A DNA stretch of 36,557 nt from a virus. Location: the IMG/VR virus record IMGVR_UViG_3300010430_000247, positions 1 to 36,557 of that record; one strand, given 5' to 3'. Shown in pieces: positions 1 to 36,557 of the stretch; the stretch's first letter is position 1, and each line of letters starts with the position of its first letter. The notes under the pieces were generated by a model. The model worked only from the letters and a program-made list of their open reading frames with translations, had not been told where the DNA came from and searched no databases. The position numbers and the translations under genes were made by a program.

Positions 1-312
1 ATCGGGTTTTATGTAAATGTCTTTAGCGTAGCCTGTAGTACTGTAAAAACTAGAACTTAGACCACCCGCAGTCCCTGTTGTTATGTCCCACGCAGTGCTA
101 AAGTCCACCTCGCGCACCTTTACTGAGCTAGGGGATACTTCTACCTCAAGAAAAAATACTCTGTCGCCCTCGGGCTTGAAAAAAAGACCAGCGGTGATCG
201 TGGCCGCAGAGAGAGAAGCAGACACAGAGTCGTATGACATACCACTTAGCTTGTAGCTACTGACACCTGCACCCGCCCTAGCCATCAAAAGTTTTTGTAA
301 TGACGTTATCAT
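1..312 (-). CDS. Second beta-propeller repeat protein, 3' part beyond the window (first 104 residues)
   Basis: An open frame begins with ATG at 312, overlapping the preceding stop as ATGA, and runs to the left edge. The peptide starts MITSLQKLLMARAGAGVSSY and then enters SYDSVSASLSAATITAGLFF, KPEGDRVFFLEVE, REVDFSTAWDITTGTAG and AKDIYIKPD. This is the same blade pattern as in the 1208-residue adhesin (SYDSVSFSVSSQ, FFKPDGTKMYMVG, LSTAWDVSTASYD), although diverged and GC-richer. Unlike that protein it has no shared N-terminal module and no glycine-rich scaffold: repeats begin by residue ~20. It is probably a stand-alone propeller tip that partners the preceding NVAIG-repeat fibre. Length and end unknown. 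Confidence 0.7.
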   Translation of the reverse strand, partial: MITSLQKLLMARAGAGVSSYKLSGMSYDSVSASLSAATITAGLFFKPEGDRVFFLEVEVSPSSVKVREVDFSTAWDITTGTAGGLSSSFYSTTGYAKDIYIKPD

Positions 313-1709
313 GCCATTGCATCCCCTGCTAAGAAACCATACCAAGTTGTTCCACCGTCTACTGTCATAAAGGTGTATACGTCCGTCTCCCCGCTTGCGG
401 GTGCATCAGGAGCCGAGCCACCAGCCCAGTCAACCGAGGCAGGCCACGTCAGCGTGTGAGTGCCACCAGCCGTAATAATAAGGCTGAACGTGCCGACCTG
501 ACCAGACGAAGGGACACCCGTGAAGGTGAAGGTCGTGTTGCCCGAGGTCGTCAGCGTGTAGGTATCTCGCGCACCTACGTCCACCGATGGGGTGGTGCCT
601 GAGAGGGCAGCAGAGGTGTTATCAATGCCACAACCGGGAATACGGAAACGAGTTACTGAGGTGTTACCAAGAGTAATCTCGTTATTGACAGAAGTGGAAG
701 AAGCGTTAGAGTTATGACCGATAACAGTGTTGTTATCACCTGTCTCGGTGTCCCCAGCATTATTCCCTATAAAGGTGTTGTTATCGCCAGTCGTTAGGGC
801 TGCACCTGTGCTTCCGCCAACACATACATTGTTAGTACCAGTAGTGATGTTTGTGCCACTTTGATCACCTATTAGGATATTACTTTTCCCAGTAGTAATG
901 TCATAACCTGCTAGGTAACCTATGGCAACATTGTCAGCGGTGGCTTCTGTAGCAACACCAAGTCCCATTGCGCTATCGCCAAGGGCAATGTTCCGAGACC
1001 CAGTTGTAATGTTTCTTCCGGCGTTTCTACCAAACAGTACATTTGCGGTGCCGCTAGTTAAATCTTCCCCAGCAGAAGCCCCAATAGCAACGTTATCGTC
1101 TCCGGTTGTGACACCATTGCCCATAGCGTTTGGACCAATAGCAACATTATCAGAAGCCGTGGCCATGTTGGCTCCGGCGGTTCTACCTATTAGTGTGTTG
1201 TCGTCACCGGACGTTAATTCATAGCCGGATTGATACCCAATGGCGATATTGTACTGACCCCCAGTCAAATTGCCTTCGCCCATAGCTTGACCGCCGATGG
1301 AGACATTGTAATTCCCGTTCCCGCTCAAAAACGACAAATGCCCAACGGCAATATTGCCTATGCCAGTTGTGGTGTTTTCTCCCGCCTTAGTTCCAAGAAA
1401 AACATTCGAACTGCCGGAGGTTACGTCCTTACCAGCGTCAATACCAACTGCCGTATTGTTGTTAGTGGCGCTGGCAGAAGCTAAGGCACCAGACCCAAGC
1501 CCGACAGTAGTGGTTCCCGCAATCGCGTCAGAAAGGTCGTCAATTGAACTTGCGCCACCCGAGGGTGTCGCAAAAGATAATCCACCAGAGCCATTTGTAG
1601 ATAATACTTGACCACTACTTCCGTCGGTTGTGGGTAGAGTGAATGTTTCACCAAACTCTTTTAGATTAGTATCTCTAGCTAAATCACTTAGATTTCTAGT
1701 ATTACTCAT
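309..1709 (-). CDS. Fibre with YadA-head-like NVAIG repeats and a head-domain C-terminus
   Basis: 466 residues. Residues ~1-60 are an N-terminal phage module (LPTTDGSSGQVLSTNGSGGL, SFATPSGG). Residues ~80-345 are at least ten repeats of 18-30 residues with the core N-x-A/V-x-x-G-x-x-A-G-x-x-x-T-x-G (NTAVGIDAGKDVTSGSSN, NVAIGASAGEDLTSGTAN, NIALGDSAMG). These are the left-handed beta-roll repeats of trimeric autotransporter YadA heads, also used in phage fibres. Residues ~370-466 (NTTFTFTGVPSSGQVGTFSL, LTWPASVDWAGGSAP, WYGFLAG) match the C-terminal domain of the 145-residue protein at 6993. A good ribosome site (AGGAGA) precedes the ATG. The gene is GC-rich compared with its upstream neighbour. 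Its stop overlaps the next start as ATGA. Confidence 0.75.
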   Translation of the reverse strand: MSNTRNLSDLARDTNLKEFGETFTLPTTDGSSGQVLSTNGSGGLSFATPSGGASSIDDLSDAIAGTTTVGLGSGALASASATNNNTAVGIDAGKDVTSGSSNVFLGTKAGENTTTGIGNIAVGHLSFLSGNGNYNVSIGGQAMGEGNLTGGQYNIAIGYQSGYELTSGDDNTLIGRTAGANMATASDNVAIGPNAMGNGVTTGDDNVAIGASAGEDLTSGTANVLFGRNAGRNITTGSRNIALGDSAMGLGVATEATADNVAIGYLAGYDITTGKSNILIGDQSGTNITTGTNNVCVGGSTGAALTTGDNNTFIGNNAGDTETGDNNTVIGHNSNASSTSVNNEITLGNTSVTRFRIPGCGIDNTSAALSGTTPSVDVGARDTYTLTTSGNTTFTFTGVPSSGQVGTFSLIITAGGTHTLTWPASVDWAGGSAPDAPASGETDVYTFMTVDGGTTWYGFLAGDAMA

Positions 1710-1741
1710 TATGGTCTCCTAGGACTCTTTATTTATTACGG

Positions 1742-1749
1742 TATTTATA
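1742..1749 (-). promoter_or_regulatory. T4-type late promoter (TATAAATA)
   Basis: A perfect TATAAATA on the minus strand, overlapping the 3' end of the DUF4376-like gene and 33 nt upstream of the start at 1709. A second near-match (AATAAATA at 1730-1737) lies just downstream; the perfect copy has the spacing typical of the other candidates. Confidence 0.65.
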
Positions 1750-2377
1750 CTTCAGGTGCAGTGTTTGCTTCTTCAACTTCTTCAACAATGTTCCATCTAA
1801 TATCAAACTCATAAACTTCTTGTGCAGTAGTTAGAGCTTTTAGTTGAGCCTTTTTAATCCAAGATTGCGCATACTCATTTTCAATTTGCGCAAATACACT
1901 TTCTCCCATTTCAATAGCTTCTTCTGGCGTAAGTGTATAAGGTTGATTATCTGCGGCCATGAATGTTATAGTATCCGTTTCATTGCGCATTACTTTCAAT
2001 GATGCTTTTTGAACAATGTTTGTGAGATTTTGAATGTCAGGCTTACCTTGTCTCACGTCAACAGGTATGGTTTGACCAGTGCTTAGAACAACCGTTTTTT
2101 GACTATAGATAAGCTGTTCTCGTAAAGCGTTTATCTGATGTTCTTTTTCAGCCTTTAACTGATCCGCTGGCTTGTCTGATACAGCCCAACTAGCACCTGT
2201 CCAATTTAAATTTTCCCAAGCATTGACAGCAGGTTTATCTGGTGCTACTGTGTAGCCAGCATCTTCTATTTCTTGTACTGTGAAAGAAGACGGATCAGTT
2301 CTAGTTCTACCATCAGAAAGAGTTATTCTGTGTGGTAGAGGTTTTGGGTATTGTGATTTGTATGAGTATAGTGTCAT
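1745..2377 (-). CDS. DUF4376-like protein, putative fibre-assembly accessory
   Basis: 210 residues. The first ~75 residues (MTLYSYKSQYPKPLPHRITL, FTVQEIEDAGYTVAPDKP, NLNWTGASWAV) describe a small beta domain. From ~80 to 190 a helical part INALREQL, TIPVDVRQGKPDIQNLTNIV, ASLKVMRNETDTITFMAADN and TLTPEEAIEMGESVF follows the pattern of DUF4376, a domain attached to or encoded beside phage tail-fibre proteins. It could act in fibre folding or attachment; this is known only by association. It closes its cassette, and its stop lies next to the late promoter of the following one. Ribosome site GAAAGG upstream. Confidence 0.6.
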   Translation of the reverse strand: MTLYSYKSQYPKPLPHRITLSDGRTRTDPSSFTVQEIEDAGYTVAPDKPAVNAWENLNWTGASWAVSDKPADQLKAEKEHQINALREQLIYSQKTVVLSTGQTIPVDVRQGKPDIQNLTNIVQKASLKVMRNETDTITFMAADNQPYTLTPEEAIEMGESVFAQIENEYAQSWIKKAQLKALTTAQEVYEFDIRWNIVEEVEEANTAPEV

Positions 2378-2411
2378 GGTTAACCTTTCATTGAAATAGC
2401 TTATTACTTTA

Positions 2412-3161
2412 TTATCTCCAAACTGCTACCCCCAAAGCGGTACCTTGTGAAGGTGCTGTGCCAGTTGTTGAAACTATTGTGTGAGTTTGCGTTGATGTTG
2501 TAACCAATGAAGCGCCTGTCGCACCAGTCAACCCCCCTCCAATTTGTTCATCATATCTTTCTGTGACTCCAGACCAAGTATGCGCATACACATTACCTGA
2601 TGTATGCGCAGCTATAATAGCTGAACCTGAACTGATTGAAGTTGTATTAACTGTTCTAGTAGTAACAAAATTAACATCAGTATCTGATCCAGTAAATGTT
2701 GGGGTAGTTGAAATGTAACCCTGTATCGTATAAACTCCAATCCCGCATCTGAATGGTCCGCTTGGGTAGTTGACAGTAACTGAAGTGGTGGATGAACTTA
2801 ATTCAGCATACCACAAAGATACATGTGCGACTCCTGATGATGAACCGGTTGAAGTAGCAGATACTGCTTGTGTGGCCGTTACTCCTCCTATCGTTACACT
2901 AGATGCAGGTACGCTTGTGCCCACTGTAGTTTCGCTGTGAACGGCAATCACTGCCAATGACGGACCAATACTAGCGGTAGTAAAATTATATGTCGTCAAT
3001 GAACTATTATTGCTATATGTGTTTACGAATGCTGATGCTGTTGGTCCACTAGGCCATATTACATCACGCTTCGCTCTAAGCTGTTCTCGCAAACCCCAAA
3101 CGCCACTAGCTTCTGTGATAGTGGGTGAATTTGGTATCCCTATGATTCCGCCGTTTTTCAT
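2412..3161 (-). CDS. Phage adhesin-like protein with GVWGLREQ leader
   Basis: 249 residues. Residues 1-45 contain GGIIGIPNSPTITEASGVWG and LREQLRAKRDVIWP, a leader I recognise at the start of many short tail proteins of marine phages, probably an anchoring motif. The rest is Ser/Thr/Gly-rich beta structure (SLAVIAVHSETTVG, SVTIGGVTATQAVS, GVAHVSLWYAELSSSTTSVT, GIGVYTIQGY, GSAIIAAHTSGNVYAHTWSG) resembling the fold pattern of the 221-residue protein at 6328. It overlaps the preceding gene by ATGA. Likely another small receptor-binding or decoration protein; the ligand is unknown. Confidence 0.6.
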   Translation of the reverse strand: MKNGGIIGIPNSPTITEASGVWGLREQLRAKRDVIWPSGPTASAFVNTYSNNSSLTTYNFTTASIGPSLAVIAVHSETTVGTSVPASSVTIGGVTATQAVSATSTGSSSGVAHVSLWYAELSSSTTSVTVNYPSGPFRCGIGVYTIQGYISTTPTFTGSDTDVNFVTTRTVNTTSISSGSAIIAAHTSGNVYAHTWSGVTERYDEQIGGGLTGATGASLVTTSTQTHTIVSTTGTAPSQGTALGVAVWR

Positions 3162-5314
3162 AGTCCGTAGCTACCTTTTAACGCATTATAGTTTTGCGTT
3201 ATTTCTCGTTGCGTCAACGCTTTTTCATATACAAGCATAAAACCTATTCGCCCATTCCATTCTCTTGCCACATCGTGATTCCACGTCCCAATACGGGCAT
3301 TAGTCTGCGCTGAAGGTGTCACATAAGTATCAGTTCCAGAGTTGTCTAATACGCCATTTTTATACCATGACCAGTTGCCGCTAGACTGATCGTGTGTAAC
3401 TGCCCAAATTTCCCAAACTCCAGTACTTAAAATACTAGTTGAAGTCATGTTAGTACCATCAGTAGTAAGAGGTCCAGGATTTTCTCTAAATATTAATTTA
3501 TTTGCTGGTGTACCATTTGAATCTGGAAAGATGCACCACCCATTAAGAGCATTTCCGCCATCACTTTTATCTATTATTCGCTGAAAGTTATCTCCAGGCC
3601 CATCCCAATATGTGGCAAACATAATTGTCAATCCGCCGTCAGCAGGACTAGATAGTTGAAGTGGGTTGGAAGTTGTAATGGTACCAAGTTCTATGTAATC
3701 ATCTAAGCCATCAAATTCAAAATAAGTAGAATTGTATACTGCACCACCTGTCACTACACCGTCATTATTTTGACCACTAACATCCCACCAACGCTCTTCT
3801 CGTTTTATTGCTGTTGTGCCTGTTTTTACAGGACGACTGTAGTTACTCATTGGTCCTCGCTGAAGTTGCGGGTTCCAAAAAGTGTTTGAACCCGTGGCAG
3901 TGGGGTCGCCCACAAGACCAGCGCCTGCTGACCCTACTACTGGATAAATATTACAAACCATTCTATCGTAACCAGCACCTTCAGTTTGAACCTCAAACAT
4001 AACACGCCACCAGTCACCCTCAGAAACAACTTGCATATTTGTTGAATTAACTGCAACAAAATCTCCATTATCAGGGTTTAAGTAAGAGTCATAGACAGTT
4101 CCATTAGTATAACTAGGGGTATCTACAAAATAAATTTGTATAAGTGCCCACGGGCCGCCAGTGTTCTTTTTGATGTGGTATATTGCTGTCATTGTTTGAA
4201 CAGTTTCATAAACAGCATCATTGTTATCATCTACTATATATACTGCGGCAAAGTTTGCAGCATCATTATCTGATAAAATAAACGCATCATTTTGTCCATC
4301 AACGCCTGTAGTTGCTGTAGATGAAACGCTATTTACAGGTATCCAATCTGGATATGATGAAGGAGTAATATCTGTTGAATAAGGAATAAAGTTTTCTGAA
4401 ACACCATAACTCTTTTCATTTACTGCGTCCATCCAAAGCACTAAGCTATTAGTGTATATATCTGGTAAAAAGTTTTTATAACTTGCGTCTAAATTCCAAA
4501 GACCTGTATTTTTTTTGTTACCGATGACAATTATACCAGAATTGTAAATGTCGCTTGCATCGGTTGCTGTTAATGCGACTTCATTCCAGTAACATACATC
4601 TTGTAATCGCCCATCATAACTTGCGTAAGTAATGTTAGCGTTCAAATGATTTCGTGCTGCGCCAGAACCGATTCTAACATCGCCTACGTGCTCTAATAAA
4701 TCTGTTCCGACTGAGCTTGTCGCTTGCCCAGCAAGACTTCCATTTAAGTAAATCTTAATATTATTTGAACCAAGTGTTAAATCAAATGTGACTAAGCAAT
4801 GATAGGTGGTTCCTGTGGAAACAGAAGCAGTAGCGTGACCTCCTGATATATTACTTTCGCCTAAATTAGCATAAATCAGACCATTATCTAAATAAATTGA
4901 CATCCAGTTTGTACCACCACCTTCTTCCCAGATGCACGGATAAGTACCAGAACCAGTAGTGTCAGCATTAAACCAAAAAGATATAGAACGCTTTGTCCAA
5001 ACATACCCAGTTCCACCATTTATAAGTGGATCGTTAGCGGTTGTAAGATATTCAGACCCTGACATATCTGCGCTTTGATATCCTGGGAAAGTTTGTATTA
5101 GTCCCGTGGTGTACGAAAACGTTCCAGTTGGTGTAGTACTATGAGATCCCTCTTCATTAGTTGTTGCATTCAGCGTCCATCTAAAATCAGGAGCACCTCC
5201 TGAAACTGAATTAATAGCGGTGTTGTAATTAATATCAGGAAAATATTCATAGAAACTAGTGTCACTATAATCCGCAGTTCTGCCTATAAATCCACCATTA
5301 TCTAATAAGGTCAT
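3158..5314 (-). CDS. Two-LamG adhesin with a carbohydrate-binding-like domain inserted in the second LamG
   Basis: 718 residues. Residues ~80-265 are a first LamG-type domain (SISFWFNADTTGSG, YLDNGLIYANLGES, YHCLVTFDLT, IKIYLNGSLAGQ, GRLQDVCYWNEVALT). A second LamG begins at ~290 (LVLWMDAVNEKSYG) but is interrupted at ~305-507. It resumes with ERWWDVSGQNNDGVVTGGAV, FEFDGLDDYIELG and GRIGFMLVYEKALTQREITQ. The interruption (FIPYSTDI, SYPDWIPVNS, WALIQIYFVD, GDWWRVMFEVQ, FWNPQLQRGPMSNYSRP) follows the layout of carbohydrate-binding-like domains of phage head-spike/tail proteins that end in WGAQLE...SYIPT. The product is probably a glycan-binding tip. Its stop overlaps the next start (ATGA). No enzymatic motif seen. 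Confidence 0.75.
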   Translation of the reverse strand: MTLLDNGGFIGRTADYSDTSFYEYFPDINYNTAINSVSGGAPDFRWTLNATTNEEGSHSTTPTGTFSYTTGLIQTFPGYQSADMSGSEYLTTANDPLINGGTGYVWTKRSISFWFNADTTGSGTYPCIWEEGGGTNWMSIYLDNGLIYANLGESNISGGHATASVSTGTTYHCLVTFDLTLGSNNIKIYLNGSLAGQATSSVGTDLLEHVGDVRIGSGAARNHLNANITYASYDGRLQDVCYWNEVALTATDASDIYNSGIIVIGNKKNTGLWNLDASYKNFLPDIYTNSLVLWMDAVNEKSYGVSENFIPYSTDITPSSYPDWIPVNSVSSTATTGVDGQNDAFILSDNDAANFAAVYIVDDNNDAVYETVQTMTAIYHIKKNTGGPWALIQIYFVDTPSYTNGTVYDSYLNPDNGDFVAVNSTNMQVVSEGDWWRVMFEVQTEGAGYDRMVCNIYPVVGSAGAGLVGDPTATGSNTFWNPQLQRGPMSNYSRPVKTGTTAIKREERWWDVSGQNNDGVVTGGAVYNSTYFEFDGLDDYIELGTITTSNPLQLSSPADGGLTIMFATYWDGPGDNFQRIIDKSDGGNALNGWCIFPDSNGTPANKLIFRENPGPLTTDGTNMTSTSILSTGVWEIWAVTHDQSSGNWSWYKNGVLDNSGTDTYVTPSAQTNARIGTWNHDVAREWNGRIGFMLVYEKALTQREITQNYNALKGSYGL

Positions 5315-5323
5315 AATAAATCC

Positions 5324-5689
5324 TTATGCGTCATCAATGATTTCGTATGAACACACTGCCTGCAGGTCACCATTTGCGCTAGCCAAGCAACGAATGGCAT
5401 CACCCTCTTCTAAGTAAATTGACATGTCTTTAGACAAAACTACTAATGTAGAATCGGCAGGAATTGTTATTGTTCTAGCTAAGTAATAAGCAGTAGATGA
5501 ACGAAAAAGATCAATACTTATGTCCGCTGCATTGACGCCATCTACATTTGAAACTACAATAGAATTTACTTTATAGAGTTTATTGCTACTTGTAGAGTTA
5601 GTTGTGATAGCTGTTTCAGTTGTTGTTACATTCATCACATCCGTTTTACCAAGAATGCTTGAAACGTTTACTACGTTTGGTGCTGCCAT
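5324..5689 (-). CDS. Small conserved virion protein
   Basis: 121 residues beginning MAAPNVVNVSSILGKTDVMN. It continues with KLYKVNSIVVSNVDGVNAAD, LARTITIPADSTLVVLSKD, IYLEEGDAIRCLASANGDLQ and a C-terminal CSYEIIDD. I recall proteins of this type among T4-like marine phage virion genes, unannotated beyond structural. Composition suggests an all-beta domain of about eight strands. It begins a cassette (possible late promoter and TAGGAGA ribosome site upstream) and is followed within 9 nt by the double-LamG gene, so it may attach that adhesin to the baseplate. Function inferred from position only. Confidence 0.6.
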   Translation of the reverse strand: MAAPNVVNVSSILGKTDVMNVTTTETAITTNSTSSNKLYKVNSIVVSNVDGVNAADISIDLFRSSTAYYLARTITIPADSTLVVLSKDMSIYLEEGDAIRCLASANGDLQAVCSYEIIDDA

Positions 5690-5701
5690 TTTATTCTCCT
5701 A

Positions 5702-6208
5702 TTACATCCAGTATTTATCGTCAATGTAATCAACTGGGATTGGATCCATTGCTTCTAATTCATCTGATTTTGCGCGTATTACTTTAATTTGATCCCACAG
5801 TGCTTGACCTGCTGCAACTTCCGCTTGCTCTTCTAGTGACCAGTTTTGTACACCTTTAATGGCGAGTTCTGCCGCACGCGCTGTTAGGTTGCGTTGTTTC
5901 CAATCAGGCAGTATTTCATAAATTCTACGTTGTGCTTCTTCTTTGACCATTTCTACTGTAGCTGGGATATTTACTACTGTCCAACCAATAACCCAATTGC
6001 CTTGTTGGTCTTGAGTAGGTAATTCATCTTGAACTGCGCGTTGCCAAACCTCTGTAGTTGGACGATCCGAAACTGTTACTGGGTAAACATCATATTCAGC
6101 CAGTACTGCGTAGGGTACTATTTTCGGAAATGAAATGTTTGAGTTATCACGATGAAGTTTCTTAATTGTGTATATTTCAGGCTTTCCGTTTGTTAGTTTA
6201 ACATACAT
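5702..6208 (-). CDS. Putative tail-fibre assembly chaperone-like protein
   Basis: 168 residues. The N-terminal half (MYVKLTNGKPEIYTIKKLHR, then AEYDVYPVTVSDRPTTEVW and NWVIGWTV) and the C-terminal half (EEAQRRIYEILPDWKQRNLT, ARAAELA ... WDQIKVIRAKSDELEAM) match an arrangement recurrent in small proteins beside phage tail-fibre genes. I regard it as a candidate fibre-assembly (Tfa-like) factor; no mechanism can be read from sequence. It ends the cassette of the 978-residue fibre, comparable to the 227- and 210-residue proteins that end other cassettes. The candidate promoter of the next cassette is embedded in its last codons. Confidence 0.6.
   Translation of the reverse strand: MYVKLTNGKPEIYTIKKLHRDNSNISFPKIVPYAVLAEYDVYPVTVSDRPTTEVWQRAVQDELPTQDQQGNWVIGWTVVNIPATVEMVKEEAQRRIYEILPDWKQRNLTARAAELAIKGVQNWSLEEQAEVAAGQALWDQIKVIRAKSDELEAMDPIPVDYIDDKYWM
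5712..5719 (-). promoter_or_regulatory. Possible late promoter (GATAAATA)
   Basis: GATAAATA on the minus strand, within the final codons of the 168-residue gene (DDKYWM) and 23 nt upstream of the start at 5689. It matches NATAAATA, but because it also encodes protein it may be coincidental. Confidence 0.35.
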
Positions 6209-6327
6209 TTTTAATTTCCTTTATTTTCTTGTGGGCTGTCTTTACGAAGATGCTTAAATGGGCATTGCTGTCACTCCCCGTTGATCTGTTTTGCGTACAT
6301 GGTTTTTGCCCCTTATGTCTCTACGTT
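6209..6327. other. 119-nt intergenic gap
   Basis: Between the 221-residue protein and the next gene. It holds no plausible gene (the only ATG-started minus-strand frames are 3 and 9 codons), no TATAAATA-like element and no strong hairpin. Only the AAGGAAATT ribosome site of the next gene is recognisable, at its 3' end. Confidence 0.5.
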
Positions 6328-6993
6328 TCAGGTGAAGGTGATTGTTGTTGTACGGTTTTCGGTATTGATGCTGCCGTCGTTACTACCCCAAACCCCGGGA
6401 TTATCGCTACTAAGCGTGTCAATCTTGTACGCAATCCCAGTAGACGAGTAACCGGGGGGGCTTGTTTTATAAGCCTCATCGGCCAAAGTGTAACCAGACG
6501 GGGCAATATCGAGTCTTCTAAGGGTATCCTCAAAATGCGCAGTCGTTATCCACAAATCCCCGTTCGCGGTGAGGTTTGGAGGGTCTGCTGCCCCGGGGGT
6601 TGAGGCAAAGGTAAACGCCCTATTCACATACCCAGTCACCCCCTCAAAGACAGAAGCCACAACGCTAAGGCTTTCCCAGTTACCAGAGCCTACACCACTT
6701 GGACTCGGGTTTGTGTCCCCAGCGCCAACAAATCTATAGCCAACATACGTACCCACTAAGGTTTCGTCTGTCTCGTTGTAGATGGCTGTAAAAGGCATCC
6801 CGGTCCAAGACCAAGTACTATCCGCTTTATCCATAAATGTGAAAGCGATCACAACCAAATCGCCGGGTGACGCGACACTGAGGACGTTTAGCGACCAAGT
6901 GCTTGCGTTAGAGCGCGTCATAGTTACAGACCCAACATACGCGATTTGTTTTTCTGCCGCGCCACCAGCACCTTGTATTTTATGAAACAGCAT
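6328..6993 (-). CDS. Phage adhesin-like beta-sandwich protein
   Basis: 221 residues from the ATG at 6993, chosen because it overlaps the previous stop as TGATG. An upstream start at 7044 would place 51 nt inside the preceding gene in a second frame. The core reads SPGDLVVIAFTFMDKADSTW, SVVASVFEGV, PPNLTANGDLWITTAHFED, APSGYTLADEAY and STGIAYKI, a pattern I recognise from single-domain structural proteins in marine phages and some bacterial surface proteins. No catalytic residues apparent. The DNA is distinctly GC-rich (about 60% in places), unlike its downstream neighbours. Possibly a distal tip bound to the preceding head-domain protein; inferred from coupling only. Confidence 0.55.
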   Translation of the reverse strand: MLFHKIQGAGGAAEKQIAYVGSVTMTRSNASTWSLNVLSVASPGDLVVIAFTFMDKADSTWSWTGMPFTAIYNETDETLVGTYVGYRFVGAGDTNPSPSGVGSGNWESLSVVASVFEGVTGYVNRAFTFASTPGAADPPNLTANGDLWITTAHFEDTLRRLDIAPSGYTLADEAYKTSPPGYSSTGIAYKIDTLSSDNPGVWGSNDGSINTENRTTTITFT

Positions 6994-7430
6994 CAGGAAC
7001 CATCCCCCACGAGAGCCCCGTAGAGCGTTGTGCTGACTTTCCACAGGGCAATGACTGTAAAGCCTGTGGTTGCAAGCGTAGGAGCAGAGCCACCGTTATT
7101 GACCCATGTGATCGTTGGCCAAGTGATTGTGTATGCGGTACCATCATCCACCATCAGCGTGATCGCCTGACCAGCAGAGAATCCGTCTGTGTAAGTCGTG
7201 TTGTCAGTTAGCGTGTGTGTCTGCACCGAACCATTATCAGGCTCCAAGGCAACACTCGTACCGCTCAGAGTGTAGACATCCTCAGTGATAGTCCCTGCCG
7301 CGATGACAGGATTAGTAGCAGTCAAAAAGGTACTCGATATTGACCAAGCCGTGCCGTCCCAAATCCAAGTTGTACCATTGGCCGTATACGTATCATCTAC
7401 TGCTGGACTATCTGGAAAATTTAATGCCAT
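6993..7430 (-). CDS. Small fibre head-domain protein
   Basis: 145 residues. The N-terminal third (NFPDSPAVDDTYTANGTTW, IWDGTAWSISS) is a short module common at the start of phage tail proteins. The rest (GSVQTHTLTDNTTYTDGFSA, GQAITLMVDDG, YTITWPTITWVNNGGSAPTL, then WKVSTTLYGALVGDGS) matches the C-terminal domain of the protein at 309-1709 in order and spacing (NTTFTF, GQVGTFSLIITAGG, LTWPASVDWAGGSAP, YGFLAG). It is therefore a stand-alone version of a fibre tip domain. Ribosome site AAGGAGATAAAG. The stop overlaps the next start (TGATG). The local GC content is clearly above that of most genes in the window. Confidence 0.65.
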   Translation of the reverse strand: MALNFPDSPAVDDTYTANGTTWIWDGTAWSISSTFLTATNPVIAAGTITEDVYTLSGTSVALEPDNGSVQTHTLTDNTTYTDGFSAGQAITLMVDDGTAYTITWPTITWVNNGGSAPTLATTGFTVIALWKVSTTLYGALVGDGS

Positions 7431-7441
7431 TCTTTATCTCC

Positions 7442-10378
7442 TTATCCAAATACAATCGCCATAGCAATTGCTTTACCTGTTGTCACATCAGCACCATCAG
7501 CACCATCAGCACCTGCAGGTCCGCTTATAGCAACCCATTGACTTGACGTTCCATCATTATAATAAACATACATTGAAGCATCATTTGTATTGAACCAAAG
7601 ATCGCCATCACTAGGTGAAACTGGAGCATTATCTGAAGTTGTTACTGAACCTCCACCACCTGCGCTTTGATCAACCCAATCATAGTCAGAGCCTGTCCAA
7701 GAAAGTATCTGATTCGTTGTTGCTGTCCCAGTGTTTAGGTGCGAATCAACATCTGCATTTGAGTATGAACTAGATTGATTGATCCAATCATAATCTGATC
7801 CTGTCCAAGAAAGTATTTGATTCGTTGTTGCTGTTCCGGTGTTTAGGTGCGAATCAACATCTGCGTTTGCGTATGAGCTAGGTTGATTGACCCAATCATA
7901 ATCTGATCCTGTCCAAGAAAGTATCTGATTCGTTGTTGCTGTTCCGGTGTTTAGGTGTGTGTCAACGTTATTATCAGTATAAGCACCAACACTTGTATTC
8001 CAAGCAAGTATTTCAACAGAATCGCCAGCGGTCGCACCTGTTGCTAATACAACACTTGTGCCATTTGTCGCTGTATAATCTAAAGATGATAGCTTGACTC
8101 CATTCAAAAATACGTCAGCATATCCAACGGTATACGTAACACTGAATGTCGTCTGACTTGCTGTCGCTGTAAATGTAGATTTCGTGTATGCTGGTGGTTG
8201 ACTACCATCAACCCAATCATAGTCAGACCCGTTCCAAGAAAGAACTTGATCTGTAGTGGCTGTCCCAGTGTTCAGATGCGAATCAACATCACTGTTTGTA
8301 TAAGTCGGGATTGTCGTACTAGCTAACCCTGTAACATGACCAAATCCATCTAGTGTTACGTCTTGAATGACTGTTGTACCACTGTTATTGACTGATGCTT
8401 GCGTAGATGTATCAGCGTGATTTATCGTTATGTTGTTTGTCGCGCTGTAACTAACTGTTATACTGTTGCCACCCAAGAAGTTGACATTTTCACCAGAAGT
8501 GACATTATTTCTGAATGTACCGTCTGTGTATAAACCCCAGTCGCCGTAGTTATCAGCATTAGTAGAACCAGTGTATCCAAGATCAGCTAGTGTCATCGCT
8601 CTTGTCGCGAGACTTGTTACGTGACCGAACCCATCTAGATCAATGTCAGAAACGACATTCGCTCCAGTCAGTGCTGTGAGTGACGCTTGGGTAGACGTGT
8701 CAGCGTGATTTATTGTGATGGTTTCGTTTGCGCTTTGATTTGTAGTAAAGGCCCCACCAGTAGTCAACCCTGAACCAGCAGAGATTGTAATCGTACCATC
8801 ATTTACAGTTGGTATTGTTGGTGTGTTCGTAAAGTTGCTGTAATCTAGATAATAAGTGCCCTGTTGACCGTCAAGAGTGTCAGCGTCTAATCCGTTACCT
8901 GCCCCTTCGTCACCAGTTGTAAGAATGCGCCCAGTTGTACCACCCGAAGCAATCTCCCAATGATCACTTGTTTCGTTCCATTGTAAGATTACGTTTGTGC
9001 TTGTCCCGCGTTCAACTTCAATACCAGCATTCTGCGAAGGCGTCCCCGCTTCATTGCTGTTCAGTGTGATAATGTTATCGGCTAATTTGATAGTTTCTGT
9101 GTTGACAGTTGTGGTTGTACCAGATACAGTAAGGTTACCAGATACGATTAGATTGTTGCCGATTGTAACATCGTTAGGTAGACCAATCGTAACACTTGCT
9201 GTTTCGCTTCCAGACCCTGAGACTTCAATCTCATTTGCTGTCCCAGAGATTGTCGCAACATAGTTGCCAGACGTTTGTGTCCCCAAAGCAACATCACCAG
9301 TTAGTTGAGAAGTCGCGATTGACAAGGTACTATCATCAATGAATAGACCAGATGTGTTTGCTATAAGCGAAGAATCACCAGAAACATCTACTGAAAAAGT
9401 TGTGCTTGTTAGAGTTAGACCATTACCCGCTGAGTAGGTAGTGTTATTGTCGGTCGATGAAATGATAATGTGCGTGGTATTAGACGAAACAGAAGTAGCA
9501 CCTGATCCAACAACCGTAATGTCATCATTGGAGTTTGCACTGTCGCTAAGACGAATCACACCAGTTGCTGGAATACTCAGATCATAGGTCGTGTCAGTAT
9601 CCGTAGGTGTGTTCGTAAAGTTGTTGTAATCTAGATAATAGCTTCCCTCTTGACCATCTAGTAAATCTGCGTCAAGATTAGAAGTAGCGCCATCAACAGT
9701 CAACAGTTTTGAAAGGACATCTGCGGCTGTATAAGAAGATGAGTCTAGCTTTGCGTTCAAAGCTGTCTGCAATCCATCAATGTTACTGATAATGTGATTG
9801 TGCGAATCGTCAGCAATCGTCAGAGTAAGTGTAGCATTGCCTAGATTGGTAAATGTAGCAGAACCAGAAGCGTCACCATCAATAGTCAGAGTTGGGTCCG
9901 CAGTTGCTGTTGTTGTGATCGTAACGTTTGAAGAACCGTCAAATGAAGTCGTGCCAGTGACTGCACCACTCAGTGTAATGTTGACGGCCGTTTCTAATGC
10001 GGATGCTGTGTTAGCATTACCTTGTAGAGCACCTTTGAAGTTGGTTGCTAGTACATCACCATTCACTTGAACTTTATCTGTTGCATTGTCAGTGGCAGTA
10101 CCGATAAGAATGTTACCAAAAGTTTCTGCGAAACGAATAGTACCATCATCATCTACTTCAATGCTTGGTACGCCTGAAATGTCATTTACTGCGTAGATTG
10201 TGCCAGATTGACTATCTGTGATTGAAAAAAGTTGACCACTATCACCTGAGAATGATAGCGTGTCTGATCCAAGCATGGACACTGTAATTGTATTATTTGC
10301 GGTACCAATGTCGTCCACAAATGCTATGTTTTGCGCAGTCAAACCATTCTTGACTACAAATCTTTTATCGTTCGCCAC
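7442..10378 (-). CDS. Long tail fibre protein with short collagen-like tail
   Basis: 978 residues. The start is GTG at 10378, supported by GGGGAGAG seven bases upstream. The shaft contains DSQSGTIYAVNDISGVPSIE, LVVTDG-type repeats, NNTTYSAGNGLTLTSTTFS, DIDLDGFGHVTSLATRAM, and a head-type module TETIKLADNIITLNSNEAGT with NVILQWNETSDHWEIA. Residues ~750-810 carry a classic fibre module (TFTATASQTTFSVTYTVG then DVFLNGVKLSSLDYTAT). Three almost identical 36-residue units follow (108-bp DNA repeats). The C-terminus has PSDGDLWFNTNDASMYVYYN followed by a short GPAGADGADG collagen-like run, which often ends a trimeric fibre. The final ~10 residues are hydrophobic. Preceded by a late promoter. Confidence 0.8.
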   Translation of the reverse strand: MANDKRFVVKNGLTAQNIAFVDDIGTANNTITVSMLGSDTLSFSGDSGQLFSITDSQSGTIYAVNDISGVPSIEVDDDGTIRFAETFGNILIGTATDNATDKVQVNGDVLATNFKGALQGNANTASALETAVNITLSGAVTGTTSFDGSSNVTITTTATADPTLTIDGDASGSATFTNLGNATLTLTIADDSHNHIISNIDGLQTALNAKLDSSSYTAADVLSKLLTVDGATSNLDADLLDGQEGSYYLDYNNFTNTPTDTDTTYDLSIPATGVIRLSDSANSNDDITVVGSGATSVSSNTTHIIISSTDNNTTYSAGNGLTLTSTTFSVDVSGDSSLIANTSGLFIDDSTLSIATSQLTGDVALGTQTSGNYVATISGTANEIEVSGSGSETASVTIGLPNDVTIGNNLIVSGNLTVSGTTTTVNTETIKLADNIITLNSNEAGTPSQNAGIEVERGTSTNVILQWNETSDHWEIASGGTTGRILTTGDEGAGNGLDADTLDGQQGTYYLDYSNFTNTPTIPTVNDGTITISAGSGLTTGGAFTTNQSANETITINHADTSTQASLTALTGANVVSDIDLDGFGHVTSLATRAMTLADLGYTGSTNADNYGDWGLYTDGTFRNNVTSGENVNFLGGNSITVSYSATNNITINHADTSTQASVNNSGTTVIQDVTLDGFGHVTGLASTTIPTYTNSDVDSHLNTGTATTDQVLSWNGSDYDWVDGSQPPAYTKSTFTATASQTTFSVTYTVGYADVFLNGVKLSSLDYTATNGTSVVLATGATAGDSVEILAWNTSVGAYTDNNVDTHLNTGTATTNQILSWTGSDYDWVNQPSSYANADVDSHLNTGTATTNQILSWTGSDYDWINQSSSYSNADVDSHLNTGTATTNQILSWTGSDYDWVDQSAGGGGSVTTSDNAPVSPSDGDLWFNTNDASMYVYYNDGTSSQWVAISGPAGADGADGADVTTGKAIAMAIVFG
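7660..7970 (-). repeat. 108-bp tandem repeats in the fibre gene
   Basis: Three near-identical 108-nt units (36 codons), with equivalent points 108 nt apart (7741 and 7849), encode DVDSHLNTGTATTNQ ... SWTGSDYDW. A fourth, diverged copy lies upstream around 8200-8300 in coding order. Differences between units are few, so copy number may vary between related phages. Confidence 0.85.
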
Positions 10379-10410
10379 GGTTCACTCTCCCCACTAGCGT
10401 TTATTTCTTT

Positions 10411-10418
10411 TATTTATA
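10411..10418 (-). promoter_or_regulatory. T4-type late promoter (TATAAATA)
   Basis: A perfect TATAAATA on the minus strand, overlapping the stop of the LamG gene and 33 nt upstream of the GTG start at 10378. Spacing matches the perfect copy at 1742. Confidence 0.65.
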
Positions 10419-11106
10419 CATTGTAACGGCCGCGAAGTGCTTCAAAGTTTTGTTTTATTTCTGCTTCTGATAGTGTTCTGTTGTAAATAGAAAAGTTGCT
10501 AACACTACCTTGAAAAGGTATGCTATTACCTGGTCTAATGCCTAATAAAAGGTTCGTATTACCCGATTGAAGTTCCGAAACAAGAGAAGATCCTTGATGA
10601 GATTGTGATGTATTAACACCATTAATAAATGCCCTTGTTTGAGTATTTGGCTCCCAAACGCCAACAAAATTATACCAAGTATTAGTAGTGTAGGAGCTAG
10701 TTGCAAAAATTCTACTATATGTACCACTACCATAAACTAAAAAAGAAAGATTGCTTGAGTTTTCAGCGGCTATATAGAAAGTATTATTAGTATAAGAAGT
10801 TCCGTTTTCTGCTATCATTTGAGTGCCTATTTTGGAAAAGTTGAGCCAAAGTGATACAGTAAGTCCCGTTAAACTAGATCCTAAAAAAGTTGCTGATCCA
10901 CAATCCACATAATCATTAACACCATCGAAAACTATACTACCATTATTATCAGAACTATATGTTGGTCCATTAGTTAATGTGCCATTATTACCATTAGCTA
11001 AATCATTCCAAGTAGTTCCACTACCCGAATAACTTCTTTGATTAGCAGCATCTAAATGCAATACTAATCCATCATTGACTATTTCTGGTCCTGAGAATAC
11101 TGCCAT
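10414..11106 (-). CDS. LamG/ConA-like jelly-roll adhesin
   Basis: 230 residues forming a single LamG-type (Laminin_G_3) domain: GLVLHLDAANQRSYSGSG, TWNDLANGNNGTLTNGP, SIVFDGVNDYVDCG, VSLWLNFS, WYNFVGVWE, then AFINGV and NFSIYNRTLSEAEIKQNFEA ending in LRGRYNV. All strands expected of the fold are present. The protein is the same family as the second LamG unit of the protein at 3158-5314, whose C-terminus (REITQNYNALKGSYGL) is nearly interchangeable. LamG domains bind carbohydrates or glycoproteins. Start overlaps the previous stop as TAATG; the next cassette's late promoter overlaps its stop. Confidence 0.75.
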   Translation of the reverse strand: MAVFSGPEIVNDGLVLHLDAANQRSYSGSGTTWNDLANGNNGTLTNGPTYSSDNNGSIVFDGVNDYVDCGSATFLGSSLTGLTVSLWLNFSKIGTQMIAENGTSYTNNTFYIAAENSSNLSFLVYGSGTYSRIFATSSYTTNTWYNFVGVWEPNTQTRAFINGVNTSQSHQGSSLVSELQSGNTNLLLGIRPGNSIPFQGSVSNFSIYNRTLSEAEIKQNFEALRGRYNV

Positions 11107-11882
11107 TAGATTGAATAATACTCCATTTGATCTTGTTCTATATAAGAACGCTTATCTCTTATATCAGTTGGGAATACCACAAGTTCACTAATAGAACCTA
11201 TCAAATCTTGATATGATGGTGTCGCATATCCCAATGCGTGTGTTTTTATCATAACACTTTGAGAATCTGGAGTGCCTACTCCTGTAACTTGAAATAAATC
11301 TGAACCTTGCACTGCACCTGTAGGTGAAGTAGTTGTACTTCTGTTTACTAATGACCCATTATTATATGCGTAGTCACTATGAACCCAATACAAATCATCA
11401 GCAGCATGTGCAAACAATCCTCTATATAGAGCACCACCGCTTGTAGTTTCACTAATAACCATTGCGGCAGAATTTCTTTGAAACACACTAAAGCTGGATC
11501 CAAAAGTTGTAGTAGTAACATTCAATCTTTGCGAACCAGAAAACACGATAGTCGGCTTGTCGTTCTTTGTTTCCAATGCGCCAGAGTTTACTATGCGAGG
11601 TTGTTCTGCTTGTGTGGTATTAGTTGCGTGTCTTCCGTCACCACTTTGATCATACCATGTTTCAACATAACCACTGCCAGCGCCTACAAAAGTAAGTATG
11701 TCATCTATGGGTATACCATAGAGATCGTTTGAGAAAGAAAACGTCTGAGTAGTATCGTCAGAGTCCCTGCGTATCTTTAGAATGGGGCCACTGTACTTGT
11801 AAAGTTGACGAAGAGATAAAACAAGTTGAGGTGTTCCACCATGAGACACTAAACTCTTTTTTGTTCCGTGACCCAAACTCAT
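11106..11882 (-). CDS. ConA-like adhesin related to the GH54 arabinofuranosidase fold
   Basis: 258 residues. The segment SLRQLYKYSGPILKIRRDSD, then GSGYVETWYDQSGDGRHA and EQPRIV with a following PTIVFSGSQRL, follows the order of the AbfB (GH54) alpha-L-arabinofuranosidase catalytic domain (SLR.L...Y.GP...VRR.SD ... YDQSG.GN). It is about half the length of the fungal enzymes, and I cannot confirm the catalytic acidic pair. In phages such domains more likely act as sugar-binding lectins of the concanavalin-like superfamily. TAATG couplings on both sides place it as one of three consecutive lectin-like proteins that may be tips for the preceding fibre. Confidence 0.6.
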   Translation of the reverse strand: MSLGHGTKKSLVSHGGTPQLVLSLRQLYKYSGPILKIRRDSDDTTQTFSFSNDLYGIPIDDILTFVGAGSGYVETWYDQSGDGRHATNTTQAEQPRIVNSGALETKNDKPTIVFSGSQRLNVTTTTFGSSFSVFQRNSAAMVISETTSGGALYRGLFAHAADDLYWVHSDYAYNNGSLVNRSTTTSPTGAVQGSDLFQVTGVGTPDSQSVMIKTHALGYATPSYQDLIGSISELVVFPTDIRDKRSYIEQDQMEYYSI

Positions 11883-12769
11883 TAGTTCAATATCCCGTTT
11901 AGTCTATAATCTTCGTAGAAAATACTGCCTGATTTCATAGCAATATACACTGGTGCTTCGGTTGTATGCCCAGTCTCGCTGTCATTTATTTGATCTTCTT
12001 CTGTAAATACGCTTATAGAAGAGGTACTTAGATTACCAGCACCTCTCATAAAATAACCATCTCCACCGTCTATAGTTATTCCTTTTACAATAATATCAGG
12101 ATTGGTGCTATAAGTATTTGAAAAGTTAATTGCTCGTGTACCAGCAGAAAAAGCATTTCCTAATATCTCAGACTCATAATGATCAAATACACCTGTAGTT
12201 ATTGCCATCCAAGCAATTTTTTCTACTTGAACTGTGCTGGATGTTTCAAGCCTATTTTGGCGAATTATAAAGGAGCTTGTAGAAACAGACCCTGCCAAAG
12301 TACTCATAAATGCTTCATTATTATTTGTATTTAAGGAGTGTATAACGGATGGGGAATTTGTAAACTGATGTGTAAGATTTATTGTTTCAGATGTATTTGC
12401 ACCACCTAAACTACTACCTGTTGCAGAGAATAATGCGTCAGTCTCAATAGAACCTACTTCTACATAACCGCCTTCCGCAAGTCTATGAACTCCTTTTTCC
12501 ATTACAAGATAGCTTACATCTTCAGAAGAACTGTGTGATAACCCATCATCTCTTTGAAAAAAGATGTTACAAGAGTTTCTTGTAACATTACTAACTCTGG
12601 CTTGCGCTGCTCTTATGTCATTGTTTGTTGTCATGAAGACAAAAACTACTGGGTCTTTGTAATAAGTAGAAAACGTTACTGTTTCAACTACACCACCATC
12701 AATAGAATCTGAAAGAGTTAATGTTCCAGATTCTCCAATACGTTTTGCCCCACCATAAGTTATTCCCAT
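11882..12769 (-). CDS. Lectin-like protein with three H-type-lectin-like repeats
   Basis: 295 residues from the ATG at 12769, chosen because it overlaps the preceding stop as TAATG; an upstream TTG (12793) lacks that support. Three repeats of ~90 residues share the order F-x-x-x-Y-x-x-P-V, a short N-rich turn, R/S-N-x-S-x-S-S, and a closing AM/VM-x-x-G: (1) FSTYYKDPVVFVFMTTNND ... VSYLVMEKG; (2) LTHQFTNSPSVIHSLNTNNN ... KIAWMAITTG; (3) FSNTYSTNPDIIVKGITID ... PVYIAMKSG. The pattern recalls H-type-lectin-like domains of marine bacteria and phages, which would suit sugar binding on the host surface. Linked to the next gene by TAATG. Repeat structure seen directly; lectin function inferred. Confidence 0.6.
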   Translation of the reverse strand: MGITYGGAKRIGESGTLTLSDSIDGGVVETVTFSTYYKDPVVFVFMTTNNDIRAAQARVSNVTRNSCNIFFQRDDGLSHSSSEDVSYLVMEKGVHRLAEGGYVEVGSIETDALFSATGSSLGGANTSETINLTHQFTNSPSVIHSLNTNNNEAFMSTLAGSVSTSSFIIRQNRLETSSTVQVEKIAWMAITTGVFDHYESEILGNAFSAGTRAINFSNTYSTNPDIIVKGITIDGGDGYFMRGAGNLSTSSISVFTEEDQINDSETGHTTEAPVYIAMKSGSIFYEDYRLNGILN

Positions 12770-12924
12770 TACACGTCTACTCCACCAATACAAATATACC
12801 CATCTACTGCTACTGCCACACGATCTCTTCCATCTACATAATAATATATCAAAGGATAGTTATGACTTTTTAACGCTACTCCGTTAATCCAACCCATCAA
12901 TACGAAACTTGCTATACATGTCAT
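12769..12924 (-). CDS. Small 51-residue protein between fibre and lectin genes
   Basis: This ORF fills the otherwise unexplained 164-nt gap. It starts with ATG at 12924, preceded by AGGAAAAT that overlaps the stop of the long fibre, and ends in TAA that overlaps the next ATG (TAATG). The peptide begins MTCIASFVLMGWINGVALKS and contains YYYVDGRDRVAVAVDGYICI near its end, a compact beta-like sequence with two cysteines but no recognised family. The ribosome site, tight packing and stop/start coupling on the downstream side argue that it is a real gene. It could be a small partner or stabiliser of the lectin-like protein that follows; that is speculation. Confidence 0.6.
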   Translation of the reverse strand: MTCIASFVLMGWINGVALKSHNYPLIYYYVDGRDRVAVAVDGYICIGGVDV

Positions 12925-12932
12925 CTATTTTC

Positions 12933-15434
12933 CTATGCTGTAATTAGATTCTCTGTTACTTTATACGTAGTGCTATTTGCAGAAGCAGCCGTAGCTAACA
13001 CTCTCACATTACCAGTATCTATATCAACATCATAAGTTGCTAACGGACTTGACCCAGTGTGTATCGTACCGTATTCTGTTGCGCTTGCTGTTGTACCATC
13101 ATGAACGATTAGTAACTCAGTCACATGAACTTCACCAGAGACTGTATCTTTGGCTTGAATGACGAACTTACCAGACGAGTACGTTGCGGCCGTGAATGAT
13201 GCGATTTCTGTTTGCGTTGTTGTAGTAGTGCTTGCTGTTTCGCCGATAAGATCGTATAAAGAGGCGATAGTAATGCTACCAGCAATATCAACATCATTTG
13301 GCAACCCAATGGTCACAGCCGCAGTTTCGGAGCCAGAACCAGTAACTTCAATCTCATTCGCAGTTCCAGAAATAGTTGCTACATAGTTACCAGACGTTTG
13401 AGTTCCTAGAGCAACATCACCTGTAAGTTGTGATGTGGCAATAGACAATGTGCTGTCATCAATGAACAAACCAGAAGAGTTGGCTACCAACGAAGAATCA
13501 CCTGCTACATTCACTGAGAATGTTGTGCTAGTCAAATCTAGACCATCTCCGGCTGAATATGTCGTGTCTGTATTATCACTTGCTGGTAAAGTCAGAGCAA
13601 CTGTTGCTGTCCCCGTGATGTGACCCTGAGCGTCATAAGTGACACTAGGGACATTGAATGAACCACCATAAGCAAGCGTTCTTGTTACTCCTCCTTCGGA
13701 TACAGTACCCGCAGTAATGCTATTACTGTGATTGATTGTTACATCACCAGTGCCACCCCCAGTCAGACCAGTGCCAGCAGTAATAGTTTGATCGGCCGTT
13801 GCGTTAGTCTCACCAGTATATCCTAAGTCTGCCAGCGTCATTGCTCTTGTTGCTAGACTTGTGACGTGACCAAAACCATCCAGATCAATGTCTGAGACAA
13901 CGTTAGCGCCAGTTAGGGCAGTAAGACTTGTTTGTGTTGACGTATCGGAGTGAGATAAACCAGTTGAGTCTTGCGTTAGACCAGAGCCAGCGGCTACGCT
14001 AAAGGTAGTACCAGAAAGATCAATACCATTACCTGCTGAATAGGTTGTGTTATTGTCTGTAGATGAAATAATGATGTGAGTTGTATTGGATGAAACTGTC
14101 GTAGCACCTGACCCAACAAAGACAACATCATCGTTTGAGTTTGCGCTATCGCTAAGGCGAATCGTCCCAGTTGCTGGAATAGTTAGATCGTAAGTGGTAT
14201 CGCTATCTGTAGGCGTATTCGTAAAGTTGTTATAATCTAGATAGTAGCTTCCATCTTGATCGTCTAATGTGTCGGCGTCCACATTTAGAGCATTAACGAA
14301 AGACTTCGTAACCCTAGCATCAATGTCTGTATTTGCTCTTGCTGTGGTGTAATAAAAATTTGTGCCTTCGCCAATGTCTGTCGTTGTGAGTGTTCTTGTT
14401 GACAGGCTAGTAACGTGTCCAAACCCATCCAGGTCGATGTCAGAAACAACATTTCCACCACTTAGAACAGAAAGACTTGCTTGTGTAGATGTATCGGCAT
14501 GACTGAAAGTCGTTCCAGTGAGATCAAGCCCATCACCCGCTGAGTAGGTCGTGTTATTATCAGTGGATGAGATTGTTATATGTGTTGCATTAGATGAAAC
14601 TGTCGTAGCACCTGACCCAACAAACGTAATGTCATCATTGGAGTTCGCGCTATCGCTAAGACGAATGACCCCAGACCCAGGTGAAACTAAATCGTATGTG
14701 GTGTCACTATCTGTTGGCTTGTCTGTTAGATCATTGTAAGACCCAGATGTGGCCACAGTGGCAAGACCAGAAACGTCTGTTGTAGCATCAATCTGATTTA
14801 GTGTAATCTGTTGACCAGTAATCGTTAGATAGTCATAAGATCCTGCTAATGTTACGTCTGTTGAGTTATCAGTCCCAACAGGGTCAAAGTCTACACCAGA
14901 TACTGGAATGCTTGGTGTGTTTACAAAGTTATCGTAATCTAGGTAAAATGATCCATTTGCACCATCAAGAGTATCAGCATCAACATCCAATGCGTCAACA
15001 AAAGTCTTGTTCACTCTTGTGTCAATAGCCGAGTTCACACTTGACGTAAAGTTTGTGATAGTGCTTACGGTATGACTATGACCGTCATTTACAACGGATA
15101 GAGGTGAACCAGCAGTACCAAGCCCGGTGAGCGTAGAATCTGATGTAACCTGTGAAAGACCACCACCAGATAAAGTAGTGATTGCATCATCAAGATCGTC
15201 TAAAACTCCAGCAAGCGTACTCGCAGTAGAGTTATCAAGTAAAGATGAATCAATGGCAAGGTTGTCTTCTGTAACCTCTTGAATCGTGACAATGCTTTCA
15301 GCACCATCATCTTTCTTGATAAAGATTTTACCGTCGTATGTGTTGAGTGCGACTTCACCCAACTCTAGAATAGAAGTGTTCGGTTGTTTACCGGGAACAG
15401 AACTTCTTTTTAGCTTGATATTAGTGGTTGACAT
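12933..15434 (-). CDS. Long tail fibre protein
   Basis: 833 residues. The N-terminus NIKLKRSSVPGKQPNTSILE then GEVALNTYDGKIFIKKDDG is the module known from the start of many phage fibres, where the peptide G-E-x-x-x-N-x-x-D-x-x-I precedes a repetitive shaft. The shaft contains several copies of NNTTYSAGDGLDLTGTTFS, SDIDLDGFGHVTSLSTR and LSDSANSNDDITFVGSGAT units, some almost identical to parts of the 978-residue fibre downstream. The C-terminal ~100 residues (QAKDTVSGEVHVTELLIVHD, GNVRVLATAASANSTTYKV) form a distinct, non-repetitive cap. The start has GAGGA upstream. No NATAAATA lies in the gap before it, so expression may depend on read-through or a different promoter. The receptor is unknown. 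Confidence 0.8.
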   Translation of the reverse strand: MSTTNIKLKRSSVPGKQPNTSILELGEVALNTYDGKIFIKKDDGAESIVTIQEVTEDNLAIDSSLLDNSTASTLAGVLDDLDDAITTLSGGGLSQVTSDSTLTGLGTAGSPLSVVNDGHSHTVSTITNFTSSVNSAIDTRVNKTFVDALDVDADTLDGANGSFYLDYDNFVNTPSIPVSGVDFDPVGTDNSTDVTLAGSYDYLTITGQQITLNQIDATTDVSGLATVATSGSYNDLTDKPTDSDTTYDLVSPGSGVIRLSDSANSNDDITFVGSGATTVSSNATHITISSTDNNTTYSAGDGLDLTGTTFSHADTSTQASLSVLSGGNVVSDIDLDGFGHVTSLSTRTLTTTDIGEGTNFYYTTARANTDIDARVTKSFVNALNVDADTLDDQDGSYYLDYNNFTNTPTDSDTTYDLTIPATGTIRLSDSANSNDDVVFVGSGATTVSSNTTHIIISSTDNNTTYSAGNGIDLSGTTFSVAAGSGLTQDSTGLSHSDTSTQTSLTALTGANVVSDIDLDGFGHVTSLATRAMTLADLGYTGETNATADQTITAGTGLTGGGTGDVTINHSNSITAGTVSEGGVTRTLAYGGSFNVPSVTYDAQGHITGTATVALTLPASDNTDTTYSAGDGLDLTSTTFSVNVAGDSSLVANSSGLFIDDSTLSIATSQLTGDVALGTQTSGNYVATISGTANEIEVTGSGSETAAVTIGLPNDVDIAGSITIASLYDLIGETASTTTTTQTEIASFTAATYSSGKFVIQAKDTVSGEVHVTELLIVHDGTTASATEYGTIHTGSSPLATYDVDIDTGNVRVLATAASANSTTYKVTENLITA

Positions 15435-15469
15435 GTGTCCTCAATCGTGTATAATGACTATGTAGTCCT

Positions 15470-15517
15470 AAGAATAATAAAGAGAGTCTTTGATTATGTA
15501 ATCATGTAAGACTCTCC
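15470..15517 (-). terminator. Rho-independent-type terminator after the 704-residue fibre
   Basis: On the minus strand GGAGAGTCTT pairs with AAGACTCTC, enclosing a second perfect pairing TGATTA-CA-TAATCA (core 15482-15516). It is followed by a moderately T-rich TTTATTATTC. It lies between the fibre stop and the next start and is the clearest hairpin in the window. The weak U-tract leaves efficiency uncertain; an mRNA-stabilising role is an alternative. Confidence 0.6.
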
Positions 15518-15533
15518 ATTGAATCAAGAGTAT

Positions 15534-17648
15534 TTAGTAAGTCCCCCCATCAAGGGTAGAGATTGTAACAGCACCAGATGTGACTGTGAAGTTATCAGCA
15601 CTGAATGAAGCAACACCCTTTGTGGTAGTTGTAGCATTTACACCAGCAAGAGTGACAGTAGCACCTTCACCAGTTCCCGTTACAGAAAGACCAGTTCCAG
15701 CAGTTACTCCTACAGATTCTACATAATCTCCAGTTGTATCAGTGCCAAGAGCAATAGAATCAGCAGCAATAGTGGCCGTAATGTTGATGTTAGCAGAACC
15801 ATCAAAAGATGCGGAACCTGTTACGTCACCAGAAAGTTGAATCGTTCTTGCTGTCTCTAGTGTGGTTGCTGTGTCGGCATTACCTTGTAGAGCACCGATG
15901 AAAGTTTCCGCTTGCATGTCTGCAAGAGCGAATGTGGCATTTGATGTGTCAATGAAAGGTGAAGCATCTGGTTCAGGAACGTATCCATCAAACACTTTGA
16001 AGATACCATCTGAAGCATCGCGGAACATACCAGCGTGTGCATAAGTGCCGTCATTGTAGGACCCAGCCCAACCTAGATCAGGATTAGTTTGTGCGCTGTT
16101 TGCGTTCAGATAAATCATGTTATCTTCAACGGATAGCTCTTGAACGTTGATTGTTACAACGTTACCTGAAACTGTGAAGTCACCATCAATCTGAAGATCG
16201 CCTGTGAATGTACCATTTTGGAATGTGACGTTTGCTGATGAAGAAACGTCTTGACCAATCGCAATAGTAGGTGTAGCACCTTCACCAGAGTTATTTGTGA
16301 TTGTAACACCAGTGCCTTCAACAAGACTTTCCACATAAGAACCAGAAGTCTGTGTTCCCAGAGCAACATCACCAGTTAGCTGAGAAGTCGCAACTGAAAG
16401 TGTGGAATCGTCAATGAATAGACCAGAAGAGTTAGCAACAAGTGAAGAATCTCCTGATGTGACAATGTGTACGCCAGTTGCGTTTGCTGTGAGGCCATCA
16501 CCAGCAACAACAAATGTTCCAGATGAGTTAGCCGCAAGACCGTCTTGTGCGTTTACTGCAACGTCATCAGCGTTTACTGTGATACCGTTACCAGCACCTA
16601 CTGCGAAGCTACGGGAAGCTGTAATGTCACCACCACCAGTTAGACCAGAACCAGCAGTTAGTGAAACACCAGAGTGATCAATGTGTTCATTCGCAACATA
16701 GTTTAGAAGTGCGTCATGATCAATGTCAGCAGTACCAGCGGCTGTCAGACGACCTTGTTGGTCAACAGTGAATGTTGCCACTGTGTTAGCATCACCATAA
16801 GAACCAGGTGTAACAGCAGTGTCGTCTAGATCAATGTCAACTCTGTCGTCACCAACTATTGTGGTGATGCCAGTGTTACCAGAGAAGATTAGCGTACCTG
16901 TCAGAAGCTGAACAGTGTCTGTTCCAGAATCACCCAGAATGCTCAGACCAGTTGCGATAGAGGCAGTACCAGCGTCTGTGAGACGACCTTGTTGGTCAAC
17001 AGTGAATGTTGGAATCTCTGTAGATGATCCATAAGAACCCGGTGTTACCGCAGTATCGTCTAGATCAATAGAGATTTGATTATCGGATACTGTAGTTGTG
17101 ATTCCAGTGTCACCAGCAAAGGTTAGCGTTTGCCCAGTTGAGAATGTGTCAGGTGTTCCTGAATCCGCAGCAATCGTGAAGTCGCTTACAACACCGCCAA
17201 CTTGAGTGTCAACATACGCTTTGGTTGCCGCATCTTGATTAGAAGTTGGATCAACGAGATTGATGATCTTAGAAGTCGCAACGTCAACTGAACCTGATCC
17301 ATTAGGTGAAAGTTGAATATTACCGTTTGTGTCTGTGGACGTGATCGCATTACCGTTGATTGTAATGTTATCAACGTTTAGTGCGTCAATCTTTGAGTTT
17401 GAGTCAACGATTAGCGCAGAACTTGCTGTGAGTGTGCCTGGTGTGTGATCTAGTTTTGATGTGAAATACGTACCGCCAATGACTTCAATGTTAGCCGCTT
17501 CACCAGCAGTTTCTACACCTGTACCAATGTAAAGTCTGTCACCACCATTAGCCTCTGTGCCAGCAAGATAAGAATAAGCTAACTCACCTTGTGCTAGGGC
17601 ACTTGGGCTGCCAGCTACGCCTGATCTTTTGATCTTAATTACTGACAT
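15534..17648 (-). CDS. Long tail fibre protein
   Basis: 704 residues of repetitive beta-fibre sequence. The N-terminus (SVIKIKRSGVAGSPSALAQG, ELAYSYL) is the small module seen at the start of many phage fibres and shared in pattern with the 833-residue fibre in the next cassette. Inside are two copies of a segment DDTAVTPGSYG ... PTFTVDQQGRLT, then DDSTLSVATSQLTGDVALGT, which recurs in both other long fibres of this window. The part around residues 480-590 (SVEDNMIYLNANSAQTNPD, GMFRDASDGIFKVFDGY) is a fibre head-type module often found near the middle of such proteins. No S74 or collar domain is present. Preceded by TAATG coupling; followed by a hairpin terminator. Confidence 0.8.
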   Translation of the reverse strand: MSVIKIKRSGVAGSPSALAQGELAYSYLAGTEANGGDRLYIGTGVETAGEAANIEVIGGTYFTSKLDHTPGTLTASSALIVDSNSKIDALNVDNITINGNAITSTDTNGNIQLSPNGSGSVDVATSKIINLVDPTSNQDAATKAYVDTQVGGVVSDFTIAADSGTPDTFSTGQTLTFAGDTGITTTVSDNQISIDLDDTAVTPGSYGSSTEIPTFTVDQQGRLTDAGTASIATGLSILGDSGTDTVQLLTGTLIFSGNTGITTIVGDDRVDIDLDDTAVTPGSYGDANTVATFTVDQQGRLTAAGTADIDHDALLNYVANEHIDHSGVSLTAGSGLTGGGDITASRSFAVGAGNGITVNADDVAVNAQDGLAANSSGTFVVAGDGLTANATGVHIVTSGDSSLVANSSGLFIDDSTLSVATSQLTGDVALGTQTSGSYVESLVEGTGVTITNNSGEGATPTIAIGQDVSSSANVTFQNGTFTGDLQIDGDFTVSGNVVTINVQELSVEDNMIYLNANSAQTNPDLGWAGSYNDGTYAHAGMFRDASDGIFKVFDGYVPEPDASPFIDTSNATFALADMQAETFIGALQGNADTATTLETARTIQLSGDVTGSASFDGSANINITATIAADSIALGTDTTGDYVESVGVTAGTGLSVTGTGEGATVTLAGVNATTTTKGVASFSADNFTVTSGAVTISTLDGGTY

Positions 17649-17899
17649 TAGAAGAATCCTCCGTTAAAAATCGTATTAGTATTGTCTATTTCTGTTTTTG
17701 CTTCAAAGTTACCAGAGGTGCTATTGTAAACAAGTAGAGCGCCGTCAGTCGCTGATCCTATATCTAGACCACCTAAATCGGAAAGTCTTAGATTGCTTAT
17801 GTCAACTTGATACTGAGTAACTTGAATTTTTTTCTGTGGATTCAGTCTACCTTGTATACTGTTTCTACTTGAGTTTATAGAAGCCTTTATGTCAGCCAT
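17648..17899 (-). CDS. Small virion-associated protein upstream of the long fibre
   Basis: 83 residues with RNSIQGRLNPQKKIQVTQY near the N-terminus, LRLSDLGGLDIG in the middle and GALLVYNSTSGNFEAKTEID before a C-terminal NGGFF. I recall similar short proteins next to fibre genes in marine T4-like phages, without assigned function. The segment LLVYNSTSGNFEAKTEI resembles the LVYNSTTGKFE shaft repeat of many fibres, so the protein may cap or nucleate a fibre. Its stop overlaps the start of the 704-residue fibre as TAATG, suggesting coupled synthesis. Function unknown. Confidence 0.6.
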   Translation of the reverse strand: MADIKASINSSRNSIQGRLNPQKKIQVTQYQVDISNLRLSDLGGLDIGSATDGALLVYNSTSGNFEAKTEIDNTNTIFNGGFF

Positions 17900-17902
17900 G
17901 TC

Positions 17903-18238
17903 TTACCTCGTTATACCTGGTGTGACCGTTGCAATGCCTTCAACTACTCTGATCACTTCGCCGTCAACAGATGAAGTGATTTCTACATCATAAAGATAGC
18001 GCCCTGGTTCAATGTCATTTGTAACTGAGTTGTCTAAAGAAATGGTTATTGAACCAGCGCCAGCGCTGTCTGTACACGTAAATGTAGCAGCAGGTGAAGC
18101 TGAAGCATAGTTTTTTCTCATTTGAGAAGCGGCTGAATAGTTCGTAAGGTCAAAAGCATTACCGTCACCATCAACAACGTCAATAGTGGCTGAAAAGTCT
18201 GCTCCCTGATCTATTACTATGTTTGCTTTGATAGCCAT
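17903..18238 (-). CDS. Small beta-sandwich virion protein (BppU-N-like)
   Basis: 111 residues beginning MAIKANIVIDQGADFSATID. The layout (I.QG..F...I.V.D.DG...DLT.Y....QMRK, then an acidic turn and GRYLYDVEITSSVDGEVIRV with VEGIATVTPG) is that of short immunoglobulin-like domains found in phage baseplate/tail accessory proteins, such as the N-terminal domain of siphophage BppU. This similarity is by eye. It is the first gene after a late promoter, with a good ribosome site (AGGAGC), and is followed after 3 nt by another small gene. Likely a structural connector between fibre and baseplate; that role is inferred. Confidence 0.6.
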   Translation of the reverse strand: MAIKANIVIDQGADFSATIDVVDGDGNAFDLTNYSAASQMRKNYASASPAATFTCTDSAGAGSITISLDNSVTNDIEPGRYLYDVEITSSVDGEVIRVVEGIATVTPGITR

Positions 18239-18258
18239 TTATAGCTCCTGTTTTACAT

Positions 18259-18266
18259 TATTTATA
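18259..18266 (-). promoter_or_regulatory. T4-type late promoter (TATAAATA)
   Basis: A perfect TATAAATA on the minus strand, 21 nt upstream of the 18238 start, in the gap between cassettes. Immediately upstream a short inverted repeat (18269-18281, TTAGG-loop-CCTAA) could form a small hairpin after the preceding gene, but no U-tract follows, so it is not called as a terminator. Confidence 0.65.
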
Positions 18267-18286
18267 GATTAGGGAACCTAAGATTT

Positions 18287-18970
18287 TCAGTTAGGCCACT
18301 CTAAAACAGGCAATTCAGCTTCAATGTCAGAATACCCAGATGGTACAGGTCTTGTTCCAGCTTCAACTTTCGCCATAATTTCATACAATTTATTCCAAGT
18401 CGCGTCTCTTGCATCAACGCAATACTGCCCTTCTTCTGCAAACTTCGTGACTGTTGATGTTGCGTAAGTACATGCGGAAAGCATTGTATCATAACCTCTT
18501 GTTTGAGCAAACTCATTAAGTCTTACTTGAACTTCTTTTGCAATTTCATCTTTAAGTAATAAAAGACCATTCTGTTCAGTGATAGTCCACTCGTGGTTTA
18601 CATAATCGTATTCGTGAAATTTTGAAGGCGGTTCTTGTAGTTTAGCTTGATCGTAAAACCATTCGTATAAAGATTTAGTGTTACCTTCAATGTTTTTGAA
18701 AACTTCGGGGAATGAGTCTGGTTTAAATGATTGTACGACTGTCTTAGAACTTACCATGTTTACAATAGAGTAAATTCCGCTATAAGGCTCATAAGACAAT
18801 TGCATTGTTTTTTCTGGCATGTTTAGAGTTGATGTAAATGCGTCATTGAACTCTTTTCTTGTCACAACTGACGAAAATAAAAAATCACCTCCAAGTTTGT
18901 CATAAACAAAACAGGAAGCGAAGCTAGGTTCTATACTAAAGTTTATAAATCCAGGTGTAGATAGTGCCAT
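18287..18970 (-). CDS. Putative tail-fibre assembly/accessory protein
   Basis: 227 residues, mixed alpha/beta and without the low-complexity composition of the fibres. The C-terminal ~90 residues carry a pattern I recognise from proteins beside phage tail-fibre genes: EVQVRLNEFAQTRGYD, SACTYATSTVTKFAEEGQY, DARDATWNKLYEIM, GTRPVPSGYSD and a final ELPVLEWP. The molecular function of this domain is not established to my knowledge; its position suggests an assembly chaperone or a small tail component. It closes the adhesin cassette, as similar accessory proteins do at 5702 and 1745. Start ATG with AAGGGG upstream. The next cassette begins after a 48-nt gap that holds a late promoter. Confidence 0.6.
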   Translation of the reverse strand: MALSTPGFINFSIEPSFASCFVYDKLGGDFLFSSVVTRKEFNDAFTSTLNMPEKTMQLSYEPYSGIYSIVNMVSSKTVVQSFKPDSFPEVFKNIEGNTKSLYEWFYDQAKLQEPPSKFHEYDYVNHEWTITEQNGLLLLKDEIAKEVQVRLNEFAQTRGYDTMLSACTYATSTVTKFAEEGQYCVDARDATWNKLYEIMAKVEAGTRPVPSGYSDIEAELPVLEWPN

Positions 18971-18983
18971 TACGAGTTACCCC

Positions 18984-20459
18984 TTATAATTTTTTGATGA
19001 AGTGGAGAGCATGATACTTAGGTTTAATTCTTGCGCTAAACGTATTTATTGTGTGAGAGTGCGTTCCAGTGAAATTTACGTGTCGTCCGCTCTGAGTTGG
19101 ATCACCGATGTTTCCACCTTCTCCTGTGTAGTGTCTATGTGAACCAGTAGAACCTGTTGTTAAATCTGCGAATGCGACTTCATTAGTACCAGAAGAAACA
19201 CCGTGACTATCAGTGTTACTAATAGCAAGATATCGTTCTCTCATGTCAGGGGTTCCGTTTGTTCCATCGCATATAGCCCATCCTGCAGGTGGAGTTTCGC
19301 TTCCCCATAACATAATAGATCCTGAAATTGCACCTACAGTTTCACTTTGATCTGACCAAAGACTAAAGGTTCTTTTTTTAGTATTATCGTTACCTGCATT
19401 ACTGTGGGTAATAGTGTGAGAATGTGACCCATCAGAAGAGTCTGAAGAATAATAAGATTCGGTCCCAGAGGTTATAGGTGCTCCGTTTGGACCGTGACTG
19501 TGACTACCTGCACTGTTTGTTGTTAAAGTCATACCAATCGTATTATTTCCTACAACTACAGAAGATTCTGAAGAAGAGTTTAGCAACATATGCGTTTCGC
19601 CTACATCAACAGAGCTTAAACCGCTTAAATTTGAATCAGAAAGAATGTATATATTACTTGGTAATGGTGATGCTGTAACGCACTTGGCTAATTTATAAGA
19701 TTTTCTCTTTAAATCAGCATCTATAGAAGATGGTGTTACTGTATGCGTGTGAGCACCTGCTGTAAATGTACCAGTCAATAATGTGGAAGTTCCAGACGTA
19801 TATGTGTATGTAGAACCAGTATGACTACCAGCGGTGTTGGTTGTAATGGGCCCGTCTATTATTTCAGTATCGCCATCTGAGACAGTGTTTAGTGTTACAG
19901 TATTACTCGCACCTATAATAAACTTATCTATTCCTAAATCGTAATCAACCCAACTACCATCTTCTGGGAGAGAACCTGTGTATGGAGCAATCGCTCCCAC
20001 TGGTGCAAATGGCGTGTCTATGGATTGTATAGAAATATCACGACCATTTATTGTAAAACCAGCAGTACCAGCCGTATTAGCAGTAAACGTGATTACGTCT
20101 TCGTCTCTCGTTACAGTGCCAGTGTTAGAAGTAAGAACATACTCTCTTTCAATGTCATAATCTGTAATTTGAAATAGCGCCGGGAAGTTGACATTAACAG
20201 ATGCTTTATCATATTTAATACTATCTTTAAGATTTTCCGTATCTTCCTCAAATACAGTCCACAGATTACTTGAATAAATTTCAAAGTCGTTTATGTCTGT
20301 GTTATATCTAAACATACCGCCACTAGGAGAAACTGGCCTTTGTGCTGTATTTCCACTAGGCAGAACGATGAATCCGTTGTCTTCAAATTCAGCATTATTC
20401 AAGTTCTCTAAATCTTTAGTGTCAGATATAACAACAGTGTTTGCTATTTTAATTGACAT
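18984..20459 (-). CDS. Tail-collar adhesin with HxH motifs (gp37/gp12-like tip)
   Basis: 491 residues. Residues 1-70 are the module shared with the two preceding genes (MSIKIANTVVISD, LPSGNTAQRP, GMFRYNTDINDFE). Residues ~380-400 are a phage tail-collar domain (GSIMLWGSETPPAGWAICDG) followed by TPDMRERYL. Five HxH motifs occur: HTH ~237, HSH ~320, HSH ~346, HRH ~443 and HSH ~469. In the T4 long-tail-fibre tip gp37, HxH motifs from three chains coordinate iron along a needle next to a collar domain; gp12 uses a related arrangement with zinc. This protein therefore probably forms a metal-stabilised trimeric tip. Its start overlaps the previous stop (TAATG). The fold assignment is well supported; the metal is inferred. 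Confidence 0.8.
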   Translation of the reverse strand: MSIKIANTVVISDTKDLENLNNAEFEDNGFIVLPSGNTAQRPVSPSGGMFRYNTDINDFEIYSSNLWTVFEEDTENLKDSIKYDKASVNVNFPALFQITDYDIEREYVLTSNTGTVTRDEDVITFTANTAGTAGFTINGRDISIQSIDTPFAPVGAIAPYTGSLPEDGSWVDYDLGIDKFIIGASNTVTLNTVSDGDTEIIDGPITTNTAGSHTGSTYTYTSGTSTLLTGTFTAGAHTHTVTPSSIDADLKRKSYKLAKCVTASPLPSNIYILSDSNLSGLSSVDVGETHMLLNSSSESSVVVGNNTIGMTLTTNSAGSHSHGPNGAPITSGTESYYSSDSSDGSHSHTITHSNAGNDNTKKRTFSLWSDQSETVGAISGSIMLWGSETPPAGWAICDGTNGTPDMRERYLAISNTDSHGVSSGTNEVAFADLTTGSTGSHRHYTGEGGNIGDPTQSGRHVNFTGTHSHTINTFSARIKPKYHALHFIKKL

Positions 20460-23400
20460 TATACATCTCCAACATTAGTTGATGGGTACGATCTACCGTT
20501 ACCCCAAATGATTCTAACAGCACCTTGAGCACCATTACCAGCAGTTCTTCCTGTCTGAAGAGAAGCGGCCGCTCCACCGCCCCCATATAGGCCACCGTCA
20601 CCTCTAGTGGGATCAACTAGACCACTAAATCCTGATTGCGCTCCCGTTGATCCGCTTAAACCATAGGTGAAAGGACCCTTTCCACCTAGTTCATAATAGA
20701 ATACTTCTGGCTCAAAAAGATCAATCTGCAATAAAGGTTCAACAGTTGTTGAATCCGAGTTTTTAGATATAGTAAACAATCTTGACAAATCCGAGTTGAA
20801 CTCAAATGGTGTGTGAGAACTACCAGCTATCAATCCCATGTCATAAGCATTGAAATAATTGGCTGTTGTAATGTCCCATGGAGTTGATAAAATATATTCT
20901 TTTATTTCACCATTATTATAATTAAACGTGAAAAGTTTTGATCCATCTAATTTGAAGTTCAATCTATTTGAGAATGTTGTGCCACCATTAAAAACAATTG
21001 AGTCGTATGACGCAGTTGATATATCCCATGGCGTTGATAAGCTATATTGAAATATTTGCTCTGAATTGTTTATTGCATATATTTTAGTACCATCCGTTTT
21101 AAAGAAAAAGTCGTACACAAATGTAGACTCACCTCCTACTATGTCAACACTAACACCAGAATAAGTTGCTGTAGAAAGATCCCAAGGAGTTGACACAGTA
21201 TGTTCTTGTATCAATCCTCTGGTGTCTAATGCGTATAGAATTGTACCATCTGATTTAAATGTGATTGCTTCTGGAGAACCGTTAGTAGTTTGTATACTAT
21301 AACTTACAGAATCATAAGAAGAAGTTTTTGCGTCCCAAGCAGTATTAGCAGTGTATTGATAAATCGTTCCTGGTGTTAATCCGTCTAAAACATACATCTT
21401 AGTGCCATCTGATTTAAATGTTAAATCTTGGATAGATGAAAATCCTGTGCTATATACATATGATAGATTGTAAATTGATGTTGTTGACACGTCCCAAGCA
21501 GTACTTAATGAATATTGATAAACTTTGTCGTTTGTTGCCCCAACCATGTACATTTTAGAGCCGTCGGGTTTAAAGAAGATGCTTCTTGGATTATCATCTT
21601 GACTACTAACAGAAAATCTAACAGAGTCATAAGATGCTGTTGATACATCCCAAGGTGTGCTTAAAGTGTATTGATAAACTCTGTAGTTCGATTCTCCAAG
21701 TATGTACATTTTAGAGCCGTCAGATTTGAAGAAGACATCCTGTGGAACACCATCTTGAGCAACAACACTAAAGGTCTGAGCGGAAGAATAAGAAGATAAA
21801 TCCCAAGCAGTGCTTAAAGTGTTTTGATAAACTATGTCACCCGCTGACCCAACACCATATATCACAGTACCATCTGGTTTGAAAAAGATACCGCGCGGCC
21901 TGGAGTCTGGAGTCGAGAAAGAAACAGAATCATAAGACGCTGTGGATATATTCCATGCAGTGCTTAAAGTGTATTGATAAACTCTGTTGGTCGATCCTCC
22001 AAGGACGTACATCTTAGTACCATCTGGTTTAAAATGAACATCGTATGGTTGAGTAGCTTGGTCATTAACAAGAAAACTAACGCCGTCATATGATGCTGTA
22101 GATACATCCCAAGCAGTGCTTAAAGAAAGTTGGTAAACTCTGTTGTAAATGTCTCCAATCATATACATCTTAGTGCCATCAGGTTTGAAAGAGATGCTCG
22201 TGGGAGAAGTATCCAAAAATTGTACACTATAAGAACCTAACGCAATATCGTTATAGTTATTCTCTGATTTGTTCCCAAAAACTGGGCCATAAATATTAGC
22301 ACCACCGCCACCACCACCAACATCTGTAGTTCCTGTTGTACTAGCGCCACCACCGCCACCACCGGAGTTTGGTGTTGCGTCTGAACCTGCCGCAGAGGTG
22401 CCATTATAAGTACCGCCACTTCCACCAATGCCACCATAGCCAGCGGCACCACCACCTCCACCTGCGTTATCATAAGTGCTTGTCCCAACTCCACCAGTGC
22501 CACCTAAACCAAAGACTGTGTTTGCGGAAGTTAATTCAATTAAACTGTATTGATAAACTGTATCGGCCGCTGATCCAAGTATGAACATCTTAGTGCCATC
22601 GTCTTTGAAGAAGATGCCGAATGGAGAACTATCTTGACTACTAACATAAAAGCTAACAGAATCATAAGATGCTGTAGATACGTCCCAAGGCGTACTTAAT
22701 GAATATTGATAAACTGTATCGGTCGCTGATCCAAGTATGAACATCTTAGTACCATCGTCTTTGAAGAAGATGCCGTATGGAGAACCGTCTTGACTACTAA
22801 CAGAAAAGCTAACAGAGTCATAAGATGCTGTTGATAAATCCCATGCAGTGCTTAAAGTGTATTGATAAACTCTGTCGGTTGATGACCCAACCATGTACAT
22901 CTTAGTGCCATCAGGTTTGAAAAAGATATCGTATGGAGCGCTATCTTGACTACTAACATAAAAGCTAACAGAATCATAAGACGCTGTTGATAAATCCCAT
23001 GCAGTGCTTAAAGTGTATTGATAAACTCTGTCGGTTGATGACCCAACCATGTACATTTTAGTGCCGTCGGGTTTGAAAAAGATGCAGTATGGAGAACCAT
23101 CTTGACTACTAACAGAAAAGCTAACAGAGTCATAAGATGCTGTAGATACGTCCCAAGGCGTACTTAATGAATATTGATGAACACTGTCGTTTGATACTCC
23201 AACCATGTACATCTTAGTGCCATCTGGTTTGAAAAAGATGCTTCTTGGACTACCATCTTGAAAACCAACATAAAAGCTAATGCCTTCATACAATAAATCA
23301 TTAGTCTGGTTTGTGACAGTAGTTCCTATATTGCCACCAATACCACCAAAAGCACCTAAAATAATTTCATTAGGTCTTGATATATACGAATCTTCACCCT

Positions 23401-24085
23401 TTTGACCAGATGTACCGTCTGTGCTACCTAATCCACCTTTCCCGACAAAAACAGACAACACCTCGTTTGGCGTAACTGGAATGTCATTAGCATAGACTAG
23501 ATTACCACCATTACCCCCACATGCGCCATTCGTAGTGTCGTCAGCGCCGCCACCACCGCCTCCAATAACAACAGCAGAAATTTTATTTACACCATAAGGT
23601 ACTGTAAACTCATGCTCACCTACTGTTGTGAACTCAGCTTGACCTGGAGGATTTCCAGCTAAGACAGTACCGCTATACGTTCTATTGTTTACGGTGAATC
23701 CACCTGGCCCTGTATTTTCTGGTACATATAAAATGAGATCATCTGTTATAGAGATTGTTCCATTTGTAGTAGAAACGTTATAAACTCTTCTGGAATCATA
23801 GTTTGAAATTAAGAAAAAGTTTGGCACGTTTGCATATAGTTGAGATCCTCCCGACAATCTTATATCAAATGAACCAAGAATGTCCCAATTATCATTACTT
23901 CTAGTTTCTAAAAACCCACTGGCGTTATTGTATCTAATCGTACCATTTAATGGCGACTCTGGTCTTGTAGAAGCATCCCCAGAAGGCAGCTTTAAATAAC
24001 TCGTGCCAGTAAATGTAGCAGACTCTAGATTAACTAAGTTGTTGTCATTGTCAATAACAGTATTTCCAGATATCTTTATAGACAT
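20459..24085 (-). CDS. Glycine-rich adhesin carrying two inserted beta-propeller repeat arrays
   Basis: 1208 residues. Residues 1-65 are the shared module (MSIKISGNTVIDNDN, KLPSGDASTRP, GTIRYNN). Residues ~155-255 are the first part of the glycine-rich domain (FTVPYGVNKISAVVIGGGG). At ~262-517 the domain is broken by five repeats of ~52 residues of the form IFFKPDGTKMYMVG ... VYQYTLSTAWDLSTASYD. The glycine-rich sequence resumes at ~518-612 (AGGGGGAAGYGGIGGSGG). A second, more diverged array of about ten repeats runs ~613-1130, and the domain closes with GAVRIIWG. Repeats with F..DG.KMY and VYQY are typical propeller blades. Alignment by eye to the preceding 425-residue protein shows the same scaffold without the arrays. 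The protein is probably a host-binding tail-tip adhesin. Linked by TAATG on both sides. Confidence 0.8.
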   Translation of the reverse strand: MSIKISGNTVIDNDNNLVNLESATFTGTSYLKLPSGDASTRPESPLNGTIRYNNASGFLETRSNDNWDILGSFDIRLSGGSQLYANVPNFFLISNYDSRRVYNVSTTNGTISITDDLILYVPENTGPGGFTVNNRTYSGTVLAGNPPGQAEFTTVGEHEFTVPYGVNKISAVVIGGGGGGADDTTNGACGGNGGNLVYANDIPVTPNEVLSVFVGKGGLGSTDGTSGQKGEDSYISRPNEIILGAFGGIGGNIGTTVTNQTNDLLYEGISFYVGFQDGSPRSIFFKPDGTKMYMVGVSNDSVHQYSLSTPWDVSTASYDSVSFSVSSQDGSPYCIFFKPDGTKMYMVGSSTDRVYQYTLSTAWDLSTASYDSVSFYVSSQDSAPYDIFFKPDGTKMYMVGSSTDRVYQYTLSTAWDLSTASYDSVSFSVSSQDGSPYGIFFKDDGTKMFILGSATDTVYQYSLSTPWDVSTASYDSVSFYVSSQDSSPFGIFFKDDGTKMFILGSAADTVYQYSLIELTSANTVFGLGGTGGVGTSTYDNAGGGGGAAGYGGIGGSGGTYNGTSAAGSDATPNSGGGGGGASTTGTTDVGGGGGGANIYGPVFGNKSENNYNDIALGSYSVQFLDTSPTSISFKPDGTKMYMIGDIYNRVYQLSLSTAWDVSTASYDGVSFLVNDQATQPYDVHFKPDGTKMYVLGGSTNRVYQYTLSTAWNISTASYDSVSFSTPDSRPRGIFFKPDGTVIYGVGSAGDIVYQNTLSTAWDLSSYSSAQTFSVVAQDGVPQDVFFKSDGSKMYILGESNYRVYQYTLSTPWDVSTASYDSVRFSVSSQDDNPRSIFFKPDGSKMYMVGATNDKVYQYSLSTAWDVSTTSIYNLSYVYSTGFSSIQDLTFKSDGTKMYVLDGLTPGTIYQYTANTAWDAKTSSYDSVSYSIQTTNGSPEAITFKSDGTILYALDTRGLIQEHTVSTPWDLSTATYSGVSVDIVGGESTFVYDFFFKTDGTKIYAINNSEQIFQYSLSTPWDISTASYDSIVFNGGTTFSNRLNFKLDGSKLFTFNYNNGEIKEYILSTPWDITTANYFNAYDMGLIAGSSHTPFEFNSDLSRLFTISKNSDSTTVEPLLQIDLFEPEVFYYELGGKGPFTYGLSGSTGAQSGFSGLVDPTRGDGGLYGGGGAAASLQTGRTAGNGAQGAVRIIWGNGRSYPSTNVGDV
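20690..22240 (-). repeat. Second propeller-repeat array, about ten diverged units
   Basis: About ten units of 50-54 codons (equivalent points near 22137, 21981, 21831, 21678 and 21522 continue the series with spacings of 156, 150, 153 and 156). They keep DGTKMY-, VYQYTLSTAWD- and STASYD-like cores but diverge towards the C-terminus, where the last two units retain only traces (LDGSKLFTF, SDLSRLFTI). The array is therefore older, or under less homogenisation, than the five-unit array upstream in the gene. Confidence 0.8.
22540..23300 (-). repeat. Tandem 156-bp repeats encoding five beta-propeller blades
   Basis: Five units with an exact 156-nt period (equivalent points at 22557, 22713, 22869, 23025 and 23181), each encoding 52 residues. 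Neighbouring units are nearly identical over long stretches at the DNA level, including silent positions, which points to recent duplication or gene conversion. Variation is concentrated just before and just after the IFFKPDGTKM core, for example GSPYCI, SAPYDI, GSPYGI, SSPFGI. Confidence 0.9.
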
Positions 24086-25362
24086 TATAAGTCTCCAGTA
24101 TTTGTTGATGGGAATGCCCTATCGGATCCCCAAATAATTCTAACAGCGCCAGACCCACCATCACCATGCTCACCGAATGTGTTGTCGGCACCCCCGCCAC
24201 CACCACCAAAGTCACCGCCTTTATTTACAAATGAAGTAGAACCTTGAGACTGTCCACCTCCACGCCCACCGTCTTGACCACCTGAGCCACCGAAGCCATT
24301 TGATCCGTTAGCAGTAGATCCGTTCCCCCCAGCGCCAGAAGCACCTTCACCGAATATACCAACACCACCACCGTTACCAGCAGCATCAGACGATCCTCCG
24401 CCACCGCCGCCACCGCCTGCACCACCTGAACCAGAAGTGCCAGATTGAGCGTATGAACCACCATTACCACCGCTGCCAGAGTAACCACCTGCACCACCAC
24501 CGCCTCCAGCATAAGTGCCTTCAGTGGCGCCAGTGCCACCACCACCGCCGCCGTCACCTATAAATCCACCACCAAGACCACCAGAGTCATCTTGATCTCC
24601 ACGAAATCCACCAAATCCGCATACAGTCGCTATGTCAATGAAATAACTGCTTCCTCCAGCAGATGCGTTATCTAAAGAGTTTGTACTTCTAACACCACCA
24701 GAACCAACAACAACTGTGTAGCTTTGTCCTGGTATAACAGTAATGTCATTTCTCCAACCTAAGCCGCCACCGCCTCCGCCACAGCCGCCTGATGATGTAG
24801 CAGAACCGCCGCCGCCACCACCTACTGCAACTACTGATACAGAAGTAACGCTATCTGGGGCAGTCCAAAGATATGTTCCAGGTGTTGTGAAGGCTTCTTG
24901 TTTAATAGGATTTATGAAAAAAGGAATAACCTCATCATTAATTGTTAAAGAAACTAAGCCTTGTTCGTCTGGTGTGAATGTTATAACATTTTCAGTTCTT
25001 GTTGCGGTACCACCACTTGTCGTTATCGTATAATTTGTGAAACTATCGTAATCAGTTATTTCTAATGTTATAGATTCACCCAATTCTATAAATGGAAGTT
25101 CGCCAGGAGTAGTTATTGCGTCTGATTTTATTGTAAACTCTGATGGTGCGCCTATAACGCTCCATGTACCACTCTTAAATAACTCAAGTTCTTGTTGATC
25201 AGTGTTGAATCTGATCATACCATCTTGAGTGAAGTTAGGTCTTTGCGCAGTTGTACCTGATGGTAACTTCACATAGCCAGTTCCAGTGAACGTAGCAGAC
25301 TTTGCATTGGTGACATTTCTACTGTCATCAATGATAGTTGTATTTTTTATTTTAATAGCCAT
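24085..25362 (-). CDS. Glycine-rich adhesin (gp38-like scaffold, uninterrupted copy)
   Basis: 425 residues. Residues 1-70 are the module shared with the next two genes: MAIKIKNTTIID, KLPSGTTAQRP, GMIRFNTDQQELE, then a Trp. Residues ~70-155 are a beta-rich linker (TDYDSFTNYTI, GLVSLTIND). From ~165 (FTTPGTYLWTAPDSVTSVSV) to the end lies a polyglycine domain with many GGGGGG runs, closing with GAVRIIWG. Glycine-rich sandwiches of this kind are known in T2/T6/S16-type gp38 tail-tip adhesins, where exposed loops bind the host receptor; resemblance here is by composition and architecture, not proven homology. The stop overlaps the next start as TAATG. A strong AGGAGG precedes the ATG. This is the closest paralogue of the neighbouring propeller adhesin and shows that scaffold without inserts. 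Confidence 0.75.
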   Translation of the reverse strand: MAIKIKNTTIIDDSRNVTNAKSATFTGTGYVKLPSGTTAQRPNFTQDGMIRFNTDQQELELFKSGTWSVIGAPSEFTIKSDAITTPGELPFIELGESITLEITDYDSFTNYTITTSGGTATRTENVITFTPDEQGLVSLTINDEVIPFFINPIKQEAFTTPGTYLWTAPDSVTSVSVVAVGGGGGGSATSSGGCGGGGGGLGWRNDITVIPGQSYTVVVGSGGVRSTNSLDNASAGGSSYFIDIATVCGFGGFRGDQDDSGGLGGGFIGDGGGGGGTGATEGTYAGGGGGAGGYSGSGGNGGSYAQSGTSGSGGAGGGGGGGGSSDAAGNGGGVGIFGEGASGAGGNGSTANGSNGFGGSGGQDGGRGGGQSQGSTSFVNKGGDFGGGGGGADNTFGEHGDGGSGAVRIIWGSDRAFPSTNTGDL

Positions 25363-25400
25363 CTTCGCGTCCTCCTAGGATACTCGGCTGTTTTGTTATC

Positions 25401-26630
25401 TTATTTATTTAGAGAATCAACTTTACTTTGCAGTTCCTTTACGGCCTGTAACAATACTGCTATAAGACCGTTATAATTAACAGTCTTAACTTCATCGTCA
25501 GAAACTATTTGTGGTAGTACTTTTTGAAGTTGTTGTGCTGATACGCCAAGAGAAGACTTCCCAGTATCATTCCAAACGAATGAAATGCCGTCAATATCAT
25601 TAATTAAATCTAAAGCGTTTTCAATAGGAGTAATGCTATTTTTAAATGTTTCGTCTGATAATGAGTTAAACTCTGTCGCATTCAACTGACCAGTGGATGG
25701 CTTGAAGTATAGTTTAGTTGAAGAAACTCTTAGATTTTCTGTTTCACCAGACGCGGCTGTGACGAATGTTGGATAATAATTAGAACTGGTTGTTGTGTCG
25801 TCAATAACATCAGGTTTAGTGATTTCACCCCAACCTGTTCCATTGTATCCCTCAAACTCATTTGTTGACGTGTTAAAACGAATCATGCCGGCAACACCAG
25901 AAGGTCTATCAGCACTTGGGCCACTAGGAATTGTTATGTGACCGTTTGAAGTGAATGTCACATCACCATCTAATCTTGGAATGTTATCAAGTTCTGTTTG
26001 TAACCCGTCAATGTTAGCGATGACGTGATTATGACTATCATCTGCCACTGAAGCTGTTAGTGTGGCATTACCAAGATTGGTTAGCGTAACAGACCCTGAT
26101 AAGTCGCCAGCAAGAGTGATTGTTGGATCTGGTTTGTTTGTTACGTTTGTCCAATTAAGATAGTACGAACTATTTTGACCATCAAAAAGTACAGAGTTAT
26201 TAGATGTACCATGAAATGTGCCAACAAATGTATTACCAGATACAGTTTGACTAAAGTTTACGCTACCCGTGAAAACTGTATTAGCAGAACCTACAGTCGT
26301 TTTGAGATTGCTAATTGTCAACTCTGACCCAGCATCATCAATCACAACGTTGCTTGATAATGTTACAATTTCAGAGAATTGAGCGTTTGATGTAATACTC
26401 AAATCACCTGGAGTTCCAGCACTACCGCCTCTTAACTCACCTAAAGCGAATACTGTGTTTGCTCCAACCGAACCGTCAATGGTTAAATCACCAACATTTG
26501 TGTCGCCAATACCAAAAGTGGCGACAACCGTACCCATGTCGTCTATCAATTCATTTGTTCTAGTAAGCCAAGTTTGAAATGTATCGCTGGCACTATCTAC
26601 TTCTGCGCCTACGTATGAACTAATCGCCAT
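25401..26630 (-). CDS. Tail fibre with C-terminal S74 intramolecular chaperone domain
   Basis: 409 residues. The N-terminal ~40 residues (DTFQTWLTRTNELIDDMGTV) look like an attachment helix of a type seen in marine phage fibres. Residues ~45-230 are beta-repeat shaft (VTLSSNVVIDD, GTFHGTSNNSV). Around residues 235-265 there is a copy of the module shared with the next three adhesins (IPSGPSADRP, GMIRFNT, GWGEI). Residues ~325-409 form a peptidase S74/intramolecular chaperone domain: SDETFKNSI carries the Ser and Lys of the self-cleavage motif, followed by GVSAQQLQ and YNGLIAVLLQAVKEL. In this family the domain trimerises the fibre and is then released by autocleavage before the serine. The ribosome site AGGATAG precedes the ATG. 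Good confidence for the domain; the receptor is unknown. Confidence 0.85.
   Translation of the reverse strand: MAISSYVGAEVDSASDTFQTWLTRTNELIDDMGTVVATFGIGDTNVGDLTIDGSVGANTVFALGELRGGSAGTPGDLSITSNAQFSEIVTLSSNVVIDDAGSELTISNLKTTVGSANTVFTGSVNFSQTVSGNTFVGTFHGTSNNSVLFDGQNSSYYLNWTNVTNKPDPTITLAGDLSGSVTLTNLGNATLTASVADDSHNHVIANIDGLQTELDNIPRLDGDVTFTSNGHITIPSGPSADRPSGVAGMIRFNTSTNEFEGYNGTGWGEITKPDVIDDTTTSSNYYPTFVTAASGETENLRVSSTKLYFKPSTGQLNATEFNSLSDETFKNSITPIENALDLINDIDGISFVWNDTGKSSLGVSAQQLQKVLPQIVSDDEVKTVNYNGLIAVLLQAVKELQSKVDSLNK
25402..25409 (-). promoter_or_regulatory. Putative late promoter (AATAAATA) for the adhesin cassette
   Basis: The minus strand reads AATAAATA, overlapping the stop region of the S74 fibre gene and 40 nt upstream of the glycine-rich adhesin start at 25362. 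It is one base off the perfect TATAAATA. The leader also contains a strong AGGAGG ribosome site inside CCTAGGAGG, a leader sequence resembling the one before the 1709 gene (CCTAGGAG). Confidence 0.4.
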
Positions 26631-26841
26631 TTTTTTCTATCCTATCTAAAACTTTTACTAGAATTGACTTTATTTCACTCATTTCATTTTTTAGATTAGA
26701 GACTTCTTCAGAAATCTTTTTGTTTTTCAAAAAAGTCTCTTTCTTTTTCTTGTACGCTTCAAGTTTATTTATGTCGCTGTTTATAACGACACCCGTTTCT
26801 TTATTTTTCAAATAACCTTGTTCATCAGTCTTTTCAAACAT
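26620..26841 (-). CDS. Small coiled-coil protein between DUF4815 and the S74 fibre
   Basis: A 73-residue, lysine- and glutamate-rich protein beginning MFEKTDEQ. An upstream GTG (26847) would give two more residues and a GTGA overlap with the previous stop, but the ATG at 26841 has AGAGG at ideal 5-nt spacing, so I prefer it. Residues ~25-70 show hydrophobic residues at heptad-like spacing (ISEEVSNLKNEMSEIKSILV, KVLDRIEK), consistent with a coiled coil. It overlaps the next gene by 11 nt, which suggests translational coupling. Its position before a fibre gene suggests a role in fibre assembly or trimer attachment, but this is only inference. No named family recognised. Confidence 0.65.
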   Translation of the reverse strand: MFEKTDEQGYLKNKETGVVINSDINKLEAYKKKKETFLKNKKISEEVSNLKNEMSEIKSILVKVLDRIEKNGD

Positions 26842-26843
26842 AA

Positions 26844-29800
26844 TCACCTCTGTAATGCGATAGCTCTTAGTGAAGAAATCTTTGGATATACTGCACGATT
26901 TGATGCAAGTAGACCAATCTTTATCTGGAACTCATTAAATCTTGTGTAAATAATCTCTTCATTCGCAGAAACAGTTCCGTCCCCGTCTGAAGGGCCAGTC
27001 GCAGTAAACACTGTGCCAACATCATTATTTGCCGCGCCATAGTCAGTAAAATCAGTTGACCCAGCAGAAACGATGAAGTAATCGGTATTCGCTATCATTT
27101 CGCTTCCGCTGATAACAGCCAATTCACCAGATTCGGTGTATTGGAAAGCATCTACGTCCCCACCAGTCAGATACTCAACGGGAATTTCATATGTAGTGTC
27201 TATGAAATTTTCCTTATTTGTGCTAGAAGATACAGCCGTCTTTGATGTTGAAAGCTCAATCCAAGGTAGAGTAGAAATGTCTCTAATGTCGGCATTATTT
27301 CTGAATCTAGCCCAGACTTTAACCTGAGTTGATGCTGGTCTATATTCTTGTAATAGAAGTATTAAATCTTCAGCTTTATTTTCATCAGATAATTGAATAA
27401 CTTTAGAAATGTATTTTGCTTCAAGATTACCGCCACTAGGCAGATTTTCATTTGTATCATCATTGTTGATTTCATTTAGAGAGAAAACGACACCAGCGAT
27501 AGCCGAATCAACCACAGGGGTTAGATAGGGCGAAGTGCTGCTAAATGTCATATTGATCTTAAATGACTTCTCACCATTTAGAAGACGAACTTCTTCTGAT
27601 CTTGACAGAACATTGTGAACTTTCTCATATTCATGCTCTTCGTTGAAATCTACCTCAATAGCAGACTTTAATGTAGTACCTTCTGTAGCAATAGTAGAGA
27701 ACGTTACGTTTGTTTCATTACTTGCATTTAGATAAGAAGGACGCAGTGTTGCTGTGTTGAAATCATACGTGTCAAATCTTTCAATAGTGAACCCTGGAAC
27801 AACAGTTGGGTCTGCTATAGCTAATCCTCTAGGCAGTGTGATGGTACCTGTTGGGGCATAAGGGTTAGGAACAGTTGAAGTTGCGCCAGAATATGTTACT
27901 GAAATGTCTGTACCATTTAGCACTGATTTATGTCTATTTGGTAGAACTGATCTGATTTTACCATCGACATAAAACTTACCATTTGAGTGAATCACATCAA
28001 ACTTTTTGTTTACTCTATCAACAATGTCAACTACACCAATACCAAAATCAACAGAAGAGATTGTTCCTGTGTCGCGCACAACAGCAGTATTAGCCTCGTA
28101 AATCGTTGTATTTGAGTTAATGATGAAGTCAAATCCATCTGTGTAAATGTCTGTGCCATCAATTTCTAAGATGGTAGCATTTGCTGAACTTGTACCGTCA
28201 ACAATTGTGTCGCCTACTTGTAGAGTTGCGCCATTCGTAAGAGCGATATTTAAGATTTCTGTGCCGCGAACAGGTTCACCAGATTCAAAGAATGTTGTGT
28301 TGAAGTCCGTGTTAGATGAGAAGAACTCAGCATCTTCTAGAAGATATGTAGCTGTTCCAGTCGCAGGGGAATCTACACTAGCGTTAAACTGCGCTCTATT
28401 GAATCTGATTTTCAGATCAATATCAGGTACAATATCCCAGTTCAGGTTATTGTTAGTAGTGTAGAATGTACCGAACTGGCCTCTGTTACTAACTTGATTC
28501 CCAGTCGCAATATCATTTTCACCAAGTCTTGAAATCCAGAAATATGAATCTGGGTTCAAACCTTCTGTGTGAATAACAAATGCGTATTGCGTGTCGTTAT
28601 ATAAGAACACTGGTGATTTGAAATTAACTTTAGTTGAATTTGTGATACCGTCAGTTGAGACTTTTAGTCTTTCATCGTCGCGATTCATCCAAACAACGCT
28701 ATGTGGTACAGTGGTTCTTGTGATTCCTCCAGCGGAGTCCATTTCGCGAATCTCAAACCAAACGCCTAAAGTTGGGTGCAGTGCTGATAGCCAAATATCA
28801 ACAGAGGTCATGAAGACGCCCTCTACACCTTCACCCTCTTCAACTAAGAATGAGTATGCCGCACAAGAAGGACCAACTTCAAACCAACCAGCAGGCTGAA
28901 TATTAGTTCTAGTTTGTGTCTTGGTTGTCGTACTGGTTCTGGAAGAGGTTCTAGTGACTGTTCTATTTTCTGTACGCTCTCTTGTTTCAGTAGACAGAGT
29001 TCTTGTTGACAAAATCGTATTTTGTTTTTGAACATTTAATCCAGATGCTACAAATGTACCTTTACTATAGCTAGACGCATCTACAGAATTTGTTGAACTA
29101 TCTGTTACCGTTATTTCCTTTTCTCCGACACGGAATCTTTTGTTGTTGTCAGAAGGTAGTCTCAGAAATGCTAGAACTTCGCCTTTAGCATTTGAGTAGA
29201 CTTCAGAACCCTCTTGACCAATATTTGAAAGATTCATGTCATAATTTTCGTAACCATCATCGTCATCTTGAGCAGCTTTTACAGAATCAAAATACTGATC
29301 AACTGATACAGGTGACACATAATCATTCATATTCTCACCATCAAAGAATATGTGGAACCTAGTATTTGGTTTTAACCCGAATGCGTAAACCCTAATTGAT
29401 TGTGGTCTGATATAAGGTATAACAGAAACATCTGTGACAAAACTACCAATATCATTGGTATCAGTGTCAACGTTAATTATAGTGTCAACGAGACTTCTTT
29501 CTTCTATAACTCTTTCAGTGGTTGTAGTAGAAACAGTCTCATCAATATTTCTTGTAGAAGTAGACGATGTTTGCACAGACCCAGGCTGAATGATGAAAAA
29601 TCTTCCGCCCCTTGTGGCTCTATCTAATTGAGTTCTTATGTCAGCAGTTAAAGTATTCCCAGCAGCTTGATACGCATTTAATATACTAGATCGTTTAGAG
29701 GAAGTCACATTAATATAAGACATCACTTCAGATAGCGTATTAAACGTTTTCAGCAGCTTTTCATTGCCATTAAAAGCTCTATCGCCGAAATCCCGATGAT

Positions 29801-32800
29801 AAACTTTAAAGACGTTTGAAGATGTGCCTGAAATTGCACCTGTTTGAGTATTTTTCCAAGCACCTGTTTGAGTGTTAATAACTCTTGATCTAGAAGTTGA
29901 AGATAGGACTTGCTTTGTACCCCATGCGCCGACCTCTGTTGAAACGGTAGCACCGTCACCTAAAGTTGTGTCGTTACCTATATCAAATGATTTATCTACT
30001 GTACTGATGTCAGCCCAAGTGTCAATGTCGGGATACACGTTCATGTCACCAACATAACGATAAGAACTTAATTCAATGTTTCTTGTAGAAGTTGCAAATA
30101 ATTGCTCTTTCATCACAGTTTCGGTGAAAGGAATGTGAATCAAGGCACCAGTTCGCGTTGTACCAGATCCTGTAGTGAAGTTCGTGTCAAACCCTTCAAC
30201 AGTTACCGCTGGCTGCATAACTTTACTTACTTTATCAACAGCGATATTGAAATCCAAATCACCTAAATCAGAAAGACTGTGATCTACAAATGAGTTTACA
30301 AAGACTCCATTTTTAAATCTATCTAATCCATTTTCATCAGGGATTGTTAAATCAAGAGTGTCTTTCTCCAAAAGATTTAGAGAAGTGTAAAACTCTAGAT
30401 TTTGAATTCTAGTTTTCATTGCAGAAATGTCGGCCATAGTGTGTCTTTTATGGCCAACCACATCTGTTGTAATAGCCTCGTCTAGTTTACCTAGAACTTT
30501 AGCGTAGCTATTTGACAATGAAGGATAAGGCGTGACAAAAATGTTCGCAATTCCCATGTAAGTTTCTGGAACTCTTGGAAAGTTTGGATACAAACTTGAA
30601 CGACCTTTGAAAATTTTAAATTCGCCTTTTGGTGATACTGCCAAAACATCTCTTCTAGCAGTATAGTATGAATAGTCAAACACCAAGTTAGTACCAGGAG
30701 TGGGCGCACTAAGACCAGAAACTGGTGCGCTAAATGTTGTTGAATTAGTCGGATTCGTAGGAGCAGTTGCGATGCTTGTTCCTGGAGTTGCTGTCGGTGC
30801 TTTCACCGCTCTGAAGTCAATATGATTTCTTCTAATGAAATCCAAGTCCTCAGTTTTTACTGTTGTATCTGATTCAGTAGTGTCGTCAATTGGGTAGGAG
30901 TCAACAGAGAAATACGACCCACCCCCAGAAATATCTGGATCAAAATAATCAAATTCAATTAGGAGATGCTCAGTATTAGAAATAGGTGCATTAGATTGAA
31001 TGTAAGATGTGTTATATGAATAACCAGTGATGTTTGGAACAAGAATAAACTGAGATGTCACATCAGTACCTTGAGTTGATGATGTAATTTCACTAGTGTC
31101 TTTTCTAACCGATCTCAACACAAATGCGTCTGATACACCCAGATAAAAGTTGCTTAAATCTGATGCCGTGGATCCATCAATCTTTACATAATGCTTTGCT
31201 TTGATAGTCTTTTCAATTTCACCAGCAGACGTTTTCACAACTCTATAAGAAAGTTTGCATGATACAGTAGAAGAAAGCGTTTCACCTAAGTTAATGGACA
31301 ATGTAGAAGAAGTAGCTGTTACTGTTCTTACCACGCCAGTTGTATAACCCTTAGAGTTTAGATCAATTATGTCACCTGCGACATATTCTTTAGTCCAATT
31401 TTGACCGCTTGCCGTTCCTAGTGCCGCTTCAGTAAGTGTAAGTGACGTATTGCTCTCAATGCTTTCAATGATGTAAAGATTACCACTAATCTTAATTCTA
31501 TCACCCACATTCAACTTATTGAAGTTTGATCCGACACCTGTTACAATTTTAGAGCCATTTGTTACAGAAACTGAACCGTCACCATCAATGTATCCATTTT
31601 GCGTGACAGTTAATAATAGTGTGTCTTTAGCCAGACTACCAAGTGTTCCAGCAGCGTAGATCAAAGACTCGCCAGAACTTAATGATACGATGCCTGTGAT
31701 TGATCCACCAGTAGTTATACTACCAGATCCCTGTTTGATAAACGTTGTGTTTAATTCGTCGTTATTACTTTCATTTTTGATGCTTCTCACATAGTCGCTA
31801 CCAGCATAAATCAATCTAGGATTATTTGTCGTGTCATAGATAGTCGCTTGACCATCTTCCAGAACGATGTCAGCAAAGAATGTTGAGTTACCAATACCAC
31901 GAACATCCGCAAAAGACTTGCCTGAGTTGATGCTAACATCTGCGATGTAAAATCTCATAGTAGCGTCAGGTGATCCTAGCTTACCATCTTTTCTTAGATA
32001 TGAGACTAGTCTAGCTGTACCAATTGCATTACCATTTGGTGTGGCTGAGTGAATGACTTCATTTGTAATTCTAGCTTCCGCCAAATCATATAGTGTCACT
32101 TCTACGTAATTGTCTGGGTCAGGAATACCCATAATCTCATTTACGATTACATGCGGGCCTGATGGCACGAAAGAATAGTTTTCGTTTACGAATGTGAAAT
32201 CAGTCGCCTTGTCACCTTCAATTGCTCTTGTTGCAACAGTCTCAACTTCGTAACCTTTAACGTATGCTAAACCCTTTTCAAGCTCCACAACATACTTTGA
32301 GGAGTCACCACCTTCAGCTTCGGTATACTTGCCACCGTTCGTACCTGTGTTTAAATGTTCGCGAGTGTTCATTGTCCAACCACGAACAATGTAGTCTCCA
32401 GATTCATTATAAGTTCTTCTTGCGAGTTCCTCTGCTACTTGATTGTAAAGAGTTTTCTCATTTTTTTCAAAAACTTCACCGTTTCTCAATTCAAGTAAAA
32501 GAAAGTTGTTATCATCTTCAAGATCGACATCAAGATCGGAGACATTTAGCGTTAGTTCACATCTTAGTCTATCCGCACCAGGTGCGTTAAAGTTATTGAA
32601 TCCTTGAGCATTGTCCAATAGTGATGTGTCAGCATTGGAGTCAACAGTAGAGAATGTTGCTTTAAAATAAACTTTCTTGTTTGCGCTTGCATTAAATGGA
32701 TCAATGGCAATTTTCTGCGAATCAAACTTTACAAAGAAACCTCTTACGTAAAGAACGCCTTCAGAAATACCAAAGATTGACCCAGTGCCAGCAGTATTCA

Positions 32801-33272
32801 ATGCGGATGTTGGCATACTGCCAGTTATAGATGTAGTAGTCGTATAGTTAATAGTTTCGTTTGTAAACTCTGTAACAATTTCACTATTATTAGAATCAGT
32901 GTAGTTGATGAAAAGAACTGTAACACCGATTTCAGTTGGATCAGCTTCGGCATGAATAACTTTAGCCCTTAGGCCAGTGACAGTACCTACTAATTCAGCA
33001 CCTATTAGATTTGGCAATTCACCAATGTTTGTTTGGATGCGAACATAGTCTACTGGGTCTTGTGGATCAAACTTACCACCAAGAACACGAGAACCGTTCT
33101 TAAAGACGTGATCACCAAATCTTTCAATCTGTTTTTGTAGAATAGTCTGAAGCTGGGTTAGTTCTCTAGCTTGAACAGCTTGACTAGGCTTAAATAGAAT
33201 ACGATGAAAGTTCTTGTCTTCATTGTAGTCATCAAAGTATGGTGATACATTAAAATCTAGTTCTTGACTCAT
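26844..33272 (-). CDS. Giant DUF4815-type virion structural protein
   Basis: This 2142-residue protein opens with the DUF4815 signature (NVSPYFDDYNEDKNFHRILF, then QAVQARELTQLQTILQ and QIERFGDHVF). That family of large virion proteins lies in the baseplate/tail region of marine T4-like phages; its exact position in the particle is not established to my knowledge. Beyond residue ~60 it alternates beta-rich modules. Residues ~1300-1370 and ~1480-1530 are Thr/Ser/Arg-rich and low-complexity (for example TRTSSRTSTTTKTQTRT). Near the C-terminus a shuffled phage module (VSAGSTDFTDYGAANND followed by GTVFTATG) sits just before the terminal segment FNEFQIKIGLLASNRAVYP. The ATG at 33272 has the ribosome site AAGGGGC. 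No catalytic motif was recognised. Family confident; function unknown. Confidence 0.8.
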   Translation of the reverse strand: MSQELDFNVSPYFDDYNEDKNFHRILFKPSQAVQARELTQLQTILQKQIERFGDHVFKNGSRVLGGKFDPQDPVDYVRIQTNIGELPNLIGAELVGTVTGLRAKVIHAEADPTEIGVTVLFINYTDSNNSEIVTEFTNETINYTTTTSITGSMPTSALNTAGTGSIFGISEGVLYVRGFFVKFDSQKIAIDPFNASANKKVYFKATFSTVDSNADTSLLDNAQGFNNFNAPGADRLRCELTLNVSDLDVDLEDDNNFLLLELRNGEVFEKNEKTLYNQVAEELARRTYNESGDYIVRGWTMNTREHLNTGTNGGKYTEAEGGDSSKYVVELEKGLAYVKGYEVETVATRAIEGDKATDFTFVNENYSFVPSGPHVIVNEIMGIPDPDNYVEVTLYDLAEARITNEVIHSATPNGNAIGTARLVSYLRKDGKLGSPDATMRFYIADVSINSGKSFADVRGIGNSTFFADIVLEDGQATIYDTTNNPRLIYAGSDYVRSIKNESNNDELNTTFIKQGSGSITTGGSITGIVSLSSGESLIYAAGTLGSLAKDTLLLTVTQNGYIDGDGSVSVTNGSKIVTGVGSNFNKLNVGDRIKISGNLYIIESIESNTSLTLTEAALGTASGQNWTKEYVAGDIIDLNSKGYTTGVVRTVTATSSTLSINLGETLSSTVSCKLSYRVVKTSAGEIEKTIKAKHYVKIDGSTASDLSNFYLGVSDAFVLRSVRKDTSEITSSTQGTDVTSQFILVPNITGYSYNTSYIQSNAPISNTEHLLIEFDYFDPDISGGGSYFSVDSYPIDDTTESDTTVKTEDLDFIRRNHIDFRAVKAPTATPGTSIATAPTNPTNSTTFSAPVSGLSAPTPGTNLVFDYSYYTARRDVLAVSPKGEFKIFKGRSSLYPNFPRVPETYMGIANIFVTPYPSLSNSYAKVLGKLDEAITTDVVGHKRHTMADISAMKTRIQNLEFYTSLNLLEKDTLDLTIPDENGLDRFKNGVFVNSFVDHSLSDLGDLDFNIAVDKVSKVMQPAVTVEGFDTNFTTGSGTTRTGALIHIPFTETVMKEQLFATSTRNIELSSYRYVGDMNVYPDIDTWADISTVDKSFDIGNDTTLGDGATVSTEVGAWGTKQVLSSTSRSRVINTQTGAWKNTQTGAISGTSSNVFKVYHRDFGDRAFNGNEKLLKTFNTLSEVMSYINVTSSKRSSILNAYQAAGNTLTADIRTQLDRATRGGRFFIIQPGSVQTSSTSTRNIDETVSTTTTERVIEERSLVDTIINVDTDTNDIGSFVTDVSVIPYIRPQSIRVYAFGLKPNTRFHIFFDGENMNDYVSPVSVDQYFDSVKAAQDDDDGYENYDMNLSNIGQEGSEVYSNAKGEVLAFLRLPSDNNKRFRVGEKEITVTDSSTNSVDASSYSKGTFVASGLNVQKQNTILSTRTLSTETRERTENRTVTRTSSRTSTTTKTQTRTNIQPAGWFEVGPSCAAYSFLVEEGEGVEGVFMTSVDIWLSALHPTLGVWFEIREMDSAGGITRTTVPHSVVWMNRDDERLKVSTDGITNSTKVNFKSPVFLYNDTQYAFVIHTEGLNPDSYFWISRLGENDIATGNQVSNRGQFGTFYTTNNNLNWDIVPDIDLKIRFNRAQFNASVDSPATGTATYLLEDAEFFSSNTDFNTTFFESGEPVRGTEILNIALTNGATLQVGDTIVDGTSSANATILEIDGTDIYTDGFDFIINSNTTIYEANTAVVRDTGTISSVDFGIGVVDIVDRVNKKFDVIHSNGKFYVDGKIRSVLPNRHKSVLNGTDISVTYSGATSTVPNPYAPTGTITLPRGLAIADPTVVPGFTIERFDTYDFNTATLRPSYLNASNETNVTFSTIATEGTTLKSAIEVDFNEEHEYEKVHNVLSRSEEVRLLNGEKSFKINMTFSSTSPYLTPVVDSAIAGVVFSLNEINNDDTNENLPSGGNLEAKYISKVIQLSDENKAEDLILLLQEYRPASTQVKVWARFRNNADIRDISTLPWIELSTSKTAVSSSTNKENFIDTTYEIPVEYLTGGDVDAFQYTESGELAVISGSEMIANTDYFIVSAGSTDFTDYGAANNDVGTVFTATGPSDGDGTVSANEEIIYTRFNEFQIKIGLLASNRAVYPKISSLRAIALQR

Positions 33273-33281
33273 TTTAGCCCC

Positions 33282-35018
33282 TTAAAATCCTATTACTATT
33301 TTGATGCGCTCTATGCTTTCTGGCGATCTTACTATTGGGTTTACGTTCTGCACATACAGAATTGTCTCTGATCCTAATATCATATCAGGCTGACTTATGC
33401 TATTTATAAGCGCTCTAGTACCTGTTGTCTGCCCAATTATAGTTTTTCCAGTACTAAAAGAACCTTTAGTGTTTATCAAATTGACTGTACCATTTTCTGA
33501 TGAATATACGTAACCTTCAGCATTTGTTCCCGATTCAATCACTCTTTCGTCGTTATCAAATGCACTTTGAAAGGTGTAAGTAACACCTAAATTTAAAGTT
33601 TGATCAAACACATCATTATTGTTTTCTAAATTAGCCACATCAAATGACGTGTTAGCAATAACAACTGTTTCAAGCGGATCAAAAATACCAGAAGTCTCTT
33701 CTAGTTCTATTTTAGTGTTGACTGAATCAATAGATAAAACTTTACCACTTGCACCAGAGTTTGCTTGAAGTACAGAATCACCAACATTGATACCAGACAC
33801 ATTATTCAAATCTATTGTAATGTTATTCAATAGAGGATTTTTTAATACACCAATTACCCTGAAATCGTTATTGGCACTTGGCGCTTCATCACCTGCAAAA
33901 TTAATTGAGAACCCTACATTCTTAGCAAACAACTCTTTCTGAGGATCTGATCCATGTCCATTCTTAGGTAGAACGATTGCTCTTGCTGTGGCTTTTGTAT
34001 ATCCAGTTTCAACATACGTTTCATTTGTTTCTATAGATACGTTAGCGTACAAGTACCCACTACCAGATTCTATAATTTCAACTCTATCTATAAACGTAGA
34101 CTCTTCATTAACAATTGCTCTTGCTCTAAATCCAGTTCCGTTACCATTAACAACTACGTTAGGTGAAATGATAAATGTGTCTCCAGCCACAGGTGTTGTT
34201 GTGAATGCTTCGTCAACAAGAACAAATTTGAAGTTGCCCTCAATACCATAGTCAATGATTTTTCTTAGTTGCCCTGCACCTGTACCAGAATCAATATAGA
34301 CAGCATTGTTGACATAATAATCTGCTGTTGGGTTGAGAAGTTCATCACCTTGAACGTAAAACTTTCTCGTGTTACCGCCAATATTTGTCTGTACAATAAT
34401 TCCAGATGCTGTTTGGTTATAACCAAATCCACTCTCGTTTATTTCAACATAGTCAATTGTACCAGCGACGGCATTGTTAACCACGTCTGAGTCAACTAGA
34501 AATGGAAAGTATTCAGTAGTAGCAAATTTTGCGTAAGTTGCGGTCGAAATTTTGTACATAAACTTCCACACATAATTGTCAGATGTTTGATAAAATTCAT
34601 CTGATGCTGAAGTTTCTGAAATTAATGGTTGCACTGTTGACGGAGAACTGTTATAATTGTTTATACACTTGAAAACACCATAGTCTTCACCCTCTTGAGA
34701 AACTACATAGAAGTCTCTAGTATCTAAACTACCATCGCTATCGTCATATGCGTAGTAAACAGTATTGGCTACCCATGGTTTATTTTTGATCATTAAAGAT
34801 ACATCACTATCAGTGACATATTTTCCAAATATCATGTGATTAGTTAGAATGTATTCCAACTGTTGATCACTGTTAGATGGATCTGGTGGCGACAATCCAT
34901 CTCCACCATCATATTCTAAAGTTTTTCCAGCGAACACGTAATAGTCATTCGCATTCACATCTTCTACCAACTTGTTGGCTAACATATTTCTGAAATTGGT
35001 TGTAACGATCTGAGTCAA
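33282..35018 (-). CDS. 8: Baseplate wedge subunit, T4 gp8 family
   Basis: This 578-residue protein matches the T4 gp8 pattern in its first third: IVTTNFR near the N-terminus (T4 VTSKFR), a glycine/proline-rich stretch, then DYGVFKCINN, SPSTVQP and SDNYVWKFMYKI followed by TTEYFPF. These correspond to the T4 segments around VYRCLD and DGYVWEYLFEI. gp8 is a dimeric wedge component of the hexagonal baseplate. The protein is longer than T4 gp8 (334 residues); the extra C-terminal half consists of short beta repeats (GSGYLYANVSI, SGASGKVLSID). The start is TTG at 35018, supported by AAGAGG six bases upstream and by the position of the conserved IVTTNFR; the first ATG would remove it. A candidate late promoter precedes it and the DUF4815 gene follows after 9 nt. 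Confidence 0.85.
   Translation of the reverse strand: MTQIVTTNFRNMLANKLVEDVNANDYYVFAGKTLEYDGGDGLSPPDPSNSDQQLEYILTNHMIFGKYVTDSDVSLMIKNKPWVANTVYYAYDDSDGSLDTRDFYVVSQEGEDYGVFKCINNYNSSPSTVQPLISETSASDEFYQTSDNYVWKFMYKISTATYAKFATTEYFPFLVDSDVVNNAVAGTIDYVEINESGFGYNQTASGIIVQTNIGGNTRKFYVQGDELLNPTADYYVNNAVYIDSGTGAGQLRKIIDYGIEGNFKFVLVDEAFTTTPVAGDTFIISPNVVVNGNGTGFRARAIVNEESTFIDRVEIIESGSGYLYANVSIETNETYVETGYTKATARAIVLPKNGHGSDPQKELFAKNVGFSINFAGDEAPSANNDFRVIGVLKNPLLNNITIDLNNVSGINVGDSVLQANSGASGKVLSIDSVNTKIELEETSGIFDPLETVVIANTSFDVANLENNNDVFDQTLNLGVTYTFQSAFDNDERVIESGTNAEGYVYSSENGTVNLINTKGSFSTGKTIIGQTTGTRALINSISQPDMILGSETILYVQNVNPIVRSPESIERIKIVIGF
33401..33408 (-). promoter_or_regulatory. Possible internal late promoter (perfect TATAAATA) inside the gp8 gene
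   Basis: A perfect TATAAATA on the minus strand lies within codons for ALIN near the gp8 C-terminus, about 130 nt before the start of the giant DUF4815 gene at 33272. The 8-mer is the full T4 late consensus, but it is farther from the next start than the other candidates (21-40 nt), so it may be chance in AT-rich coding sequence. Confidence 0.25.
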
Positions 35019-35049
35019 AGCAAGCCTCTTGTGATAAATTTATTTAATG

Positions 35050-35057
35050 TATTTATG
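35050..35057 (-). promoter_or_regulatory. Putative T4-type late promoter (CATAAATA) for the gp8 gene
   Basis: The minus strand reads CATAAATA, matching the NATAAATA element recognised in T4-like phages by the gp55 late sigma factor. It lies 32 nt upstream of the gp8 start at 35018, in the short AT-rich gap after the preceding stop codon. Spacing is like that of the perfect TATAAATA copies at 1742 and 10411. Confidence 0.55.
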
Positions 35058-35070
35058 TAACTAATAGTTA

Positions 35071-36557
35071 TTAGATATTTTCTTCTATCAAAGAATCTAG
35101 ACCATATTCAATAATTACGTTACCTTTTATTTGAGTTTCACCAAATAGTTCGCTACCAGCCACGTGTATCACGTCTTTGACTATATCTTCATATCTGTCA
35201 AATGAAACGTCTGTTTTAATTTGATAAGAGTATTCTTGATAAAATCTGTTATCATGTAAGAATTTATCGTTCAAATGTGATGTTTTAGTTTTCCAAAACC
35301 CTTCAGTCTTACCTTGTCTTTCAACAGATGCTACACCAGAGGCCGCAATAGCTTCAGAATCTAATTCCTTTAAAGTGACATTTTCTAGATTTGTATATCC
35401 GTATCCAGAATTGTCAATCTCAACCTTTGAAATTACGCCATCAGCAAAAACAACTCTTGATGTTATGTCTGCGTTATTGCCCATCTCTGGTTCATTTGTT
35501 ATTTTTTCTACTTGGGTGATCTCTGCTGTAGATGATGTAGTTGAACCAGTTATAGTATCTCCGGTTTGAAATCTATTATCAAAACTTAATGCTCTTACTG
35601 TCATTGATGATTCAGATAAAGATTTTATTCTACCTCTAGCACCAGAAGGGGCTGTTATTATTTCACCTAAAACAAATGTGCCTAACGTTTGCGTAAAGGA
35701 TATCGTTTTATCCAAAATTTCATAGTTAGCAATATCAGCGTTTAAAACTTTGTTGAATACCAGTGTATCATAACCAGTTCCGCGATTCACATTAGTTAAT
35801 GTTGCTATTTCACCAATAACGGTATTTTGTGATGCTAGGGCATCATCAATTATAGCGTCAAAGCCAGAGTATGGACTTTCTGGAAAACCATATCCACGAT
35901 CAAGATCAAACTCTAAAACAGCGCCAACACCAGTAGGTATAGAGTAGCTTGGAAGTTCGTCATATCCTTGACCATGATCTAAAATGTTTACACTTGTTAT
36001 TGCACCACTACCATCTGTTGTAATAGTCGCAACTGCGGATATGATGGCATCACCCCCTAGATAACCCCCACCACTGAATGTTATAAAATCGTTATTGCTA
36101 TATCCAGATCCACCATCAGTAATCACAACATTGTTTGCTATCTTACCGATACCACTCTTCTCAGCCGTCCCAACGACTATTTCAAGATAGGGAACATCGT
36201 CAACATTTACACCATTTATTCTGTCTGTGTTAATTAATACAGTTTCTTTTGTATCTTCTACAAGTGATCCTATTTCAAATCCAGCACCAGAGCCAGTTCC
36301 TATTCTTGTAATTTCTTTTGTTATACCATTTTCTGACGTTACGGTATTTACTGAATTGTTTGAGTAGTAGAATGGTGATGTGTTTCCGTTTAATCCGACT
36401 CTATCGCCAATTTGACCAACAACTATTCCAGAAGAAGACGTGTTGCTGTATCCTAATACATTATAATCAACACCGTCTATGTTTATTGTCTGAACACCAC
36501 TATATTCTACATTTGCTATTGAATTGATATTCTTTGAAATCTCACCGCGTATGTCCG
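35071..36557 (-). CDS. Large virion structural protein, 5' end beyond the window (C-terminal ~495 residues)
   Basis: The frame is open from the stop at 35071-35073 to the right edge without a stop, so the true start lies outside the window. A GTG at 36126 is internal, because coding continues upstream of it with sequence of the same character (for example RIGTGSGAGFEIGSL and PYLEIVVG). The visible part is rich in Gly-Ser-Gly-Tyr turns (DGGSGYSNND, DHGQGYDELP, NSGYGYTNLE), a repeated beta-structure common in marine T4-like virion proteins. The C-terminus (QEYSYQIKTDVSFDRYEDIV, then HVAGSELFGE) resembles the end of large structural proteins next to baseplate wedge genes in such phages. It lies immediately upstream of the gp8-like gene, which is the place of gp7 in the T4 order 6-7-8. 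The gp7 equivalence is positional inference only. Virion protein: fairly sure; exact role: unknown. Confidence 0.7.
   Translation of the reverse strand, partial: DIRGEISKNINSIANVEYSGVQTINIDGVDYNVLGYSNTSSSGIVVGQIGDRVGLNGNTSPFYYSNNSVNTVTSENGITKEITRIGTGSGAGFEIGSLVEDTKETVLINTDRINGVNVDDVPYLEIVVGTAEKSGIGKIANNVVITDGGSGYSNNDFITFSGGGYLGGDAIISAVATITTDGSGAITSVNILDHGQGYDELPSYSIPTGVGAVLEFDLDRGYGFPESPYSGFDAIIDDALASQNTVIGEIATLTNVNRGTGYDTLVFNKVLNADIANYEILDKTISFTQTLGTFVLGEIITAPSGARGRIKSLSESSMTVRALSFDNRFQTGDTITGSTTSSTAEITQVEKITNEPEMGNNADITSRVVFADGVISKVEIDNSGYGYTNLENVTLKELDSEAIAASGVASVERQGKTEGFWKTKTSHLNDKFLHDNRFYQEYSYQIKTDVSFDRYEDIVKDVIHVAGSELFGETQIKGNVIIEYGLDSLIEENI

Follow-up and report, generated by a model that had tools for sequence, protein, structure and literature searches.

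The 36557-base virus contig analysed here (the window) encodes a protein of 1208 residues, A, in which the glycine-rich domain of the neighbouring 425-residue protein, B, reappears opened at two points and filled with propeller-type repeats. This arrangement raises the question of what kind of protein A is, how such inserts could be accommodated and what they would contribute. Two known systems are relevant to it. In T2/S16-type gp38 adhesins, specificity resides in variable loops borne by a lattice of glycine-rich motifs (PMC6851490, PMC12892980). In Pam3 gp24, a tail fibre protein of a cyanophage, a TNF-like domain bears six glycine-rich loops and twelve glycine motifs, and the tips have been proposed as receptor binders (PMC9608196).

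A gene row for tail-fibre and baseplate proteins

The genes for B, A and a third protein, C, are consecutive on the minus strand, with a one-base overlap at each gene boundary (Table 1). By blastp, the three products share an N-terminal module of ∼140 residues (A versus C, 33% identity over residues 1-138, E 1e-21), and this module is the probable point of attachment to the fibre or baseplate. C matches a PHROG tail fibre family (E 7e-10), and its C-terminal part gave a weak Pfam Collar match under the cut-off (E 1e-4). A Peptidase_S74 tail protein precedes the row and, further upstream, we found a 2142-residue product that matches a PHROG without assigned function, and two others with baseplate wedge family matches. 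The closest relative of the product of 33282-35018 is the baseplate wedge subunit of a phiM12-type Sinorhizobium phage (35% identity), and many cyanophages are among its matches. The best explanation makes A and B paralogues that serve as receptor-binding proteins (adhesins), encoded among the tail-fibre/baseplate genes of a marine T4-like phage; the host may be a marine bacterium, perhaps an alphaproteobacterium.

Elsewhere in the window, a 210-residue DUF4376 protein (1745-2377, minus strand, E 1e-13), encoded on the same strand as A and not adjacent to it, lies beside a 466-residue tail-fibre-like protein and is possibly a fibre-assembly chaperone. For the 227-residue product of 18287-18970 (minus strand), no Pfam match and no relative in IMG/VR were found; judged by eye, its C-terminal half resembles a fibre-assembly chaperone.

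Table 1. Coordinates of the B-A-C gene row and of its parts within the window
Feature	Coordinates	Strand	Description
Peptidase_S74 tail protein	25401-26630		Upstream of the B-A-C row
B	24085-25362	-	ORF, 425 aa
B aa 1-150	24913..25362	-	N-terminal module common to A, B and C (blastp)
B aa 151-425	24088..24912	-	Uninterrupted scaffold; profile 7-273 in one stretch, 375 bits
A	20459-24085	-	ORF, 1208 aa
A aa 1-140	23666..24085	-	N-terminal module common to A, B and C
A aa 141-254	23324..23665	-	Scaffold piece 1: contains the TNF-like strands and the initial glycine motifs; profile 6-113; Gly_rich_2; pLDDT ∼95
A aa 264-515	22541..23296	-	Predicted propeller 1: 5 repeats/blades; 20 strands; pLDDT ∼95
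Tandem array in propeller 1	22548-23280		Period 156
A aa 526-600	22286..22510	-	Scaffold piece 2: 48% identity to B272-338; profile 122-195; pLDDT 82-93 in parts
A aa 611-865	21491..22255	-	Predicted propeller 2: five blades; 20 strands
A aa 870-1132	20690..21478	-	Predicted propeller 3: directly after propeller 2; five blades, the last degenerate; 19 strands and a two-residue strand
A aa 1134-1208	20462..20686	-	Scaffold piece 3: ends GAVRIIWGNGRSYPSTNVGDV; profile 208-274; last 40 residues mostly pLDDT 82-96
C	18984-20459	-	491 aa; third in the row; N-terminal module common with A and B

The glycine-rich pieces of A form one predicted domain

Comparison of A with B by blastp returned three colinear blocks (A1-251/B1-265, 36% identity, E 4e-45; A528-600/B272-338, E 1e-17; A1134-1208/B332-425, 42% identity, E 8e-13); neither low-complexity filtering nor composition correction was applied, which makes the E-values for the Gly-rich blocks too favourable. 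A scaffold profile derived from 58 further glycine-rich domains of phages, with A and B excluded and composition correction again off, matched A in three colinear stretches (i-E 7e-28, 2e-19 and 2e-20 from piece 1 to piece 3). These colinear matches take in non-glycine residues, for example in GAVRIIWG...YPSTN. Both proteins also exceeded the Pfam cut-off for Gly_rich_2 (PF21722, 24.3 bits), A with 53.9 bits over two stretches and B with 42.7 bits. A profile search of the PDB with the scaffold gave nothing credible, and a search with B alone matched no named phage.

A joint alignment of A with propeller-rich and glycine-rich relatives threw the scaffold out of register, and two separate alignments and AlphaFold models were therefore made. 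Model 1 (AlphaFold2) spanned A 141-1208, and its alignment covered the scaffold alone. Its mean confidence was low (53.6) because the propellers had no alignment rows; pLDDT was ∼95 over residues 141-250, 82-93 over 521-560 and 82-96 over 1161-1200. The best solved match of this model was Pam3 gp24 (7ypx, Z 17.6, rmsd 2.9, 191/250 residues, model range 6..1057), followed by Pam3 7yfw, the Bxb1 tail tip (Z 13.2) and ALK/LTK (Z 8.6-10.8), and the rest of the entries among the matches listed had a Z of 3 or less. Since piece 1 alone comprises only ∼110 residues, a match of 191 residues needs the later pieces. This supports the view that the three pieces make up one continuous predicted domain, in which TNF-like strands run on into a glycine-motif lattice as in Pam3 gp24; the alignment was made of uninterrupted relatives, so the model partly reflects their fold. 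The S16 gp38 structure 6F45 was absent among the matches listed, an absence that does not exclude a match.

The inserts are predicted five-bladed propellers

The two inserts consist of repeats of ∼52 residues, five in the first (anchors at aa 285-493) and ten in the second (anchors at aa 633-1096), the last of which is degenerate. Model 2, made for A 256-1133 with 30 rows of repeat proteins and with the scaffold ends left out, had a mean pLDDT of 81, with values mostly between 85 and 97 in the repeats and a low-confidence linker between propellers 2 and 3. In this model, each block of five repeats comprises one strand, four sets of four and then three strands, that is, 20 strands. The prediction supports the presence of three complete five-bladed propellers, in each of which the first strand would close the ring. 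Among solved structures, the propeller model best matched Pizza6 and brain tumour NHL, neither of which is five-bladed, and, as far as titles tell, no five-bladed propeller was seen among the matches listed. As the propellers are confident only in model 2, from which the scaffold ends are absent, their placement relative to the scaffold lies outside the prediction.

The unit of five recurs in relatives. In their complete ORFs, 164 of the 215 clusters with at least four repeats were exact multiples of five (121 of 5, 24 of 10, 17 of 15 and 2 of 20); the other 51 had 6, 11 or 12 repeats (44 clusters) or 4 (7 clusters), and none had 7, 8 or 9. In gp51 of the Lentibacter phage ICBM2, which is 64% identical to propeller 1, six repeat matches amount to five blades, the two outermost being partial matches that together make up one blade. 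Within A, the unit cores of units 1-5 are 81% identical to each other at the DNA level; compared with them, the cores of units 6-10 are 74% identical and those of units 11-15 44%, the last figure being a lower bound as the cores were compared ungapped; the step in identity falls at a multiple of five. At the protein level, propellers 1 and 2 are 66% identical, propeller 3 is 40-45% identical to both, and propeller 1 shares 71% identity with a stand-alone protein of another contig (L067). On these figures, propellers 1 and 2 are related copies that come from a larger pool or are shared with one. The start of another protein with propeller-type repeats, which runs off the contig end, is encoded at 1-288 (minus strand) and has 37% identity to A 311-392.

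The first-pass annotation had proposed that the 1208- and 425-residue proteins share an N-terminal module and a glycine-rich domain, and that the longer scaffold is opened twice for 5 and about 10 repeats; the colinear blastp blocks, the profile made without A or B, and the positions of the repeat anchors bear this out. Its further proposals, that the Gly-rich pieces form one continuous domain and that the inserts are whole propeller domains, agree with the superposition of the predicted model of A on Pam3 gp24 and with the five-bladed units of ∼20 strands in model 2.

Position of the inserts in the scaffold

Across 168 domains, the profile shows an alternation of conserved glycine motifs and length-variable segments. 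The first break of A falls at profile positions 113-122, adjoining the variable segment 105-112, and the second at 195-208, across the variable segment 201-208; the reading frame is kept through all four scaffold/insert junctions. Strands and motifs counted from both ends gave six distal segments (41-48, 81-88, 105-118, 153-168, 201-208 and 241-248 of the profile), and strand parity places the inserts of A probably at distal loops 3 and 5, on the receptor-facing side.

Proposed function of A and alternative explanations

It is likely that A is an adhesin in which two distal loops of a Pam3 gp24-type domain have been opened for one and two five-bladed propellers, and that the propellers are most likely the parts that contact the receptor. 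In the mechanism we propose, the glycine motifs would extend back and forth from a small beta-sandwich, with the tip formed by the variable turns that link them, and two of these turns in A (loops 3 and 5) would have been opened in frame to carry one and two propellers, respectively. Each modelled propeller has a lone outer strand first and the three strands of its last blade at the end, as in velcro closure; such a closure puts the chain ends side by side, so that a loop could carry a propeller without disturbing the scaffold. The propellers would then supply receptor contact, probably by glycan binding, with a higher valency or a different specificity, and B would bind with ordinary short loops.

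Other explanations give the propellers another role. They could be spacers or structural bulk, lengthening or orienting the adhesin without receptor contact, as the linear arrays of 10, 15 and 20 repeats in relatives and the propeller repeats of L240, a protein with collagen-like stretches, might suggest. We regard this as rather unlikely, since both inserts occupy variable segments of a known receptor-binding fold and the stand-alone five-repeat protein of ICBM2 sits between two tail assembly chaperone genes. It is also unlikely that the propellers are enzymes carried on the adhesin (lactonases or glycan-cleaving enzymes) and not binders. A does score above the Pfam cut-offs for Lactonase (PF10282, 45.7 versus 21.7 bits) and SGL (45.3 versus 26.3 bits), and one weak PDB sequence match was a putative 6-phosphogluconolactonase (E 0.0026). 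However, the Lactonase and SGL families are six- or seven-bladed, unlike the units of five in A; the NCBIfam 6-phosphogluconolactonase equivalog NF008258 gave 30.5 bits against a cut-off of 370; and, the repeats being near-identical in places, no blade-specific active site is evident.

The integrity of A could be doubted as well. As it comes from a single contig and repeats can mislead assemblers, A might be an assembly artefact that fuses propeller and adhesin genes, but the frame kept at the four junctions, the colinear pieces and a third-position GC that is alike across the parts (0.24-0.33) make this very improbable. Scarcely credible is the explanation that the Gly-rich segments are unrelated linkers between propellers: glycine-rich likeness can arise by composition, and the scaffold profile scores 31 bits on S16 gp38 with composition correction off, yet the matches in A are colinear with non-glycine residues among them, and the confidently modelled pieces match Pam3 gp24 as one domain.

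Comparison with known adhesins and propeller proteins

Pam3 gp24 (7YPX, 7YFW) is like A in that the scaffold superposes and in that its loop and motif count fits the alternation seen here. The tips of Pam3 gp24 are all short, whereas A carries predicted propellers in two probable loops and has an apparently different N-terminal module; Pam3 gp24 also has an N-terminal alpha-helical trimerisation/docking domain, and its neighbour gp25 is a chaperone. The same fold is found by structure comparison in the TNF-like/glycine-rich region of ALK/LTK, which are animal receptor kinases with another role. A glycine lattice with variable loops is common to gp38 (6F45, PF05268) and, by prediction, to A and B; in gp38 the lattice has ten motifs and is accompanied by a beta-helix domain. 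Neither A nor B matched the Pfam GP38 families (PF05268/PF21721) at E up to 1, while S16 gp38 itself scored 246 bits, and an hhalign comparison of the scaffold profile with S16 gp38 gave a probability of 0.4%. The link to gp38 made in the first-pass annotation holds as an analogy and fails as a family assignment, the family matched being Gly_rich_2.

A repeat of ∼52 residues in fives, like that of A, occurs in ICBM2 gp51 and in the Roseobacter phage proteins CRP-9 gp42 and CRP-13 gp43, which stand alone without a glycine-rich scaffold. One IMG/VR protein of 951 residues (L051/L052) combines propeller repeats (5+5) with a complete glycine-rich domain, in tandem and not nested as in A. In three others from IMG/VR (L120, L126 and L113) the same scaffold is opened, but the inserts are not propellers. 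The earlier proposal that specificity loops had been replaced is consistent with inserts at variable inter-motif segments; the replacement is not unique in kind, as other phage proteins hold other domains within this scaffold.

The architecture of A is best read as a variant of a known adhesin class in which the nested propellers are new. The known variation of glycine-rich adhesins is in short loops, and A suggests that one loop can hold a folded insert of 250 to 500 residues with the scaffold intact, and that phages may change their adhesion target by plugging whole domains into adhesin loops. A and its uninterrupted neighbouring paralogue B lend themselves to a comparison of binding with and without inserts. 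The architecture also points to a probable use of the many five-repeat propeller proteins of marine phages that carry no annotation beyond hypothetical.

Occurrence of inserts in the scaffold

A was found in one contig only. Among 432 loci, obtained from targeted scans among the matches listed and not as a census, no other ORF had propeller repeats inside the scaffold. Scans with the N-terminal 312 residues of A, with C and with the 227-residue neighbour did not find a second phage with the nested arrangement, the loci from one of these three scans lying outside the architecture check, and one scan found no cellular genome contig encoding a relative of A. In the literature searched, we found no description of nested propellers in glycine-rich phage adhesins. 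The claim that the architecture is not known to have been described stands within these loci and this literature.

The 178 paired scaffold domains (A and B included, identical ORFs removed) had a median length of 271 aa, and four exceeded 420 aa: A (1062), L120 (813), L126 (446) and L113 (429). L120 has a Laminin_G_3 domain inside the scaffold; a different insert, common to L126 and L113, lies at profile ∼217-224, probably a near-side turn. As these three proteins hold different domains inside the scaffold, domain insertion is rare but recurrent. The many uninterrupted relatives indicate that insertion is the derived state, and A would have originated by recombination. Tentatively, the TNF-like/glycine-rich fold may be a general phage display socket for mobile folded domains (propellers, LamG-like domains and others), inserted repeatedly at variable segments; if true, specificity could change in a modular way at the level of domains, beyond short-loop variation.

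A Laminin_G_3 domain, the kind found inside the L120 scaffold, also lies at the C-terminus of a 718-residue virion protein of the window (3158-5314, minus strand). Three similar proteins (L136:704-1930, L147:2424-3641 and L158:3693-4901) have an insert of ∼66 residues near profile position 100, with a weak Pfam E1_FCCH match in L136. Weak 'glycine' matches (20-49 bits) in the repeat proteins L211, L229, L237, L240 and L244 were set aside; that of L240 is collagen-like GxQG. L240 itself (L240:2446-9579, 2378 aa) combines collagen-like GxQG stretches with a single block of five propeller repeats. Finally, L159:3362-11024 and L161:2231-9884 encode neighbouring proteins of ∼1000 and 1565 residues with at least three tandem glycine-rich domains, and the longer ones open with ∼450 residues resembling another repeat domain.
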